This document shows positions 1 to 64,000 of a stretch of DNA of 64,000 bases, in pieces. Both the position numbers and the translations under genes were made by a program. Where the stretch lies: contig NZ_JACHVA010000126.1 of NCBI RefSeq assembly GCF_014230055.1, positions 62,001 to 126,000 of the forward strand, written 5' to 3'. Under the pieces are notes generated by a model. That model saw nothing but the letters and a program-made list of their open reading frames with translations. It made no database searches and was not told where the DNA came from. The stretch comes from Puniceicoccus vermicola. GTDB lineage: Bacteria > Verrucomicrobiota > Verrucomicrobiia > Opitutales > Puniceicoccaceae. Numbering within the stretch: position 1 is the first letter of the stretch; each line of letters opens with the position of its first letter.

Positions 1-605
1 TTCGGGATGATCGTGATCTTCTCATCGGGAAGACCCATCTTCCGGTGTTGATTGGCGACCTCCTGACTCGGGCATATGTACCGATCGACAGTTTGGGTGT
101 AGGTTCCGTTCGACCAAGCCCTATTGACGGTCCGCATCCATGAGAGACTCCCGATCCGGCTGTTGCGGTAGCATTTGTGCCGGACGGACGGAAGAGTGTG
201 CCCGGGCGTGCAGTCGTGGCAGGATTTTTCTTCCCGTCGAAACGTTCCGCTGGCGCAGCCGATCCGGTAGTTGTGAAGGGTTTGCACGACCGGAATTCCG
301 CAGTCGTGGTGGGCGTCGTAGATGGCAGGGCTGAGAATGGGGAACCAGTTGTGAACGTGGCCGATGTCCGCCTTGTTTTCCTTGAGGAATTGAGAAACTT
401 CTCGGTGAATTTCTCGATTGTAGGGAGTCCTCCATGCGTAACCGATTTTCTGAAAGGCACTTGCCTCGCCAAAAACCTCTGAGTTGCGAACCACAAATGG
501 GAGGACCGTATGGCCCATCGATTCGAGAGTTTTGCACTCCAGCTCGAAGACGACGTCTTCTCCTCCCGGCAGAGCGTAGTAGTTATGAAATACAGCAACG
601 CGCAC
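1..605 (-). CDS. Glycosyltransferase family 4, N-terminal part (runs off the window)
   Basis: The minus-strand frame from a GTG at 605 stays open to the window edge, giving 201 residues of a larger protein. It begins VRVAVFHNYYALPGGEDVVF, the usual opening strand and glycine turn of the GT4 (GT-B) acceptor domain. It continues with H-N-W and T-L-H-N-Y segments typical of that domain, a Cys-rich stretch (C-x2-C then a further Cys) around residues 120-150, and a 'YICPSQ' segment that normally precedes the hinge. The GTG follows the TAA of the upstream polymerase/ligase gene by five bases and has AAGGA about 11 bases before it. It likely adds a sugar to the exopolysaccharide repeat unit in the cytoplasm. 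The donor-binding half is outside the window, so specificity is unknown. Confidence 0.85.
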   Translation of the reverse strand, partial: MRVAVFHNYYALPGGEDVVFELECKTLESMGHTVLPFVVRNSEVFGEASAFQKIGYAWRTPYNREIHREVSQFLKENKADIGHVHNWFPILSPAIYDAHHDCGIPVVQTLHNYRIGCASGTFRREEKSCHDCTPGHTLPSVRHKCYRNSRIGSLSWMRTVNRAWSNGTYTQTVDRYICPSQEVANQHRKMGLPDEKITIIP

Positions 606-610
606 GATTC

Positions 611-1942
611 TTAATTTCCTTGGCTGAATTCGTAGTTGAGGTGATTGCGGTCAGGATTCGTGAAGATCAAAGTGATCCAGCAAATGGCAAAGAAGGGGAA
701 GGCATCGAACCGCAGAAAGAAACTCTGGCTCATGGCGTAGATGCTCATATAGCTGATGACGACCGCAAGCATGGCGGCAGAACAATTTCGCTGACGGCTT
801 CCGGGGCTGCCGGAAACGAAGGTCCAGCTCAGGAAAATCCGGAGAGGGAAAACGATGAGAACCGCGATGAGCCCGATGATTCCCAAGTCGACCAGAATGT
901 CCAAATAGGTGTTGTGACTCTGCCTTGGATTCCAGGTCTGGACGAGTTCTCTTCCTTTTCCCTCTGTCCAGAAAGCTCCGTATCCATTGCCGAGAAGGAT
1001 ATCTTTCTTGGCCTCGATCCAAACGGCGTTCCAGAGTTCGTCTCTTCCGGAAAGAGACTCGTCACGACCGGTTGCGTCGAAGAAGGCGGACTTGAGGGTG
1101 TCGACCCCGATCAACGAAACGAGGACGATGCCGGTGAGGATGCAGATCTGGAGAAAGCCGCGCCGATAGTTCGAAGCGGAAAAGAACAAGTAAGCACCGC
1201 AGCCGATGAGGGTGGCAGTCCAAGTCGTGACCGAAAAGGTGAGAAAAAGGCCAAGGGCGAGGATCCCACGGGAGCCGAGGATCAACCAACGCTCCATTGT
1301 CGATTGAGGAGGCATGCCGAACGAGAGCAAGAGTCCGATGGAGAGAAAGGGAGCCAGGGTGTTGGGGTGGTTGGAGATGCCGGCGAGACCCGGACGAGCC
1401 GGATTGACGGTGATATTGGCGGGGAGGGCTACGTAGAAAGCCAGAGAAAGTAGGGCGGCGGCAGTGCAAAAGTAGACGAGGATCCGCATCATTTGGCGCG
1501 CTGGGTGATCCGTAGAGTGGACCATGACAAGCAAAGTAATGATCCCAAAGGCATAGATGATTCCACGCTTGATCGTCAAAGTGGCTTCAGCGGACCAGAG
1601 GACCGAGCCGAGGATCAGTCCCAAGATTCCCAGGACCGGCAAATGCATGATGACAACCGGACCCAGGCTTCGACTGAAGAATAGGCGGGTGACGGCGAGC
1701 ATTCCGGTTCCAGCAAAAAGGAGTTGCCGGATAGCCGACCCACTATTGCTGTCGGAGAGGGTAATGGGCTGTGTTGGCGGTCGGAAGTTGGAAGCCAGAT
1801 AGAGTAACCAGAGAAGAACTGCCCCAGTAAGGAGCAACCCTACCCAGGATCCTCTCAATGGGGCTATCTGGTCGAGCAGGGCATCCCGGTGGTCGCGGGA
1901 AGCGACGGCTTCTCCTGTGACGTTCGGGCTTAGCTCGCTCAT
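611..1942 (-). CDS. O-antigen ligase / Wzy-like polysaccharide polymerase
   Basis: This is a polytopic inner-membrane protein of 443 residues with roughly ten hydrophobic segments. The C-terminal half has the Wzy_C/WaaL-type periplasmic loop: an N-G-Y-G-x-F segment, then S-H-N-T-Y-L-D, then a helix beginning D-L-G. Family members join lipid-linked glycan units or ligate them to an acceptor; which of the two cannot be read from sequence. I place the start at the ATG at 1942, which overlaps the stop of the Wzz-like gene (ATGA), rather than at the longer in-frame start at 2044 that would overlap that gene by about 100 bases. It belongs to the EPS operon. Confidence 0.85.
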   Translation of the reverse strand: MSELSPNVTGEAVASRDHRDALLDQIAPLRGSWVGLLLTGAVLLWLLYLASNFRPPTQPITLSDSNSGSAIRQLLFAGTGMLAVTRLFFSRSLGPVVIMHLPVLGILGLILGSVLWSAEATLTIKRGIIYAFGIITLLVMVHSTDHPARQMMRILVYFCTAAALLSLAFYVALPANITVNPARPGLAGISNHPNTLAPFLSIGLLLSFGMPPQSTMERWLILGSRGILALGLFLTFSVTTWTATLIGCGAYLFFSASNYRRGFLQICILTGIVLVSLIGVDTLKSAFFDATGRDESLSGRDELWNAVWIEAKKDILLGNGYGAFWTEGKGRELVQTWNPRQSHNTYLDILVDLGIIGLIAVLIVFPLRIFLSWTFVSGSPGSRQRNCSAAMLAVVISYMSIYAMSQSFFLRFDAFPFFAICWITLIFTNPDRNHLNYEFSQGN

Positions 1943-3195
1943 CGACGACGGAACGGTTTGAGAGATTGAATAACTTTGTCGATCTGAGCCGACAGAACCG
2001 GGTCTTTGCGGGCGATCTGCCACTGCTGGGCTGCCAATGCCCAACCGATGGCGATCACGATGAAAAGGCCAAGGATCAGGCCGATCTCTTTCTTTTTGCT
2101 GGGGCCGGCCGGGAGAGACGGTTCACTCGCCGGACGGATGACGGCGAGATTGCCGGTGGGTTGCTCGGCCCGAATTTCATAGATGTCGACCTTGGTCGAG
2201 AGGGTGGCAACGAGGTCCCGCTCGAAACGAATCCGTTCTTTCAGACTTTCGTATTCGACGATCAGCTTTCCGTATTGGCTAGTCGTTACGGAGCCGACGA
2301 TGTTGCTTTCCGCATTTTTCAGCTGCTTCTCGATTGAGGCAATTCGGGTTTGAATGGACTGAATCTCGGGAGATTTTTCGGCGTAGCTGAGGCGAAGATC
2401 ATCGAGCTCGGTGTTGAGTCGATCTCGTTCGACCTGTAGTTCGCGGACATTCCGCAACTTATTGCTGACTTGGAAATTGACGTCGACGATCTCGAACTCG
2501 GCTGCAAATTCTGCGAGCTCTTCTTCAGTTTCCCGCAATTGTGCCTCGGCGATGACGAGAGCATCTCGCAGGTGTCCGGCCTGCGTCAGAATCAGCGAAC
2601 GTTCGATCTCTTTGCTGGCGCGTTCACATTCCAGGAAAAGGAGGTTGGCAATCTTTGCGGAAAGGCTGGGACTAGAGCTGGTTACGGTAACCGTGATCAA
2701 GCCGTCTTCGGTCGAAGTAACGGAGATCATCGATTTGATTTGCTGGTAGACTTCGACGGAGCGGTCGTCTGGAGATAGTCGATCGCCTAGGTCATCTTTT
2801 AATCGTTGGCCGATTTCCTCCAGCACCGACCGCGAGTTGATCAAGGTCGTGTAGAGCGTTGGATTGGGCGGGAGCATGAGGGTGCCAGTCGCACTGCGAC
2901 CAGCACTATCGTCGCTGGACTCCATTGAGCTCGTTTCGATCGCGGCGTCGAGGATTGGTTTCTCCCGAGGGAGGAGTACGGCGACGGCTGAAGCCGTATA
3001 GGTTGGCGGCATTCTTGACCAGCGCAGCACTCCGAGGATCAGCCCGAGTAAGATGATGGCCGCCACGATCCACTTGCGCGAAAGGATTGCGTAGGCGATG
3101 TCGAGAAGAGGGGCGGGCCAGGTAAGTTGAGGGCCCGACCGCTTCGACGGATCTTGTTCCGGTGGTTGCATATTCAGGACGCTAGGGGGGATCAC
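1939..3195 (-). CDS. Wzz/GumC-like polysaccharide chain-length determinant
   Basis: 418 residues with one membrane helix near residues 37-58, a long periplasmic coiled-coil region (about 150-330) and a second helix near residues 370-395, the layout of polysaccharide co-polymerases. There is no C-terminal tyrosine kinase domain and no tyrosine-rich tail, so it is the stand-alone (PCP-1 or kinase-less PCP-2) form. The start is a GTG at 3195 that overlaps the TGA of the exporter gene; an internal ATG at 3171 is possible. It probably sets chain length together with the adjacent outer-membrane exporter. Confidence 0.88.
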   Translation of the reverse strand: MIPPSVLNMQPPEQDPSKRSGPQLTWPAPLLDIAYAILSRKWIVAAIILLGLILGVLRWSRMPPTYTASAVAVLLPREKPILDAAIETSSMESSDDSAGRSATGTLMLPPNPTLYTTLINSRSVLEEIGQRLKDDLGDRLSPDDRSVEVYQQIKSMISVTSTEDGLITVTVTSSSPSLSAKIANLLFLECERASKEIERSLILTQAGHLRDALVIAEAQLRETEEELAEFAAEFEIVDVNFQVSNKLRNVRELQVERDRLNTELDDLRLSYAEKSPEIQSIQTRIASIEKQLKNAESNIVGSVTTSQYGKLIVEYESLKERIRFERDLVATLSTKVDIYEIRAEQPTGNLAVIRPASEPSLPAGPSKKKEIGLILGLFIVIAIGWALAAQQWQIARKDPVLSAQIDKVIQSLKPFRRR

Positions 3196-5798
3196 TCGAC
3201 GATCTCTTCAGAGACGCCCTCAGGGCCTTCGTAGATCAAGGGGCTAACAAGAGTGGTGTCGGAGCCGCGGGAGATGTTTGAGCCGATCAGGCCGATTTCA
3301 GCAAGTTGGCGGGCGACGATGAGAATATCCTGAATCTGGCCACCGATGGTACGTTCCTGGACCGATTCCGGGGCGATGAGAACATCACCGGGAAGGAGCC
3401 TCGAGCGCATCGTGAGGTGGTGTCCGGGTTGGGAGACGCTGTCGACGCTTCCGTCCGCACGGACCACGTAGAGTAGGTCTTCATCCCCTTCATCCGTGAG
3501 ACCCCCAGCTTGATCCAAGGCTTCCTTCACTGTCATGTAGTCGTCGACTACGAGGCTGATTGGATTGTAGACAAACCCAGCGATGCTGATGGTCGAATGG
3601 TAGCGGGGGATTTCGAGGGCGTCTCCACTTTCGAGGGTGAGGTTGTAGGGGGTCTCGGGGAAATTCGATTTGGCAAAAGGGATAACGATCCGGCCGTCTG
3701 CCTGCATCTTTCGCATACGGTTGATACTGGAAAGGTTCTGCCGGAGGGCGAGTTTCGCCGAGATGGCATCTTGGGAGTTGCCTGTCTGAATGAGGTTGGT
3801 CAATGCCTCCTCGTTGGCACGTCGGGATGTCTCGAGCAAGTGCTCAAGACGGTCCTGTTGAAGCCTTTTGGTACTGAGTCGGGTAAACTTCGCCGCCCGC
3901 AAATCGGCGTCGGGAAGGACGCCTCCGGCAGCGGAGATGAGGTCGGTGATGCGAGAGCCGGAGGGGAAAATATAGGTTCCGGGGAACCGAACGCTCCCGG
4001 AGATCGAAACACGGACCTGCGCTTTCTGGAGAGAGCGGATGATCAATTTATCGCCGTTGGCCAGAAGAGGGTTGTTCTTGTGCTCGTCTCCTTCGGTCGA
4101 TTCGAGGGCCTCATTCAAGTTGAAGCGAAATCTTTTTACGTCCATGCGCCTCGTTTCCGGGTCGAAGACCTGACGGATCAACTCCGCCTCATCATAATAG
4201 ACATCACTGTTGGGATTTCCGGCGATGGCGACCAGATCGGTGACGCGCATGTCTGGGGTGAGTTGATACTTTCCGGGGTTGAGCACGGAGCCGATGATTT
4301 CAACCGAGGCGTAGATGTTGGATTCTTTCTGACTGCGGACGGTAACCAAATCGAGCGGCATGAGCTCAATATCGTGGAAGGGGTCGCCGACCAGGGCTTT
4401 GCTGAGGTCTTTGACGATGATCCGGTTCGACTGGAGGTGTCCGGTGCGCTCGGTAATCGTCCCAACGGGGAGGGCTGGACCGATCTGTCTCGAGATAAAG
4501 ACTTGTGGCAGGAAGGCGTCGATGGAGAGTCCATCGGCATTCTCAACGAGGTCACTCAAACGCATCCCCTGAGAGTAGGCGTAGTTTCCGGGGCGGACGA
4601 TGCTTCCCTCGATCCGGACGATGGCTTTGCGAATCTCATCGACGGCGCTGACGGTAAGCAGCTCGCCGTTGGCCATCTTTGTTTGCATCCCTTCCTCATC
4701 GAGCGAGATGTCGATTCGCTCGCGTCCGCGTCCATCCAGAGTTCGCTCCAGTTGGGCGAGCGGGGTGAACGAGAATGCGGTAAGTCCTCCGGCAAGGTTG
4801 ACCACTTGTTCGATGGTTACCGGAGATTCAGGGATCTCGTAAATGGCGGGTTGCTGAACGTAGCCAGCGACTCCGACAGTCGGCCCGATGCTCGGAACAT
4901 GGAGGGTGTCCCCGTCCATCAGTTGAGGAAAGTCGAATGATTCCCGGTTCCCGAGGAGGAAGTCGTAGAGATCGATGTCGGAACGTGTTTGGTCGGGATG
5001 GACGAGGCTGATGTTGCGGAGGGATCCATCCTTGGTGGGGCCTCCGGCGGCGACGAGGACATCAAGGGGAGTACTGAGCGACGAGACCTCGATTCGCCCC
5101 GGCTGGGCGACGCGTCCGATCACGTTGATCTGGATCTGCCGAAGCTGACCTAGACTGACTCCGAGATCGTATCCGACCCGACGTTCTTGGAGAAAGGAGT
5201 CGATGCGATCGGCCAGTTCGCCGAACGCAACCCCGGAAACGGGAAGGGTGCCGAAGTTGGGGATCTGGATGTTTCCGTTCCGGTCGACGGTGAGTTTGTG
5301 GTAGGCCTCGACGTTGCCGCTCAGGCTGATGATGACCTCATCTCCGGTTCCAATCCGATAGTTCGAGGGGACTGGGCCCACGCTGGCAGAGCTACTTCCG
5401 CCGGCGCGGAAATAATCGTATCCGAACTGGGTGAGATCGTCGGATGGAGCTTGTTCAAAGTTGCCTTCGTAGAGATTTTCCAGCCGGGAGGAGTTGGGAT
5501 TGGATTTGGGATTGAGCGCCTTGCGCCGGGCATTTTCGGAGGCGTTGATATTCTCGACGGTTTGGGTGAGGTCGATCGGTTGGCCGGCGGGCCGATTGAG
5601 ATCGAGATAGCTCTCGTCGGTCGGGCTTGCCTGCTTTTGAAAAGGGGCTTGCTCGACATTGGGAACTTGGCTCGAGGGTTCGTAGATGGTTTCGGCCCAA
5701 GCGTATTCGCCCGGGCCGGGATTGTGGGGATGGTGGACGCAGCCTGAGATGAGTCCAAGAGCCGGGAGGAGAAGGTGGACGGGTTTAATGAAACGCAT
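3192..5798 (-). CDS. Outer-membrane polysaccharide exporter (Wza/OPX family) with six SLBB domains
   Basis: 868 residues, much longer than a Wza of about 380. The N-terminus is a lipoprotein signal with lipobox L-I-S-G-C (Cys20). A Poly_export domain starts near residue 148 (G-T-G-D-E-V). It is followed by six SLBB-like units, each with a G-x-V-x-x-P-G or similar turn and a later G-G or G-N-P, near residues 224, 309, 394, 500, 595 and 745. Between the last two lies a helical Arg/Gln-rich segment (about 640-700). It likely forms the periplasmic conduit and outer-membrane export route for the polysaccharide. The stop overlaps the GTG of the Wzz-like gene. Confidence 0.92.
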   Translation of the reverse strand: MRFIKPVHLLLPALGLISGCVHHPHNPGPGEYAWAETIYEPSSQVPNVEQAPFQKQASPTDESYLDLNRPAGQPIDLTQTVENINASENARRKALNPKSNPNSSRLENLYEGNFEQAPSDDLTQFGYDYFRAGGSSSASVGPVPSNYRIGTGDEVIISLSGNVEAYHKLTVDRNGNIQIPNFGTLPVSGVAFGELADRIDSFLQERRVGYDLGVSLGQLRQIQINVIGRVAQPGRIEVSSLSTPLDVLVAAGGPTKDGSLRNISLVHPDQTRSDIDLYDFLLGNRESFDFPQLMDGDTLHVPSIGPTVGVAGYVQQPAIYEIPESPVTIEQVVNLAGGLTAFSFTPLAQLERTLDGRGRERIDISLDEEGMQTKMANGELLTVSAVDEIRKAIVRIEGSIVRPGNYAYSQGMRLSDLVENADGLSIDAFLPQVFISRQIGPALPVGTITERTGHLQSNRIIVKDLSKALVGDPFHDIELMPLDLVTVRSQKESNIYASVEIIGSVLNPGKYQLTPDMRVTDLVAIAGNPNSDVYYDEAELIRQVFDPETRRMDVKRFRFNLNEALESTEGDEHKNNPLLANGDKLIIRSLQKAQVRVSISGSVRFPGTYIFPSGSRITDLISAAGGVLPDADLRAAKFTRLSTKRLQQDRLEHLLETSRRANEEALTNLIQTGNSQDAISAKLALRQNLSSINRMRKMQADGRIVIPFAKSNFPETPYNLTLESGDALEIPRYHSTISIAGFVYNPISLVVDDYMTVKEALDQAGGLTDEGDEDLLYVVRADGSVDSVSQPGHHLTMRSRLLPGDVLIAPESVQERTIGGQIQDILIVARQLAEIGLIGSNISRGSDTTLVSPLIYEGPEGVSEEIVE

Positions 5799-5813
5799 GA
5801 AAAAATGGATCGT

Positions 5814-7895
5814 CTAGGCGGTTAGCGTGGCTTTGCGAAAACTCTCTGCGAGGTTGTCGAGGCTGAAGGGGGCAATGGTTGCCTTGGCCGCTTGTCCCAT
5901 TGTCTTGAGCCGCGGATTGTCGAGGGCGTCGATCAACTCACGACTGGCCTGTTTTTTCTGGGTCGGATCAAATTGGAGGCCATCGAATTCGGAATGAATC
6001 AGATTGTCGCAGCAACCGGCATGAATGGAGCAGAGGGAGGGGGTGCCTACTTCACTGGCCTCATTGACTACGAGGCCCCAGACGTCGCCACATGTGGGAA
6101 AAATATGGAGATCGGCTGCCTTATACCAGTAAGCCATTTCTTCGCTGGGGACCGGGCCTTTCCAGGTGATCGATGGGCAGTTGGCCTCGGTGATGAGTAC
6201 GGATAAGGGACCGTCACCAATGAAGATCAGTTGCCATTCCTCAAGGATGTCATTGGGAAGATCTTTCCAAAGGTCGAGAAGGTATTCTACTCCCTTGAGG
6301 GGGATGAGACGCCCCACAACGATGGCCATCTTTTTGTTCGGAGCGTTCTCGAGCGAGATTTGGGAGACCTTTTCTTGCGCACCGGGAGCGGAGAGCTTTG
6401 CGCGAAGCGTGACGTGATCGGCGGCGTTGAGGGCGTCGACGATTTTTTCGTCGGGCACTCCCCATCCGCGGAGAACCTCACGGGCTTGAATTCCCATTCC
6501 GACGACCTTCTCTGCCTGGCGCAGCAGAAACTTTCTCCACAGCAGGCGGGATTGGCCCTGGGTGCCGCTGATCCGGGATTGATAGGCCCAGATGATCAGT
6601 CGCTTGCGGGCAAGCCTGCAGTAGAAGGCGGCGATTGCCGTCCGCAGCCCGAGCTCGAGACTGATCACGATGTCGGGCTTATCCGAGAAGAGGTTTTTCA
6701 GCAGTCCGAAGGGGATGTGGAGAGTGATCGTCTGTTCGAAGGGGACGGGTTTCTGGCTCCGCACCTTTCGCTTCCAGCTGAGACATTTGGGGTGAACGAT
6801 TGTTAACCCGTTCGAGTCCACCTCCCACTGCCGGTCAAACTCTCTTTTGGCATCGGCGTAGACGGTAAAATCCCAGTTGGGAGTTTGGCTCAGTCGCTCG
6901 AACACGGGCTTGCGGTAAGGGCTAACGATATTGGTGAGAAAGGCGACTTTCGTTGTCTCCTTCGCTCCCTTGTAGGCAACGTGCTTCGAGGTGGCATCCG
7001 GGCGCATCGCTGCTTTCAACCCACCCATGGCCAGAGGGATCTTCAGAAGTCCCCGGAAAAATTGGGATGAGTCTCCGCGAAGAACTCCGGGAATGCCTTT
7101 GGTGGAGAGAATTACGGCAGCTCCGAGCCGGCGGAAGAATCGCTTGGTGGAAGAGATTTCATCGTCTCGGCGGGAGGAAATGCGCTCGTAGATCAAGCCA
7201 TTCCGATAGGCACGACCCCAAAGCCAGCGGAGTGAGGTGCGGGACTCCGGGGCATGCTCGTAGACCTCGGCTTCCGCGCAGGAGACGAATTTGCCTCCAG
7301 CAGCAGAGATGCGGGAAAAGAGGTCGCTGTCCGACCCTCCACTGCGGCCGAGCTCGGCGTCGAACCGAAATTCATTTGGGCCATTGAACCAACTCCCGCG
7401 CACGAGGGTGTTACTGGTGCGGGTATTCTTCCAATCGATGTCAGTGCCAGTGGGGGGAACGAGCTTGTCGAAAAACTGGCCCTTGACGATCCAGCGGGCA
7501 GTGCCAGGGGTGCAGATCCCGTAAACGGGGCCGAAAACCGAGTCGGCCTTGTAGTCCTCGGCGGCTTTGATCAATTTGACAAGCCACTCTTCGCAGACCC
7601 ACTCGTCATCGTCGACGAAGATGAAGAAATCTGCCCCCCCCATATTGATCGAGGCATTGCGGGCGAGGGCGATGTTTTGAGCGGGTTCGGAGGTGTATCT
7701 TATTCCGGAAAATCGGCGAGTGCTATGTCGGAAGGCATCAATGACCGGTTTGCCGGAGCCTTCGCTATCGTTGTCGACGATTCGCAGCTCGACTTCGCAG
7801 TCTTCCGGGAGGGTGATTTTTGCCAAGCTCTCAAGGAGGGTCTGGAGCATCTTCGGCCGGCGATATGTGGCGATGCAGAGGGCAATGGTATACAC
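5814..7895 (-). CDS. Bifunctional glycosyltransferase: GT2 domain fused to GT4 domain
   Basis: 693 residues. Residues 1-300 are a GT-A family 2 domain: it opens with I-A-L-C-I-A-T-Y-R-R-P, has the metal-binding F-V-D-D-D-E-W, and a later G-G-S-D-S-D-L that matches the catalytic E/D-D region. Residues from about 317 start a second enzyme (V-A-F-L-T-N-I-V-S-P-Y-R) of GT-B family 4, with a typical donor-site segment I-V-V-G-R-L-I-P-L-K-G and a later F-P-T-C-G-D-V-W-G-L. Both halves look complete, so one polypeptide probably adds two successive sugars. The start is GTG. The next gene downstream in the operon begins 15 bases after it. Confidence 0.9.
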   Translation of the reverse strand: MYTIALCIATYRRPKMLQTLLESLAKITLPEDCEVELRIVDNDSEGSGKPVIDAFRHSTRRFSGIRYTSEPAQNIALARNASINMGGADFFIFVDDDEWVCEEWLVKLIKAAEDYKADSVFGPVYGICTPGTARWIVKGQFFDKLVPPTGTDIDWKNTRTSNTLVRGSWFNGPNEFRFDAELGRSGGSDSDLFSRISAAGGKFVSCAEAEVYEHAPESRTSLRWLWGRAYRNGLIYERISSRRDDEISSTKRFFRRLGAAVILSTKGIPGVLRGDSSQFFRGLLKIPLAMGGLKAAMRPDATSKHVAYKGAKETTKVAFLTNIVSPYRKPVFERLSQTPNWDFTVYADAKREFDRQWEVDSNGLTIVHPKCLSWKRKVRSQKPVPFEQTITLHIPFGLLKNLFSDKPDIVISLELGLRTAIAAFYCRLARKRLIIWAYQSRISGTQGQSRLLWRKFLLRQAEKVVGMGIQAREVLRGWGVPDEKIVDALNAADHVTLRAKLSAPGAQEKVSQISLENAPNKKMAIVVGRLIPLKGVEYLLDLWKDLPNDILEEWQLIFIGDGPLSVLITEANCPSITWKGPVPSEEMAYWYKAADLHIFPTCGDVWGLVVNEASEVGTPSLCSIHAGCCDNLIHSEFDGLQFDPTQKKQASRELIDALDNPRLKTMGQAAKATIAPFSLDNLAESFRKATLTA

Positions 7896-7929
7896 GGTTG
7901 GTTAAGCGTTTTGGTTGGCCGAGAAAGGA

Positions 7930-8742
7930 TCAATGAGCGGTGTTCTGACGTTTTGCAGAAAACGAGCAGTAGTGCCGGATGAGCTGCAACGTGGCTTTGT
8001 AGATAAAGATGGGATTGGTCGTGAGGTAGCGTTTGAAGAGGCGTTTGGGTTCGCGGTAGAGCCGGTAGGCCCATTCCATGCCGATTTTTTGCAGGTAGCT
8101 GGGGGCTTGGGCGACGGCCCCGGCGTGAAAGTCGAAGGCGGCTCCAACACCGAGCATCACGGCGGGGATCCGTCCACGGTGCTGGCGCATCCAGTCTTCC
8201 TGTTTCGGGCATCCGATCCCGACCCAGAGAATCTGGGCTTCGGACTCGACGAGACGGCGGGTGTATTCCTCGTCCTCCTCGGCAGTAATGGCGCGGAAGG
8301 GGGGACTGATCGCTTCGACGATCTTCAGCTCGGGAAACTTCTCTTTCAGCTTTTCCAAGAGGATCGGGAGACGATCTTCATGCCCGCCGTAGAAGGCTAC
8401 CTTGAGGCCCTGTCGCTCGGCTGCGGCAAGGGTGTGGAGCATCAAGGTCGGCCCGTAGACGCGACTGGCGTCCTTGTAGCCGAGGAGTTTCTGCATCCAG
8501 ACAATGGGCATGCCATCGGCGGTGTTGAAGTCGGAATGAGTCAGCGCCTCTCTGAGCTTTGGAGTCCACCGGGAGGAGATTACGGAGTGAACGTTGCAGA
8601 CTCCGATGTAGCGGCTCTCGTGATTGCGGGCCCATTCGGTGATCTGGGCGACGGATCCGTCGTAGTCCAGGTTCGCGATGGGGGTGTCGACGACCTCGGT
8701 TGAGGTGAAGGATGAGGAAGTGGAAGGGGAGAGAGTGCTCAT
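7930..8742 (-). CDS. WecG/TagA/CpsF-family glycosyltransferase (GT26)
   Basis: 270 residues covering the whole GT26 domain. Visible motifs are N-x-H-S-V near residue 50, the A-D-G-M-P-I-V-W catalytic loop near residue 75 and a later V-G-I-G-C-P-K-Q-E motif near residue 175. Family members transfer a sugar (ManNAcA, ManNAc or a related residue) to a polyprenyl-diphosphate-linked sugar at the membrane face. Here it is translationally coupled (ATGA) to the phosphoglycosyl transferase gene before it, so it probably adds the second sugar of the repeat unit. Confidence 0.92.
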   Translation of the reverse strand: MSTLSPSTSSSFTSTEVVDTPIANLDYDGSVAQITEWARNHESRYIGVCNVHSVISSRWTPKLREALTHSDFNTADGMPIVWMQKLLGYKDASRVYGPTLMLHTLAAAERQGLKVAFYGGHEDRLPILLEKLKEKFPELKIVEAISPPFRAITAEEDEEYTRRLVESEAQILWVGIGCPKQEDWMRQHRGRIPAVMLGVGAAFDFHAGAVAQAPSYLQKIGMEWAYRLYREPKRLFKRYLTTNPIFIYKATLQLIRHYCSFSAKRQNTAH

Positions 8743-9416
8743 TTTTCGAGGAATTTTTTGAAGACGTAGAGAGAGGTCATCGCGATCATGACGAAGTCGT
8801 AGAGAACGGAGCGGTGACGCATGTAGTGAAGTTCCCCCTCGAAGCGGATTTTCCAGTCTTCGACCAGCTTGTCGTCGAGCGCGTTGTCGTTGACGCAGAT
8901 TTGGCCGATGCTGGTGAGGCCGGGCCGGATCTGGTAGCGCCGGGAGAAACCGGGGATCTTCTCGCAGAGTTCTTCATTCAGCTTGCTGGGGATGGGGCGG
9001 GGGCCGACTAGGGCCATGTCTCCACAGGCGACGTTCCAGAGTTGGGGGAGCTCGTCGAGTTTCAGGGTGCGGAGAATGCGGCCGATCGAGGTTACTTGGG
9101 GGCTGTTGTTTTGAACCCCGAGAGCCGTCGCCTTTTCACTGCCCACCTGCATCGTCCGGACTTTGAAGATTTTGAAGGTCTTGCCCTCGATCCCCGGACG
9201 CTCCTGCGTGAAGAGGAACGGTCCCTTTGAGGTGCCCTTCACCAGCGCCCACATCACAAAGATCAGCGGAGAGAGGATGCACAGGGCCAGCATGGCGATC
9301 AACCGTTGGCAAAAGATCCAGCACCGCATGGAAAAGGTGGTCCGCACCACGCGATGGCGGGGAAGAACGAAATGCCGATTGTGAAGCTGAAATCCGTCGT
9401 TTGAGATGGTATTCAT
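8739..9416 (-). CDS. Priming phosphoglycosyl transferase (bacterial sugar transferase)
   Basis: 225 residues. One hydrophobic re-entrant or membrane helix lies near residues 30-55, followed by the conserved catalytic domain of the monotopic sugar transferases: K-G-P-F-L-F-T-Q-E-R-P-G, F-K-x-x-K-V-R-T-M, L-D-E-L-P-Q-L-W-N-V (the Asp-Glu catalytic pair) and L-V-G-P-R-P. It lacks the four extra N-terminal helices of WcaJ, so it is the short form. It should start repeat-unit synthesis by placing a sugar phosphate on undecaprenyl phosphate. I prefer the ATG at 9416 because AAGGAGA lies seven bases upstream; a longer in-frame start exists at 9464 but overlaps the preceding gene. Confidence 0.93.
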   Translation of the reverse strand: MNTISNDGFQLHNRHFVLPRHRVVRTTFSMRCWIFCQRLIAMLALCILSPLIFVMWALVKGTSKGPFLFTQERPGIEGKTFKIFKVRTMQVGSEKATALGVQNNSPQVTSIGRILRTLKLDELPQLWNVACGDMALVGPRPIPSKLNEELCEKIPGFSRRYQIRPGLTSIGQICVNDNALDDKLVEDWKIRFEGELHYMRHRSVLYDFVMIAMTSLYVFKKFLEK

Positions 9417-9444
9417 CTTGGACTCTCCTTGAGATCGATTTCTT

Positions 9445-9951
9445 TTATTTGATGGACGAGGCATTTTGAGCTAATCGATGGTTCCACTCGTTGAGGAGTT
9501 GTTTGATTGAAGAAAGCAGGCTTCGAGCGCTGCGCTTTCCCGGATTGTTGTAGTAGTCTTCGCAAACGGCGAGATAGTTTGTGATAACCTTGCGGGCTTC
9601 GTGGGATCCGGAGATGTCTCCTTTGTCGTAAATCACATTGCAGCCGTTATTTACGAGGTTCGAAACCAAATCGAGATCGAGGGTGTTGGAAAGGGCTACC
9701 ACAAGAGCTTGAGGTTCGAGAGCGCGAATCTGACGTAGGAGATTTAAGGCCATTTCCTGTCCGTTGAAGTTGTTGTCTACAAAATAAACATCGTATCCCG
9801 GATGGACGACTGGATCGCTGCAAGTGTCGACGATCGCGTGGCTAAATTGAGACTGAATGTGTCTTTGAACGACTTTACCTACTATGAGATCGTCGTCGAT
9901 CACAAGAAACTTCGGAGTGAAGGCGGAGGTTGGTTTGTTTTCGTTTTTCAT
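9445..9951 (-). CDS. Single-domain response-regulator-like protein
   Basis: 168 residues. A receiver fold is visible: F-L-V-I-D-D-D with the acidic pair, V-Y-F-V-D-N-N carrying the likely phospho-acceptor Asp, V-A-L-S-N in the Ser/Thr position and V-I-Y-D-K-G with the conserved Lys. A C-terminal helical tail of about 50 residues has no recognisable output domain. It is the first gene of the EPS operon, so it may act through protein contacts, perhaps receiving phosphate from the divergently encoded hybrid kinase. The receiver assignment is firm; the partner is inference. Confidence 0.8.
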   Translation of the reverse strand: MKNENKPTSAFTPKFLVIDDDLIVGKVVQRHIQSQFSHAIVDTCSDPVVHPGYDVYFVDNNFNGQEMALNLLRQIRALEPQALVVALSNTLDLDLVSNLVNNGCNVIYDKGDISGSHEARKVITNYLAVCEDYYNNPGKRSARSLLSSIKQLLNEWNHRLAQNASSIK

Positions 9952-9993
9952 TGTGTGAATTCGATAGGTTGATTTTGGAAATAAATTCTTTTA

Positions 9994-10010
9994 AACATTC
10001 CTCGTGCCAA
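9994..10010 (-). promoter_or_regulatory. Candidate sigma-54 promoter of the EPS operon
   Basis: Read on the minus strand, 10010-10003 is TTGGCACG, a full match to the -24 element. After four bases comes ATGTT where TTGCT/A is expected, so the invariant -12 GC is GT here. The predicted start would be about 33 bases before the receiver gene. The match is suggestive because a sigma-54 activator is encoded in the divergent operon, but the -12 mismatch leaves it uncertain. Confidence 0.4.
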
Positions 10011-10172
10011 TTCTTTTGTTGTTTTTTAAGTATATGATTTGTAGGTAGATATAAAATGAAAAATAAATTTACATGATTTTAGCGAACCGGGATCCTGTAA
10101 GAATTACATGGTTTGAGAAAGAAATGCTGGTTGGGCTTGATGCAATTTGTAAACTTTACATAGTCTTCGTTT

Positions 10173-10718
10173 ATGAAAGGGATCATCTTCACCGAGTTTT
10201 TAGATATGGCCGAAGAAAAGTTCGGTTTAGGAGTTGTCAACCGAATCACCTCTTTACCTTCTTTATCGACTGGGGGTTCTTACTCATCTGTTGGGAATTA
10301 CCCCCATGAAGAGATGCTGGCGATGATCGATGCTCTGCAGAAAGAAGTTGATATTTCTCAAAAAGAATTAATCCGAGCGTTTGGTCATCGACTCTTTCAG
10401 GTCTTTTTAGACGGTCACCAGAGTTTTTTTGTAGGCTCTACTGATCCTCTCGATTTTCTTAGTGGAGTCGAGACCGTAATTCATGCCGATGTTCGCAAGA
10501 TCTATCCCGATGCGGTGCTTCCTGATTTCGATTGTTTTTGGATTTCAGATAATGTTTTGGTTATGGATTACAGCTCTCCACGACCGATGGCGGACCTCGC
10601 TCAGGCTTTGATTGAAGTATCGATCAAGCATTTCGGAGTGGACGTAAAAATGGAACGATCCAACGGTCCTACGAATGACGCGCACTCAGCTCGCTTTACC
10701 CTGACCCGCGTTCGCTGA
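10173..10718 (+). CDS. H-NOX haem-NO/O2 sensor protein
   Basis: 181 residues, the normal length of a stand-alone H-NOX. It opens MKGIIFTEFLDMAEEKFG as in many family members. The proximal haem ligand is His104 in V-I-H-A-D-V-R-K, and the propionate-binding Y-x-S-x-R motif is intact at Tyr133, Ser135 and Arg137. It should therefore bind haem and sense NO in the cytoplasm. The kinase gene starts three bases after its stop, the classic H-NOX/kinase arrangement in which NO-bound H-NOX alters kinase autophosphorylation. Family assignment is firm; the ligand (NO rather than O2) is inferred from context. Confidence 0.95.
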   Translation: MKGIIFTEFLDMAEEKFGLGVVNRITSLPSLSTGGSYSSVGNYPHEEMLAMIDALQKEVDISQKELIRAFGHRLFQVFLDGHQSFFVGSTDPLDFLSGVETVIHADVRKIYPDAVLPDFDCFWISDNVLVMDYSSPRPMADLAQALIEVSIKHFGVDVKMERSNGPTNDAHSARFTLTRVR

Positions 10719-10721
10719 ACA

Positions 10722-13700
10722 ATGTCTCAGAACGAACAGTCCGAATACCAGATTGGCTACGCGCGGGAAAAGAAGGCGAGGAAAGAAGCAGAGCGACTTC
10801 TCGAAGAAAAATCGTTGGAATTATTTAAGCTCAACGAAGAGCTGAGGATTAAGTCCTCGGAGTTGTCTTCCTTAGTGAAAACCCGGACGGAAGAGCTCGA
10901 GAAACAGCGCAGTGTGACCATGAATACCTACGCCGATCTCGTCGCGAGCGAGAGGAGGTATTCGGATATTGCCGAGGTGGTGGGCGGATATCTTTGGGAG
11001 ATGGATGCGGATTTCCGTTTTCTCAGCGTGACCAAACAGGTGTCCGAGGTGTTCGGCTACAGTAGCGGGGAGTTGGTAGGTCATTCCTTGTTTGAATTTA
11101 TTCCGGAGGAGGATGTATCCAGGCTGCAGGCTGTCTTTAAAAACAATCTTTCCCGGGGATATTCGTTCAAAAACGTTCGGTCCAGGACCTGCCGGAAGGA
11201 CGGCGATATCGTCTGGCAGATGTTTGGGGCTGCACCGACCTTCGATCAGCAAGGCCACTTTACGGGCGCCCGCGGCGCCGGAGTAGAGATTCCGGAGCGA
11301 GGCACATCTTCGAATCAGCTGAATCTTCTCTACATCGCCCTCACCAATGCCAGCGAGGGATTTGCGGTCACGGACAGAAATGGCCGATTTACCTACCTCA
11401 ACCCCGCTCATGTGGAAATGTATGGGTATGATACGATCGACGAGCTGATTGGACAGCACTGGTCCATGCTCTATCAGCCGGAGGTGATTCAGGAATTGGA
11501 GGAGAGGATCGGGAAATCACTCGCGGAGACCGGCCTCTTCCAGACGGAGACAACGGGCTTGCGAAAAGATGGTTCGACCTTTCCTGAAATTTGCTCACTG
11601 CGGCTTCTTCCTGATGGTGGGATACTTTGTATCTGTAGAGATGATACGGAAAGGCAGAGATATGTGGACCGATTGGCTTCAAAAAATCAGTTGCTGTCCT
11701 CGCTCCTGGATAATTTGACGACTGGCATTCACTTTGAAAATCTTCGGGTGGGCAATACGGTCACGAATCAGCACCTCTTCGAACTCTTCCCCGTCCTCTC
11801 GGAAGATAGCAAAACCACCTATGAAACGGCGGAAGGTTTTTTGAACTGCGTCCGGAAGAAGATTCTCGACGGTGACTCCTTTGTGGATATAGCCAGTAAG
11901 TCGATTGAGGCGAGAGAGCCCGTCCGGAATCAGGAGTGTGAGCTAGTCGATGGAAGGTTTGTCGCCTTTGATTATGTCCCGGTGGTAGTCTTGGGCGAAT
12001 TTTTCGGGCATTTTTGTATTTTTCGCGATATCACCGAGTCGAAAGAGCACCAGAGAACGCTGGAGCTGGCCCGTCAGGAAGCCGTTTCCGGGGCGGAGGC
12101 GAAGTCTCTCTTCCTCGCCAACATGAGCCACGAGGTGCGAACGCCGCTGAATGGGATTGTCGGGATGAGTCGTCTGTTGATGGGGGAAAAGCTTTCTGAC
12201 AAGCAAATGATGTATCTGCGCTCCATCCAAGCGAGCGCTGACTCCCTGATGCAGGTGATTAGTGATATTCTCGACTACTCGAAACTGGAGGCGGGAAAGA
12301 TGGGCTTGGAGCCTGTCGACTTCTCGCCCACGGCGATGATCGACTCGGTCGCTTCAGTCTTTTTGTTGAGGCACGTTCACTCTGACCAGGTGAAATTTTA
12401 TATCAACTACGAGCCAACTCTTCCCCCGTTGATCCGAGGAGACGACGGTCGGATCAAAGAGATTTTGCAGAATCTATTGAGCAACTCATTCAAGTTCACG
12501 AAAGAAGGTTTCGTTGCCCTGGATGTGAGATTGGATCGGTTTGAGCACGGAGAATACTGGGTCGATTTTCTGGTCGAAGACACTGGTATCGGGATCAGCG
12601 AAGAGGCCAAGAAGAAGATCTTCGAACCGTTTACGCAGGCGGATAATTCCGTGTCGCGGCGTTTTGGCGGAACGGGTCTGGGGCTCACGATTTGTCGGAA
12701 TTTTGTCTCTCTCATGGGTGGAGAGTTTTCTATGGAGTCTGAAGTTGGAAAGGGAAGTTGCTTCAAGGTCAGCCTGCCGTTCCCGCCTGCTTCCGCTCCT
12801 CCGAAGAAGAAGGTGAGAGAACAGTTGGAAGAGATCCTCCATGTCGAAGTCGTCGCGACAGATGCAAGACTGGAGAAGTCCATCGTCTCCATGATTGCCG
12901 TAAATGGGGTGTCCGTCGCCTCGAACTCGAATCCCAAGGCCGCCTTTGCGCAGATTCAGGAGGAAAAAGATGAAGGGCCGTTGGTTTGCGTCATAGCGGG
13001 TAGTGTTCTCACGAAAAACAACGCACGATTGGTGCAGCAACTGGTCGACGAGATTCCGGAACTCCGCTTTCTCTTTGTCGGGATCGAAGGGGAAATTCCG
13101 TTGGAGATCGATAGTGAGAAATTTATGCGTCTGGACTTTCCGATCAGCCGTGATGTTCTGCTGAATGCAATTTTCCGGACATCTCAGCACTATCCAGGGG
13201 AGAACTACTTGGAAGATCCATTGGCGGAAGGCGAAGAGTCGCTGCTCTTGAAGGGAAAGAACTTTTTGTTGGCCGAGGATAATCGCATTAATCAGATGGT
13301 CGCTAAATCAACTTTGGAGCAAATGGGAGCTTCCGTGGATATCGCGGCTAATGGCTTTGAGGCGGTGTCGATGCATCAACAGTTCACCTACGATCTTATT
13401 TTGATGGATGTCCACATGCCGGATATGGATGGGATTGAGGCGACGCGGACGATTCGGAGCACGGGCTCGAAGATTCCGATCGTGGCCCTGACTGCTGACG
13501 CCAAGCCGGATAGCAAGGAACTCTTTCTGAACGCGGGGATGGATGACTATCTCAGCAAACCACTGATGGTGAACGATATGATCGAGATACTGAGATCGAC
13601 GATCGGTGTTTCCAGTGCCTCAAGCGTTAGAGCTCCGAAGGAGGATTCGACAGAAGAGATCGTAGATTCCGAGGAAGCGTCTCAAACAGATTCGACTCAT

Positions 13701-14051
13701 TCTGAATACTTGGACTTGGAGGCGTTGGCAGCTGTCATTGGAGGGGATTTCGAGGCGGCCCGATCGATCGTTTCCGATTTTCTAGAGAAGACTCAGGAGG
13801 AGATTGATTCCGTTCTCGAAGTGATTGAACAGAAGGACTGGGGGGCGGCGAAGTCTCTCTTCCATAAGATTGCCGGTAGTTCTTTCACGGTCAGGGCCGA
13901 GAACTTGGCCCATCGGGCCCGCGAGGCGGAGTTATACGTCCAGGAGGATGAGATCGATGAGACTCAGGTGTCTGGTATGGTCGACCGGGTGACCGAAGCC
14001 CTGCAGGAGACGCGACGGGTCTTTGAAGAGTTGAAATGGGAGGGCGCGTGA
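10722..14051 (+). CDS. Hybrid sensor histidine kinase (PAS-PAS-HisKA-HATPase-REC-HPt)
   Basis: 1109 residues and no membrane helices, so cytoplasmic. In order: an N-terminal coiled coil (about 15-75); PAS domains at about 80-192 and 200-312, with a third PAS-like region to about 440; HisKA with phospho-acceptor His470 in M-S-H-E-V-R-T-P-L-N-G; HATPase_c with G-T-G-L-G-L near 650; a degenerate receiver-like region (about 705-815) that lacks the Asp; a canonical receiver (about 845-960) with Asp896 in L-M-D-V-H-M-P; and an HPt domain with His1048 in F-H-K-I-A-G-S-S. It likely relays the H-NOX signal by an internal His-Asp-His phosphorelay to the next gene's product and perhaps to the EPS operon's receiver protein. 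Confidence 0.94.
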   Translation: MSQNEQSEYQIGYAREKKARKEAERLLEEKSLELFKLNEELRIKSSELSSLVKTRTEELEKQRSVTMNTYADLVASERRYSDIAEVVGGYLWEMDADFRFLSVTKQVSEVFGYSSGELVGHSLFEFIPEEDVSRLQAVFKNNLSRGYSFKNVRSRTCRKDGDIVWQMFGAAPTFDQQGHFTGARGAGVEIPERGTSSNQLNLLYIALTNASEGFAVTDRNGRFTYLNPAHVEMYGYDTIDELIGQHWSMLYQPEVIQELEERIGKSLAETGLFQTETTGLRKDGSTFPEICSLRLLPDGGILCICRDDTERQRYVDRLASKNQLLSSLLDNLTTGIHFENLRVGNTVTNQHLFELFPVLSEDSKTTYETAEGFLNCVRKKILDGDSFVDIASKSIEAREPVRNQECELVDGRFVAFDYVPVVVLGEFFGHFCIFRDITESKEHQRTLELARQEAVSGAEAKSLFLANMSHEVRTPLNGIVGMSRLLMGEKLSDKQMMYLRSIQASADSLMQVISDILDYSKLEAGKMGLEPVDFSPTAMIDSVASVFLLRHVHSDQVKFYINYEPTLPPLIRGDDGRIKEILQNLLSNSFKFTKEGFVALDVRLDRFEHGEYWVDFLVEDTGIGISEEAKKKIFEPFTQADNSVSRRFGGTGLGLTICRNFVSLMGGEFSMESEVGKGSCFKVSLPFPPASAPPKKKVREQLEEILHVEVVATDARLEKSIVSMIAVNGVSVASNSNPKAAFAQIQEEKDEGPLVCVIAGSVLTKNNARLVQQLVDEIPELRFLFVGIEGEIPLEIDSEKFMRLDFPISRDVLLNAIFRTSQHYPGENYLEDPLAEGEESLLLKGKNFLLAEDNRINQMVAKSTLEQMGASVDIAANGFEAVSMHQQFTYDLILMDVHMPDMDGIEATRTIRSTGSKIPIVALTADAKPDSKELFLNAGMDDYLSKPLMVNDMIEILRSTIGVSSASSVRAPKEDSTEEIVDSEEASQTDSTHSEYLDLEALAAVIGGDFEAARSIVSDFLEKTQEEIDSVLEVIEQKDWGAAKSLFHKIAGSSFTVRAENLAHRAREAELYVQEDEIDETQVSGMVDRVTEALQETRRVFEELKWEGA

Positions 14052-15448
14052 GTCGTCCGAAAAGGAGGACAAGGCTTCTCATTGCCGATGACGATTCGAT
14101 CACTCGCAGAGTTTTGAGCAATGCGTTTGAGTCCGCTGGTATCTCCAGTGAGCTTTACGAAAATGGCGAGGATCTTATTGGATCAATCCACGATGAGGCA
14201 CTCGTTTGCCTATTGGATTTGAATATGCCCGGTAAGGGAGGTCTCGATTGTCTTTCGGAGATCAAGGAAACCTATCCGATGATCGAAGTGATCATGCTTA
14301 CCAGCGTGGATCGGGCGGCGGAGGCATTGCAGGCGATCCGTAATGGTGCTTTCGATTACCTCACTAAGCCTTTCGATCCCAACGAGCTGATACACACGGT
14401 TCAGTTGGCAATGCAGGCGAGTCAGCAGGCGCGGGAGAATCAGGATCTTCGTCAGGCGATATCGATGCCTTCACAGATTCTCGATGTGAAAGGAAGCTCC
14501 CCGAAGATGAAGCGGGTCTTTCGCCTTCTGGATCGATTGGGAGGGAGTGAGGATCTCGTCTTGCTGACCGGCGAAAGCGGAACCGGGAAGACTTTATTGG
14601 CGAAAGCGATTCACCAGAAGAGCTTAAGGAGGGATGCCCCCTTTGTGAGTGTGAGTTGTCCTTCGCTCCCGCGAGAGCTTTTGGAGTCAGAGATGTTTGG
14701 ACACGAGAAAGGGGCATTCAGCGGGGCGATAAACCGGCGCCTCGGTCGTGCGGACTTGGCTGACGGGGGAACTTTGTTTCTCGATGAGATCGGGGATATC
14801 CCGCTCGAGCTACAGGCGAAACTGTTGACCTTCATTCAGGACAAATCCTATTTCCGTGTCGGAGGTGAAAAATTGGTCCACAGTGACGTTCGCCTCGTGG
14901 CTGCGACCAATCGCGATCTACGCGAATCAGTCGAGAAAGGAATGTTTCGGGAGGATTTGTATTATCGGTTGAATGTTCTGCCCCTTGAGATTCCCCCGCT
15001 CCGGGAGCGCTTAGAGGATCTTCCCGATTTGTTGGAGCACTTTGTCAGCCGATTTGCCCAGCGCCAGAGGGTGAAGCCTCCCCGGGTCGATCCTTCCGTT
15101 TTGGTCAAGCTTCGACAATCCTCGTGGCCTGGAAACATCCGCGAGTTCGAGAATGTAGTGATTCGGGCTCTGACACTACGCGAGCGGGAGGATATTTTGC
15201 TTCCGGAGGATTTTGATGTTCTGTCGGGAGTAAAGTCAGAGACTCAGATGCAGGACGACGCCGGAGTCAGCTCTTTGGCCGGTAAACGATTGGACGAGAT
15301 AGAAAAGGCTGCCATCGAACAAACTCTTGCTCTTTGCGGCAACAAGAAAAGCGCGGCTGCCAAGATGCTCGGGATCGCGGAAAAGAGCATCTACAACAAG
15401 GTCAAAAAGTATGGATTAGAGACGGATGAAGGCGGGGCTTCATCTTGA
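14036..15448 (+). CDS. NtrC-family sigma-54-dependent response regulator
   Basis: 470 residues from the ATG at 14036, which overlaps the kinase end by 16 bases. A GTG at 14048 that forms GTGA with the kinase stop and has GGAGGG just before it is an equally good start. A receiver domain (Asp61 in L-L-D-L-N-M-P, counting from the ATG) is followed by an AAA+ domain with Walker A G-E-S-G-T-G-K-T and the sigma-54 contact loop written G-A-F-S-G-A instead of GAFTGA, then a Fis-type helix-turn-helix at about 420-460. It should activate sigma-54 promoters when phosphorylated. NtrC-like activators control PEP-CTERM/EPS loci in other bacteria, which fits the divergent EPS operon. Confidence 0.95.
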
Positions 15449-15544
15449 TCCGTCTCGCACCAGATTCACGAGTAGGCCTGAGTTGACTCCGGGATAACGA
15501 TAGCCCGGTTCGATTTTCGGGATTGAGGGCCTTGCCCTATTTGA

Positions 15545-17110
15545 TCACTCGGCGTTGCCTTGCCGACGAAACTCATATCCGTCGAAAGTGAAAGAGGTCG
15601 CTTCCTGGTCGCCCTCTATGGTGAAGTCGACTTCTTCGATTGCGCTAAGAACGATGGGGAATTTGACTCCGAGTTTATTCTTTCCGAGGAAAGTGACGTC
15701 CGGCGTGTATTCCGCAGGTCCGCAATGCATGATGAGTTTCGAAGGGTCCTTAGGATCCAAAGCAATTTCCCAAAGACCATAGAGATCATTGTTGTACTGT
15801 CCGACAAAAGCTTTGATTTGGGCGGCGGTCAGATCGACGTCCTTGGGAGTATCGTCGGAGCCGAAGAGCATTTCATCAATCTGGTCGGCGCGGTGACGGA
15901 TCTCGGGCTGAAGGTCTTCTTCTCCCGTTTCACCGAACATCTGTTGGAGGAGGCCGGCACGAACCGCTTCTGGGAGAGCTGTAAGATTCATGTTGCTAAG
16001 AATGGCGATGCCGAACTTTTCTTGGGGGACGAGGACCAGAAGGGTGCGAACCCCGTCGAGGGCTCCACCTTTTTCGAGAACCTTCACCCCATTGTAGTGG
16101 TAGACGCCCCACCCGGGAGAATAGTCGAATCCGGAATTCTCATCGATAGGAGGGAACTCGGAAAAGCCGACTTCCGAGGTGATGACTGGCTCAAAGATGG
16201 TTTCCAGGGCTTTCTTGCTCACAACGGTCTTTCCTTCAAAGGATCCATCGGTGACCAGCATTTGCACGTAGTTGGCGAGATCGGTGGCGTTGGAGGCGAG
16301 GCCACCCGCCGAGACGAAGACTTTGCTGAGGTTGTGGGGGACGACGGCGAAGGCGTCGTCCTTCCAAATATGGGCAGCGGCAAAGTTGTCGGGATCTTGT
16401 TCCAGAAGGGTTTCCGCCTTTCCGGTTTCCTTCATCTGGAGCGGAGTGAGGATTGTCTCTTCGAGAACGGACTCGAAGGAGTTACCTCCGGCTTGTGCGA
16501 CCATTTCTCCGGCGAGGAAGAAGCCGATGTTGGAATACTCCGGATGGTCGCGGAAGGAGTAGCCGGGTTCGACAAAGCGGAGGCGGTGCCGGATGTCAGC
16601 CCGGGAGTAGCCAAGGTGGTCAAAGAGGTCTCCGAAGAAGCCGGGAAATCCCGAACGATGGACCAGGAAGTCTTTTCCATTGACCCACTCCGTGGCATAG
16701 GGCGTGTGCATCTCGAAGTTGGGTAGAACTTTGCTGGCGGGTTGCTCCCATTCGAGTGTGTCCTGATCGACGGCCGCACCAAAGGCGGAGGCGGTGAAGG
16801 TTTTCGAGACACTGGCGAGTTGGAAGAGGGTGTCGTCATTGACTGGCTTCCCGGATTCCGTGTTTCGAATTCCAAACCCTTCCGCGATTAAAATCTCACC
16901 GTCTTTAATCACGGCGATGGAGGCACCGGGGGTCTTGTAGGTTTTCAGTGCCCAATTCATGATATCCTCAACGGACTCCTTTGTGATGCCTGTTCCGGGT
17001 TGATATCCGGGAAGAGCAACGGATGGAGTATCGTCCCCGTGGACGACTGCAGCGGAGAGAAGAAGGCTTGTGGTAACGAGGAGTGAGCGGAAACGAGACT
17101 GAATTTGCAT
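15545..17110 (-). CDS. Secreted serine hydrolase of the beta-lactamase/class C family
   Basis: 521 residues with a clear signal peptide (cleavage near residue 25, V-V-H-G-D). The S-x-x-K nucleophile motif is S-V-S-K at residues 100-103, and the Y-x-N motif is Tyr192-Ser-Asn194. A C-terminal beta domain of about 120 residues follows the catalytic fold. The family includes esterases, D-aminopeptidases and penicillin-binding-like hydrolases, so the substrate is not predictable. It stands alone, 57 bases from the next gene on the same strand and convergent with the NtrC gene. The 95-base gap to that gene holds only a short CCGGG/CCCGG hairpin. Confidence 0.88.
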   Translation of the reverse strand: MQIQSRFRSLLVTTSLLLSAAVVHGDDTPSVALPGYQPGTGITKESVEDIMNWALKTYKTPGASIAVIKDGEILIAEGFGIRNTESGKPVNDDTLFQLASVSKTFTASAFGAAVDQDTLEWEQPASKVLPNFEMHTPYATEWVNGKDFLVHRSGFPGFFGDLFDHLGYSRADIRHRLRFVEPGYSFRDHPEYSNIGFFLAGEMVAQAGGNSFESVLEETILTPLQMKETGKAETLLEQDPDNFAAAHIWKDDAFAVVPHNLSKVFVSAGGLASNATDLANYVQMLVTDGSFEGKTVVSKKALETIFEPVITSEVGFSEFPPIDENSGFDYSPGWGVYHYNGVKVLEKGGALDGVRTLLVLVPQEKFGIAILSNMNLTALPEAVRAGLLQQMFGETGEEDLQPEIRHRADQIDEMLFGSDDTPKDVDLTAAQIKAFVGQYNNDLYGLWEIALDPKDPSKLIMHCGPAEYTPDVTFLGKNKLGVKFPIVLSAIEEVDFTIEGDQEATSFTFDGYEFRRQGNAE

Positions 17111-17167
17111 GAACTTAGAGAGTATAAATCTCGAAAGGGTGTCAACCTGCAGGAACCCGTCTGTTTC

Positions 17168-19429
17168 TTAATGGATTGCGAGTAAGCGGGCAGTGGAGGG
17201 GAGGAGCGCTACCTCTGTGACTGGGAGTTCTGTCTTGAGATCTTCGGCATTTTCGCCCGGAGAAAGGATGTTTTCCAGCGACAAGGTTCCTGCTCCGGAG
17301 CCAAAATTAGCCATGAAGAGATAAGTCAGAGCATTTTGCCCCAAAATCCGCACGACTCGCCAGTCGGGGATCGGACACTCAACCGCTTGGGCGAGGCGGT
17401 TTTCGGCTAGTTTACGGGTTTCTTCCGAAGATTTTCCGGAGATCAGAGTCCATCCGGAGTCGAGAATCGTCTCGCCTGCTTCGTAGCGGAGAGGACCCTC
17501 CATGAGGGGATAGCTCAGGATTTCCGTTTGAAGGGTCTTCATGATGCCGGCATTTCGACTGGCTGACCGCTGCAGGGAGAGGCTCGAGGCTCCATATAGT
17601 CCTACCACTCCGATTTTTCCCGGTAGCTGGGCCCAGTGGCTCTGAAGATTCACATCCTCGTCCTTGTGAGCCGGGGATCGGAGGGAGATTTTTCCGGAGG
17701 CCGTGGTAAGGGCTAGCTGGTGGTCTTGGTAGAGGTCGTTCGGAAGATTCAGGTGAAGACCTTTGATGGAAGCGACATAGCCACGGCGGTCTCCCATTTG
17801 TGCAAAATGGAGGCCGACGACGGTATGGTCGTCCGGAAGGGCGGCAAAGGCTGTTTGTAGTCGGGCGGAGTCGGTGCCGCACCAACTCTCGGCGAGGTTG
17901 ATATGGGTTCCCTCTACGATCGTGCCGCAGGTGTAGAAACCGCCGGGAAATTCTTCTAAATGGTAACGATCGATCTCACGGTGGGGCTTGGCTGGGCCGA
18001 AATGATGCGGATGGGGGTGGTGGCAAAACTCGACGCGACCCCCGAGGTTGTATTCCCACTCTGCGCGATGTCCATCGGAGGGCGGGAGGCAGAGTCCTTG
18101 GCCGAGTTCGAAGGCTCGCCAAGAAAATGAGGCAAATCGGGTAGGGCTTCGATGGATTGCGGCGCCGTGTTCGGGCTCGATCCAGCTCCCGGCGACCGAC
18201 TGCTCGAAGTTCTTGGAACCGGGAGCTTCTGGAAACTTCGTCGAGTCGAGGTGGGTGGCGAGCATGGCCAGGGCGCTGGCGCGATCGCTTTCGAGACGGG
18301 TGTAGTAGAGAGGGCTCTGTTTTCTCAGGTCAGCTAGCCTTCGGGAGTAGAAAGCGCCGTCGGCATTGTAGCGGGTTTCTTTCTCGATGAATGCGAGCTG
18401 ATGGTTCACCAAATCGAGGCCGAAGGGCTCTCCGAGCTGGTCTGCGGCGTAGAGAAGGGAAGGAAGCAGGTATTCCTGGCAGTAGCCGTAGCGAACGCGA
18501 GTGTCTCCGCCGATGCGAGCGAGGCGTCCATTGGAAAAGATCATCTTCCGCAGGACTTGCCAGAGGTCCCGCTGGTGATGGTGCAAACTCTCGGGAGCAG
18601 GCAATCCTTCTGCTTTCAAGTCAAAGTGGAGCATGGCCGCATTGCTCATGCAGATGACCATGTATCCCACGTTAAGATAGCCATGGTGGTCCAGGGCGTA
18701 GTGGGGAAAAAAGTTGGCGCCTAGATGGCGTTCACGAATCGGTTTTCCGGCGATAATGGATTCGTCGTTCGCATCGGCCTCAACGCTGACCCCGTTGATC
18801 AGGAATCGGTGGGCTTTCTCTTGCCAGGCTCCAGCGTCAGGATGGTCCGGATACATTGCCGCCGCGCGCCAGAGATGCGCGCCATTCCAGAGGTTAGACT
18901 CCGGATCGTTCCCTTCGCTCGCCCATTTTTCTGCCCAAATCCCTTTGCGCCCGCCGCGATGGTAGGAATTCAGAATCCAGTCGGCTTCGCTGCAGAGAAC
19001 ACCCCGCATGGATGATTGGTCCTCGTCGGAGAGCCAAGGTTTGAGGAGGTGCCAGGCGAACATCATCCTCTCGGTCCCGAGGGCACTAATCCAGGTGAGG
19101 CCCCATTGGTCTCCGTCGGTACAGGAGAGCTGGCCGGACTTATGGCTGGCGAGGTTGAAGCGGAGTGCCGCCAGAGCGCGCTCGCGGGCCCAATCCGGAT
19201 CGCATCCCGGAATCTCCGTGCCGAAGACTGCGAGGGTGGCGAGAGCTCCTGCGTACTTTTGCTGGGTTTGCGTTCCCCAGCCATCGTAGCCTGTGCCGTA
19301 AACGCCCAGCGAAGGATGGTTGGGCAATGTGCTCCAATCATTTTCGGCGGACTTGGACCACTCGTGAAGCAGATGGAGGGCTCTCTGCCGAGCTGTGTGG
19401 TGAGTGGGAAGAGAGGGGGAGGTGTTCAT
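17168..19429 (-). CDS. Putative (alpha/alpha)-barrel carbohydrate-active protein, function unknown
   Basis: 753 residues from the ATG at 19429 (a start at 19456 would overlap the SGNH gene). I do not recognise the family. The first 450 residues are helix- and Trp-rich with repeated W-N-G-A-H-L-W and H-H-G-Y-L-N-V-G-Y type segments, reminiscent of the helical toroid of polysaccharide lyases and GH88/105-like enzymes. The last 300 residues read as beta-sandwich with a final Leu-rich segment. There is no signal peptide, so it is probably cytoplasmic. It is the last gene of an operon with an SGNH hydrolase and a fucosidase, so a role on an oligosaccharide is likely. The assignment to a class is inference. 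Confidence 0.65.
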   Translation of the reverse strand: MNTSPSLPTHHTARQRALHLLHEWSKSAENDWSTLPNHPSLGVYGTGYDGWGTQTQQKYAGALATLAVFGTEIPGCDPDWARERALAALRFNLASHKSGQLSCTDGDQWGLTWISALGTERMMFAWHLLKPWLSDEDQSSMRGVLCSEADWILNSYHRGGRKGIWAEKWASEGNDPESNLWNGAHLWRAAAMYPDHPDAGAWQEKAHRFLINGVSVEADANDESIIAGKPIRERHLGANFFPHYALDHHGYLNVGYMVICMSNAAMLHFDLKAEGLPAPESLHHHQRDLWQVLRKMIFSNGRLARIGGDTRVRYGYCQEYLLPSLLYAADQLGEPFGLDLVNHQLAFIEKETRYNADGAFYSRRLADLRKQSPLYYTRLESDRASALAMLATHLDSTKFPEAPGSKNFEQSVAGSWIEPEHGAAIHRSPTRFASFSWRAFELGQGLCLPPSDGHRAEWEYNLGGRVEFCHHPHPHHFGPAKPHREIDRYHLEEFPGGFYTCGTIVEGTHINLAESWCGTDSARLQTAFAALPDDHTVVGLHFAQMGDRRGYVASIKGLHLNLPNDLYQDHQLALTTASGKISLRSPAHKDEDVNLQSHWAQLPGKIGVVGLYGASSLSLQRSASRNAGIMKTLQTEILSYPLMEGPLRYEAGETILDSGWTLISGKSSEETRKLAENRLAQAVECPIPDWRVVRILGQNALTYLFMANFGSGAGTLSLENILSPGENAEDLKTELPVTEVALLPSTARLLAIH

Positions 19430-19433
19430 GGCT

Positions 19434-20072
19434 TCAGGTGGAAGCTGTGTGGGCAAGAAGTGGGTTCAGTGTTTTGATCACGCAACTCGCCTGTAGTTTT
19501 TGGCCTTCTTCGCCGAAATGGGTGGCGTCTTCACTGTAGAGATCAGAACGATCCGCCATCAAGGAATAGAGGTCACTGACTGGCAGGCCTTCTTCTTGGG
19601 CAAGATCGCGGAGGATTCCGTTGCGAGCAACCACCCGAGGGTTGGTTTCGCGGAGGGTGGAGAGGTCCCCCTTGGTACGGATGGGAGTTGAGGTGGCCAG
19701 AGCCCAAGAGGCATGCGGTGTCAATTCGCGGAGATGGGCGACGGCCTTTGTCAGGTGTTCCCGGTATTCTTCTTCCGAATAGCCAAATCCATGGAGACCA
19801 TTGTTGAAGTGGATGATGTCGAAATCGGTGTGACGGAGGGGCAGGCTGAGCTCATCGAGGAAGGCTGGGTCCGCGGGGAATCGGGAAGTACAGGCCCAGG
19901 CAATGGAAGCCTGGTCTCCGACGATCTCGGCAACTTTGGGGCCATATCCGTTGGTGATGGAGTCTCCGATCAGGAGGACCCGCGGACGTTCCAGTTCAGC
20001 CTGGTCCGAGTCGGGGACCCAAATGCGCAGCCACTCGATTTTTTCTCGAATGGGAATGTAGGGGTTTTTCAT
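19434..20072 (-). CDS. SGNH/GDSL hydrolase (putative carbohydrate esterase)
   Basis: 212 residues covering a complete SGNH domain. The nucleophile block is L-I-G-D-S-I-T-N-G with Ser38; the Gly/Asn oxyanion positions lie in the region 60-95 (H-F-N-N-G-L-H near 88-94); and the C-terminal catalytic pair is D-A-T-H with Asp182 and His185. No signal peptide is present, so it is likely cytoplasmic. In an operon with a fucosidase, removing acetyl or other acyl groups from sugars is the natural guess. Its stop is four bases from the next gene's start. Confidence 0.85.
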   Translation of the reverse strand: MKNPYIPIREKIEWLRIWVPDSDQAELERPRVLLIGDSITNGYGPKVAEIVGDQASIAWACTSRFPADPAFLDELSLPLRHTDFDIIHFNNGLHGFGYSEEEYREHLTKAVAHLRELTPHASWALATSTPIRTKGDLSTLRETNPRVVARNGILRDLAQEEGLPVSDLYSLMADRSDLYSEDATHFGEEGQKLQASCVIKTLNPLLAHTAST

Positions 20073-20109
20073 GACGGATCTCCAGTAGACTCCGATCCGG
20101 TGTCAGGGG

Positions 20110-21456
20110 TCAAGCTCCGGGAGTTGCAACTTCTTCTACGGTTGAGGCCATGACCGAGTTTCCTCGTTTTTGCGCCCAAGAAAGTAGGCGGGAGGGATCT
20201 CCTCCCCAGAGTCCGGGGTGATAGCTTTCTAGTGTCTCAGGTTCTCCGTCTAGCTCGAGTTTAATTACGGAGAAGAGCGGATGCGGTTGTTTCTCGGGAA
20301 GACCTGAAATGAGGATTCCGTATGAGTCCCGCTCGATGGAGAGGGGGCGGCGGTCTCCAAGAAGGGTTGCTTGTTTCACGCCAGTCGCGAGACCTTGTAG
20401 GCGCAACTCCTTTCCGGGCCAGAAGCGAATGATGAGGTAGACCGTGTTTCCCCGGCGGCATTCCCGACCGAAGAGCACGCATTCTCCTACGTCAACCGGC
20501 TCGGTTCCGTAGACGGCCTCTCCGTTGACCTTGAGCCAGTCACCAATCGCGTTGCTGCGGTTGATAAAATCTTGAGGAATGCGCCCTCCCGAATCGGGAC
20601 CTACATTGAGCAGCAGATTTCCTCCTTTGCTGGAGGCTTCGGTCAGCATATCAAGAATGTGTTCGGCGCTGCGCCAGCGCTCTCCCGGCGTGTGGGACCA
20701 GAGGCGCCAAGTGCTTACCTGGCAGGTTTCCCAGAGCTTGCCGGGAACGGCTTGGATGCGGTGCTCCGGAGTTCCAAAGTCACCGCCTTCGTCCTCGTTG
20801 GCACCAAACTCGTCGGAGTTCTCGCTCTCCGGAGCGCGGTAGCCGAGCCGATTGTTGACGAGGATTCCCGGCTGCAGGCGTTTGATCTCGGAAACGAGTT
20901 CGGCGCTTCTCCAATCTTTGGCGCTGCCCGGCCAGACTCCGTCGAACCAAAGAATGTCGATCTTGCCGTAGCGGGTCATTAGTTCGCGAACTTGTTCGTG
21001 GGCGTATTCCCGGATCTGAGCCCATCCTTCCGGGTCTTTCTCCGGTCCGGCAAAAAGGGCGGGAAGGCGAAAGTCGCTCCAGGAAAAGTAGAGGCCGACC
21101 TTCAGGCCAGCCGCGCGGAAAGCGTCCGTATACTCGCGAACATAATCTTTTTTGGGAGCTTGTTGAGCGCTGCTGTAGTCAGTCGTGTCGGTATCCCAGA
21201 GGCAATAGCCATCGTGATGTCGGGTCGTGAGAACGGCGTACCGAAAACCGCCATCGACCGCGACTTTGGCCCACTCGTTTGCGTCGAAGTGCTGGGGGTT
21301 CCAGCGGCACGCCTGCTCGGCGTATTCTTCCTGATTGAGCAGTTCCCGCATGAGGACCTGTTCACCGCGCCCATGTTGGGAGTAGGGGCCCCAATGGAGG
21401 AAGAGGCCGTAAGTTGCCTGACGGAACCAAGAGTTGGAGGGTGTTTCGATTTTCAT
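20110..21456 (-). CDS. Alpha-L-fucosidase, GH29
   Basis: 448 residues. The N-terminal catalytic barrel has the GH29 signatures: G-L-F-L-H-W-G-P-Y near 17-25, the substrate-binding R-H-H-D-G-Y near 79-84, and the likely nucleophile Asp172 in I-L-W-F-D-G. A shorter C-terminal beta domain follows from about 350. There is no signal peptide, so imported fucosylated oligosaccharides are probably the substrate. The ATG overlaps the TGA of the upstream regulator gene, so the two are translated together. Confidence 0.92.
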   Translation of the reverse strand: MKIETPSNSWFRQATYGLFLHWGPYSQHGRGEQVLMRELLNQEEYAEQACRWNPQHFDANEWAKVAVDGGFRYAVLTTRHHDGYCLWDTDTTDYSSAQQAPKKDYVREYTDAFRAAGLKVGLYFSWSDFRLPALFAGPEKDPEGWAQIREYAHEQVRELMTRYGKIDILWFDGVWPGSAKDWRSAELVSEIKRLQPGILVNNRLGYRAPESENSDEFGANEDEGGDFGTPEHRIQAVPGKLWETCQVSTWRLWSHTPGERWRSAEHILDMLTEASSKGGNLLLNVGPDSGGRIPQDFINRSNAIGDWLKVNGEAVYGTEPVDVGECVLFGRECRRGNTVYLIIRFWPGKELRLQGLATGVKQATLLGDRRPLSIERDSYGILISGLPEKQPHPLFSVIKLELDGEPETLESYHPGLWGGDPSRLLSWAQKRGNSVMASTVEEVATPGA

Positions 21457-22940
21457 CGGGAAGATTCCGGGTTTTGCTGGGAACTCTGGCGGCTCTGAAG
21501 GGTAAAAACCTTTCCCAGTTGAAGGGCTTCCTCGACCGCCTGATCGACGCTGACGTGGTCGAGGAGGGCGTGCCAGAGTTCGTTGTTTAAAATGCGAATC
21601 GCGAGGTAGAAGAGCTCCGGCGAAGCTAGCCTCATCGGCCGGGACCGGGATAGAGTTTCGGCAAACCAGTCCGGTGAGGCCGTCGTTGTTGGGGAGAATT
21701 CAGGATTCAGGTCAGCTCCGAAGGCTCCGGTCTTTGCGAACGAAGCTTGGGCCTCGTCGGAGATCAGGAAGTTGAGAAAACGAAGAACCTCGACGGGGCT
21801 CTTGGAGTGGCTAGAGGCCGCTCCTACCATAGGCCAGAGGAAGAGGGTGTCATCACTCGAGAGCATCGGATAGGCTTGGATCGGAGTCGTCAGTTTCTCT
21901 TCGGTGAATCGCCAGAAGTCGACGCTGTGACCGAGGAAGAAGGGGATCTCTTTCCCTCGCAGGAAGCGGTTGCGATTCTCTTCGGCAATCGGGTTGTTGA
22001 CTCCGGGCGCGCGCTGACAGGAGCGGCAAGTTTGGAGGACCTCTCCGGTCGCCCGGATGAATTCCTCTCGTTCGGATGGGTCGGTCTTTTGATCGTAGAC
22101 CAAGTGAAAATAGCTCTCAAGGTGACGGGAGCCGAGCAGGGTGATGGGTTGTTGGACAGAGTAAGGAAGAGGATCAAAGCCTTTGGCTTCGAGTTTTGGA
22201 GCTGCTTCTTGGAGGAATCGAAGTTGCTCAGAGAAGGTGCGATAGGCGGGAGGTTCGATTCCGCAGCGTTTCAAAAGCTTTGGATGATAGAAAAGGAAGT
22301 TGCTCCGATGATAAAGGGGGATGAGTCCCTCCGGGGTGCTGCGTTTGGCAAGATTTGCGGGGGCAGATTTACTGAGATTCAGGAGGTTCTTGTCGTCTCC
22401 GGCCCAGTCTTTGTTCCAGTCGAGTCGTTCGTAGGCGTCTGTAGTTGTGGACGGGTTTTGGCCATGCTCGATTTTTGGAGAGGTATTGGGGTATTTTTGG
22501 CAAAATCTCTGTATCAAGTTCTCCCATAAAGGTTGTTGAAACTGTTCCTGACTGCCGGTTCCAAAGGTAAACGAGCTTTCAAATACGCCGGGAGTGCGGG
22601 TAGTCCCTTCTTTGGGGTAGCTCTTTCGCAAAGGGGGTTGTTTGGGAGTGGAGCGGTCCGCGACAAAAACTCCGGAACGAGGACGGCTGTAAAGGACGCC
22701 GTCTTGAATGAGCTCGGTTACAATTCGCTGGGCGGTGACTAGAGAGATGCCCAATTGTTTTCCCAGGTCTCGGATCGGTGGGAGGCGTGTATCTGCTGGA
22801 TAGTTTTCGACCGTATCCCGCAAGATTTTTTTGAAGGTCGGTTGGACGGTGCGCGGAGATGGCGGCGATTTGCGGCTTTCGTCACCGTGTGAGGTCAGGT
22901 CGGTGCGCAGAGAATTTTCGCTTTGGTTCGGTGACGTCAT
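21453..22940 (-). CDS. GntR-type winged-helix regulator fused to a solute-binding-protein-like domain
   Basis: 495 residues. Residues about 33-95 are a GntR winged helix, with P-A-D-T-R-L-P-P-I-R-D-L and the recognition region I-S-L-V-T-A-Q-R-I-V. From about 115 to the end the protein resembles family 1 ABC solute-binding proteins (sugar-binding type): a W-E-N-L-I-Q-R-F start, P-L-Y-H-R-S-N-F-L-F-Y-H-P-K-L-L-K-R-C-G-I typical of their hinge region, and V-L-R-F-L-N-F-L-I-S-D-E-A near the end. There is no signal peptide or membrane segment, so it is a cytoplasmic one-component sugar sensor. It heads the fucosidase operon and faces the PEP-CTERM/glycosidase operon across a 199-base gap. Confidence 0.85.
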   Translation of the reverse strand: MTSPNQSENSLRTDLTSHGDESRKSPPSPRTVQPTFKKILRDTVENYPADTRLPPIRDLGKQLGISLVTAQRIVTELIQDGVLYSRPRSGVFVADRSTPKQPPLRKSYPKEGTTRTPGVFESSFTFGTGSQEQFQQPLWENLIQRFCQKYPNTSPKIEHGQNPSTTTDAYERLDWNKDWAGDDKNLLNLSKSAPANLAKRSTPEGLIPLYHRSNFLFYHPKLLKRCGIEPPAYRTFSEQLRFLQEAAPKLEAKGFDPLPYSVQQPITLLGSRHLESYFHLVYDQKTDPSEREEFIRATGEVLQTCRSCQRAPGVNNPIAEENRNRFLRGKEIPFFLGHSVDFWRFTEEKLTTPIQAYPMLSSDDTLFLWPMVGAASSHSKSPVEVLRFLNFLISDEAQASFAKTGAFGADLNPEFSPTTTASPDWFAETLSRSRPMRLASPELFYLAIRILNNELWHALLDHVSVDQAVEEALQLGKVFTLQSRQSSQQNPESSR

Positions 22941-22969
22941 AAGGATGCTGTTATTGTTAAATGCTGGAC

Positions 22970-22981
22970 TGTTATATTACA
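22970..22981. promoter_or_regulatory. Candidate operator 1 (12-bp imperfect palindrome)
   Basis: TGTTATATTACA. It is the exact reverse complement of the site at 23069-23080, so the two sites face each other 99 bases apart inside the divergent promoter region. It lies about 30 bases before the GntR-SBP start and on the minus strand contains a TAATAT that could be that gene's -10, which suggests autoregulation. Confidence 0.6.
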
Positions 22982-23048
22982 AGAAAAGAATTAAACATTT
23001 TCTGTTTTTGTTGACAAAAAGGATGTATGTGGCAGATTTGCGTCAATC

Positions 23049-23076
23049 TTGAGTTAAGCAGATTTATCTGTAATAT
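23049..23076 (+). promoter_or_regulatory. Candidate sigma-70-type promoter of the PEP-CTERM/glycosidase operon
   Basis: TTGAGT at 23049-23054, 16-base spacer, TAATAT at 23071-23076, about 60 bases before the first start codon. The -10 is inside operator 2. A TTGACA at 23010-23015 is an alternative -35 but has no good -10 at the right distance. Confidence 0.45.
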
Positions 23077-23080
23077 AACA
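23069..23080. promoter_or_regulatory. Candidate operator 2 (12-bp imperfect palindrome)
   Basis: TGTAATATAACA, the reverse complement of operator 1 (shared form TGTWATATWACA). It covers the likely -10 box of the PEP-CTERM operon, the position of a repressor site. Confidence 0.6.
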
Positions 23081-23139
23081 AAAGGCTGTTTCCCCCGCTC
23101 TTCGAGAGCTTTTCTTACTCACCTCAACTGAACAGAATT

Positions 23140-24045
23140 ATGAAGCCCCTCTCTCTGAATCTTTTAAAAATTGGCGGAGTCGGTATGGTTGCCGGACTCC
23201 TTTCTTCGCAGGTCGCGTTTGGTGTCACTCTCCTCGATGAAGACTTTTCCGACGGAAATCGGAATGGTTGGTATTCGGTCGGAACTTCGGATCAGGCTAC
23301 AGGGAATACGGTCTCCACCGTGTCGTCTTTTGACAGTGGGTATGCGCTCCGTTATTATAGTTCCTATTCAAACAATGCGGTAGTGACTTCGTTCTCTGGT
23401 GTAACTTTGCAGAACAATGGTGATTACGTTGAGCTGTCGGCGACTTATCGTTACTCTGCCCCGGATATAGCGGGTAATTCGACCACGGGCCCATTGTTGG
23501 GGTTGTACAATAATATGGGAAGTCCGATTGTAGAGGACTCATTAGGTAGTGAATCGGGGGTTGGCGAAGTTGTTCAATCATGGGATGGCTACAAGGCGAC
23601 CAAGTATATCGAAGCAAGTACAGGCGATGGATTCATTTTCTCGCAGAGTCCGGTTGGAAATGTGGTCTCCGCCTTCTCTCGATTTTCAGGGAGCCAGATC
23701 GATAACTTCGATGGTGGATTTGTTCTGGTATCCGGAGTTAACTATTCGAATTCATTGCGGATCGAGCTGCAGAGTAATTTGACGGATGTCGAAATCACTT
23801 ATTCGATTTCGGGCGGAGGAAATTCATTCTCAGAATCGACGATCGTCGCTGCGTCCAATTTGACATTCAATGAAGTTGCCTTGGCTGCCTACAGTGGTCA
23901 GGGAGGGGTTAATAGTTATCTTGGCGACATCTCTGTAACCTCCAATATTCCCGAGCCGGGCGTGGCCGCGTTGATCATAGCTGGCGGTGCGTTGGGCCTC
24001 GTGATGGTGCGCCGCCGCCGCTCGTCTTCGCCGCTTCAAGACTGA
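23140..24045 (+). CDS. PEP-CTERM sorting-domain protein
   Basis: 301 residues. A signal peptide (about 1-30) precedes a Ser/Asn/Gly-rich beta-type body with no recognisable enzyme motif. The C-terminus carries the PEP-CTERM triad: I-P-E-P-G, a hydrophobic helix and an Arg-rich tail (V-R-R-R-R). Such proteins are processed by an exosortase and linked to the cell surface or EPS. It is the first gene of an operon with a pseudopilin-like protein, a carbohydrate-binding-like protein and a secreted glycosidase, so it may help bind or hold polysaccharide at the surface. Confidence 0.88.
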   Translation: MKPLSLNLLKIGGVGMVAGLLSSQVAFGVTLLDEDFSDGNRNGWYSVGTSDQATGNTVSTVSSFDSGYALRYYSSYSNNAVVTSFSGVTLQNNGDYVELSATYRYSAPDIAGNSTTGPLLGLYNNMGSPIVEDSLGSESGVGEVVQSWDGYKATKYIEASTGDGFIFSQSPVGNVVSAFSRFSGSQIDNFDGGFVLVSGVNYSNSLRIELQSNLTDVEITYSISGGGNSFSESTIVAASNLTFNEVALAAYSGQGGVNSYLGDISVTSNIPEPGVAALIIAGGALGLVMVRRRRSSSPLQD

Positions 24046-24069
24046 TTTTTTCGCGGAGGAATTGGGCGT

Positions 24070-24771
24070 ATGACGCATCGATCGTCATCGAAGACTCCGG
24101 GATTCTCCCTGATCGAGCTGCTGGTGGTCATCGCAGTGCTCGGGATTCTGGCCGCGATCTTGGTGCCCGCCATTCAGAGTGTGCGTGAGAATGCCAATTC
24201 GGCCAAATGTTCTCAGAATCTTCGGCAGCTTGCCATGGGCTCGCAGCTGTTCGGCAAAGACCACGACGGCATGATCGTTCCCTGGCGTTATCGTCCGAAG
24301 GGAGATAATGGTGGAACCGCCTATTGGGAGGAGTCGCTGAGTCCATATCTCGACATTCCCGTTTCCGAGTCTAAGGCCGAGGTTCCCAATACCTCCGTTC
24401 TCTTGTGCCCGACTGAGCAGGAGAATGGGAAGGGAGAGACCGTCTATTTTGAAGACGGTTATCACACAAATTACAGCATCAATCTTCACATCGCCTGGAA
24501 TCAACCGGGTAATCCGGAGGGAAAATCGCATCCCGTATTCAAAAAGGGCTATTTTCATCGAATGACGGATCCTGCCAAAACCTATCTGTTCATCGATCTT
24601 TTTGGGTCCGGAGGTGGAGGCTTTTGGATGGGTCCAAATTTGGTCTATCCTCATCAAGGACGGGTGAATGTCGCCTATGTCGATGGCCATGTAGAGGCGA
24701 AGACAGAGGCGGAAATGCAGGAATACCTCGACGATCCCAAACACATCTTCTGGATGGGCACTAACCCCTAA
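24070..24771 (+). CDS. Pseudopilin-like protein with prepilin N-terminus and C-terminal H-x-G / VDGH motif
   Basis: 233 residues. The prepilin peptidase site and helix are G-F-S-L-I-E-L-L-V-V-I, with Glu at position +5 of the mature protein. The globular part has C-P-x-x-x motifs and ends in the signature Y-P-H-Q-G-R-V-N-V-A-Y-V-D-G-H common in Verrucomicrobia, Planctomycetes and Lentisphaerae. These proteins are numerous in those groups and their job is unknown; a type II secretion or pilus-like surface role is assumed. It sits 24 bases after the PEP-CTERM gene and 15 before the next. Confidence 0.87.
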   Translation: MTHRSSSKTPGFSLIELLVVIAVLGILAAILVPAIQSVRENANSAKCSQNLRQLAMGSQLFGKDHDGMIVPWRYRPKGDNGGTAYWEESLSPYLDIPVSESKAEVPNTSVLLCPTEQENGKGETVYFEDGYHTNYSINLHIAWNQPGNPEGKSHPVFKKGYFHRMTDPAKTYLFIDLFGSGGGGFWMGPNLVYPHQGRVNVAYVDGHVEAKTEAEMQEYLDDPKHIFWMGTNP

Positions 24772-24786
24772 AACAAAAATTTAGTT

Positions 24787-25365
24787 ATGAAAAATTCAAT
24801 TCTGTTTCTCGGTAGCATTGCCGCTGTATCTCTGTTCTCTACGCTTCACGCCGAGGCGAACCTTTTGTCGAATGGAGGTTTCTCGAACGCCCGCGGTAAG
24901 AGCGTGGTTTCCTGGACTCTGCCTCAGTCTGCGCTGAAGGGACATGGTGAAGACGCTTCCTTTTTTGAGTATGGAGTGGAGGAGTCCGAGTCAGGAGAAA
25001 AAACTTTGCGTTTGGCGGTTATCAAATCCGTGAAGTTCCACTTTTGGTGGCAGCAAGAAGTGAAAGCACTACCGGCGACCGAGTACGCCCTGACGGTTCG
25101 CTACCGCGGAGAGGCTTTGGGCAATGATTTCGATTCGGGCTATGGAGGGGAGGATGTGGGACTGTATTTTCTCGACGGTGACAAGAAATGGCTGGGATAC
25201 GTCCGCTCTAAGGAAGAAGTGATACTTGATGGAGAATGGCATGAATTAGAGTTTTCGGCGACCTCACCGGATGATGCGGCGATGATTGGGGTCCGGTTGG
25301 GTGTCATGGGAAATCGGGCGATGGAGTTCTTTTTCGATGACGCTGTTCTGAATTACGCGAACTGA
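24787..25365 (+). CDS. Secreted carbohydrate-binding-module-like protein
   Basis: 192 residues. A signal peptide ends near residue 23 (L-H-A-E-A). The rest reads as one jelly-roll: N-L-L-S-N-G-G-F at the start of the fold, a W-W-Q-Q-E strand, G-E-W-H-E-L-E-F, and a closing F-F-D-D-A-V-L-N. This is the pattern of CBM4/9/22-like domains. There is no catalytic domain. Between a pseudopilin-like gene and a glycosidase gene, it probably binds the same polysaccharide. Assignment to a specific CBM family is not possible by eye. Confidence 0.7.
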   Translation: MKNSILFLGSIAAVSLFSTLHAEANLLSNGGFSNARGKSVVSWTLPQSALKGHGEDASFFEYGVEESESGEKTLRLAVIKSVKFHFWWQQEVKALPATEYALTVRYRGEALGNDFDSGYGGEDVGLYFLDGDKKWLGYVRSKEEVILDGEWHELEFSATSPDDAAMIGVRLGVMGNRAMEFFFDDAVLNYAN

Positions 25366-25421
25366 TTCCAGGGCGTTCTTTCAGGGCACCGCACACCAAG
25401 AACTGAAATCTGAATTTTACT

Positions 25422-28400
25422 ATGCATTCGACTTTACGACGTTTCTCTTTCTTTCTTTGCGCTTCCTGGCTCTTTTGGAGTGCCTTTTCTTTGCCTACAT
25501 TGAGCGAAGCTGCGATTGAACTCTTCCCGGATGGTCGTACGGTCAACAATCCGAGGTTTCCCACTGTGAATCCGGTGGAGGGCGGAGAACGGGGCCACTT
25601 CATGGACGTTTCGGCGAGGTTTACCTATTCGTTCTCGCCGTTTCTCAGCTTTGAGAACGGAGGTAAGCTCGATCTCTGGATGCGCGACACGCCGCAGCGC
25701 CTCGAGAAAAAGGTCTTTTGGCTGAAAGGTGAAGGTAGCCGGGTCGGAGTGGTCATTGCGCCAGCAAGTGAGGGGAGGAGGGTTTCTCTGCAGATGCGGG
25801 AAGGGGAATCGGTAGTCGATCGTATGGAAGTCGCTTCCTCGTGGGGCGAAGATTGGAGGCAGCTAGGCTTCCGTTGGACCGATGAACAGCTAAGTGTTCT
25901 TATCGACGGCGCGGAGCAGGGTTCGGTCGAATTCAAAAAAGGGTTTTCTCCGCAGCAGATCGAATTCGATTGTCTCTACCTAGATGATATTTCTCTGGAG
26001 GGGGAAGGAAGTTTTTCCCTCGATTGGGAGAATGGATATGCGGCGGAGGTTGATCCGGCAGAGAATGCGACGGCAGCGGTTCTGCGTGCCTTTGGATTTG
26101 ATTCCTTTGTGATCAGTCTAGATCCGGAGAGCCGGGAGTTTCCGATGATGCAGGTGTCGAAAGCGGGGGAACAGTCCGCGGAAGCTACTATACGGTTTCA
26201 GCTCAAAGGCGAACGATCCGGCCTCACCATGGATTGGAGTCAGAGCTTGTCGGTGGGTGGATCCGAATCGGCAATGGAACCGATCCAATTTCCGAAATTG
26301 TTGGTCAGTGATGTTTACCATCTGAAGATTGCGGAGGTAGGAACGGAATCCGGATTCTCGGATGAGAAGCATTTCTTCTATGTCGAACCCCGCGAAGATC
26401 TTCCCGGCCCGTCCAAGTTTGGTCTCCACGATAGCAATAACCGTACCTTTGGTTCGTGGCCGGATCCGCTGGGTATCGATTTTGCCCATGCGTATTCTTA
26501 TTGGTCCTATATTGTTGGACCGGCTTGGATACGCGATTTTAACGGGGAGTATGGGCTGGATCCCGAGACTCCGCCGGAGGAGTGGGCGTGGAATCCCCGC
26601 GTAGATTGGCATATCGGGCATGGGCTCAAAGTGTACTTATCGCTGCAATCTGAGCCGTTTCAGGACTGGATGCGGGCCTACGAATACCCAGAGCAGAGGA
26701 TGAAGGAGTATCCTTGGGGAATCCGGGGTGGATTTCCGAAGATGGATCTCTACCGGGATTTCGTTCACGAGGCGGCGAAGCGGTATCAGGGGAAAGTCGA
26801 ATACTACGAAATCGAAAACGAGCCCAATGCTGGCGGGAAAAATCAGATTCCCCCGAAAGCCTATGTGGATATCGCTCGTGCGGTTTATGAAGAGGTCCAT
26901 TCTGTCGATCCGGAAGCAATGGTTTTCGGAATCTGCGGAACAGGTAATTTTGTTCCTTGGATGGAAAAGGTCTTTGCGAACGGCGGGAATCGTTTCATGG
27001 ACGGCGTTTCCATTCATACCTATGTGACTCCGAGTCTTCCCGAGCCATCGGGTCTTCCGGGGAAACTAGCCAAGGTGGAGGCTCTGATTGACTCGACGGG
27101 AGCGAGTATGCCCGTCATCAACTCCGAAACAGGGACCTACGTAGCGCTGCGGGAAGTTGTCGACGAGCCGATATCGGAAGAGCGATTGAAAGAGATGATC
27201 GATCAGGGCACGCGGAGTGTGTTCTTGAGCAGTGGCTGGCCCAACTATGCGGTTTCCGAGCGGCAGGGAAGTATTTCGATTCTACGCAATGCGGTTTATA
27301 ATTTTGCAGCGGGGGTAGAACGCTTTGTCTTCTTTGGGTGGAATCCCGAGTGGCCTGGTCTCGAAAAAGGGGAAGACTGGACCCAAACTGGCAACGCGAA
27401 TGGTTTTTCGTTGATCTCAATGTCCCGTGATGGAGTGCGGACGCCGAGCTGGCGAACCCTAGCCATTGGTGTATTGGTAGAGCAGTTGCGTTCAGCCCGT
27501 CTAGATTCGGTTCAGGCGATCAATCAGGGAGGTGTCCGCGGGGCGATCTTTTCAACGCAGGCTGGAGGGGAAACCGCCGTCCTTTGGTCTCCACTGGGAA
27601 AGAGGACCGTTCTTTTGAAGGTTCCGTCCGGAGAAATGGAGGTCGTCGACCTTTTTGGAGCTTCCCGTTCGGTTTCGGGCTCGGATACGGTTGCTCTCGA
27701 GCTGGGTGAAGAACCGCAGTATTTTCATGTGAACAAGCCTGGACTGAGTCTCGGAGCCTCACCCGTGTTGAATTTGACTCAGACCAATCGTCCGGATGGC
27801 GGGATTGACGTTAGCTTTTCCCTGGTAAACCGCAATCCGAGTCCGTGGTCGGGCCAAGTCCACTTCCCGGACCAGCAGGGCTGGACCTTTGATCCCGCCG
27901 AGCTAGATTTCTCTTTGGAGGCTCGGTCGATGGAGAACCTGCAAGTGGTTGCGAGTCCTCCCCGGACGGGAGGCGAGACGCAGGTTTTTCTTTCCGCAGA
28001 GCTATCTCTCCCCGATGGGGGGACATTCTCAATTCCGATGGCTCTGAAGCGACGCCCGGTTCTCGGGATCTCTGATATCCAAAGTGAAGGATTCGAGGAG
28101 CTGGTTTCTCCAAACTCCTCGGTCCAACGATATGTGCTGAACCGTCCCGAGCAGGTTGTGGTGGGGCGTCCGCCGAAGTTGACGTCGATTCAGGAGGATC
28201 AGTTCTGGAAGGGGCCCGATGAGCTGTCGGCGGCAGTCAGGCTTGGCTATAACGAAAAAGGGTTGTTCATCTACGCGGACGTTGTCGATTCCGAGGCATC
28301 CGTTCCGGAAACCTGGCCGGGAGTACGCGGTTCGGCAGTGGAGATTTTCTTCGACCTCCGTTCGCCGAAGGATGGATTTGGGGAGGGTGTCGGCGAAGGT

Positions 28401-28718
28401 GTCTATCAGGTTGTTCTGCGCCCCGCTCTGTCGGAAAGTGAATCGGTAGCGATTTGGAACACCCGGGAGGAGAAGGGAGTCCTTGAGGGAACAGTGGCCG
28501 AGGGTGGCCCAACCGAGGACGGCTATTGGGTCGGGTTCTATGTTCCCTGGGAGTCATTGGGGCGGAGCCCTGAGGAAATGCAGCCGTTCGGTTTTGACAT
28601 CGGTTTCGATAGTCCTACGGAGGATGGTAAGGATCGCAAGAATCAGATTATGCTGTTTGGAACGGCCTCGAACAGTTCGGACGCGAGCCACTACGGCGTG
28701 GTGATTCTGGAAGAATAG
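25422..28718 (+). CDS. Secreted multidomain glycoside hydrolase (clan GH-A type) with C-terminal CBM9-like domain
   Basis: 1098 residues with a signal peptide (about 1-30). Residues 35-330 are beta-rich accessory domains. A TIM barrel of about 345-690 carries the likely acid/base Glu467 in E-I-E-N-E-P-N-A and the likely nucleophile Glu569 in I-N-S-E-T-G, the spacing of clan GH-A enzymes such as GH39 or relatives. After further beta domains, residues about 920-1098 resemble CBM9/DOMON modules (A-V-E-I-F-F-D-L-R-S-P, G-F-D-I-G-F-D). It is the main degradative enzyme of the operon; substrate unknown. The start has a conventional position 56 bases after the preceding stop. Confidence 0.82.
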   Translation: MHSTLRRFSFFLCASWLFWSAFSLPTLSEAAIELFPDGRTVNNPRFPTVNPVEGGERGHFMDVSARFTYSFSPFLSFENGGKLDLWMRDTPQRLEKKVFWLKGEGSRVGVVIAPASEGRRVSLQMREGESVVDRMEVASSWGEDWRQLGFRWTDEQLSVLIDGAEQGSVEFKKGFSPQQIEFDCLYLDDISLEGEGSFSLDWENGYAAEVDPAENATAAVLRAFGFDSFVISLDPESREFPMMQVSKAGEQSAEATIRFQLKGERSGLTMDWSQSLSVGGSESAMEPIQFPKLLVSDVYHLKIAEVGTESGFSDEKHFFYVEPREDLPGPSKFGLHDSNNRTFGSWPDPLGIDFAHAYSYWSYIVGPAWIRDFNGEYGLDPETPPEEWAWNPRVDWHIGHGLKVYLSLQSEPFQDWMRAYEYPEQRMKEYPWGIRGGFPKMDLYRDFVHEAAKRYQGKVEYYEIENEPNAGGKNQIPPKAYVDIARAVYEEVHSVDPEAMVFGICGTGNFVPWMEKVFANGGNRFMDGVSIHTYVTPSLPEPSGLPGKLAKVEALIDSTGASMPVINSETGTYVALREVVDEPISEERLKEMIDQGTRSVFLSSGWPNYAVSERQGSISILRNAVYNFAAGVERFVFFGWNPEWPGLEKGEDWTQTGNANGFSLISMSRDGVRTPSWRTLAIGVLVEQLRSARLDSVQAINQGGVRGAIFSTQAGGETAVLWSPLGKRTVLLKVPSGEMEVVDLFGASRSVSGSDTVALELGEEPQYFHVNKPGLSLGASPVLNLTQTNRPDGGIDVSFSLVNRNPSPWSGQVHFPDQQGWTFDPAELDFSLEARSMENLQVVASPPRTGGETQVFLSAELSLPDGGTFSIPMALKRRPVLGISDIQSEGFEELVSPNSSVQRYVLNRPEQVVVGRPPKLTSIQEDQFWKGPDELSAAVRLGYNEKGLFIYADVVDSEASVPETWPGVRGSAVEIFFDLRSPKDGFGEGVGEGVYQVVLRPALSESESVAIWNTREEKGVLEGTVAEGGPTEDGYWVGFYVPWESLGRSPEEMQPFGFDIGFDSPTEDGKDRKNQIMLFGTASNSSDASHYGVVILEE

Positions 28719-28738
28719 AGCTTGGATTGCTCTGAAGT

Positions 28739-28766
28739 GCTCGGCGGAGAGAGGCGGGCCGAGCAT
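28739..28766 (+). terminator. Hairpin at the end of the glycosidase operon
   Basis: TGCTCGGC and GCCGAGCA form a perfect 8-bp stem around a 12-base purine-rich loop, 21 bases after the glycosidase stop. The following bases (TTAGGATTT) are only weakly T-rich, so termination efficiency is uncertain. Confidence 0.55.
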
Positions 28767-28861
28767 TAGGATTTCGAATCCGGGCGGGATTTAAGGGTAA
28801 TACCTGTCGAACTTTCCCCGAAAAGGATTGGGGTCGGGGCGGCGTGAATTAGTTTTCGCGG

Positions 28862-30541
28862 GTGAAACGCAAAGAAAACTCTCGTGAGATCATTCCGGTC
28901 TGCCCGATTTCCCAACCCGTCATTCTATTCAGCAGTGTCTTCGGGCCGTTTGCTCGCGACGACGAATACGGGAGCCGTGCCATCAATCCGATGGAGCTGT
29001 ATCAGAATCAGGTGACGCGGGCTCAAGGTCCGTTTTCTTTGCGGATGTTTCATCGTTCCTGGGGATTGATGTTGATCCGCGAGAACATTGAGAGTCCGAG
29101 CACTCTTTTGGATTTTCCGAGCCGGGACCGGTTTATCGAGGAATTGCAGAAACACCCTTATGATATCGTGGCGATCAGTGCGATTCCCCCGAACTTCTTG
29201 AAGGTGAAGGAAATGTGCCGACTCGTGCGGCTCTATCTGCCCGAGGCCAAAATTATTGTTGGCGGCCACATTACGGGCATTGCCGACCTGAAGGCGCGAA
29301 CTGGAGTGGACTATGTGTCCCGTGGGGAGGGCGTTCGGTGGATGCGATCGTTCCTTGGGGAGAAGGTGGATCGGCCGATTCGGCATCCGCGAATCCTTTC
29401 GGGAATTGGCACGCGGACCATGGGAATGAGGTTGAGCGAAAAGCCTGGCGAGGTGGCCGCTACGCTCATCCCGTCGGTGGGTTGTCCGATGGGCTGCAAT
29501 TTCTGCGCGACCTCGGCGACTTTTGGGGGCAAGGGACGCTTTATTGATTTCTATAAAGACGGTGACGAACTGTTTGAGGTGATGGTTGAGCTGGAGCGTG
29601 ACCTGAAGGTGCAGTCGTTCTTTGTGATGGATGAAAATTTCCTCTTTCACCGTCGTCGGGCTCTCCGGCTTCTCGAGAGAATGAAGGAGGGGCGGAAAAG
29701 TTGGTCCCTCTATGTCTTCAGTTCGGCCAACGTTCTGAAGTCCTACAAGATCGAGCAGCTGGTTGGCCTGGGGATTTCCTGGGTCTGGATGGGCCTTGAG
29801 GGAAAAGCGAGCCAGTATGCCAAACTGGCGGGGGCAGACACCCGGGCGCTGGTTCGGGAACTCCAATCGCACGGGATCAGCATCCTGGGCTCGACGATCA
29901 TTGGATTGGAGGAGCACACGCCGGAAAATCTTCCTGAGGCGATCGAGTATGCGGTCAGCCACGACACTGAATTTCATCAGTTTATGCTCTACACACCCGT
30001 TCCCGGGACTCCCTTGTTCGAGGAACATCGCGAGGCGGGAACTCTACTGGACCCGGAGGGAGAGCAGTTGGCCGATGCGCATGGGCAGCTCAAATTCATG
30101 CATCGGCATCCTAATATTCCCGCGGGAGAGGAGTCGGGGTTTTTGTTGAGAGCGTTTCAGCGCGATTTTGAAGTCAATGGCCCTAGTGTTCTCCGAATGG
30201 CCCGCACCCTGTTGCAGGGTTGGAGGATGTATGGAAAGAGTGAAGACGGGAGAGTCCGAACAAGGTTGCGTAGAGAGGCGCGCTCACTGGCTTTTCAGTA
30301 TGCGGCTGCCGTGGCCGGCGCGCGCCGATGGTTTCGTAAGGAACCCGAGATCCGCGCTAAGCTGGACACTCTCCTACGGGAGATTAAAAAAGAGTTTGGG
30401 CTTCGGGCCAGGCTCGCCGCGGCAGTGGGGAGGGTCTGGGTATACCGTTCCTTGAAGGCCGAGTCCCGTCGACTCGGGTCGGGTTTCATTATGGAGCCGC
30501 CCACCTTCCGGGAGAGCAGTCTGAGCTCGGCCGGGGCTTGA
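28862..30541 (+). CDS. B12-binding-domain radical SAM protein
   Basis: 559 residues from a GTG. The N-terminal 190 residues resemble a cobalamin-binding fold (Y-D-I-V-A-I-S-A-I then I-I-V-G-G-H-I-T-G) but lack the D-x-H-x-x-G motif. The radical SAM cluster is C-P-M-G-C-N-F-C, Cys208, Cys212 and Cys215. The downstream barrel has the usual G-L-E-x and P-V-P-G-T-P segments, then an Arg-rich helical tail of about 140 residues. Related proteins act on lipids, hopanoids or natural products; the reaction here cannot be named. It has no obvious partner: the next gene is a flavin monooxygenase across a 300-base repeat. Confidence 0.88.
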   Translation: MKRKENSREIIPVCPISQPVILFSSVFGPFARDDEYGSRAINPMELYQNQVTRAQGPFSLRMFHRSWGLMLIRENIESPSTLLDFPSRDRFIEELQKHPYDIVAISAIPPNFLKVKEMCRLVRLYLPEAKIIVGGHITGIADLKARTGVDYVSRGEGVRWMRSFLGEKVDRPIRHPRILSGIGTRTMGMRLSEKPGEVAATLIPSVGCPMGCNFCATSATFGGKGRFIDFYKDGDELFEVMVELERDLKVQSFFVMDENFLFHRRRALRLLERMKEGRKSWSLYVFSSANVLKSYKIEQLVGLGISWVWMGLEGKASQYAKLAGADTRALVRELQSHGISILGSTIIGLEEHTPENLPEAIEYAVSHDTEFHQFMLYTPVPGTPLFEEHREAGTLLDPEGEQLADAHGQLKFMHRHPNIPAGEESGFLLRAFQRDFEVNGPSVLRMARTLLQGWRMYGKSEDGRVRTRLRREARSLAFQYAAAVAGARRWFRKEPEIRAKLDTLLREIKKEFGLRARLAAAVGRVWVYRSLKAESRRLGSGFIMEPPTFRESSLSSAGA

Positions 30542-30550
30542 AGGATTTAG

Positions 30551-30680
30551 GTGGGGCATGGCTTCAGCCTTGCCCGCGTAGTCCTGGCGATTCTCGTCGT
30601 CGGTTCGTTTTCGGCGACATTTCGCAGCTCGGTTTCTTTTTCGTCCGTTTCGGTGGGCGCTAAAGCAACCCACCCACAGA
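30551..30680. repeat. 130-bp repeat, copy 1 of a tandem pair
   Basis: It starts GTGGGGCATGGCTTCAGCC and ends with GTGGGCGCTAAAGCAACCCAC, which folds as a small hairpin (GTGGG/CCCAC). The next 131 bases repeat it at roughly 90% identity. I see no gene here; frames on both strands are low-complexity. Confidence 0.85.
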
Positions 30681-30811
30681 GTGGGGCATGGCTTCAGCCT
30701 TGCCCGCGTTGGTCCGGCGGTTCTCGTCGTCGTTTCGTTTTCGGCGACATTTCGCAACTCGGTTTCTTTTTCATCCATCTCGGTGGGCGCTAAAGCAACC
30801 CACCCCACAGA
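30681..30811. repeat. 130-bp repeat, copy 2 of a tandem pair
   Basis: Directly adjoins copy 1 and differs by scattered substitutions and one extra C near the end. The hairpin end has a diverged, inverted relative at 34503-34528, where the stem is GCTGGG/CCCAGC. Confidence 0.85.
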
Positions 30812-30880
30812 GGGCCCGTCGTTCCGATAGAGGTTCGAAGTCTCTTGAATAATCTGGAGGTATGGGATTGGGTTCGCCGT

Positions 30881-32503
30881 ATGAATACCCCAGTTGCGAT
30901 TATCGGTGGTGGCCCTTGCGGTCTTCTCTCTTCCCTCTACCTTTCCCGTCTCGGGGTTAAGAACGTCGTTCTGGAAAAGCACCCGGGCATCTCCTTTCAT
31001 CCCAAGGCGATGGGAACCAGTCGAAAAACGGCGGAAATCTTTCGTCAGCTCGGACTGCTCGATGCGATGCTGGAGAAAGACATCGTCGATGGGGTCGAGA
31101 ATGTCCAGGTCTGGCTACGAAGCTTGGCCGGAGAAGAGTTTGGGAGGTCTCCTCGCGTCAAGGAGGAGGATGGGTCGACTCCTTGCAAGCGTTACCACTG
31201 TCCGCAGCCTCACACGGAATCCGTTTTGAGGAAGGCGGTTGAGCGGGAGGAGCATTCGGAGTTGCGCTTTCACTCTCATGTGACCGCGTTTGTTGATTCT
31301 GGAGAGGACGTTTCTTTGACGGTGGAGAACCGGGAAACCGGGGAGGTAGAAACCCTTCGAGCCCGCTGGGTGATTGCGGCTGACGGTGCAGCCAGCGCTG
31401 TGCGGGAGAAACTGGGCATCGAGACCTACGGACCGGGTGATCGCGGGCATTTTCTCAATGTTTATTTCCGAGCCGACTACTCCGAACTCATTAAAGGCCG
31501 GGAATCCCAGCTCTACAGCCTGTTGGATGACGAGTATTACGAACTGATGGTCGCCGTGAATGGGAAGGATGAATGGCTGATGCATCATTTTCTCCAGCCC
31601 GGTGAGTCGCCGGAGGACTACTCGGCCGAAGCTTTTCAGGAGATTATTCAAGGGGTCTCGGGCGCTCCGGAGATTCCCGTCGAGGTCATCAGCATCAGCC
31701 CTTGGGTGATGAGCCCCAAAGTTGCGGCCCAATGGCGTTCAGGACGGATTTTCCTGACCGGGGATGCCGCAGCGCGACTCTCGCCTGCAGGAGGCCTGGG
31801 GATGAACAACGGTTTGCAGAGTGCGGCCAATCTCGCCTGGAAACTGGCCGCAGTGGTGCATGGTCAGGCGGCGGAAGGCCTTCTCGACACGTATGGGAGG
31901 GAACGCTCAGACGTGGTGAAGTACATCTTCGAGAATGCCGAAGGCAATGCGGATGAGGTTTTTGAAATCGTCGGCATGGCTATGTGTGGAAACTGGGACG
32001 GGGCGAAGGAGAAGATTCGACATTCACGCCGCAGTGGTAGTGGTGCCGGAGTCGACCTCGGTCTCGCCTACGGCCAAGGAGCGCTGGTTCCCGACGGGAC
32101 GGGTGCCCCACAGCTAGAGGATCCGGCCAACGAGTATATTCCCACAGGTCGTCCGGGGCATCGGGCTCCGCACATCCCTCTCGAGGGACCGAACGGAGAA
32201 ACGTCATCCATCGATCTGTTTGGCTTGAGCTTTGTGCTTCTCGTCGGTCCGGATGGAGGGCCTTGGCAGGCGGCTGCGGAAGATTTGCAATCCAAGTATT
32301 TTCAGGGAGTGTCCCTGAGGGTCGAAGTCATCGGGGAAAGCCTCGATGTCGATGTGAAAGCAATGCTCGACCTGTACGGCATATCCTCGAAAGGCGCTAT
32401 CCTCGTCCGTCCGGATGGCTACGTAGCCGCCCGCTGGGCGAAGGGAGAGGGCGACGAATTCGAGTCGCTCGAGGCGGCGGTTGCGACGATATTTGGTAGG
32501 TAA
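30881..32503 (+). CDS. FAD-dependent monooxygenase (PheA/TfdB/UbiH-like aromatic hydroxylase)
   Basis: 540 residues. The Rossmann FAD motif is G-G-G-P-C-G near residue 8-13, the D-G motif (A-A-D-G-A-A-S-A-V-R) is near 165, and the second FAD motif (F-L-T-G-D-A-A-A-R-L-S-P-A-G-G-L-G-M-N) is near 285-303. A C-terminal thioredoxin-like domain, as in phenol hydroxylase, occupies the last 150 residues or so. It should hydroxylate an aromatic or polyketide substrate with NAD(P)H and O2. An in-frame TTG at 30845 exists, but the ATG begins right at the FAD-binding strand. There is no pathway context nearby. Confidence 0.9.
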   Translation: MNTPVAIIGGGPCGLLSSLYLSRLGVKNVVLEKHPGISFHPKAMGTSRKTAEIFRQLGLLDAMLEKDIVDGVENVQVWLRSLAGEEFGRSPRVKEEDGSTPCKRYHCPQPHTESVLRKAVEREEHSELRFHSHVTAFVDSGEDVSLTVENRETGEVETLRARWVIAADGAASAVREKLGIETYGPGDRGHFLNVYFRADYSELIKGRESQLYSLLDDEYYELMVAVNGKDEWLMHHFLQPGESPEDYSAEAFQEIIQGVSGAPEIPVEVISISPWVMSPKVAAQWRSGRIFLTGDAAARLSPAGGLGMNNGLQSAANLAWKLAAVVHGQAAEGLLDTYGRERSDVVKYIFENAEGNADEVFEIVGMAMCGNWDGAKEKIRHSRRSGSGAGVDLGLAYGQGALVPDGTGAPQLEDPANEYIPTGRPGHRAPHIPLEGPNGETSSIDLFGLSFVLLVGPDGGPWQAAAEDLQSKYFQGVSLRVEVIGESLDVDVKAMLDLYGISSKGAILVRPDGYVAARWAKGEGDEFESLEAAVATIFGR

Positions 32504-32538
32504 CGTCCCTTAGGTTTCGACCGCCCTCGATTCTCTAT

Positions 32539-33138
32539 TCAAGAGGCTAACCGTCCCTTAATCACTTTCGCCGGAATACCCGCGGCGATGGACATCGATG
32601 GAACATCTTTTGTCACTACCGATCCGGCACCGACGACCGAACCTTTTCCAACGTGCACGCCAGCGGTGAGGTTGACTCGACCTCCGATCCAGCAGTCGTC
32701 TTCGATGGTGATGGGGGCGGGGCGGAGGCCCTGGTTGTGGATCGGTTTGTCTGGATCGTCGAATATGTGATTGGCGGCGATCATCATGCCGTGAGAGGCG
32801 ATGCGGACTCCGTTGCCGATGGAGATCTGGCCGGATGGGTCTTCCCGGGTTCCTCCTCCGACGAGAATCGTATAGGCTTGGACTGAGCAATTGTCTCCGA
32901 AGGACACGTTACCCTGGATGATCGCTCCTTCGGCGATGATGCAGTTTCCGCCGAAAACGATCTTCCCGTTGCGTGGATGGATCTTGGCACCGGGGTGGAA
33001 AAGGCAACTCTTCGGCGCTTCGACGTTCTTGTGACGCAGCGCGAAATGACGGCCAATTCGGTAGAGGAGCCGTTCTTTACAGTTTCCGGGCTTCTTCGGC
33101 ATGCTGTAGCCGCGATCGAGTAAATTCCAGAGGCTCAT
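32539..33138 (-). CDS. Hexapeptide-repeat acyltransferase (left-handed beta-helix, WcaF/LacA-like)
   Basis: 199 residues. From about residue 48 the sequence has [LIV]-G-x(4)-type hexapeptide turns (I-I-A-E-G-A, I-Q-G-N-V-S, C-S-V-Q-A-Y), an H-G-M-M-I-A-A-N-H segment with the likely catalytic His, W-I-G-G-R-V-N-L and the closing V-V-G-A-G-S-V-V-T-K-D-V. The family uses acetyl-CoA to acetylate sugars. It is the last gene of the uronate operon and follows an 8-bp repeat array that ends eight bases before its ATG. Confidence 0.88.
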   Translation of the reverse strand: MSLWNLLDRGYSMPKKPGNCKERLLYRIGRHFALRHKNVEAPKSCLFHPGAKIHPRNGKIVFGGNCIIAEGAIIQGNVSFGDNCSVQAYTILVGGGTREDPSGQISIGNGVRIASHGMMIAANHIFDDPDKPIHNQGLRPAPITIEDDCWIGGRVNLTAGVHVGKGSVVGAGSVVTKDVPSMSIAAGIPAKVIKGRLAS

Positions 33139-33146
33139 GGGAAGGG

Positions 33147-33250
33147 GAGGTTTAGACGTTAAGAGGTTTGGAGGTTAGGACGTTCTGAGGTTAAGAAGTT
33201 GTGACGTTTTGAGGTTGAGAGATTAGGGAGGTTTGAGGTTGGGAAGTTTA
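33147..33250 (+). repeat. 8-bp tandem repeat array, 13 units
   Basis: Thirteen units of form GANGTTNN (for example GAGGTTTA, GACGTTAA, GAGGTTTG), one of them one base out of register. The array fills the junction between the PL22-like gene and the acyltransferase gene, and its last three bases are the PL22-like gene's stop codon. On the operon's mRNA the units read as NNAACNUC. Confidence 0.9.
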
Positions 33251-34471
33251 AAGGGTGAGTTCGACCATTTCAGCGTCTGAGGCCGGTAGGCTGTTGCAAA
33301 GGATGCGTGATCCGTCGTGGGAGAAGACGGGATGGTGGCAGACACGATTCGGATTGCGGCCTGGATCTTCCTTCTCCCCCCGGTATTTGGGAAGTTGGAC
33401 GCGGTGAACGATCTCACCGGTTTCGCGGGAGATGAAGACGACCGCACCTCCGTCGCCGTAGGATTCGTCGGTAACGATCAAATTGTCGTCCGCCGGGCTG
33501 ACGCTCGGATGGCCTCCGCTATGGTGGTCACTCAGTAGGCGGTACCCCGAGCCGTCGTAGCGAACTTCGGCCAAGGCGGTTTTCCCTGGGTTCTCGGGGC
33601 GGGGACCGTATCCGATCAAACGCTCCCCATCCGGTTGCCAGGCCCAGTGTACTCCCCGGCGATCGAAGCTGATGTCGACGGCTAGGTTTATCTCTTTCAG
33701 TTCCCGGTCTGCTGTGAAGACGGATGTGATCTTGGGTTCTTCGCGGCGCGGGTCGACACAATGGTTCCCGAAAAAGAAGAGGCAACGGGTTCCCTGGCGG
33801 TTCCAGCGGACGCAATAAGTCATGAGGGTGAGCCCTTCTTCGGGGCCGAGTCGTTCCTTTATGCGTTGGTCCTCTTCGAGGATACGTTCCCGTTGAGGAT
33901 GATTTCGAAGAATCTCCTCCGTAGAGAGCACTAATTCGGAAGAAGAGGGAGGGCCGAAATCGATTGAGGAAATCCCATGCTTCTGGCGTTCCTGAAAGGG
34001 AACGATGGCAAGTTCCGGACGGTAGAGTTTCTCGGGGTGTCCGTAGCCCGCCGCGTAGAGCAGGCTATGCGAACAGGAGAAACCGGGTTCTCCGGAAGGG
34101 GGAAGACCCTCCATGTCTCCGGGAACGACTACTTCTTTTCCGGTGGCGAGCTCCCGGCGGGTTGTGCTGGGACGTAGATCGTTGCCGGATTGGAAGTAGA
34201 CGAAGCGGGCGTCGGGGGACCAGCTTTGCCAGAACCCGGTGTGCCAGAAGCTGGGAGTGACCGGATGGCGGCCAAAACGGTCGAGGATTTCGCCTTCAGC
34301 GGAGAGGACGATGACTTCCCCCTCGCCGGTTTTCCGATCGGCTCCGGCGATGAGCATGCGACCGGAGCCGTCCGGCGCATACGGGCAAAGACTGTAGTAG
34401 CTGTGCACACACCAGCGGTCGGGAACCGGAAGGGTGCGAAGAGTCGGGGAGAGGGTTGTTGGAGAATTCAT
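33248..34471 (-). CDS. PL22-like beta-propeller protein (putative oligogalacturonate lyase)
   Basis: 407 residues built of propeller blades with repeated S-P-D-A-R, W-Q-P-D-G-E-R and S-H-D-G-S-R turns. His-rich motifs near the end (D-H-H-S-G-G-H-P-S and N-R-V-C-H-H-P-V-F) resemble the metal- and catalytic-His regions of PL22 oligogalacturonate lyases and related TolB-like propellers. No signal peptide. In an operon with KduD, GH88/105 and a heparinase-type lyase, cleavage of short uronate oligosaccharides in the cytoplasm is the likely role. The exact family should be confirmed. Confidence 0.75.
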   Translation of the reverse strand: MNSPTTLSPTLRTLPVPDRWCVHSYYSLCPYAPDGSGRMLIAGADRKTGEGEVIVLSAEGEILDRFGRHPVTPSFWHTGFWQSWSPDARFVYFQSGNDLRPSTTRRELATGKEVVVPGDMEGLPPSGEPGFSCSHSLLYAAGYGHPEKLYRPELAIVPFQERQKHGISSIDFGPPSSSELVLSTEEILRNHPQRERILEEDQRIKERLGPEEGLTLMTYCVRWNRQGTRCLFFFGNHCVDPRREEPKITSVFTADRELKEINLAVDISFDRRGVHWAWQPDGERLIGYGPRPENPGKTALAEVRYDGSGYRLLSDHHSGGHPSVSPADDNLIVTDESYGDGGAVVFISRETGEIVHRVQLPKYRGEKEDPGRNPNRVCHHPVFSHDGSRILCNSLPASDAEMVELTL

Positions 34472-35115
34472 AAATTATCTAAAGACGACTAGAGGCTTTT
34501 TGTGGCTGGGTTGCTTCAGCGCCCAGCTTTCGAATGTGCGATACGTCGAAACGGCTGTCGCCATTTCGCTCCGTGGGAAATTGACGGAAGTTCGGTAAAA
34601 AGTTGGTATACCGGATTGTCGGTTCGGTCATCGGTCTCACCCAGCCTTCGCCCGAGGCTACGGCGGGCTGGCTGACCGACGCTACGGCCCGGGCGAATGT
34701 CATTCGTTGAGGCGGTGTCATTCGGTTATTTTCGGAAGATAACCTTGGGGCCGAACCCCTCCATCCCGCGTCCGCGGAATCCCCCTCTCCAGCAACCCCC
34801 GTCGCCAAGGCTATGGAGGTCAAGAGCAGGGGATAAGTTTCAGGGGACTGTTGGTTGTTCTTCGAATCAAAAGTAGCTCTGTGTTTTGGGTGAGGACTTT
34901 CTGCCTTGCCGAGAAGGGAAGAGGCTTGGACGTCGATTTTGACTCCCCTCCTCCTCGTAGGAGGGGGGGACCAGCGCCAGCTGGTGGGGAGGTCCTGCCG
35001 GAACGGATAGATCCGCAAACTCCGGTCGTTCACAGTAGGCACGCCGCAGAATAGCGAAACGATCAGTCTCTCCAATCTGGGCCTTTGAATCGGAAACTGA
35101 AAACCAGAAAACATC
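34472..35115. other. Gene-free intergenic mosaic of palindromic repeats
   Basis: I see no gene in these about 640 bases. They hold: a GCTGGG/CCCAGC hairpin (about 34504-34528); a degenerate copy of the dispersed GTCGAAA...GGC element (about 34544-34575); a CCAGCC/GGCTGG hairpin (about 34641-34674); a strong pair of adjacent hairpins at about 34944-34986 (TCCCCTCCT with its complement, then CCAGC/GCTGG); and a possible inverted half of the GGAGAG element near 35045-35075. All six frames give only low-complexity products. Confidence 0.7.
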
Positions 35116-35187
35116 CAAACTTCAAAACCTCAAAACCTCAAAACGTCTTAACCTCTAAACGTCTGAACCTCTTAATCTCCCAAACCT
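35116..35187 (-). repeat. 8-bp tandem repeat array, 9 units, inverted orientation
   Basis: On the plus strand the units read NNAACNTC (for example AAAACCTC, TTAACCTC, TAAACGTC), the reverse complement of GANGTTNN. The array runs into the stop codon of the KduD gene (35186-35188). It is opposite in orientation to the other three arrays. Confidence 0.88.
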
Positions 35188-35956
35188 ATCGTCCCATCCA
35201 GCCTCCGTCGACGGTCAAGATGGAGCCGTGGACGTATTTGGATGCGTCTGAGCAAAGGAAGAGAGCCGGGCCTTTGAAATCTTCGGGATTACCCCAGCGT
35301 CCGGCAGGAATACGGTCGAGGATCTGTTGGCTGCGGACGGGGTCATTGCGCAGCGCTTCGGTGTTGTCGGTGGCAATATAGCCGGGAGCGATGGCGTTGA
35401 CGTTGACTCCTCGGCCGGCCCATTCGTTGGCGAGGGCTTTGGTGAGTTGGCCGATTCCTCCTTTACTGGCGGCGTAGCCCGGGACGGTTATGCCTCCTTG
35501 GAAAGTGAGGAGAGAAGCGGTGAAAACGATCTTCCCTGAACCCCGTTCGACCATTTCTTTGCCGATCTCGCGGCTGAGAACGAACTGAGCGTTGAGGTTG
35601 GTTTCGATGATGGTGTCCCAATATTCATCAGGATGCTCGGCTGCAGGTTTACGGAGGATATTGCCCGCGTTGTTGATCAGGATGTCAATCTGCGGGTGGT
35701 CCGCTTTTACCGATTCGATAAAACGATAGAGGGAATCGCGATCGGAGAAATCTGCCTGGTAGGCCGAGAACTTTCGACCGAGAGTCATTACGGATTTCTC
35801 GATGGCGCTGCCGGATGATTCGAGCGAGGCGCTGACGCCGATGATGTTGGCACCGGCCTCGGCGAGGCCCTCGGCCATGGCGAAGCCGATCCCACGCTTA
35901 CAACCCGTAACGAGTGCGGTTTTTCCGGAGAGGTTGAATCGTTCAGGTGTTTTCAT
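35186..35956 (-). CDS. kduD: 2-dehydro-3-deoxy-D-gluconate 5-dehydrogenase (SDR, KduD-like)
   Basis: 256 residues, a classical short-chain dehydrogenase. The cofactor motif is T-G-C-K-R-G-I-G near 18-25, followed by N-N-A-G, the catalytic Ser in F-T-A-S-L-L, Y-A-A-S-K with Tyr and Lys, and the KduD-like A-P-G-Y-I-A-T-D-N-T segment. KduD reduces/oxidises the diketo-uronate made after uronate lyases, feeding KDG to the Entner-Doudoroff route, which suits the lyases and GH88/105 in this operon. SDRs are easy to confuse, so the symbol is probable rather than certain. Confidence 0.82.
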   Translation of the reverse strand: MKTPERFNLSGKTALVTGCKRGIGFAMAEGLAEAGANIIGVSASLESSGSAIEKSVMTLGRKFSAYQADFSDRDSLYRFIESVKADHPQIDILINNAGNILRKPAAEHPDEYWDTIIETNLNAQFVLSREIGKEMVERGSGKIVFTASLLTFQGGITVPGYAASKGGIGQLTKALANEWAGRGVNVNAIAPGYIATDNTEALRNDPVRSQQILDRIPAGRWGNPEDFKGPALFLCSDASKYVHGSILTVDGGWMGR

Positions 35957-35999
35957 AAGCGGTATAATTCGATGATGAGCAGAATGATTGACAGCAGAA

Positions 36000-36800
36000 T
36001 CATTTTCGAAGTGTTTTCAGGGTTACGTTGAGATTGTTCAGATTTATCCAGTGTATTGCCTTGAGGCGGGTGAGTTGGAGCAGGCGTAAAATATGGTTTT
36101 CATAAGATTGAAAGTGTTTGTGGATAGCGGATAAGTGCCAGGCTGTGGTCGGTGTGAGAAGGCACATTCTCTGTCTTCCGGATAGTCGGCCTTCGATATG
36201 GATTTCTACTGGAACTAATCCTCCATCTGGAAATTTGAGTAAATGGAGCAGGGCTTCGCGATACAGGTTGGCCTCAAGGCAGGTTCCCCAATCGTCCAGT
36301 AAAGAGCATAAGGTGTTTTTGAGAATTTCACCGAAGTCATCGATATTTATCCAGTTCCGTTGATCGATTGAGTAGGAGCGCCTCTTATTTAGGTCCAAGG
36401 TCGTTGAGACAAATTTTGATTCCACCGATCCGGGTCGGAAATTTATAATTTTTCCATGGCGCAGGTTAGCCAGTAAAAGGTAATGGATCGTTTGCTTGTG
36501 GTGATGTCCATTCAGTGAGTCCGCAGTCTTGAGCTCATAAATCGAGCTGCGGTTGACAAGCAGGTCTATATAATAATCTTTTGAAAAACTTTTGTGAGAT
36601 GCATGTAAGGAAACTTCTCTCATCGCATCGAGATTACTACGTGTTACCCGTTCAGCTAATTCTGACTGGTAAATCTTTTCATCTAAAAAACGTCCAATCT
36701 CATTGTGGATATCAAATGCGTGCCCCATTATGCAGTTGTCGATTTGATGGAACGAATTCTGACCAATTGGGGACAACTCTACTGAACAAGTGATGGGCAT
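36000..36800 (-). CDS. GxxExxY-type (PD-(D/E)xK-like) protein with extra C-terminal domain
   Basis: 266 residues. The N-terminal 125 residues match the GxxExxY family: I-M-G-H-A-F-D-I-H-N-E-I-G-R-F-L-D-E-K-I-Y (the first Gly of the name motif is Phe here), then Y-I-D-L-L-V and Y-E-L-K-T-A, which give the nuclease-like Asp and E-x-K, and a family-typical N-L-R-H-G-K-I-I-N-F-R-P. The remaining 140 residues are helical and unrecognised; the family is usually only about 125 long. The gene is clearly more AT-rich than its neighbours and interrupts a sugar operon, which suggests transfer. Function of the family is unknown. Confidence 0.75.
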   Translation of the reverse strand: MPITCSVELSPIGQNSFHQIDNCIMGHAFDIHNEIGRFLDEKIYQSELAERVTRSNLDAMREVSLHASHKSFSKDYYIDLLVNRSSIYELKTADSLNGHHHKQTIHYLLLANLRHGKIINFRPGSVESKFVSTTLDLNKRRSYSIDQRNWINIDDFGEILKNTLCSLLDDWGTCLEANLYREALLHLLKFPDGGLVPVEIHIEGRLSGRQRMCLLTPTTAWHLSAIHKHFQSYENHILRLLQLTRLKAIHWINLNNLNVTLKTLRK

Positions 36801-36913
36801 GGAGATGCTAAGATTCCAAGGTGAAAAGTGTCCCGTTTATGGCATCTGCCATTCGAAGCGTTGTTTCCTAGCAGGCATCAAAAAATCATTCTGCTGTCAA
36901 TAATTCTGCTTGC

Positions 36914-37936
36914 TTAAGATGTTGCACGGCAATCGATGAGGACCTTCATCGCGTTCGGATTCTCGTCGAGTTGTTGGAATGCTTGAGGGAGATCGTCCAG
37001 TGGCTTTACGTCGGTGATCAGGGCTTCCAAAGGTAGTTTCTTCTCCGCCACCAGCCGTAGAGCTTTTTCGTAGTCTTTGGGTTCGTAGACGCGAGCTCCG
37101 ATCATATTCAACTCTTTCCAGAAGAAATGGAAGAGGTTGATTTCAATCGGTTGCGGGTAGATGGCGACGACGACGATTCTCCCGCGAATGGCGAGTAGAT
37201 TGGTCATGGTCGAAGAGGCGGCTTTTGAGCCGGACACTTCAAAAACGATATCTGCACCACTTCCTCCCGACTTCTCACGGCAGAAGGCTTCCAAGTCGAC
37301 TTCGGTTGGATTGACGGCTTCGAGCCCGAGCTTGCGGGCAAACTCGATGCGGAAGGGGTTGACCTCGGATAGAATGACTCGGGCTCCCGCTTCTTGGGCG
37401 ACGAGGGCGACGAGGATCCCGATCGGTCCGCCGCCGAGGACGACTGCGAGTTCATCGGGCTTGAGGTCGCCCCGGTTGACGTCGTGGCAAGCCACGGCCA
37501 GCGGTTCGCAGAGAGCGGCGAGCTTGAGATCGGTGCCCGGAGGGGCCTTGTGCAGTGTAAAGGCGGGAACAGTCCAACTGTTTTGAAATGCACCCGGAGA
37601 GTCGATCCCGATAAACTTGAGCTTCTCGCAGATGTGGCTGTGACCCCGGTCCGCCGGGGTTTCCAGGCGATTGTCGAGTGGCCGAACGACGACCGGATCG
37701 CCTGGGGCAAAGCCTTCGACGCCCTCGCCGACTTCAGCTACGGTGGCCGAAGCTTCATGTCCGATGGTCTGCGGCATCGAAACCCGTTGATCCATGGCAC
37801 CGTGATAGATATGCGTATCGGTGCCGCATATTCCACAGAAGGCTACGTCCAAGCGGACTTCGCCAGGGCCTGGGGAGATGATGTCTCCCTCGCGGACGGA
37901 GAACGTTTTGTTACCTTCGTAATATGCGGCTTTCAT
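36914..37936 (-). CDS. Zinc-dependent medium-chain dehydrogenase (sugar/polyol or uronate type)
   Basis: 340 residues from the ATG at 37936, which begins at the canonical MKAAYY. A longer in-frame ATG at 38113 would translate the intergenic repeats and is rejected. Catalytic zinc ligands are visible in C-G-I-C-G-T-D and G-H-E; the structural-zinc four-Cys loop is mostly absent, with one Cys in S-H-I-C-E-K. The cofactor turn is V-L-G-G-G-P-I-G. Relatives include L-idonate, galactitol and threonine dehydrogenases. In this operon it probably oxidises or reduces a uronate-derived sugar acid. Confidence 0.88.
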   Translation of the reverse strand: MKAAYYEGNKTFSVREGDIISPGPGEVRLDVAFCGICGTDTHIYHGAMDQRVSMPQTIGHEASATVAEVGEGVEGFAPGDPVVVRPLDNRLETPADRGHSHICEKLKFIGIDSPGAFQNSWTVPAFTLHKAPPGTDLKLAALCEPLAVACHDVNRGDLKPDELAVVLGGGPIGILVALVAQEAGARVILSEVNPFRIEFARKLGLEAVNPTEVDLEAFCREKSGGSGADIVFEVSGSKAASSTMTNLLAIRGRIVVVAIYPQPIEINLFHFFWKELNMIGARVYEPKDYEKALRLVAEKKLPLEALITDVKPLDDLPQAFQQLDENPNAMKVLIDCRATS

Positions 37937-37946
37937 GGTTTTGGGG

Positions 37947-38002
37947 GAGGTTTGGAGGTTTGGAAGTTTAGAGGTTAAGATGTTTTGAGGTTTAGAAGTT
38001 CC
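37947..38002 (+). repeat. 8-bp tandem repeat array, 7 units
   Basis: Seven GANGTTNN units (GAGGTTTG, GAGGTTTG, GAAGTTTA, GAGGTTAA, GATGTTTT, GAGGTTTA, GAAGTTCC). It starts ten bases before the dehydrogenase ATG on the opposite strand. It grades into three copies of a 7-bp repeat, GTTCCCA, ending near 38018. Confidence 0.9.
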
Positions 38003-38018
38003 CAGTTCCCAGTTCCCA
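37998..38018. repeat. 7-bp tandem repeat GTTCCCA, three copies
   Basis: Directly follows the 8-bp array. The bases after it, up to the heparinase stop at 38082, hold no gene. Confidence 0.85.
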
Positions 38019-38081
38019 GTTTTTCGGTTTCCGGTTGGGAGGTGAGGGGACAGAAAGGTTGCCTTGGTGTTTTGGGGAGTT

Positions 38082-40163
38082 TTATCCGTCGTTTGCGATT
38101 CGCCATTTGCCATTCTCGCAGTTTAGGCTGGTGGTTGTGTTCGTGTGCGACTCGAGGACGGAGATCGTCTGTTTGTCTTGGTCTACTCCCAGTTTCCAAT
38201 GGAATTGGTGGGTTGGATCTTCGATGATCCCGAGAAAGCCGTCTTCCTTCTTGAGGTGCCAAGCAGCGATTGCACCGGGAGTGTCCAGACAGATGGCGTG
38301 GGCCATGACTGAGGAAGGCTTGGGTTTGTCCTGATTCCATTGGACCAGGAGTCCGCTTCCCGGCTTCCCTTCGGTGGGCTGATTGGGAAGAGGATGATAA
38401 GCGTCATGCATGAAACCGTAGACCGGTCCAGAAAAAGAATCTTCGGTTAGGTTGAAGATCTTCATTCCTGCGTAGCCTCTGCGGGCTACCAGGCGATCCG
38501 GCTGGACAATTTTAAGATTCAGGTGTCCGTCGCGGTTGTTCAGGAGCCAGGAGCAAGAGGTTTTGACGGGCATCGAGGCCTCGACCCAATCCAGAACGAA
38601 AACCGCGTGTTCTCCGCACAGGAACCAAATCCGGGTATAGGAATCGATGGGGAGGCCGTAGGTGGCCGCGGCTTCGGAAGCAATGGCGGTCACGTCGCCC
38701 CGTTGCTCGGCGAGGAGAAGACGAGCTTTTCGGTCGATGGGTTCTCCACATCCGGCTTCGGTGGAATAACTGCGACTTCCGGAAAAGGTTTGTTCCAAGT
38801 GGCGTAGTTTTTTCGGCTCATCCTGAGGACCCAATGGATCCGGGGCATTCACCAGAAAAGAACAGGTGTTGTGAGTCTGGCTCGAGGTCTCAAGAGAGTG
38901 GATGAGATTGCGATAGCAGCTGTGCCCGGGATCGACCAAGAGGCGTTCCTCATTGTGGCTGAGAATGAAGCTGTTGAGATCTCCGTGAAGGTGGGCGATG
39001 GCGTGTAGGGGATCGCTACCCGTTCGAGTGGCGAGGACCGTTTTGCCCTCAAGCGAATTGCGGGCGATGACGTTGCCACAACTGAAGGTTTCCAAGGGTC
39101 GGATTCCGGCCTCTTCAGGACGGATCGCCTCCGCGGCCTGGGGAAGGAGGACCATCGTGAGGAATCCATAGTCGTTGATGAAACCGAAGCTGGCCCGGTC
39201 GGTCGGAAACCGATCAATGCAGGGAAGGTAGAGGGTGTCGAACAGCCATCGCGCCAAGCCGGCCATCTTGGGATGGCTCTCCTTCGCATGGACAGCGAGA
39301 TGGAGAAGATTGTCTGCCGAGGGGCGATAGATGGCGGCCGAGTCTCCGAAATTCGCACTGCGGGGCATGGGGAAGGCCCCCAGCCCTGCCAATGGTTTCT
39401 GGTAGAGGAGCGAGGCGGCGTCCCAGCGCGGTTTCAATACGAAGGGTTCCAGCGGAAGTTCTGACTTCCAGTCGGGGCGACTGCGGATCAGGGCCTCGCG
39501 GGTGAGAACGAGCCCGGTCATGGCGTAGTTTCCGTATTGAAGAGACTCGCCGTAGGAGCCGTCGGGTTGGAAGAAATCGACGCATCGGCGATAGTCGTCG
39601 GCAGCGTAGGAGATTGCTTCGGAATCCTTCAGCACCGCTGCGGCGACCGTATATCCAGCCAGGAGAATGCAGCGCCAGTTGTTGGCGTGGGTGTTCTGGT
39701 CGAGCCAAGCGCGGCAGAGATCCATTCCCTTGGATCGGAGAGCTTCGAGGAGTTCTTCTCGTTCGGCTTCGGTGAAGACGTCTCCGGCAAGATCCAGAAT
39801 GACTGCGAGAGACCAGCTCAGGTGGGCCGTCTCGAGATGTCCTTTGGGGGCTTCTGCTCCCCCTTTGCGAAACGCGGGTCCGACCCAATCGTCGACGGAG
39901 CGCCGGGCCACGGAGAGGGTGATGTCCCGGAGCCAGATTTTTACCGTTTCGGTAGGCTTGAGCGCGTAGGCAATCGCCGCGGTGGTGAGATACTCGGAGG
40001 AGAAATGCCACCATTCGCACGTTGCCTTCGTGTCGGCGAGGCCGGGGGACTGGGCGCGCCGGTCCACCCGGTTCAGCAGATCCCAGAAGAGGTTTCGGTA
40101 GGGTTCCTCTTTGCGGGCCTGTTGAACCAGGTCGCGCTCCCGCGCATCGAAGAAGAGGCTCAT
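38082..40163 (-). CDS. Heparinase II/III-family protein (polysaccharide lyase-like)
   Basis: 693 residues from the ATG at 40163, which overlaps the TGA of the upstream SDR gene; the longer start at 40562 would read through that gene. The N-terminal half is the helical alginate-lyase-like toroid (W-W-H-F-S-S-E-Y-L, N-N-W-R-C). The C-terminal half has Hepar_II_III signatures: H-L-H-G-D-L-N-S-F, L-L-V-D-P-G-H and T-H-N-T-C-S-F. No signal peptide, so it likely cleaves imported acidic oligosaccharides. The last ten residues or so (K-W-R-I-A-N-D) are encoded by an intergenic-type repeat, so the stop may have been moved by repeat insertion. Confidence 0.88.
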   Translation of the reverse strand: MSLFFDARERDLVQQARKEEPYRNLFWDLLNRVDRRAQSPGLADTKATCEWWHFSSEYLTTAAIAYALKPTETVKIWLRDITLSVARRSVDDWVGPAFRKGGAEAPKGHLETAHLSWSLAVILDLAGDVFTEAEREELLEALRSKGMDLCRAWLDQNTHANNWRCILLAGYTVAAAVLKDSEAISYAADDYRRCVDFFQPDGSYGESLQYGNYAMTGLVLTREALIRSRPDWKSELPLEPFVLKPRWDAASLLYQKPLAGLGAFPMPRSANFGDSAAIYRPSADNLLHLAVHAKESHPKMAGLARWLFDTLYLPCIDRFPTDRASFGFINDYGFLTMVLLPQAAEAIRPEEAGIRPLETFSCGNVIARNSLEGKTVLATRTGSDPLHAIAHLHGDLNSFILSHNEERLLVDPGHSCYRNLIHSLETSSQTHNTCSFLVNAPDPLGPQDEPKKLRHLEQTFSGSRSYSTEAGCGEPIDRKARLLLAEQRGDVTAIASEAAATYGLPIDSYTRIWFLCGEHAVFVLDWVEASMPVKTSCSWLLNNRDGHLNLKIVQPDRLVARRGYAGMKIFNLTEDSFSGPVYGFMHDAYHPLPNQPTEGKPGSGLLVQWNQDKPKPSSVMAHAICLDTPGAIAAWHLKKEDGFLGIIEDPTHQFHWKLGVDQDKQTISVLESHTNTTTSLNCENGKWRIANDG

Positions 40164-40864
40164 CGCAAGGCGGTCAGGTCCATGTCTTTGATCAGGACTC
40201 CGTCGGGCTGAGAAGCGACGAAGAATACCGCGGAGGCGACCTCCTCGGCTTTGAGGAACTTGCTGCGGTCGACTTCTCGGCCATCCCAGTAGGCCGTGTC
40301 GACCGAGGAGGGGGAGACTGCCGATACCCGGATCTTGTCCGCGGCAACCTGCTGCTGAAGGCCGGAGGTGTATCCGTTGAGCGCGAATTTGCTGGAGCAA
40401 TACAGTGGGGCGGTCGGATTGGTGACCTTTCCGACGACCGAGGAAACGTTGATGACGTGTCCACTCTTGCGTTCCTTCATGGACGGCAGAACGGCCCGGC
40501 TGCAGAGGAAAACGCCTGTGACATTGGTGTCCATGATCTTGCGGAAGTCTTCCACCGAGCACTTGGAGAGATCGGTGGCGAAGCCAACTCCGGCGTTGTT
40601 GACGAGGATGTCGACCGGTCCCAGCTCATCGGCGATCTTCGCGAAGGCAGATGCGACGGAGGATTCGTCGGTGACGTCGACCGGGAGGGCCAGCGTCGGG
40701 GATCCACTCGACTGAACGGCCTTTTCGGCCTCTTTCAATCGTTCGGGGTTGCGGGCGAGCAACGCGACTTTGCATCCAGCTTGGGCGAAGAGTTTTGCCG
40801 CTTCGAGGCCGATTCCGCTCGAGGCTCCAGTGATGGCTACGGTGAGATTTTTTAGGTTTTTCAT
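40160..40864 (-). CDS. Short-chain dehydrogenase/reductase
   Basis: 234 residues. The cofactor site is T-G-A-S-S-G-I-G near 13-20, followed by N-N-A-G near 89, the catalytic Ser in V-S-S-V and Y-C-S-S-K with Tyr and Lys. It lacks the KduD-specific segment seen in the second SDR. The family reduces or oxidises a carbonyl with NAD(P); in uronate and alginate pathways such enzymes reduce the 4-deoxy keto-uronate, a reasonable guess here. The start lies five bases from an 8-bp repeat array and overlaps no gene. Confidence 0.85.
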   Translation of the reverse strand: MKNLKNLTVAITGASSGIGLEAAKLFAQAGCKVALLARNPERLKEAEKAVQSSGSPTLALPVDVTDESSVASAFAKIADELGPVDILVNNAGVGFATDLSKCSVEDFRKIMDTNVTGVFLCSRAVLPSMKERKSGHVINVSSVVGKVTNPTAPLYCSSKFALNGYTSGLQQQVAADKIRVSAVSPSSVDTAYWDGREVDRSKFLKAEEVASAVFFVASQPDGVLIKDMDLTALR

Positions 40865-40869
40865 GGTGG

Positions 40870-40909
40870 GAGGTTAAGAGGTTAAGAGGTTGAGAGGTTG
40901 GGAGGTATT
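40870..40909 (+). repeat. 8-bp tandem repeat array, 5 units
   Basis: GAGGTTAA, GAGGTTAA, GAGGTTGA, GAGGTTGG, GAGGTATT. It fills almost the whole 50-base gap between the RraA-like gene's stop and the SDR's ATG, in the position of the SDR's ribosome binding site. Confidence 0.9.
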
Positions 40910-40914
40910 GGGGA

Positions 40915-41622
40915 TCAGAAGTACCCGCCTCGGGCGACGATCTCCTGGGCTGACATCCCTTCGCGTATCCATTGTTTGAGTTCGGATTCGCCATTGGCGA
41001 TTTCCTCGGCGCGGATGAGGATCTCAACGCTGAGATTTCGCGGAACGCAGAGAGCGCCATCGATGTCGGCGAAAATCAAGTCCCCGGGGCGGACGATGAC
41101 ATCACCCATCTGAATCGGTGTCTGCCAGGAGCTGATGCGGAAACGTCCCAGCATGCCGTTGGAGCTGCGGTAACGAATCCAGACGGGAAAGCCGAGGTCG
41201 AGTACGCGGTCGGTATCGCGGACACCGCCGTCGACGACGGCGCCACGGCAGTTCTTGCGTTGAGCCGCCATCGTCATGCACTCGCCCCAGTGAGCGGACT
41301 CGCGGTCGAGAGAGGTATCCCAGACGACGAAGGAGTTCTCGGAAATGTCGTCGAGCATCTTGGCGCGCTCAGCCATCTCATTCTTGAGAGTAAGGTTCTT
41401 GGCGCCCTTAATGGTAAAGGCAAAGCCGGCGGCTTTCATTTCGTCGCGTAGCGGGATCAAGCCGTTGGGCAGCGTCTGGTTGGTGAGTCGCTTTTCCCGG
41501 AGGGCGTCATTGACGGCGGCCGAAAAGATCTGTTCGTAGCGATCGCAGATTTCTTTTTCCGGGATCGGCAGGGGGGAGGTGGGGTTTACTTCCCGGTCGG
41601 CTTCGAGGTCTTCGAGTTTCAT
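40915..41622 (-). CDS. RraA-family protein (putative 4-hydroxy-4-methyl-2-oxoglutarate/oxaloacetate-type aldolase)
   Basis: 235 residues. The RraA core is visible: W-G-E-C-M-T-M-A-A, then G-A-V-V-D-G-G-V-R-D with the Arg-Asp that hold substrate and metal, and G-D-L-I-F-A-D-I-D-G. Homologues either inhibit RNase E or act as class II pyruvate aldolases. The strong sugar-operon context and the intact R-D pair favour an aldolase or lyase acting on a keto-acid from uronate breakdown. It lies 15 bases from the GH88/105 gene. Confidence 0.85.
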   Translation of the reverse strand: MKLEDLEADREVNPTSPLPIPEKEICDRYEQIFSAAVNDALREKRLTNQTLPNGLIPLRDEMKAAGFAFTIKGAKNLTLKNEMAERAKMLDDISENSFVVWDTSLDRESAHWGECMTMAAQRKNCRGAVVDGGVRDTDRVLDLGFPVWIRYRSSNGMLGRFRISSWQTPIQMGDVIVRPGDLIFADIDGALCVPRNLSVEILIRAEEIANGESELKQWIREGMSAQEIVARGGYF

Positions 41623-41637
41623 GGTAGTGGGCTTGGG

Positions 41638-42678
41638 TTAGATGGATTGAATGCCGAGCAGATGGGCTTGTCCCATCGCGAGAACCACCGGACCAAAGGC
41701 ATGGTGGTCGTTGACTTTCGCGGGGTGGGCCCGGTACTCGAGCTTTGTGCCCTGCCCGGGGCTGAGGCATCCGCAGCAGGTGTGGAAGATGTCCGTATCC
41801 TCGGTGATGTAGGCGTTGAGTCCTTTGAGTCCCCGTTGGAATCGTTCCATCTCCGAATCGGGAATCAGGCCCGCTTGGATGCCCGCCCCGAGGGCGTAGA
41901 GCATAAGGCCGGAACCGGAGGTTTCGACGTAGGCGAGGCGGAGATCCGTCATCTCCTGGTGCCAGAGACCTTCCTCGTCCTGGAATTTTGCACAGGCTCG
42001 GACATGGTCTTGGAAGAGCGAGATGGCTTCGGCTTTGCGCGGATGGTCGTCGGGCAGGTAGATCGCTACATCGGCGAGGGCCAGGGCGGCCCATCCATTG
42101 CCGCGACTCCAGTGGTCCTCAGTCTTGTGGCCGGCACCGCTGAAATTGTGGGCTTGGATAACGAGTCCGGTATCCTCGCGGTGGAAGGCTTTGACCATTT
42201 TAGCCGTTTGTTGAAAGGCTTCTTCCAGGTAATCGTCGTTGCCGAGCGCGAGACCGGTGAAGAGGAGAAACGGGCTGACGGCGAAGGCGACGTCGATCCA
42301 GATCTTTTGTTCTTCCGGATTGTTGGGGTGGCAAAGGATTCCTGCGTTGTCGCGGGGAGCCTCGTTCATGATCTGCTCCGCGTATTGGCGGGCGGCCTCT
42401 TCCACTTCGGGGAGCTTTCCACGCCATAGAAGCCAGGCGGCACCGTTCCCCCCGCAGAGGTAGTTGGGGAAGTTGGCGGGAAAAGATCGTTCGCCGCGAA
42501 CATAGGGCATGATCTCGCTGCGAATCTCTTCGAGAAGATTCTCGTCTTGTGTCTCGGTGGCCAAACGGGCCATTCCGTGCATCGAGACGATTCCCGGGTA
42601 AACATCATAGGAGCCTTGAACGGCTTTGTGCTTCCGGAAGGCCGCTTGGGCGAGGAGGAAAGGGGAGGTTTGTTTCAT
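41638..42678 (-). CDS. Unsaturated glycuronyl hydrolase, GH88/GH105 family
   Basis: 346 residues of an (alpha/alpha)6 barrel. Family marks are W-I-D-V-A-F with the probable catalytic Asp129, W-S-R-G-N-G-W at 190-196 and Y-V-E-T-S-G-S-G-L-M near 255. No signal peptide. These enzymes hydrate and release the 4,5-unsaturated uronate left by polysaccharide lyases, which pairs with the heparinase-type and PL22-like proteins downstream. It is the first gene of the minus-strand uronate operon and is divergent from an AraC regulator gene. Confidence 0.9.
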   Translation of the reverse strand: MKQTSPFLLAQAAFRKHKAVQGSYDVYPGIVSMHGMARLATETQDENLLEEIRSEIMPYVRGERSFPANFPNYLCGGNGAAWLLWRGKLPEVEEAARQYAEQIMNEAPRDNAGILCHPNNPEEQKIWIDVAFAVSPFLLFTGLALGNDDYLEEAFQQTAKMVKAFHREDTGLVIQAHNFSGAGHKTEDHWSRGNGWAALALADVAIYLPDDHPRKAEAISLFQDHVRACAKFQDEEGLWHQEMTDLRLAYVETSGSGLMLYALGAGIQAGLIPDSEMERFQRGLKGLNAYITEDTDIFHTCCGCLSPGQGTKLEYRAHPAKVNDHHAFGPVVLAMGQAHLLGIQSI

Positions 42679-43242
42679 GGGTCAATCTAGGGTGGGTATT
42701 AGATCATTTTAGGGGGAGTTTCGTCTATAGAGCGGCTTGATAATGTTTGCACTATTTTGACTTGGGTGAAGTGGGTCGATTGGGGCTTGCCATGCGGCTT
42801 TGAGGGGGAGGTGAATTCTGGAGAGATTAATGAACCAGCTGGGCAGGCACACGCCTAGAGTCATGCCACTACAGCGGGAAGAGAGAGAGTCGTGGGTGCA
42901 TTTCTGTTTTGGCTCTGTGAGTTTCGTCAACGAGGCTTGTTCCCGCTCGGTTTAGACGGAGCGCTGCCCTTCACGAGATGCAGCCTTTAAAGTTGAGAAT
43001 CTCATTTTTGTCGATCTTCCCCCGCATCTCATCCTCTGGAGAGGAATGGCGAGAGCCATTTCTACGGGCTTGGGGAGAAGTTGGAATCTCGCGGGAAGTC
43101 ACTGAAAACTGAGGTTTTCAGCTCCGCACCGTTCCGCTCCAGCGGGGCGGGAGAGTACTGAATCATTAAGGCGGGCGGGAAACTCATAGGATATTGTATT
43201 ATTTTGATTCTATTGGGAGCCGAAAGAAGGTAGGGTGGTTTT
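42679..43242. other. Divergent intergenic region with palindromic elements
   Basis: No gene is seen. The left 100 bases are the presumed promoter of the GH88/105 operon but show no convincing -35/-10. The right half has a dispersed-element half (GGAGAGGAATGGC...) at 43037-43066, a perfect 8-bp hairpin CTGAAAAC-TGAG-GTTTTCAG at 43102-43121, and a CCGCT/AGCGG hairpin at about 43134-43145. Confidence 0.65.
43045..43060 (+). repeat. Dispersed hairpin element with GAGA loop
   Basis: AATGGC-GAGA-GCCATT, a perfect 6-bp stem closed by a GNRA-type loop, preceded by GGAGAGG and followed by TCTACG. The same flanks surround different but still paired stems at 53095-53110 and 63904-63919. Confidence 0.75.
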
Positions 43243-44154
43243 ATGGGCCAACGTTCGCATTCGGTGGAAATGTTCGGGGAGCCGTTCGTTCTCGCAGATG
43301 AGATGATCTTCCTCCTTCCGAAGGGAGGCAGTGTGACCATCGAGAAAGATCAATTTAAGCTCTTGTTCGTGATCCAGGCAGAGGTTCTGCATGATCTCGA
43401 TGGAATGAATGGACCGCGACCGCTGCGCACGGGGGATATTCTTGTCTGCCCTCATTTCCGCTGGCACCGCTTCATCAATCCGGATCCTCATCGCGTGGCT
43501 CAGCCTCACATAATGCGCCTGTTCCTAGACGGAGAGGCGATTCGCCGCAGGGCACGGGTGCGAAGGCGCAGGCCGGAATCCAATCTCTCCGATTTCGTTT
43601 TTCATCATTTTTCGCAAACGGTCCAGTGTGAGGGGGCGATCGATAGCCACATCAACGGTTGCCTGACGGCGCTCCGCCGGGAAACTGAGGATCAGGATGT
43701 TGGTTTCCGCCACCGGGTGCGGAATATTTGCACGGATTTGTTAGTCGCAGTCGCTCGTAAAGTGGGTGATGGAGCCGGGCCCAAAAGCCCTTCTCCTGAA
43801 AAGGGTGGGCAACTTTTAGTCGTCGCGGCGAAAGAGTATATTTTGAAAAATATTGAGACTCCGCTGACCCTTGGGGAGATCGCTTGGAATACTGGAAAGG
43901 GAGAGGAACACCTTGCCCGCACCTTCAAGAAGGAGACTGGCCAGAGCGTCTTCGATTTCGTCCGGGAAGCCCGGATTAACCGATCCAAGACCTTCCTGCT
44001 CGATACCTCTTTGAACCTAACCCAGATCGCCGAGAGATCGGGTTTCAATTCCCTCTCGTTTTTCAGCCGAAGCTTTCGGGATCTGGTGGGGATGGCTCCG
44101 TCGGACTATCGGAAGCACATTCAGTCGGAAGTCACTCCAGGGCCTCGCCGTTGA
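43243..44154 (+). CDS. AraC-family transcriptional regulator
   Basis: 303 residues: an N-terminal cupin-like ligand domain (about 10-120) and a C-terminal pair of helix-turn-helices (about 190-290), with L-T-L-G-E-I-A-W-N-T-G and the second-helix segment I-A-E-R-S-G-F-N-S-L-S-F-F-S-R. It is divergent from the uronate operon and is the obvious candidate regulator of it. Its residues 165-303 are repeated exactly in the short gene at 49465. It is convergent with the pseudopilin-like gene, with only 12 bases between the stops. Confidence 0.92.
   Translation: MGQRSHSVEMFGEPFVLADEMIFLLPKGGSVTIEKDQFKLLFVIQAEVLHDLDGMNGPRPLRTGDILVCPHFRWHRFINPDPHRVAQPHIMRLFLDGEAIRRRARVRRRRPESNLSDFVFHHFSQTVQCEGAIDSHINGCLTALRRETEDQDVGFRHRVRNICTDLLVAVARKVGDGAGPKSPSPEKGGQLLVVAAKEYILKNIETPLTLGEIAWNTGKGEEHLARTFKKETGQSVFDFVREARINRSKTFLLDTSLNLTQIAERSGFNSLSFFSRSFRDLVGMAPSDYRKHIQSEVTPGPRR
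43734..44154 (+). repeat. 421-bp duplicated segment (AraC DNA-binding domain), copy 1
   Basis: Matches 49506-49926 without gaps and with seven base differences. It covers residues 165 to the stop of this AraC protein. Confidence 0.95.
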
Positions 44155-44166
44155 CCGGGGGACAGG

Positions 44167-44940
44167 TTACTCCGGTGGCTCGTTGTAGCGCCAGAAAGGG
44201 ATGTACGCTTCTGAATATTGAGCGACCATCACTTCTTTGCTGAATCGTTCCACGTGGCCATCGACAAAGACGACATTCATGGTTCCGTCATGTGGATAGG
44301 ATAGGACGGCTCCGCTGCCTCCCGAATCGACTTGTGTGTTTTGGGCGTTGGTCCAGTAGGACCCCGATCCAGGAGAGACGGTTCCGTCCATAAACAGGGC
44401 CATCCGGGCCGGGTGAGCAATCTGGTGAATGCTTGCAGGATACCAGCGATCCGACCGGACCTTCCCTTCCGACGTAGAGGTTGCGTGGTTGTTGATGCTG
44501 TAGGTGCGGTCCCATTGCTGGGTCGACGGGGTTTCCGATTCGGAGGCGGGGCATCTCATTGCGGAGGCGATTTCTCCGGGATCGTCTCCTATGGACATGT
44601 TTTCAAAACCCAGGTAGGGGGCGAGTTGATAGGGATAGGAATTGCTGCCGGGCTCGCCGTTGTAGGCCCAGAAGCGATTGTCCGGCATCCGGTGTTTATG
44701 GTCGGCGCCCCAGAGGGTGGCGGCGGCGTGTAGCTGCTTGAGATTCGCCGCGCATTTGGATGATTGGGCAAGGGCCCGAATGTGGGAAACCGAAGCGAAT
44801 ACGATGGAAGCGAGAATACCGATGATCGTGATCACCGTGAGAAGTTCGATGAGGGAGAAGGCTTTGCGTTGTCGACTTCTGGAAAGCCACGAGGTGTCCC
44901 GTGCGCATGAGGGGTATCTTCTCTGGGGATATCGTTTCAT
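44167..44940 (-). CDS. Pseudopilin-like protein with prepilin N-terminus and VDGH motif
   Basis: 257 residues. A basic leader of about 27 residues precedes the prepilin cleavage and helix segment A-F-S-L-I-E-L-L-T-V-I. The body has a C-P-A-S motif and the C-terminal signature Y-P-H-D-G-T-M-N-V-V-F-V-D-G-H-V. It is the second such protein in the window and again sits next to a PEP-CTERM gene (46 bases downstream of it). A surface or type II-like role is assumed; the true function of this class is unknown. Confidence 0.87.
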   Translation of the reverse strand: MKRYPQRRYPSCARDTSWLSRSRQRKAFSLIELLTVITIIGILASIVFASVSHIRALAQSSKCAANLKQLHAAATLWGADHKHRMPDNRFWAYNGEPGSNSYPYQLAPYLGFENMSIGDDPGEIASAMRCPASESETPSTQQWDRTYSINNHATSTSEGKVRSDRWYPASIHQIAHPARMALFMDGTVSPGSGSYWTNAQNTQVDSGGSGAVLSYPHDGTMNVVFVDGHVERFSKEVMVAQYSEAYIPFWRYNEPPE

Positions 44941-44986
44941 AGGGGTTGGGGTAGCGGAGGGAAAAGACCAGGAAGATCAGAGGATT

Positions 44987-45763
44987 CTACCGCCTCGATC
45001 TGCGGACCAGAAAGAGGAGAGGGGCCAAGAGGAGGAAGAGCCCGCTCATTTCCGGCTCGGGGATGGCGCTTACTGAGAGGTCGTCCAATCCGAAACCGCC
45101 TCCGTTCTGAGGTTGATCGTTGGTCCATCGTAGCCATAGGGAGTCTCCTTCCTGCCAGTTTAGACCTTCGATCGAGAGGTCGAAATCCGTTTGGTTTCCT
45201 GACCAGTCCCCATTTGCTCCACCCGCACTGGCGGATGTGGTTGAAATCGAACTACCGGTAACCGTCGAATATCCGTTTGCGGCGATTTCATTACTGGTTG
45301 AGGAAGTTACGAGGTATTCCAATGTCCAAGTGGTTTCGTTGACGTCGTTTCGCCACTTTTCGATGACATACTCAAGACTGACCCCGGAAATCGATGCTCC
45401 GGAGTTGTTGACCAGCTGAACCCCGAAATACTCCGTGTCTCCACCGTAACCATTTGAGTCAAACGTCCCCAGGGCGCGATTTGCATTGCGACCCCAGTTG
45501 TAGATGCTCCCGGTGCTGGCTGCGGAACCGCCGCTGGAACGGCCTTCGTTGAGTCCGGATCCAATGGACGAATACCAGCCCTGAAGCGTCGAGTTGTTAG
45601 TAAAGTTGAACGTTTCCGTTCCCGAGGATCCTTCGAAGAGGGGAAGGGAGTTGAAATCTTGTTCGTAGGTCCCATCGAAGGAAACCTGAGCGGCGAGGGA
45701 AAGAGGGCCGAGAACGGAGAGGATCAAGGAGAGGGGCCGAATATTTGGGGTCGTTAATTTCAT
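44987..45763 (-). CDS. PEP-CTERM sorting-domain protein
   Basis: 258 residues. A signal peptide (about 1-25, L-S-L-A-A-Q) is followed by a beta-rich body with Asn/Ser/Gly runs and the final triad I-P-E-P-E, hydrophobic helix, V-R-R-S-R-R. It should be an exosortase substrate held at the cell surface. The body looks like a jelly-roll of unknown ligand (Y-E-Q-D-F-N near the start, W-T-L-E-Y-L mid-protein). It is upstream of the pseudopilin-like gene on the same strand and is preceded by a 130-base very AT-rich promoter region. Confidence 0.87.
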   Translation of the reverse strand: MKLTTPNIRPLSLILSVLGPLSLAAQVSFDGTYEQDFNSLPLFEGSSGTETFNFTNNSTLQGWYSSIGSGLNEGRSSGGSAASTGSIYNWGRNANRALGTFDSNGYGGDTEYFGVQLVNNSGASISGVSLEYVIEKWRNDVNETTWTLEYLVTSSTSNEIAANGYSTVTGSSISTTSASAGGANGDWSGNQTDFDLSIEGLNWQEGDSLWLRWTNDQPQNGGGFGLDDLSVSAIPEPEMSGLFLLLAPLLFLVRRSRR

Positions 45764-45893
45764 AGGGTGATCGGATGTGTGAGTTGTTTTTTTTGGAGTA
45801 GATTAGATAATTTTATATTTATCTGTTAGTGTTTGTTTATGAATTATTTATATAAAAAATTAGATTTCTATAAATAGATGATTTAACAAAAAA
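45764..45893. promoter_or_regulatory. Very AT-rich promoter region of the PEP-CTERM/pseudopilin pair
   Basis: About 80% A+T, with several TATAAT-like words on the minus strand and a CTATAAATAG palindrome at about 45869-45878. No single promoter can be chosen. It also covers the end of the beta-helix gene's transcription unit. Confidence 0.4.
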
Positions 45894-47639
45894 TTATGAA
45901 TCTGTGACATCGTTGTTCTGGTTGCTGGCAGGATCGACGGTCCAAGGAAGATAGGGATCCTGATTGGGTCCGGCTTGTAGCCTGGGTGCACCGAAGGGAA
46001 CTGCACCGGCGTCGGGTGAACCGTCGGTTTTTTCGACCGAGTCCGGCCAGCCGTTCTCTTGAGGCCGGATCGTGCCTTGGTTGCGGGCGTCGCTTTGTTC
46101 GCCGATGCGGAGGTCTGGGAACGCTTGGGTCGAATCGATGAAGTCCGGATCGCCCACGATACCCGCTTGCGTGTATTCATCTGAGAAAGTCGTGAGCTTT
46201 GCGATCTCTTCCTCTCGGATGAAAAGGTTGCCTTCCCAGACGATTCCTTGAGAGGGAGAACCCATCCCTTCGATTCCGAGGGCCCCGTCCTGGGTTCGGC
46301 TGAATATGTTGTTCACCCATTCGATGTTTTTCCATTTCTCGGGGTTGGAACGTCTTTGGACGAAGAGGCTGCGTCCCTTCGAATCGAAGGTGTTCTGGTA
46401 GATGAAAATATTCTCGGCACCGGGGCCCCAGTCGCTTCCGAATTTGAGTGGATAGCCGTAGCGCCAGGTATCCTCATACATGCGGGAGAAGAGCCCTGTC
46501 TGAACCCAGTTGCGGTAGATGTAGATGGGACCTCCCCGGTTGGAGACGAGGCTGAAGCCGACAAAGACCTCATAGCCGATGTTCTCGTAGACTTGAATAT
46601 TTCGTGAGTTGTTCGACTCGAGTTCCATCATGTCGTCTTTGATGTGGTGGAGGAGGTTGGCGTACACTTTGACGTTGCGCCCTTGGATGCGGATTCCGTC
46701 CCATTGGCCTGCTATTTCGCATCCGTAAATTTCGCTGTCGTGGGCACGCAGGTGAATTCCTCCTCCCCGCATTGGGGCTTCTTCATCGCTGCTCGAGGAG
46801 GCGCCATCCCGGTAGCCATCTTTCCAAGGCCATTCGAAATCCCAGAAATTCAATATGCGGCAATTCCGAATAGTGATTCGATTGGAGAATCCCACGCCGT
46901 ATTCTTCGGTAGAAATTCCGCGGTAGGAGCTCATGATCGTAAGATTCTCAAGAATGATGTCGCGGGCGGTCGGACCCTTCAGATGAACCCCGGTGAATCC
47001 CGCGTGTTTGAGGTCCAGTCCCCGCACGACCCATCCGCTACTGTTGTAGAACTGAAGAATGCCTTCGGAAGTGCCGATATTGATCGAGTAGTCGTTGGGA
47101 TTTCGATCTCCTTGGAGTCGGAGGTGGACTTTGTCTTCAACCCTCCAAAGAGCGTCGCCTCGGTTGCCGGCGAGGAAGCACTCGCGATCATGATGGGAGG
47201 CGATGAGGCGTCCGTCATCATAGGAGGCCCAAGTGAGAAGGGCTCGGGACTGTCTCCCCTGCCAGGGGACCTCTGCAATCCATGCCTGGTCCTCTTCCGA
47301 CCACTCCCAGCGGTCGGAATGGGGTCGCTGCAAATCTGGATCGGCTCCGTCGAGAATGACGGTTTCGCCTTCCGCAGCTTCAAGGACGAACGGATTTTGA
47401 GGGGCTGCGTTTTTTCCGGAAATGACAACACTCTCGTGGTAGACGCCTTCGCGGACGCGGATCGTATCTCCCGGATCTGCCGCGTTAATTGCCTCTTGGA
47501 GTGAAGGTGTACTCTCAATCAGCTTCTCGCCTCTCCAAATTTCGATGGGTGGATTCGCTGAGATCATGCCTGCTGCCAAGACCAAGATCGAAATGAAGAG
47601 GAGGGAAATGCGTCTTTTTGCAGCAGGGGGAACAAGCAT
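45894..47639 (-). CDS. Secreted right-handed parallel beta-helix protein (polysaccharide lyase-like)
   Basis: 581 residues from the ATG at 47639, which gives a proper signal peptide (L-L-F-I-S-I-L-V-L-A-A-G); the longer TTG start at 47690 does not. The N-terminal motif S-L-Q-E-A-I-N-A-A-D-P-G-D-T-I-R-V-R-E-G-V-Y is the standard entry of beta-helix lyases such as PL6 and related families. Rungs follow with repeated I-x-I-R-N-C, G-I-H-L-R, D-G-I-R-I-Q-G and I-Y-I-Y-R-N segments. Fold is firm; activity (uronate lyase or other) is not shown by any clear catalytic Lys/Arg pair I can name. It is divergent from the double AraC gene. Confidence 0.83.
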   Translation of the reverse strand: MLVPPAAKRRISLLFISILVLAAGMISANPPIEIWRGEKLIESTPSLQEAINAADPGDTIRVREGVYHESVVISGKNAAPQNPFVLEAAEGETVILDGADPDLQRPHSDRWEWSEEDQAWIAEVPWQGRQSRALLTWASYDDGRLIASHHDRECFLAGNRGDALWRVEDKVHLRLQGDRNPNDYSINIGTSEGILQFYNSSGWVVRGLDLKHAGFTGVHLKGPTARDIILENLTIMSSYRGISTEEYGVGFSNRITIRNCRILNFWDFEWPWKDGYRDGASSSSDEEAPMRGGGIHLRAHDSEIYGCEIAGQWDGIRIQGRNVKVYANLLHHIKDDMMELESNNSRNIQVYENIGYEVFVGFSLVSNRGGPIYIYRNWVQTGLFSRMYEDTWRYGYPLKFGSDWGPGAENIFIYQNTFDSKGRSLFVQRRSNPEKWKNIEWVNNIFSRTQDGALGIEGMGSPSQGIVWEGNLFIREEEIAKLTTFSDEYTQAGIVGDPDFIDSTQAFPDLRIGEQSDARNQGTIRPQENGWPDSVEKTDGSPDAGAVPFGAPRLQAGPNQDPYLPWTVDPASNQNNDVTDS

Positions 47640-47754
47640 GGGAGGACTATGCGCGATACTTCGAAAAGCATCTATTATTATTTTTGACAAAAATAACGAA
47701 TCTGAAATGTTTCCTGGAGGAACAGGCGATTTTTAAAGAAGACCGCCAAGAGAG

Positions 47755-49464
47755 ATGGAAAAAAGTGGTTCGACAGCCTCGGCAGATCTTCTGAGCGACG
47801 GTTTTCTGCATCCCAGGATCAGGAAAGCGCGACGCCTTCGCGTCCCCGCGCGCAATCTATTTCTCCCTCTCCATGGAAATCGGGAGGAAGTGCGGATTTT
47901 ATTGGTCTTAGAAGGGGAAACCTTGATCGAAGAGAGTATGGGGCATCTCCTGTTGCGCCGAAATACCGTCCTGCTCTGTCGGCCGGAAGAACCGATTCTT
48001 CTCAGAGCGGGAGGTCAAAAGCGAACCGAGGTTCTGGAGCTAGTGCTGGCCGGTTCTCTAGTCCGGGATTACGCTCATCAGCTGGGAAAAATATACGGTC
48101 GGGTTTTGCGACTTCCTGAGGATCGTGATTCTCGCGCGCTTTTGAAAAAGTTGGTGAAGCGGGGAACAGAGCTCTCGGCGATGGACCTTTTTCATTGGAT
48201 CTCAGGGCTCCATGAAGTGGCAAAAATTCAGATACAGAATCTCGGGCAATTGCTGGAGGGTGGGTCTAGTCTATTGGCCGATATTGCGGAACGGAATGCT
48301 TTCTCTGTGAAGTCGATTGCATTGGAGTTGGGCTGCACTGTGAATCACCTTTCTCGCAGCTGGACTCGCTATGGGCATTCTTCGTTAGTTCGTCAGGTCC
48401 GTGATATGCGGTTGGCATTGGCGAAACGTCTCCTTGAGGATTCCGACTTGCCTTTGGATGCGATTGCCGGGCGCTGTGGCTTTTCCTGTGGATCGGCTTT
48501 CTGCGCCTCTTTCAAGAAAGAGGCGGGCAAAACTCCCGGAGCCTGGAGGAAGCTCCATCGGAGTTCCAGAAGCGTTTCGTCATCTGCACATCAGGGTCGA
48601 CTTAAGCCCTTCAAAGACGAGCTCCGAATGGAGGAAATTCGAGGTCATGACGAGCGACCGGTGTGTCTTTGGAACGGGCCTTTTTTTCAATTCGATGGAG
48701 GGGAGGTGAGTTTTCCCTATCACGCCCCCTATAACCTCGCACTGAACAGTATCACCACAGCATTTACTTGGGTTTGCACGCTTGAGGGCCGGGCCGAGTT
48801 TGAGATCGATGGCAAGCGATTGCAGGTCGAGCCTGGGACGGTGGTGATTCATCCCAAACCATTGAGGGCGAAATGGCATACGCCAGATCAACAACCGTGG
48901 AAAAGGGTTTGGATCCACATGAGAGACGATTGGTCCATTCGGTTGATCTCCGAGTTGTCGGCGAGCTATGCCTGGGCCTTTAAGATTCCATTGGACAGTG
49001 AACCGGTTTCCTTCGCCCGTAAGTGGGTGGAGCGTTGGAATGCCGGGCGGGGGATCCCCTCAATTCCGCGATCCCGTTCGGCCTATAAATGGCTTTGTAG
49101 TTGGGAAAGTCTGGTGAGGGACGGAAAAGCCGTTCCGCTGGCATTGCCAAATCTTCTCGATTTTCAGACGGAATCCTTCTGCGGACGGATCGGAACCATC
49201 TCCGATTACGCGGAGGCCATTGGTTTCTCCCGCGCGTATTTGTCCCGCCGATTGGGAGAGCAGTGGAATGGAGGAACGCCTTTCCAAATCGTTCGCCGTC
49301 ATCGGTTGGCGCAAGCGGCGCACGAACTCCGTAGCCAGAGGAATGAGAAGATTCGGGTGATCGGCGAACGGGCACTTTACGCAAATACCAGTGCTTTTAT
49401 AGCGGCTTTCAAAAAGGAATTCGGAATGACGCCGCTGGCCTATCGTCATCGCAATTTCGAATGA
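47755..49464 (+). CDS. Double AraC regulator: two complete AraC proteins fused in one chain
   Basis: 569 residues. Each half has a cupin-like sensor and a paired helix-turn-helix: sensor 1 about 20-150 and DNA-binding 1 about 175-268 (I-A-L-E-L-G-C-T-V-N-H-L-S-R then I-A-G-R-C-G-F-S); sensor 2 about 295-420 (L-E-G-R-A-E-F-E-I-D) and DNA-binding 2 about 465-565 (Y-A-E-A-I-G-F-S-R-A-Y-L-S-R then F-K-K-E-F-G-M-T-P). AraC proteins are usually about 300 long and dimeric, so this may be a covalent pseudo-dimer. It is divergent from the beta-helix gene, its likely target, and its stop is followed immediately by the ATG of the duplicated DNA-binding domain. Confidence 0.9.
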   Translation: MEKSGSTASADLLSDGFLHPRIRKARRLRVPARNLFLPLHGNREEVRILLVLEGETLIEESMGHLLLRRNTVLLCRPEEPILLRAGGQKRTEVLELVLAGSLVRDYAHQLGKIYGRVLRLPEDRDSRALLKKLVKRGTELSAMDLFHWISGLHEVAKIQIQNLGQLLEGGSSLLADIAERNAFSVKSIALELGCTVNHLSRSWTRYGHSSLVRQVRDMRLALAKRLLEDSDLPLDAIAGRCGFSCGSAFCASFKKEAGKTPGAWRKLHRSSRSVSSSAHQGRLKPFKDELRMEEIRGHDERPVCLWNGPFFQFDGGEVSFPYHAPYNLALNSITTAFTWVCTLEGRAEFEIDGKRLQVEPGTVVIHPKPLRAKWHTPDQQPWKRVWIHMRDDWSIRLISELSASYAWAFKIPLDSEPVSFARKWVERWNAGRGIPSIPRSRSAYKWLCSWESLVRDGKAVPLALPNLLDFQTESFCGRIGTISDYAEAIGFSRAYLSRRLGEQWNGGTPFQIVRRHRLAQAAHELRSQRNEKIRVIGERALYANTSAFIAAFKKEFGMTPLAYRHRNFE

Positions 49465-49926
49465 ATGGAAAGTAAGGAGAGGTCGTGGCGTCCGTTGCAG
49501 GGCAAGGATTTGTTAGTCGCAGTCGCTCGTAAAGTGGGTGATGGAGCCGGGCCCAAAAGCCCTTCTCCTGAAAAGGGTGGGCAACTTTTAGTCGTCGCGG
49601 CGAAAGAGTATATTTTGAAAAATATTGAGACTCCGCTGACCCTTGGGGAGATCGCTTGGAATACTGGAAAGGGAGAGGAACACCTTGCCCGCACCTTCAA
49701 GAAGGAGACTGGCCAGAGCGTCTTCGATTTCGTCCGGGAAGCCCGGATTAACCGATCCAAGACCTTCCTGCTCGATACCTCTTTGAACCTAACCCAGATC
49801 GCCGAGAGATCGGGTTTCAACTCCCTCTCGTTTTTCAGCCGAAGCTTTCGGGATCTGGTGGGGATGGCTCCGTCGGACTATCGGAAGCACATTCAGTCGG
49901 AGGTTACTCCAGGGCCGAGGCGCTGA
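49465..49926 (+). CDS. Lone AraC DNA-binding domain (duplicate of the 43243 regulator's C-terminus)
   Basis: 153 residues. The first 14 are new, and residues 15-153 are identical to residues 165-303 of the AraC protein at 43243. The ATG directly abuts the TGA of the double AraC gene, so it can be translated from the same mRNA. It has both helix-turn-helices but no sensor domain. All seven base differences from the parent copy are synonymous and no stop or gap is present, which argues for a working protein or very recent gene conversion rather than decay. It could compete for the parent's operators. A partial, non-functional duplicate remains possible. Confidence 0.75.
   Translation: MESKERSWRPLQGKDLLVAVARKVGDGAGPKSPSPEKGGQLLVVAAKEYILKNIETPLTLGEIAWNTGKGEEHLARTFKKETGQSVFDFVREARINRSKTFLLDTSLNLTQIAERSGFNSLSFFSRSFRDLVGMAPSDYRKHIQSEVTPGPRR
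49506..49926 (+). repeat. 421-bp duplicated segment (AraC DNA-binding domain), copy 2
   Basis: Aligns without gaps to 43734-44154. Differences: one at the Asn of F-N-S-L, and six within the last seven codons before the stop; all are silent. Confidence 0.95.
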
Positions 49927-50308
49927 ACCAGGGCAAGAACCTTTTTTGGGGGGCACCGTCTCGGTGAATTTCCCGGCCTGGTTTGGAAAATGCGATGCGG
50001 TTCGGGCTGGGGCTCTGGCCTGTCAGTGGTCTTTCGAGAGTGAGTATGAGCAACGGTTTAACGTATTGCGTGCGCATTGGCTCCCGCTTGCTCCGTTTAA
50101 TTAGCTTTGGCTTTTATCTTTGCGGACCCTCCGCGGCTTTCGGTGAAGGTTTTCTTCCTTTTACCAGGTCCCCCCCCGAAAGAGGGGTAGGGAACAGAAG
50201 TAATATTCGTTACTATGATTTGTCCTTCTTCTTATTTTATCTCGGGTCTTTTCTGCATTTTGAGAGAGGTAACTATCATGGAGAAAGCCCACTTTTCGCG
50301 TTTGCATT
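49927..50308. other. Intergenic region before the C39-like PEP-CTERM gene
   Basis: No convincing gene. A 109-codon frame at 49983-50312 has no family features and overlaps the next start, so I leave it out. There is a C-run/G-run hairpin (CCCC-GAAA-GGGG type) near 50168-50187 that could be a terminator for the AraC transcript or part of the next leader. Confidence 0.5.
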
Positions 50309-52729
50309 ATGAGAATCCATTTCATCCTTTGTTTTTGTCTCTCAGCGTTCGGGCTATCCGTTCTCTCTGCTCAGACCGATAAGGTTACGACGACTCCGGC
50401 GTTACTTCAGCAGGGATTTGGCCCGGGTGGGGCTCTGCTTCCGAGGGATGGTTCTAATTACTGTGCGCCGACTTCGAGTGCGAATTCGGTGCTTTGGTTG
50501 AACAACAACGGCTATACCCGACTTTACGAGACGCCGTTTGCTTCGGCCTCTGATAATGAAATGAACTTGGTCCGTGCGCTGGGAGGATTAATGGGGACTG
50601 AGGCGCAAGGGGGAACCGGTTCGGAGGGGATCGCCCAAGGATGGGAGACCTATCTCAATCTGAAAGGTTATGGAGGGTTTACGGTTACGGGCTTTGAGGC
50701 GGGGGAGAATATTTCCTACGCCGATTACGATCTCAAGTTTCTTCAGAATCAGAATAGTGGCTACAACGTGGTAAATTTCGCCTACTTTTGGGGCGCGACC
50801 GAAGATGGTATCGACAAGATCTTTGGGGGACACGCGACGACCCTGTTGAAGTCCGATCCTCTCAATGATGAGATCATTATCAACAACCCGGCTCCTTTCA
50901 CGGCAGGCGATAATCCCGAAACTCATCCGGTACAGCGGATCGATTTTATGGGAGGAACGGATGTGATGGCCGTTGATTTCTCTGCGGAGTATGGGGGGCG
51001 GCAGGTCTGGGGAGTGGCCGGCTTTGCGACCGTGGTCGCTCCGGATGTGAATCCCGAAGGCAGTGGCACGCCGACGACCTGGACGATCTCCGGCGACCAA
51101 GTCATTAATACCAATGGTTCTTATCTTACGGTCGAAGCACCGATTTCCGGGAGTGGACGGCTGATCAAAACGGATTCTGGCGACGCCGATGGGACACTCG
51201 TTCTGAAAAGCGGAGTCGGCGGTCTCGCAGATCCCTACACCTTTACTGGAGGTGTGCTGGTCGATGCCGGAACCTTGTCGGTGCTGTCCGATGCGGCAAA
51301 TCCTGTTGGGACTGGCAATGCCGAGATCAGTGGCGGATTTTTGGAATTTGCTCCCGACGGCTCCGGTGAAAACTTGACGCTCGCTCTGGCGGGCGATGCC
51401 GGATCCACCTTCAGCTTCACCGGAGGGGGTGGGCTCGTTGTCGATAAGGGCGATCATCTCTCGGTGGAGTTGATTCTGGGTGGGAATACCGACGGAACGA
51501 CCTCGAACTTTGTCCGCGGCGAACAGGGGGGCCTCATGTTGCTCCCCGCTTCGGGGATTGCCGAGTTGGGGAAGAGTGAGCGTATCCGCGTTGCGGGCAC
51601 GGGAGGAAACCTGCCCCAGATGACAAACGGGATCGTCAACCCTCACGTGGTTGGTGCCGATCCGACGCAGTCTTTCGATGGATCGTTTCTTTCCTATGAC
51701 GGCACGCGCGGCTTTGAAGCGCACACCGGTACGAATACGTCGGGAACGCCGCTGGGCTCGATGGGGGCGACGGATGTTGCCGATGTGACAACGAATCAGA
51801 CGGTGAGCGGTTCGCAGATCATCTACGCGCTTCGGGTCGGGGACGGGGTAGAGGTCGGCGGAAGCGGAACCCTCAATGTCGGTAGCGGCACGACCGGAAG
51901 CTCCGGAGGCGTCATTCTGAACGGAGGTCGCCTCGCAAACGCCGAAACTCGTTTCGGGCAAGGCCAGGGCGTGGTCTACACCAGCTCGCGGGGAGGGCAA
52001 ATTGATTCGACGATTACAACGGCCGACGGCGTTCTCTATTATGGACCGGGCATGGTGAATGTCACGGCGGCAAACACGTACTCGGGGGGGACGCTGGTTC
52101 AGGACGGTCACCTGCAGGTGAGAAATTCTTCCGGATCGGCGACGGGAACAGAGGCCGTTCTGATCAGTCGCAATGGGGTCGTTTCCGGGGATGGGTCGAT
52201 TGCGGGCTCTGTTGAAGTGGAAGGGATTGTCGTTCCCGGAGTTTTTGGAACAACGGGAGATCTGACCCCTTCGACGCTCACCGTCGGAGGCGATGTATTT
52301 TTCGCAACTGATAGCATCCTCGACTGGACGCTGGTCAGCCTTACCGATGATTCACTCGGAGGAGCGGCTGGCGCAGACTGGGGATTCCTCTCCGTCGGAG
52401 GGGCACTGTCGTTTGACGAAGACAGTACTCTACGGCTGAACTTTGAGGGGGTCGCTGGGCCGGAATCCGGAAATGCCTTCTGGGCCACCCAGCGTCTCTG
52501 GAGCTTTATTTCGTTTGGCACGCTGACTGGTTTGGACAATTTGGAGATCTTTGGAAGTAAACTCGAATACGGAGATTTTCAGCTGGTTGAGGATTCGGAG
52601 GACAGTGTCGTGCAGTTGGCTTATGTTCCGAACGGGGGACTGGTGATTCCCGAACCTGCCGCCTATCCGTTGATCGCAGCATTTCTGGCGTTGGCGGCCG
52701 TGGTTTCCCGCCGGAAGCGGAGGGAGTAA
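50309..52729 (+). CDS. PEP-CTERM surface protein with C39-like peptidase head and autotransporter-type beta-strand repeats
   Basis: 806 residues. A signal peptide (about 1-22) precedes a papain-like region: Cys52 in N-Y-C-A-P-T-S-S, His175 in F-G-G-H-A-T-T and Asn192 in I-N-N-P-A, the Cys-His-Asn/Asp order of C39-type peptidases. From about 250 the chain is beta-solenoid with PATR-type units (N-T-Y-S-G-G-T-L-V-Q-D-G-x-L, G-D-G-S-I-A-G). It ends I-P-E-P-A, hydrophobic helix, R-R-K-R-R. It is likely anchored at the surface by exosortase processing. Whether the head is an active peptidase is unproven. Confidence 0.85.
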   Translation: MRIHFILCFCLSAFGLSVLSAQTDKVTTTPALLQQGFGPGGALLPRDGSNYCAPTSSANSVLWLNNNGYTRLYETPFASASDNEMNLVRALGGLMGTEAQGGTGSEGIAQGWETYLNLKGYGGFTVTGFEAGENISYADYDLKFLQNQNSGYNVVNFAYFWGATEDGIDKIFGGHATTLLKSDPLNDEIIINNPAPFTAGDNPETHPVQRIDFMGGTDVMAVDFSAEYGGRQVWGVAGFATVVAPDVNPEGSGTPTTWTISGDQVINTNGSYLTVEAPISGSGRLIKTDSGDADGTLVLKSGVGGLADPYTFTGGVLVDAGTLSVLSDAANPVGTGNAEISGGFLEFAPDGSGENLTLALAGDAGSTFSFTGGGGLVVDKGDHLSVELILGGNTDGTTSNFVRGEQGGLMLLPASGIAELGKSERIRVAGTGGNLPQMTNGIVNPHVVGADPTQSFDGSFLSYDGTRGFEAHTGTNTSGTPLGSMGATDVADVTTNQTVSGSQIIYALRVGDGVEVGGSGTLNVGSGTTGSSGGVILNGGRLANAETRFGQGQGVVYTSSRGGQIDSTITTADGVLYYGPGMVNVTAANTYSGGTLVQDGHLQVRNSSGSATGTEAVLISRNGVVSGDGSIAGSVEVEGIVVPGVFGTTGDLTPSTLTVGGDVFFATDSILDWTLVSLTDDSLGGAAGADWGFLSVGGALSFDEDSTLRLNFEGVAGPESGNAFWATQRLWSFISFGTLTGLDNLEIFGSKLEYGDFQLVEDSEDSVVQLAYVPNGGLVIPEPAAYPLIAAFLALAAVVSRRKRRE

Positions 52730-53042
52730 AACGGGGCGTAGTGCGTGGGTATAAAACGCGGGAGTGGAACCACAGAAAGCACGGAATTCACAAAAGAGAT
52801 ACCTGGGTAGATTTGCGTAGGACTAGGTTCGTTGTACTGACTTTAGCCAGCACGTTGGCTGGGAAGTTGGAATTCGCGGGGCCTCTCGAAATGGCTCTTC
52901 CATGCTTCGCTTCATCCGCTTCGGAGGACTCGGCGCCTCTCCGCTGGGGAGGGGAGGAGGATGCCGGAACGGAACCGTTTGGGAATCGCACGACTAAAGT
53001 CATGCGCGTACGTTGGAGGAGTCGGTATTTCTCGACGGATCC

Positions 53043-53127
53043 CTCGAAATGGCTGTCGCCCTTCCGCTCGGGATGGTTTTGTCGATTGGAGAGGAACAAC
53101 GAGAGTCGTTTCTACGAATCTGCGGAA
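53043..53127 (+). repeat. Dispersed palindromic element, full copy
   Basis: CTCGAAATGGCTGTCGCCC..., about 25 variable bases, then GGAGAGGAACAAC-GAGA-GTCGTTTCTACG. The second hairpin has one A/C mismatch. The same layout recurs at 63853-63931. Confidence 0.8.
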
Positions 53128-53147
53128 GAAGTTGAATGCATCGATAC

Positions 53148-53180
53148 CTCGAAATGGCGATCGCCATTCCGCTCCGGAGA
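53148..53180 (+). repeat. Dispersed palindromic element, left half
   Basis: Contains AATGGC-GATC-GCCATT, a perfect self-complementary 16-mer at 53153-53168, followed by CCGCTCC. Confidence 0.75.
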
Positions 53181-53273
53181 GAGAAGGGTGAGGGCGGATC
53201 GGGAACCATAGGGGAGCGGTGATTTTTTTCGACATTCTTGCCCCGAGCGGAGAACCTATTATGCTTCTTCTTG

Positions 53274-54014
53274 ATGCCACAGGGCCGAACAGAATACATC
53301 GAGAAATCTTCCCCTGTCATCATGCGTCAGGTTTGGAAGGATCTGCTCTTCTTGCATTGGCGGTTTGATCCTGAATGCATCGCGGCGACCTTGCCTCCCG
53401 GTCTGAAGGTGGAGACTTTTGATGGATCGGCATGGGTAGGGATTGTGCCGTTTCGAATGGAAAAGATCCGGGTGTTTGGGATTCCTTTGCCACCGGGGTT
53501 GCGTGCTTTCCCCGAGATCAATCTGCGTACCTATGTCCGGGACGAGGAGGGGCGGTCAGGGGTGTGGTTTTATTCGCTCGATGCGGCTGATCGTTTGGCG
53601 GTTTGGGGCGCGAGGACGTTCTTTCATCTCAATTATCGCTTTGCTCATATGGAGGTGACACGGGTAGGGGAGGAGATCGTCTATGCCTCCCGCCGGGACC
53701 GTGAACCTGTGGAGAAGACCGATCGCTTCCGGTGGAAGGCGCCGGAAGTCGGGCTCATGGAGGCTCGAGAGGGGTCTTTAGAACATTTTCTCCTCGAACG
53801 GTATCGTTTGTTCTCCGCGAAGAAGCAGGGCAATCAGCTCTACACGGGAACGGTTTCCCATGAGCCGTACCGATATAAGGAGGCCGAGGTCTCGGAGTGG
53901 AGTGCCCACCTATTTTCCCTCAATCAGTTCGCTCCAATGACCCGCCCACCGGATTCCTGCTTGGCATCTCCTGGATTCCCTGTCGCCATTCATCCGTTGC
54001 GCCGGGTGCGGTAA
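53274..54014 (+). CDS. DUF2071-family protein
   Basis: 246 residues from the ATG at 53274 (in-frame starts at 53238 and 53322 are also possible). The family core is plain: M-R-Q-x-W-x-x-L-L-F-L-H-W-R-F near the start, L-P-P-G-L, W-V-G-I-V-P-F, P-E-I-N-L-R-T-Y-V-R and F-Y-S-L-D-A. No enzymatic role is established for DUF2071 proteins. It is not clearly part of the following stress module, from which it is separated by 200 bases with no obvious content. Confidence 0.88.
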   Translation: MPQGRTEYIEKSSPVIMRQVWKDLLFLHWRFDPECIAATLPPGLKVETFDGSAWVGIVPFRMEKIRVFGIPLPPGLRAFPEINLRTYVRDEEGRSGVWFYSLDAADRLAVWGARTFFHLNYRFAHMEVTRVGEEIVYASRRDREPVEKTDRFRWKAPEVGLMEAREGSLEHFLLERYRLFSAKKQGNQLYTGTVSHEPYRYKEAEVSEWSAHLFSLNQFAPMTRPPDSCLASPGFPVAIHPLRRVR

Positions 54015-54214
54015 GCCGGAGGGTCGCCTGCAGAAAGGGTGAGAGCGAAACAAAATGCATGTGTGTGATGGGTAGGGGAGGATGAGGTCATTGGGATGAA
54101 TTGAACTGATGGAACACCTTTAGGTTCGTAAAGTTTGTTGTAGACAAGCCACCGAATTGAATCCTAGGGTCGGTTTCCGGCTTTGCTCTGGCTTCCGTCT
54201 GTTTCTATTGGTAT

Positions 54215-54838
54215 ATGTTTTTCCTGATTCTTTTTGTCATCGCAGCTGCGGTTCTGTTTTATTTTTACCGTCGGAATCGAGACGGGGCCGAATCTTCAAG
54301 ATCCGGTGTCAGTGGCAATGAGAATAGGCCATTGACGATCCAGAATGTTCGGTCCGGGGGAGTGATTCAGTTGGAGGGTGTTGGCGAAGGTCTTGAAGAC
54401 TTCGACGTAGTCGTTAAATCCAGGCATCTTTACGAGGAAGACGGCTTTGTCTGGTATGAACTGGAGGGTGAAAAAGGTATTGATCCGGTTTGGATAGAGA
54501 TTGAGGAAGATGACGAACTCGAGTTGAGCATATGTTTGAATAAGCTGAAGCTCAGCGAGATTGGAGTTACGGGTTCCGACATCAATGAGATTGGTGATCA
54601 GGGAAAAGGATTTATTGATTTCGATGGCATGAAGTTTATCTTTGAAGAGTCGGGAAAAGCCCGGTTTTTTCGAAACGGTGATCGTTCTTCGGGGGGGGAG
54701 AAATTTCGATATTGGGATTTTGAAACGAAGGACGGAATGCGGTATCTTAGTGTCGAACGTTGGGGAGCAGAGGAATACGTCGCTTATATCTCGGAGCCGC
54801 TCCGTTTGGGGCAAATTAAAATATTTTCTCTCTCTTGA
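54215..54838 (+). CDS. DUF4178-family protein with N-terminal membrane anchor
   Basis: 207 residues. One N-terminal membrane helix (about 1-20), a basic stop-transfer segment, then a beta-rich cytoplasmic domain: L-T-I-Q-N-V-R-S-G-G-V-I, an E-Y/W-x-L-E-G strand and Y-W-D-F-E, all DUF4178-like. The family is known from PspA/polyamine gene neighbourhoods but has no assigned activity. It is the first gene of the ten-gene membrane-stress module; the DUF350 gene starts 51 bases after it. Confidence 0.8.
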   Translation: MFFLILFVIAAAVLFYFYRRNRDGAESSRSGVSGNENRPLTIQNVRSGGVIQLEGVGEGLEDFDVVVKSRHLYEEDGFVWYELEGEKGIDPVWIEIEEDDELELSICLNKLKLSEIGVTGSDINEIGDQGKGFIDFDGMKFIFEESGKARFFRNGDRSSGGEKFRYWDFETKDGMRYLSVERWGAEEYVAYISEPLRLGQIKIFSLS

Positions 54839-54889
54839 AGGGCAAATGGCCCACTTTTTTTCTCCTAGTTCTTTAGACTCCCCACTTTT

Positions 54890-55735
54890 ATGAGCCCATT
54901 TTTGATAGATTTTTTGACTGGAGCGAGCTTCCTAGCACTAGCCTTGGTCATCGTCATGGCGGCGAAACTCATCAATGACTTCTTTATTCCTTACTTGATT
55001 GATGTCCAACTCGCCCGGCATGACAATACCGCCCTTGCCGTTAGCTTTGCAGGTTACCTGCTCGGGGTAATCATTATTTTTATTGGTGCTTTTGTCGGAC
55101 CAAGTTATGGGCTGGTCGGAGATCTCCTGCGGGTTGGTGGATGGTCTCTGGGTGGGGTTTTCTTGTTGAACCTGTCAAGAGTTATCAATGACAAGTTGAT
55201 TCTCTACAAATTCTCCAACGTTAAAGAAATTATCGATGATCGGAATGTGGGGACCGGTGTTGTTCAAGCGGGCTCGTACCTCGCCTCCGGCTTCATGGTG
55301 GCTGGCGCGATCAATGGGGAGGGGGGAGGAATTTTGACAGCTCTCGCCTTCTTCTTCGCTGGGCAGACTGTACTGGTTCTATTTGGTCTTCTTTACGAGA
55401 AAATGGTTCCCTATGAGGTTCAACAGGCAATTGAAGACGATAATGTGGCGGCAGGTCTAGCATTTGCTGGCGCCCTGGTAGCCATCGGGATTGTTCTTGC
55501 TCATGCTTCAGGAGGGGCCTTTGTCGGATGGGGCGATAATTTTGTGACCTTTCTACGAGAAGCGGCTCTTGTCATCATTCTTTTTCCTTTTGTGCGGTTT
55601 TGTTTCGATAAGATTGTTCTCGCTAAGATCGATCTGAACCGTGAGATTTCAGAAGATGGCAATGTGGGTGCCGCTATTTTGGAAGCCTCATCGATGGTCG
55701 CATTTGCAACCGTTCTCGTCTTCATATTCGGCTAA
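54890..55735 (+). CDS. Tandem DUF350 (YjfL-like) membrane protein
   Basis: 281 residues with about eight hydrophobic helices, made of two DUF350 units of about 130 residues. Four related motifs recur: R-H-D-N-T-A-L-A-V-S-F-A-G near 43, R-N-V-G-T-G-V-V-Q-A-G near 117, D-D-N-V-A-A-G-L-A-F-A-G near 183 and D-G-N-V-G-A-A-I-L-E near 258. E. coli YjfL is a single DUF350 protein in the yjf cluster with a PspA paralogue. It probably partners PspA or the channel in the inner membrane; no biochemical role is known. Confidence 0.88.
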   Translation: MSPFLIDFLTGASFLALALVIVMAAKLINDFFIPYLIDVQLARHDNTALAVSFAGYLLGVIIIFIGAFVGPSYGLVGDLLRVGGWSLGGVFLLNLSRVINDKLILYKFSNVKEIIDDRNVGTGVVQAGSYLASGFMVAGAINGEGGGILTALAFFFAGQTVLVLFGLLYEKMVPYEVQQAIEDDNVAAGLAFAGALVAIGIVLAHASGGAFVGWGDNFVTFLREAALVIILFPFVRFCFDKIVLAKIDLNREISEDGNVGAAILEASSMVAFATVLVFIFG

Positions 55736-55754
55736 ATCTATCTGATCTATTATC

Positions 55755-56381
55755 ATGCCCACACGAAGTGAATTTCGTTCCAATCACATCGATCCCGATA
55801 TCGAGAGTTCCAGTCGTGGATTAACTCCCTACTCCATGGTTTTGATCGGGTTTTCCATGCTTTGTTTTCTTGGGGCTTTCTATATGAGTTTAGGGGCGGG
55901 TGCCGTCCAAAGCTTTACTTTCAATCCAGGTGAAGAGAAGCAAATTGAGCAGTTGAATGTCAAAGAACCCAATACTGTATTCCTTGTCGATGTATCGCAA
56001 TCGACATCAGGGCTTACAAATAATAAGGGGTGGAGTGATGTCTCTGTGAATGTTGGGAGCCCGGAAGGTTCGAACTTGATGGCGTTCGGGAGTGATTTCT
56101 GGCGTGCGAGCGGTTACGATGACGGCCCTTGGAGTGAGAAGAAAAATAGCTTCGATATGAAAGTCACTTTTCCGATTGTCGGTAAATATCCGGTGAGTAT
56201 CGAGAGTGCCAGTTCTCCTCCCAACTACAACAAGCCCGTCTTAGTGAGATTTGAGCCGAAGCGGGGAAGCACGATTCCGTTTTTTGTTTTCGGAGTCGTC
56301 GCGCTGTTGGTTGGGATTGTAATGGGGTATTACGCTAATCGGGAAGCGGTTAACACTGCCATCGCTAATAGTATTGAGTAA
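55755..56381 (+). CDS. Unrecognised protein with two membrane helices and an external beta domain
   Basis: 208 residues. I do not recognise the family. A helix at about 26-48 and another at about 175-193 bracket some 125 residues that would face the periplasm; that part is beta-type with P-G-E-E-K-Q-I, V-F-L-V-D-V-S-Q-S and Y-P-V-S-I-E-S-A-S-S segments. It sits 19 bases after the DUF350 gene and nine before the next, inside the PspA module, so it is probably a periplasmic-sensing or scaffold component. Confidence 0.75.
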   Translation: MPTRSEFRSNHIDPDIESSSRGLTPYSMVLIGFSMLCFLGAFYMSLGAGAVQSFTFNPGEEKQIEQLNVKEPNTVFLVDVSQSTSGLTNNKGWSDVSVNVGSPEGSNLMAFGSDFWRASGYDDGPWSEKKNSFDMKVTFPIVGKYPVSIESASSPPNYNKPVLVRFEPKRGSTIPFFVFGVVALLVGIVMGYYANREAVNTAIANSIE

Positions 56382-56389
56382 TTTCTAAA

Positions 56390-56647
56390 ATGTCCAAGAA
56401 CGCTAAGCTTATCCTATTCAGTTGTTGCCTTCTTGCCCTTTTCGGATTGGCTTGGCTTGCTGGAGTCCGAGGATGGGGCTATGCTGGCTACGGAACTGAA
56501 CGTAATGAGTCAGGTCATTACTACGGGCACCGCGGGCCGAGCTTCTTTTATTTTGGAGGAGCACGTTATTATCCGACATCGTCAGCGCGAGGCGGCAGTG
56601 TTGGGGGTCCGGGGTCGGCCGGATTGGGACCCGGTGCCGGGAAGTGA
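56390..56647 (+). CDS. Small Gly/Tyr-rich membrane protein of the PspA module
   Basis: 85 residues: one N-terminal helix (about 6-24, could be a signal anchor), then a Gly/Tyr/Ser/His-rich tail (G-H-Y-Y-G-H-R-G, G-G-A-R-Y-Y) with no fold signature. No family recognised. Its start is nine bases after the previous stop and the aminopropyltransferase starts 32 bases later, so it is very likely expressed with them. Small Gly-rich proteins in this place are easy to miss in annotation. Confidence 0.65.
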   Translation: MSKNAKLILFSCCLLALFGLAWLAGVRGWGYAGYGTERNESGHYYGHRGPSFFYFGGARYYPTSSARGGSVGGPGSAGLGPGAGK

Positions 56648-56679
56648 GATGTCCGTTTGCCGAGTAATTCAGCGACCGC

Positions 56680-58266
56680 ATGGCAGAAATTGAATCAGGG
56701 AGGGACGATCCCGAGGTTTTCCCATCCCGCTTGGCGAAGCATAAGGAGACCTCTGTCCTCATTATCGCCGTCTTCGTTGCGGGACTTTGTTCAATCGTCT
56801 ATCAGTTGCTGATCAGTGCGACGTCGTCGTATTTTCTCGGTGACAGTGTCAAGCAGTTCTCGCTCACAATAGGTCTTTATATGGCCTCGATGGGTTGTGG
56901 TGCATGGCTGTCGCGATTCGTTCAGTTCAATCTCATCCGGAATTTCATTTTTCTCGAAATTGGACTTGGTTTTCTCGGTGGAGCAAGCGTTCCGCTACTC
57001 TATCTTTGTTACGCGGCTTTCCCAGATGCTTACATCTATGTCATGATCTCTCTATCTCTCGCCATCGGTTTACTGATCGGCTTTGAGATTCCCCTGCTTA
57101 CCCGGATTCTGGAACGCTATTATAGTTTGAAACTCAATGTTTCTAATGTTTTGAGCATTGACTATCTGGGGGCGTTGATTGCGACCTTGCTTTTCCCATT
57201 TGTACTTCTCCCGTTCTTCGGTACCTTCCGTAGTTCTTTGATTGTTGGGCTGATCAATCTCGGGCTCGGAGTGCTTATGCTGGTATTTTTCGGACGGAAG
57301 GAGTGCAGGAGCAGCTCTTCCGTTCTGGCTGTTCTCAATGGTGTCACTGCTATCGTGTTGGTGATCCTTCTCGTTGCCGCCAATATGCTTATTGGTCTGT
57401 GGTCGCAGAGCTTGTATTCAGATCGGATCATTTTTGATCAACAGAGTCGTTATCAGAAAATTGTGTTAACGCGATATGCCGACGATATTCGTCTTTTTTT
57501 GAACGGAAATCTTCAGTTCTCCTCTAGGGATGAATATCGCTATCACGAGTCTTTGGTGCATGTGCCCATGGCTGCATCTCGAGGTCATTCGCAGATTCTA
57601 CTCCTCGGCGGAGGAGACGGTATGGCGGTCCGTGAGCTTTTGAAATACCCGGATGTTTCTAGGATAACGGTCGTTGATCTAGATCCTGCCGTAACCAGCT
57701 TGGCTAGAAAAAATCCATTGCTTCGCGTGCTGAACGAAGATGCTTTCGAAGATCCAAAAGTCAAAATAGTGCATCAGGACGCCATGCGTTTTTTGCAGGA
57801 TTCGGTTCCAGCGAGCTATGATGTGATCTTGGCGGATCTACCCGACCCTAATAACCTTTCCCTTTGTCGGCTCTATAGTCGGGAGTTCTTTAATCTGGTA
57901 GCATCTCGCTTGACCGCCAGCGGTGTTTTCGTAACGCAGTCCACTAGCCCATATTTTGCCCGCCAAGCCTTCTGGACCATTGAGCGCACCCTCAAAGAAT
58001 CAGATTTTTCACAAGTTCTTCCTTACCACGTCCATGTTCCATCTTTCGGTGATTGGGGCTTCAATCTCGCCGCGAAGTTTCCAGTTTTGCCGGATTTGAT
58101 TCGAATGCCGGATGTCTCAACACGCTTTCTCGACGGAGAACTTCTTGCTCGATTGTTCCATTTTCCTTCCGATATCGACAGGCCGAAGAGAGAGGTGCAG
58201 GTCAGCACGCTTGATGACCCGAAACTTATGCACGCCTACTTGAAAGGCTGGAATTACTGGCGCTGA
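56680..58266 (+). CDS. Membrane-anchored spermidine-synthase-like aminopropyltransferase
   Basis: 528 residues. About seven membrane helices in residues 25-245 are followed by a soluble spermidine-synthase fold: Y-R-Y-H-E near 286-290 (the Y-x-E substrate pair), the nucleotide loop G-G-G-D-G at 310-314, V-D-L-D-P near 332 and D-L-P-D-P at 386-390 with the likely catalytic Asp386. It should use decarboxylated S-adenosylmethionine, made by the SpeD encoded five genes later, to aminopropylate an acceptor at the membrane. The acceptor may be a polyamine or something else; soluble SpeE is only about 290 residues. Confidence 0.9.
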   Translation: MAEIESGRDDPEVFPSRLAKHKETSVLIIAVFVAGLCSIVYQLLISATSSYFLGDSVKQFSLTIGLYMASMGCGAWLSRFVQFNLIRNFIFLEIGLGFLGGASVPLLYLCYAAFPDAYIYVMISLSLAIGLLIGFEIPLLTRILERYYSLKLNVSNVLSIDYLGALIATLLFPFVLLPFFGTFRSSLIVGLINLGLGVLMLVFFGRKECRSSSSVLAVLNGVTAIVLVILLVAANMLIGLWSQSLYSDRIIFDQQSRYQKIVLTRYADDIRLFLNGNLQFSSRDEYRYHESLVHVPMAASRGHSQILLLGGGDGMAVRELLKYPDVSRITVVDLDPAVTSLARKNPLLRVLNEDAFEDPKVKIVHQDAMRFLQDSVPASYDVILADLPDPNNLSLCRLYSREFFNLVASRLTASGVFVTQSTSPYFARQAFWTIERTLKESDFSQVLPYHVHVPSFGDWGFNLAAKFPVLPDLIRMPDVSTRFLDGELLARLFHFPSDIDRPKREVQVSTLDDPKLMHAYLKGWNYWR

Positions 58267-58292
58267 ACTACGGAGCTATTTCGGTACACACC

Positions 58293-59393
58293 ATGTTGCT
58301 TCTCATTATTAACAAGTTCTTTCCTCCGTCTTCTTCCCTCAGGAGACTGGCCTTTGTGCTGTTTTGGACGTTTTGCCTCAATTTTGTCTTTGGGGCAGCC
58401 TTCTACTTTGCCGAACGAAATGTACAAGAGGGATTATCATTAGCCGACAGTATATGGTGGTCCATGGTGACAATGACCACAGTCGGCTACGGTGATTTTT
58501 ACGCGCAAACTAGTTTCGGTCGATTTCTGGTATCTTATCCGACGTTTCTCCTCGGTATTGGGTTGCTTGGTTATTTTCTTGGTTCGGTAGCCGATGCAGT
58601 GATTAAAGGGGCTTCGGCGCGACGAAGGGGACTTGTAACTATTATGAAACACAATCATTTTCTCATTTGTGGTCATCCATCTACTTCGAAGGTTTTACAA
58701 ATAATACGTGAGCTTCGGGTGCTCGATGCATATCGCGGTGCAAGCTTCGTGCTCGTCGCGAATTCGATAGAAGAATTGCCTGGAGAATTGGCTTCTGAAG
58801 GGGTGCTTTTTGTTAGAGGGCGCCCCCAGTCGGAAGACATTCTCCGCAAAGCAGGTGTGGAGAAGTGCGATGGTGTTTTCGTCCTTGCTGAGAATCGAGA
58901 TTCTGAAGATGCCGATGCACAGACTTTTGCTACTAGCGCCATCATCGAGAGTATTTCCCGCGAATGCGGTCGGGATATTCGAGTCGTTTCGGAATTGATA
59001 GGTCGTCAGAATATGAGGATGATGCAAAGAGCTGGCGGGGATGGAATTGTGGCTCATGAAGGAATCACCGATTGTCTTCTCGTGCAGGAATTTCTAAGCC
59101 CCGGTATGAATGAGATTTTTCATCAAATCATCACCAATCGTATCGGTTCCCAATTTCACATACTCAAAACACGTTTGGTAGGGAAAAAGGTTCGGGATAT
59201 ACAGGTCGCCGCCATTAAGCATCCTAATAGCATGCAAATTATTGGCCTTATCCAAAATGGGAATTTCATTCTAAATCCATCGAATCGGCATGTTATCGGA
59301 GTTAATGAAAGGTTGATTATCCTTGCTGAAAAAGCGGCGAACTTTGAAGATGTTGAAAATTCAATTCTCGCGAACGACCCTCCATCCTCATGA
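58293..59393 (+). CDS. Two-helix potassium channel with cytoplasmic RCK (TrkA-N) domain
   Basis: 366 residues. Two membrane helices (about 18-42 and 75-100) flank a pore loop with the K+ selectivity filter T-V-G-Y-G-D at 63-68. Residues about 118-250 form a TrkA-N/RCK fold (F-L-I-C-G-H), and a second RCK-C-like part follows to 350. It should pass K+ under control of a ligand or redox state bound to the RCK domain. Ion channels recur in PspA/polyamine neighbourhoods, where a role in membrane-potential response is supposed. It lies 26 bases after the transferase gene. Confidence 0.92.
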   Translation: MLLLIINKFFPPSSSLRRLAFVLFWTFCLNFVFGAAFYFAERNVQEGLSLADSIWWSMVTMTTVGYGDFYAQTSFGRFLVSYPTFLLGIGLLGYFLGSVADAVIKGASARRRGLVTIMKHNHFLICGHPSTSKVLQIIRELRVLDAYRGASFVLVANSIEELPGELASEGVLFVRGRPQSEDILRKAGVEKCDGVFVLAENRDSEDADAQTFATSAIIESISRECGRDIRVVSELIGRQNMRMMQRAGGDGIVAHEGITDCLLVQEFLSPGMNEIFHQIITNRIGSQFHILKTRLVGKKVRDIQVAAIKHPNSMQIIGLIQNGNFILNPSNRHVIGVNERLIILAEKAANFEDVENSILANDPPSS

Positions 59394-59441
59394 TGGTTGT
59401 AAGAAAATAACCCATCAAGATTCTCTCAAAATACCAGAATT

Positions 59442-59852
59442 ATGAACGGACCTATTATCCACACCACGCGCACTGACGGCTTGATCGATTTTCTTCAATT
59501 GCAGGGGATGGAAGTCGAAGCCCTTGAATCGCCGATTTATCGTGTAGTTCGTGATGGCGAGCTTCCTGTATACCTTAACATTGGGGAAGAGGTGCTCACG
59601 TTTGAAGTGGATCTTGGCGGGGTCTGCGAGATTGCATGCGAAGAGCTATATAGGGCGTTGCTCGACGCGAATACCGAGATCCAGCCGGTTTCGTTTGGGC
59701 TTGATAGCTCGAATCCCGAGGATCCTCGATTGGTTCTCGAGGAAAGCAGAGTGATCGGGGATCTGTCTGATCGCGAGATCCTCAGTGTTTTCGACGCTCT
59801 TGAACTCGCTGCCGACAAGGCTGAACAAATTCTCGCACCTTTCCTCAAGTAA
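59442..59852 (+). CDS. DUF2170 (YjfI-like) protein
   Basis: 136 residues, soluble, acidic. The pattern I-Y-R-V-V-R-D-G-E-L-P-V-Y and the C-terminal helix D-A-L-E-L-A-A-D-K-A-E-Q fit DUF2170, the family of E. coli YjfI, which is encoded just before the PspA paralogue YjfJ. Here too it precedes pspA, by 30 bases. The family has no known activity; physical or regulatory linkage to the PspA protein is inferred from conserved order. Confidence 0.85.
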   Translation: MNGPIIHTTRTDGLIDFLQLQGMEVEALESPIYRVVRDGELPVYLNIGEEVLTFEVDLGGVCEIACEELYRALLDANTEIQPVSFGLDSSNPEDPRLVLEESRVIGDLSDREILSVFDALELAADKAEQILAPFLK

Positions 59853-59882
59853 ATTATAAGCGGAACCCAGGAGACCCAAACC

Positions 59883-60584
59883 ATGAGTATTTTTTCACGC
59901 ATCTTCAAAATTGGCCAAGCCCACGCTAACCGGACTATCGATAAGTTCGAAAAGCCCGAGGTAATGTTGAATCAAGCTATCGAGGATAAGGATAAGCAGA
60001 TCCGTGAAGCCAAGCGGTCGATACAGAGCTGCATCGCGACAGAGCGAGAAACCAAGAAGCAGTTGGAAAATGAGAAGGCTGAAAAATTCTCCTGGGAACA
60101 AAAGGCTCAAGCCGCGCTTCGAGCGGGTAAGGAAGAGCTCGCGGTCAAAGCTCTCCAGCGGGCGACGGAACACGAGCAAAAGGCAACGGCTTTGCAAAGT
60201 AATTGGCAGCAACAAAGAGACGCTGTCGACGATCTGAAGAAAGACGTATTCAAGATGGAGGATGAGCTTGCCGAGTTCCGTCGGAATAAAGATTTTATTA
60301 TTGCCCAAAGTAAGGCCGCCGATGTGAAAAAGGGCATTTATGAGGCCAAGGCCAAAATTAGCAAAAAAGGACGTGGGGCCGATGATCTCATGGCCCGAAT
60401 GAAAGCCAAAGCAGAAAGGACCTCGCTCGAAGCCGATGCCGCTCAGGAGCTCGCCGACACTTTCGAAGGGAAGGATTCTTTGGAGACGGAGTTTGAGGAA
60501 CTCGGAAGTGGAGCGAGCAGTCCGGATATTCAGGCTAAACTCGAAGCGATGAAAGCTGAGATGAAAGGGGCGAAAAGCTCATAA
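59883..60584 (+). CDS. pspA: PspA/IM30-family phage-shock protein (YjfJ-like)
   Basis: 233 residues, nearly all coiled coil, with the PspA start pattern M-S-I-F-S-R-I-F-K-I, an amphipathic first helix that binds stressed membranes. P-E-V-M-L-N-Q-A-I near residue 25 and long Lys/Glu/Gln-rich helices follow. PspA/Vipp1 proteins form rods or rings that mend inner-membrane leaks. As there is no pspF, pspB or pspC here, it belongs to the YjfJ-type system in which DUF350, DUF2170 and polyamine enzymes are the partners. Confidence 0.94.
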   Translation: MSIFSRIFKIGQAHANRTIDKFEKPEVMLNQAIEDKDKQIREAKRSIQSCIATERETKKQLENEKAEKFSWEQKAQAALRAGKEELAVKALQRATEHEQKATALQSNWQQQRDAVDDLKKDVFKMEDELAEFRRNKDFIIAQSKAADVKKGIYEAKAKISKKGRGADDLMARMKAKAERTSLEADAAQELADTFEGKDSLETEFEELGSGASSPDIQAKLEAMKAEMKGAKSS

Positions 60585-60617
60585 ATTTCTAGAGTCCTGG
60601 TTTCGTAGTTTATTGAG

Positions 60618-61049
60618 ATGTCAACTGGATGGAAATCCTCATCCGTTGTTCCAGAAATGATATTGGGACATCACCTCCTTTTGGATTTGAGGGGATGTGC
60701 ATCAGAGAAACTCGATTCGGTGTCCGTTGTGGAAGAATTGCTTCGAGAGGCGGCGGATACTGCAGGTGCTACTATTGTTGAGGCGACATTTCACCATTTT
60801 GCACCGCAAGGAGTTAGTGGTGTTCTCGTCATCGCGGAAAGTCACATTGCCGCTCACACTTGGCCAGAGTATGGGTATGCGGCAATCGATTGCTTCACTT
60901 GTGGTCAGTCTGAGATTCTTGAGCGCATCGCTATGTTGATCGCCAAAGGTTTTAGAGCTTCCAATTGTTCACGTAGGCTTCTGGCGCGAGGACCGTTGTC
61001 TTCGGAGGCGGATTTTTGCGATGCGACTGACCTTTCGGGAAAATGCTGA
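60618..61049 (+). CDS. speD: S-adenosylmethionine decarboxylase proenzyme
   Basis: 143 residues, the size of class 1B bacterial enzymes. The self-cleavage site is A-E-S-H with Ser75 as the future pyruvoyl residue, followed by His80 in A-H-T-W-P-E and Cys95 in D-C-F-T-C-G. These three have the same spacing as Ser63, His68 and Cys83 of the Thermotoga enzyme, so it should be active. It supplies decarboxylated AdoMet to the membrane aminopropyltransferase of this module. No separate spermidine biosynthesis gene is nearby. Confidence 0.93.
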   Translation: MSTGWKSSSVVPEMILGHHLLLDLRGCASEKLDSVSVVEELLREAADTAGATIVEATFHHFAPQGVSGVLVIAESHIAAHTWPEYGYAAIDCFTCGQSEILERIAMLIAKGFRASNCSRRLLARGPLSSEADFCDATDLSGKC

Positions 61050-61109
61050 GGTCCTGGATTAGACCCTATTTTCGGCTTCGGACGTTTGTTACCTGAGAAT
61101 CGGTGTCTT

Positions 61110-62480
61110 ATGCCAAGAGCTGTTGTCGAATATTGCCTCTCTCCCGCTTTGCGAGCGTCCCCCTCTGAAAGGGAGAGCGTGGCAATCGATACGCTGGAAA
61201 CTCGTTTTGAAATCTTCTTTGCATTGTTTCTCGGTGGGAGAATGGATGGCCGATGGGGAACGAAGGAGTCAGAATTAGAATCAGAAGTGGCTCGTCAATT
61301 GGGTTGGTCTAAGACTGACCGAAAATTGCTCACTTCAAGGCTCGACCATTTGGTTTCCTACGATTTGAGCCTTTTTAAAAACGCCGCCAGATGCCGTCCT
61401 CTCGGTCAAACAATCTATCGCTTGGCTTTCTGCGCCGCTGCGATTGACGGTGTGCCAAATACCGACGAGCGGCGCTTTCTCGGAAATCTGGTGCAGCGAC
61501 TGTTAGGGGCTTCCGATTCTGAAGCCGAGTCGCAAATTTTATCGAAGTTAGCCGATGCATCTTACTTTGGCTCATCTGGATTGGAGCTAGGGCAGTCTAG
61601 TATAGAAGAAGATTCGAGGAGTTCCGTCTTTGGAGGATTGGGTCAAGGTGCTCCTCATCCGATTCGACAGCCTCTCAATGAAGTGATGTCCGAACTGGAT
61701 GGTTTGATTGGTTTAGAGGGGGTTAAAACGGAGATTAAACGTTTGGCGAGTTTTCTTGAAATCCAGAAAAAACGTTCAGCTGCCTCTTTGCAGGTTGCCG
61801 ATATCTCTCTTCACATAGTGTTTTCTGGTGCACCGGGAACAGGAAAGACTAGTGTCGCTCGCATTATCTCCAAAATATATCATAGCCTCGAATTTTTGGA
61901 AAAAGGGCATCTCGTGGAAACGGATCGTTCTGGTTTGGTCGGACAGTATGTTGGGCATACTGCTCAAAAAACAAATGAAGCCGTTGATCGTGCTCTTGGT
62001 GGAGTCCTTTTCATCGATGAAGCCTATGGACTGTCCCGATCAGAGGGTGAGAGCGATTTTGGTGGTGAAGCCGTCGATACACTGGTGAAGAGGATGGAGG
62101 ATGAACGTCATCGACTTGTGGTTATCGTTGCTGGATATCCAGAAGAAATGCAGGGGTTTCTCGACTCGAACCCCGGTTTGCGTTCTCGATTTAACACTCA
62201 TTTGCACTTCGAGAATTATTCCGCTGCCGAACTCTGCAAGATCTTCAAAATTTTTTGTGATAATAATGATTATCGTTTGAGCGCGAAAGCAGAGACGAAG
62301 CTGTTTGAAATTTTCAAAAAAGAGACCGAACGGGCTGGGAAAGGTTTTGGAAATGGTCGATTTGCGAGGAACTTATTCGAGCAGATTATTCGCAATCACG
62401 CTTTTCGCTTGAGTCTCAGAGAGGGACCTTTGGATCGAGAGACCTTGGAAACATTGGCCTTGGAGGATATCGCAGAGTAG
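61110..62480 (+). CDS. AAA+ ATPase of CbbX/SpoVK type with TerB-like N-terminal region
   Basis: 456 residues from the ATG at 61110; a TTG at 61086 is in frame but unlikely. The first 150 residues are helical with A-A-A-I-D-G-V-P-N-T-D-E-R-R near 110-122, the pattern of TerB-like domains. The AAA+ part runs from about 190, with Walker A G-A-P-G-T-G-K-T at 240-247, Walker B V-L-F-I-D-E at 299-304, an R-S-R-F-N arginine finger region and the CbxX/CfqX C-terminal helical lid. It likely remodels a protein partner, perhaps PspA assemblies. Last gene of the module. Confidence 0.88.
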   Translation: MPRAVVEYCLSPALRASPSERESVAIDTLETRFEIFFALFLGGRMDGRWGTKESELESEVARQLGWSKTDRKLLTSRLDHLVSYDLSLFKNAARCRPLGQTIYRLAFCAAAIDGVPNTDERRFLGNLVQRLLGASDSEAESQILSKLADASYFGSSGLELGQSSIEEDSRSSVFGGLGQGAPHPIRQPLNEVMSELDGLIGLEGVKTEIKRLASFLEIQKKRSAASLQVADISLHIVFSGAPGTGKTSVARIISKIYHSLEFLEKGHLVETDRSGLVGQYVGHTAQKTNEAVDRALGGVLFIDEAYGLSRSEGESDFGGEAVDTLVKRMEDERHRLVVIVAGYPEEMQGFLDSNPGLRSRFNTHLHFENYSAAELCKIFKIFCDNNDYRLSAKAETKLFEIFKKETERAGKGFGNGRFARNLFEQIIRNHAFRLSLREGPLDRETLETLALEDIAE

Positions 62481-62670
62481 ACTAGGCCCGCACGCCGGCG
62501 TAAGGATTTAGATGGGCTTCCGGTCGTTCTCTATGTTGTTCGTTCGGAACTAAGTTCTATCTTTACCTTTTTTAAGGGAGAACGATTGAGGCGCGCTAAG
62601 CCCCTATTCAGCTTACCCCGATCTGATCAAACCTTGCCACCTGTCGAATGCGGTGAGTAGCGTCGGATCC
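62481..62670. other. Intergenic region after the PspA module
   Basis: No gene seen. A short GAAC-TAA-GTTC hairpin at about 62547-62557 followed by a T-rich tract (CTTTACCTTTTTTAA) is a weak candidate terminator for the module. Confidence 0.4.
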
Positions 62671-63831
62671 ATGGGGAGACATGCCACCGGAGAATTCAGG
62701 GAGAGAATTTCGCATTTTTGTTGCGGGAGGGCGTTGCTTCGGCTTTCGGGTCCAAGGACTTGGCTGTGTCTGCTGGCGACCTTGGGGATCGGTTCGACTC
62801 TTTGGGCAGAGGATGTTGATCCAGAGGATTGGATTCCACCAGCGGCCCGGGAAAACCCCAAATACGACTGGATGCAGCTGACTTCGGGGGAATGGCTCAA
62901 AGGGGAATTCTCCCATATGTATGAGGACTCGGTCGTTTTCGACAGCGACATTTTAGGTGAACTGACGATCGGTTGGGGAGGTGTGAAACGGGTGCGTTTT
63001 CGGAACCCCATGGGGGTTCGCTTGGATGATCGGACGGTCCATTACGATACCATCCGCATGCTCGATGGGGATATCACTTTGGAAAGCTCCGAGGAGACTG
63101 TGCCCAAGAGTCAGGTTGTTTCGATCACTCCGGTTTATAAGACCGAGTGGAGCCGTTGGAAGTTGGAGGGAAAGGTCGCGTTCGATTTTCAGTCGGGGAA
63201 CACGGACGAGACCCGCTACACCACAACCCTATCCGCCACTCGGCGAACGGTCAGCACCCGTTTCAATGGCGACTATATCGGGAATTACACCAAAACCGAT
63301 GGGGACGAGACGGCGAATAATCATCGGGCCAGTTCCAACTTCGATTACTTTTTCGATGAGCGTCTGTTCATTCGCGCGATCGACGCGGAATACTACCGAG
63401 ACCGGTTCCAGAACATCAATACGCAGGTGACGGTGGGTGCCGGTGTCGGTTATAAGTTTATCGATACGAGTAAGTTGGACTGGGAAATCCAGTTCGGCCC
63501 CGCTTATCAATATACTGAATTTGCTCAGGTTCCCGCAGGGTCCGATCGGACGGTCAGCAGTCCTGCAATCGTCCTGTCCTCGACCTTGGGGTGGGATATT
63601 ACCGCAGACCTTGACTATACGCTCAATTATCAGGGCACGTTGACGAACCGGGAATCCGGGCTCTATTCACAGCATATCGTCTCGTCGCTGGATTATGAAC
63701 TGACCAGCGTCTTTGACGTCTTCCTGATGCTACAGCTCGACCGGGTGGAGGAGCCTCAGCAACGTGCCGACGGTAGCACCCCGAGAAAGAACGATCTGAC
63801 CGTCTCCGTCGGTCTCGGGATTGACATTTAG
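62671..63831 (+). CDS. DUF481-family (YdiY-like) outer-membrane protein
   Basis: 386 residues from the ATG at 62671 (an in-frame GTG at 62653 is the alternative). The N-terminus has a basic region and a hydrophobic signal ending near L-W-A-E. Residues about 55-135 are a small beta domain (W-L-K-G-E-F-S-H). The DUF481 beta-barrel follows: K-V-A-F-D-F-Q-S-G-N-T-D-E-T-R, N-N-H-R-A-S-S-N-F-D-Y-F, G-A-G-V-G-Y-K-F and a final strand ending V-S-V-G-L-G-I-D-I, the usual outer-membrane ending. It may be stress- or salt-induced, as YdiY is; link to the PspA module is positional only. Confidence 0.88.
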   Translation: MGRHATGEFRERISHFCCGRALLRLSGPRTWLCLLATLGIGSTLWAEDVDPEDWIPPAARENPKYDWMQLTSGEWLKGEFSHMYEDSVVFDSDILGELTIGWGGVKRVRFRNPMGVRLDDRTVHYDTIRMLDGDITLESSEETVPKSQVVSITPVYKTEWSRWKLEGKVAFDFQSGNTDETRYTTTLSATRRTVSTRFNGDYIGNYTKTDGDETANNHRASSNFDYFFDERLFIRAIDAEYYRDRFQNINTQVTVGAGVGYKFIDTSKLDWEIQFGPAYQYTEFAQVPAGSDRTVSSPAIVLSSTLGWDITADLDYTLNYQGTLTNRESGLYSQHIVSSLDYELTSVFDVFLMLQLDRVEEPQQRADGSTPRKNDLTVSVGLGIDI

Positions 63832-63852
63832 GTCTCGATTTCCGGTAGACTA

Positions 63853-63931
63853 GTCGAAATGGCTGTCGCCCTTCCGCTCCGGGGATTTGGATTGCTGGAG
63901 AGGAACGACGAAAGTCGTTTCTATGACCTGC
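63853..63931 (+). repeat. Dispersed palindromic element, full copy
   Basis: GTCGAAATGGCTGTCGCCC then GGAGAGGAACGAC-GAAA-GTCGTTTCTATG. The second hairpin (63904-63919) is a perfect 6-bp stem with a GAAA loop. It lies 20 bases after the DUF481 stop. Confidence 0.8.
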
Positions 63932-64000
63932 GGGTGAATTTCGGTCTTTCCGCTTGCTGAGAGAATCGGCGTTTGCGAGGAGGTTGTCTTGGGGCGGAAG

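Follow-up and report, generated by a model that had tools for sequence, protein, structure and literature searches.

Ten tightly packed genes of Puniceicoccus vermicola place polyamine enzymes among membrane proteins and a PspA homologue, which raises the question of whether they act together and, if so, what their aminopropyltransferase modifies. All ten open reading frames (ORFs) lie on the plus strand at positions 54215-62480 of the window (the whole 64,000-nucleotide stretch of DNA analysed here), separated by intergenic gaps of 8-51 nt. Pfam and NCBIfam profiles upheld the family assignments of the original prediction for nine of the ten ORFs. The tenth, predicted to be DUF2170 (59442..59852), does not match PF09938; its only match is to CesT_Tir_1 (PF22550; 27.4 bits, cut-off 27), and we treat it as a YjfI-like chaperone or adaptor of the CesT/Tir type. 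Its profile had no significant match in the PDB, and a true DUF2170 occurs in the gammaproteobacterial GSP_synth operon L148.

The operon opens with a DUF4178 protein bearing an N-terminal transmembrane (TM) segment (54215..54838; Pfam, 62.8 bits, cut-off 25) and a tandem DUF350 integral membrane protein of the YjfL type (54890..55735; Pfam, 167.8 bits over two stretches, cut-off 26), followed by two proteins without a Pfam or NCBIfam family. MP3 (55755..56381) has two TM segments with an extracytoplasmic domain between them, and its homologues (L035, L036, L037, L038, L039, L042, L044, L122, L140) are conserved upstream of MP4; counts from our first MP3 HMM, which drifted into DUF4178 proteins, are left out. 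MP4 (56390..56647) is 85 aa long, with a single TM segment and a Gly/Ser/Tyr-rich tail ending ...SARGGSVGGPGSAGLGPGAGK-COOH. Further downstream lies a K+ channel of the MthK type (58293..59393) with an MthK/BK-like pore, in which the TVGYGD filter, Ion_trans_2 (57.7 bits) and the RCK domain (Slo-like_RCK, 39.4 bits) are all present. The ten genes are a genuine membrane-stress operon of a kind partly in print: according to Ravi 2024 (PMC11237479), a core set of YjfI, PspA, 7TM-spermidine-synthase fusion, DUF350 and DUF4178 is already published, and the MP3 slot is there filled by a lipoprotein, Ctha_1186, whereas MP3 has two TM segments and not a lipobox. The module has a G+C content of 47.8%, against 54.9% in the remaining window, which is consistent with horizontal acquisition. 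A promoter and terminator scan was not informative, with no internal promoter-like sites above chance and 17 terminator-like sites (vs 11.6 +/- 3.7) located in coding sequence, and the fold of the intergenic end (62470-62660) showed nothing unusual.

Gene order elsewhere bears out the predicted ten-gene co-inherited module. A congener (L123) carries all ten genes in identical order, and in G416, from another family of the order, nine are contiguous, with SpeD in another reading frame and the K+ channel missing. Parts of the set recur across phyla, as had been noted of related sets. It is nevertheless conceivable, if improbable, that the neighbourhood is loose, with two or three independent stress units (the lysine-tail system described below, YjfI-PspA-SpeD-AAA, and the K+ channel) that happen to have come under one promoter in this genus. 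The missing channel of G416 favours such an arrangement, as does G046, where 0.68 Mb separates the YjfI-PspA-SpeD-AAA tetrad from the fusion locus; against it stand the nine contiguous genes in another family, the ten in the congener, and the presence of both units in the one G046 genome, though separated. We surveyed 92 fusion loci spread over about 15 phyla: a SpeD gene was within 6 kb in only 26 of them, PspA was found in only 11, and YjfI and the AAA+ protein in fewer, so the PspA link is a variant feature. The K+ channel was detected by motif in only six of the 92, and the link to ion flow that had been suggested is not upheld; nor is the suggested PspA repair as such.

The central enzyme (56680..58266) fuses seven TM helices to a spermidine-synthase (SpdSyn) domain. 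It matches NF002956 (PRK03612, polyamine aminopropyltransferase) at 614 bits (cut-off 472) and falls below the cut-off of the speE model TIGR00417 (150.7 vs 249.6). D313, D386 and D389 are conserved, the catalytic residues being invariant, and donor-site residues are retained. The AF2 model (pLDDT 92.6) has seven TM helices and a catalytic domain with the SpdSyn fold (1uir/7xif). We found that the positive-inside rule is met in 91 of 92 fusions (K+R 2.3-3.3 in inside loops vs 0.3-1.3 outside) and that the catalytic domain is depleted in Cys relative to cytosolic SpeE (0.45 vs 1.60 per 100 aa). From the seven helices, the charge bias and the Cys depletion, the catalytic domain is predicted to be extracytoplasmic. 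The Tat or lipoprotein amine oxidases beside the fusion gene at some loci, and the position of the tail after the sole TM segment of DUF4178 fusions (both described below), point the same way. With this placement, the enzyme would be more than the membrane-tethered transferase originally described.

The acceptor of this enzyme is probably the C-terminal Lys of MP4, a candidate that emerges from sequence comparison. We defined a K-tail as a membrane protein with a Gly/Ser-rich tail and a terminal Lys-COOH, and scored the 92 fusion loci, of which 68 have DUF350 or DUF4178 and 24 do not. K-tails were present at 61 of the 68 linked loci and at two of the 24 others (Fisher's test, P = 3.8e-13); among the seven misses, four show the tail by eye and the other three are truncated where their contigs end. 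With no composition filter, small ORFs with a TM segment in the vicinity of the fusion gene end in GK at 31 of 92 loci and in HK at eight, every other dipeptide occurring at six or fewer, whereas control ORFs ended in GK in 0/357 cases at 5-12 kb and 1/554 on the opposite strand. All four held-back plasmid loci carry a K-tail. Shadow frames appear in the ORF maps of high-GC loci, and only profile-matched ORFs and tail statistics were used; the true tail of L032 is L032:9783-10019, the automatic pick being a wrong, distant ORF, and L079 is probably spurious.

The tail is carried by diverse proteins, including small TM proteins, MP3 (fused to it in L039), DUF4178 and proteins of 180-536 aa; in Clostridia the DUF4178 domain itself bears it, in DUF4178-TM-tail fusions where the tail comes after the only TM segment. 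On the fusion tree, GK and HK types switch only twice (mean of shuffles 10.5, minimum 8). The orientation of MP4 judged from charge was favourable in 43 of 63 cases, with 10 against, a weak measure because the tail itself is Arg-rich. Of the 92 fusion loci, 22 have neither DUF350/DUF4178 nor a K-tail, and another acceptor is therefore needed there.

Sister operons of the YjfI-PspA-Kch-DUF350 type carry a GSP_synth ligase, and in these the DUF1190 tails end in GG-COOH (YjfM, YgiB, L146, L147). The E. coli proteins YjfC and YgiC are annotated peptide-spermidine ligases and are not anchored in the membrane; modification in that branch would have to come before export. No DUF1190 was found in 23 fusion-carrying genomes, a small sample that is compatible with mutual replacement of the two tail systems.

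These tails bear on a reading that we consider unlikely, in which the membrane substrate of the fusion would be a lipid, such as PE or an aminolipid, or else a small amine in free form, and the K-tail protein would do no more than recruit the enzyme or be cross-linked elsewhere. The enzyme does sit in the membrane, the 22 loci without a recognised K-tail would be accommodated, and the acceptor is left open by Ravi 2024 (PMC11237479) and by Li 2019 as cited there. Such a reaction would not, however, lead one to expect a near-universal terminal Lys on unrelated scaffolds, or a switch between GG and K with enzyme chemistry; the likely acceptor is the Lys of MP4 and not the lipid or membrane-bound polyamine first proposed.

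The terminal Lys could instead be a site of peptidoglycan attachment by an L,D-transpeptidase, or of oxidative cross-linking, with aminopropylation unrelated. Lpp, the Braun lipoprotein, is likewise attached through a C-terminal Lys, and at about a dozen loci the fusion gene is overlapped or adjoined by genes of Tat or lipoprotein amine oxidases. Most K-tail loci lack such oxidases, the operons hold no recognisable transpeptidase, the tail follows the aminopropyltransferase subtype, and it occurs in Clostridia as well as in Gram-negatives; we regard this explanation as quite improbable.

The genome's only SpeD, a class 1b AdoMet decarboxylase (60618..61049; SAM_DCase_Bsu, TIGR03330, 129.7 bits, cut-off 75.65) in which pyruvoyl Ser75, His80, Trp82 and Cys95 align, and its only aminopropyltransferase are both in this operon. 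Spermidine is made by a separate route, SpeA-CASDH-NspC, encoded elsewhere in the genome, and the earlier suggestion of local aminopropylation at the membrane fits this division. Ordinary conversion of putrescine to spermidine or a longer polyamine by SpeD and the fusion, placed beside stress genes for regulation, is highly unlikely: although the donor-site and catalytic Asp residues are retained and the nearest curated model is named polyamine aminopropyltransferase, the genome holds SpeA, a CASDH-like protein and NspC, and in the work of Li in 2019 the fusion reportedly fails to complement a SpdSyn deletion and its hosts are said to be without spermidine.

The remaining genes are proposed to act at the inner face. 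The PspA/IM30 protein (59883..60584; PspA_IM30, PF04012, 144 bits, cut-off 33.9) belongs to the bacterial ESCRT-III superfamily and scores below the classical PspA equivalog TIGR02977 (73.5 vs 243). YjfI-like homologues adjoin PspA-SpeD-AAA. The last gene (61110..62480) encodes a putative TerB-like domain and a CbbX/SpoVK-type ATPase (AAA, AAA_lid_6); the longest ORF begins at TTG 61086, but ATG 61110 is the more likely start because homologues align from there. It keeps the pore loop QYVGHTA and the Walker motifs, has CbbX and EccA as nearest solved relatives, and falls below every equivalog cut-off (SpoVK, the nearest, 307/423; CbbX 250/459; EccA 253/467 bits). Its N-domain has no Pfam match; when its AF2 model (residues 1-150, pLDDT ~92) was compared with the PDB, one entry stood out, 2h5n (Z 9.5, rmsd 3.3 over 118 aligned; the runner-up scored Z 4.0), a similarity to be read with caution, as for any helical bundle with Z <13. 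We take 2h5n to be TerB-like. The N-domain occurs in five of 388 genomes, in all five beside YjfI-PspA-SpeD, and in no plasmid; 50 other fusion-carrying genomes gave no real match to the AAA+ protein, only one to its last 54 columns, as did G079.

At the level of sequence, then, the evidence comprises the parts and their co-inheritance, the catalytic residues, the conserved tails with chemistry-matched ends, the topology statistics and the exclusivity of the AAA+ protein. We propose, as an explanation that may equally well prove right or wrong, that the operon serves to build and look after a membrane protein bearing a polyamine arm. SpeD would produce decarboxylated AdoMet (dcAdoMet), which would have to reach the outer face, the 7-TM half of the fusion being the simplest route; we know of no precedent for dcAdoMet export. 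On the outer face, the catalytic domain would aminopropylate the side-chain amine of the terminal Lys of MP4 and, as that side chain mimics putrescine, the product would be N6-(3-aminopropyl)lysine, a tethered end resembling spermidine. DUF350, DUF4178 and MP3 would form a membrane assembly in which the tail protein is held. YjfI, at the inner face, would load or position PspA, an ESCRT-III-like polymer, and the AAA+ protein may thread and recycle PspA or YjfI. Outer polycation and inner scaffold would jointly stabilise a stressed membrane, a stress that the RCK-gated channel may relieve or report. More tentatively, we suggest a widespread, unrecognised protein modification, in which an extracytoplasmic aminopropyltransferase, receiving dcAdoMet through its own 7-TM domain, would act on the C-terminal Lys of tail-tagged membrane proteins. 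The tail would be a portable signal in about 15 phyla, chemically equivalent to the peptide-spermidine ligation that operons of the E. coli type would direct to Gly-Gly tails, and in this lineage it would be coupled to PspA and a dedicated AAA+ remodeller. If so, protein aminopropylation outside the cytoplasm would be added to biology.

An MFS-SpdSyn fusion associated with AdoMetDC and DUF350 was reportedly described by Li in 2019, beside thousands of AdoMetDC homologues, and a substrate other than putrescine is said to have been proposed. The present operon has the same fusion, SpeD and DUF350 as that of Li 2019, and to these we add a specific acceptor and an extracytoplasmic site; the acceptor has long been sought, and a conserved C-terminal Lys on a neighbouring protein offers a single peptide to test. 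The second group of Ravi 2024, the CesT/Tir-PspA and SpdSyn-7TM operon (for example Shewanella AAN56744-AAN56747), resembles ours in the YjfI/CesT-Tir chaperone, PspA, SpdSyn-7TM, DUF350 and DUF4178. All are present here, with the CesT/Tir and PspA ORFs adjacent, but in permuted order and with SpeD, the RCK channel and the TerB-CbbX-type AAA+ protein in addition. A polyamine or aminopropylation link is already proposed in PMC11237479; its passages on these operons that we consulted describe neither a K-tail protein nor an outward catalytic domain, and CbbX, TerB and SpoVK do not occur in its text. New here are the candidate K-tail acceptor, the predicted outward catalytic domain, the sole SpeD and aminopropyltransferase, and the AAA+ protein tied to YjfI-PspA-SpeD. 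That protein shares the AAA core, lid_6 and pore loop YVGHTA with the CbbX/SpoVK/EccA family and differs in scoring under all equivalog cut-offs, in its own putative TerB-like N-domain and in its PspA linkage. As with Vps4 and ESCRT-III, a putatively dedicated AAA+ gene lies beside the gene of an ESCRT-III-superfamily polymer, but the AAA+ protein is of a different clade and has a putative TerB-like domain, not MIT; if the pairing holds, bacterial PspA would gain a candidate dedicated AAA+ partner. The E. coli yjfIJKLMC and ygiBC operons and L148 share YjfI-PspA-(Kch)-DUF350, a Gly/Ser/Arg-rich tail protein and a polyamine-using enzyme; theirs is an ATP-grasp peptide-spermidine ligase with a DUF1190 lipoprotein ending in GG, whereas here a transferase accompanies a tail ending in K. 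If our proposal is true, the two polyamine chemistries of PspA/YjfI/DUF350 operons would be explained, since each would equip a Gly-rich tail with a polyamine end.

On the forward strand, ten ORFs run head to tail between positions 54215 and 62480 with gaps of 8-51 nt, confirming the original prediction of a ten-gene, same-strand module. Family searches also confirmed DUF4178, tandem DUF350, a fusion of an aminopropyltransferase to a seven-TM membrane domain (56680-58266), a K+ channel with an RCK domain, PspA, SpeD and an AAA+ protein; the ORF originally called DUF2170 instead matches PF22550 (CesT/Tir-type; score barely over the cut-off), true DUF2170 being a different branch. Two further ORFs, MP3 (two TM helices, 55755-56381) and MP4 (56390-56647), matched no family in these searches. 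The G+C content of the module is 47.8%, versus 54.9% in the remainder of the window. At 50309-52729 the window encodes a protein that looks secreted, its C-terminus (VIPEPAAYPLIAAFLALAAVVSRRKRRE) being PEP-CTERM-like.

All ten genes are found in the same order in a congener (G131; L123), and nine, including SpeD but not the channel, in a genome from another family of the same order (G416). G046 and its congener G247 carry a stand-alone tetrad, YjfI-PspA-SpeD-AAA; the fusion gene and DUF350 of G046 are located elsewhere in its genome. Among 388 Verrucomicrobiota genomes we found the AAA+ N-domain five times, each directly 3' of YjfI-PspA-SpeD (a sixth match, spanning only the AAA start, was left out), and there was no real match to it among 50 fusion-bearing genomes from other phyla. 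Thus, the tetrad is rare but tightly linked.

The enzyme domain of the fusion matches solved aminopropyltransferases and keeps their motifs (DEYRYHE, GGGDG, VDLD, DLPDP and PSFGxWG), with D386, D389, Q259, Y288, H289 and E290 invariant across 51-54 homologues. SpeD, numbered against T. maritima SpeD, retains the stacking residues F61/W82 together with Ser75, His80 and Cys95. These SpeD and SpdSyn domains are the sole copies in the genome. On contig C40 (L141:7314-11786), adjoining genes for SpeA, a CASDH-like protein and NspC, which score 816, 403 (under the model's cut-off of 800) and 482 bits (cut-off 409), make up a SpeD-independent route to spermidine; because this route is encoded elsewhere, the decarboxylated AdoMet (dcAdoMet) of the module is probably destined for something other than spermidine. 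Local aminopropylation, as originally proposed, is likely, but the suggested lipid target is not favoured, a C-terminal lysine being the preferred acceptor.

Across the 92 fusions surveyed, mean K+R counts are 2.3 at the N-terminus and 2.4, 3.1 and 3.3 in loops 2-3, 4-5 and 6-7, with 0.3, 0.4, 0.8 and 1.3 in the intervening loops and the segment after TM7; the pattern holds in 91 sequences. An AF2 model (pLDDT 92.6) has seven TM helices, two of them within one long helix. As the N-terminus lies inside and the number of TM helices is odd, the catalytic domain is predicted to be extracytoplasmic. The Cys content of this domain is 0.45 per 100 residues, compared with 1.60 in a taxonomically narrow set of 16 cytosolic SpeE proteins (P = 3e-7). 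At about a dozen loci (L033, L067, L081, L084, L086, L089, L091, L097, L112, L113, L114, L118, L120), an amine-oxidase-like flavoprotein gene overlaps or abuts the MFS-SpdSyn fusion gene; the encoded flavoproteins bear a twin-arginine signal and often a lipobox-like Cys, and might oxidise the aminopropylated product. Topology, Cys depletion and flavoproteins all point to extracytoplasmic chemistry.

MP4 (85 aa) has a single TM followed by a Gly/Ser/Tyr/His-rich tail ending GAGK. Few homologues were found by sequence, but fusion loci from about 15 phyla have, close to the transferase, an ORF with the ending ...GGK, ...SFGK or ...SHK. With no composition filter, the C-terminal pairs of small TM ORFs were GK in 31 of 92 loci, HK in eight and the next pair in six; GK ends numbered 0/357 and 1/554 in control regions. 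A tail filter recovered such a K-tail in 61 of the 68 loci that carry DUF350 or DUF4178, versus two of the 24 others (P = 3.8e-13, overstated because loci are not independent samples). Four of its seven misses (L033, L077, L087, L110) show the tail by eye, and contig ends truncate the other three (L080, L101, L121). Phylum span and change of scaffold are stronger arguments than the P value: the tail occurs on small TM proteins, on MP3, on DUF4178 behind a TM (Clostridia, Dysgonomonas, Curvibacter) and on proteins of 148-536 aa (L034, L059, L064, L068, L069, L096, L125), and at L039:2731-3474 MP3 and the MP4 tail are naturally fused in one protein, ending GGGFSGGK. Along the fusion tree the GK/HK type changes just twice, against a mean of 10.5 in shuffles, and the tail was present in all four previously unused plasmid loci used as an out-of-sample test (Gemmatirosa, Tritonibacter, Novosphingobium, Burkholderia). 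Judged by its sequence contexts, the tail behaves as a portable signal.

The operon of an Alteromonas mediterranea plasmid (L034; NZ_CP018025.1, 7977-14635) reads fusion-SpeD-TelA-DUF4178-K-tail (536 aa)-DUF350, with TelA in the place that PspA takes in other loci, and adjoins a DNA cytosine methyltransferase. Other fusion genes (L040, L041, L043, L046, L049, L053, L055, L058, L066, L075, L093 and others) have neither DUF350/DUF4178 nor a K-tail nearby; many are from Saprospiraceae/Flavobacteriia, and we read them as a second type with another partner.

E. coli yjfIJKLMC and ygiBC share the frame of the module, with a ligase in place of the transferase, as does a gammaproteobacterial operon (L148), YjfI(DUF2170)-PspA-Kch-DUF2491-DUF350-DUF1190-GSP_synth. 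YjfC and YgiC are annotated as peptide-spermidine ligases (Pederick et al. 2023, Biochemistry 62:899, as cited in PMC12270671 and PMC10948618). Their DUF1190 partners end in RGGYGRSSSARGHWGG (YjfM) and ...SRSMGG (YgiB), and two others in RGGFGSRASRHTGYSFGG and RGGFGSQAAARGSWGGGKGFGG; RGG[FY]G...GG-COOH, common to YjfM, YgiB and the proteins of L146 and L147, is likely a spermidine-ligation tail. Tails of ligase operons thus end in GG and those of transferase operons in K. A ligase requires a free carboxylate, as at a GG end, and a transferase a free amine, as at a Lys end; the terminal Lys side chain mimics putrescine, so that the transferase could attach its usual group there. This match between tail end and enzyme chemistry is the best single argument for the lysine acceptor that we infer. 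The channel of the module is MthK-like; channels were detected by filter motif in six of 92 fusion loci, and one is present in L148. Recurrence with both chemistries is suggestive, and a tethered polyamine plugging the pore is speculation.

The modelled AAA+ N-domain is an all-helical bundle whose sole outstanding PDB match is 2h5n, presumably TerB-like (Z 9.5, rmsd 3.3, 118 residues; second-best match Z 4.0), and the AAA core is CbbX/SpoVK/EccA-like with pore loop QYVGHTA. Eukaryotic and archaeal ESCRT-III members are recycled by Vps4. PspA is a member of the ESCRT-III superfamily (PMC8281802), and the dedicated AAA+ protein encoded beside PspA and its chaperone may, as this arrangement suggests, be the functional equivalent of Vps4; homology is claimed only at the AAA+ level. 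Other AAA+ proteins beside PspA are described by Ravi et al. 2024 (PMC11237479), where another PspA context resembles that of a second, divergent PspA in this genome (contig C89; L142:1838-5164), which adjoins what appear to be flotillin/YqiK-like and YqiJ-like proteins.

The same paper describes YjfI(CesT/Tir)-PspA operons in which a 7 TM-fused spermidine-synthase domain is accompanied by DUF350, DUF4178 and a lipoprotein. A separate class in that paper combines a K+ channel, DUF350 and DUF1190 with a ligase resembling glutathionylspermidine synthetase. Monitoring of polyamine level, or of the aminopropylation of other substrates, is proposed there, and Li et al. 2019 is cited for a role of AdoMet decarboxylase that does not depend on polyamines. 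Since the first of these classes carries the same core, our locus represents a variant of an operon kind already in print. Relative to the literature searched, three features appear to be new: the lysine tail, the AAA+ linkage and the predicted outward placement of the catalytic domain. They make the question of the acceptor directly testable.
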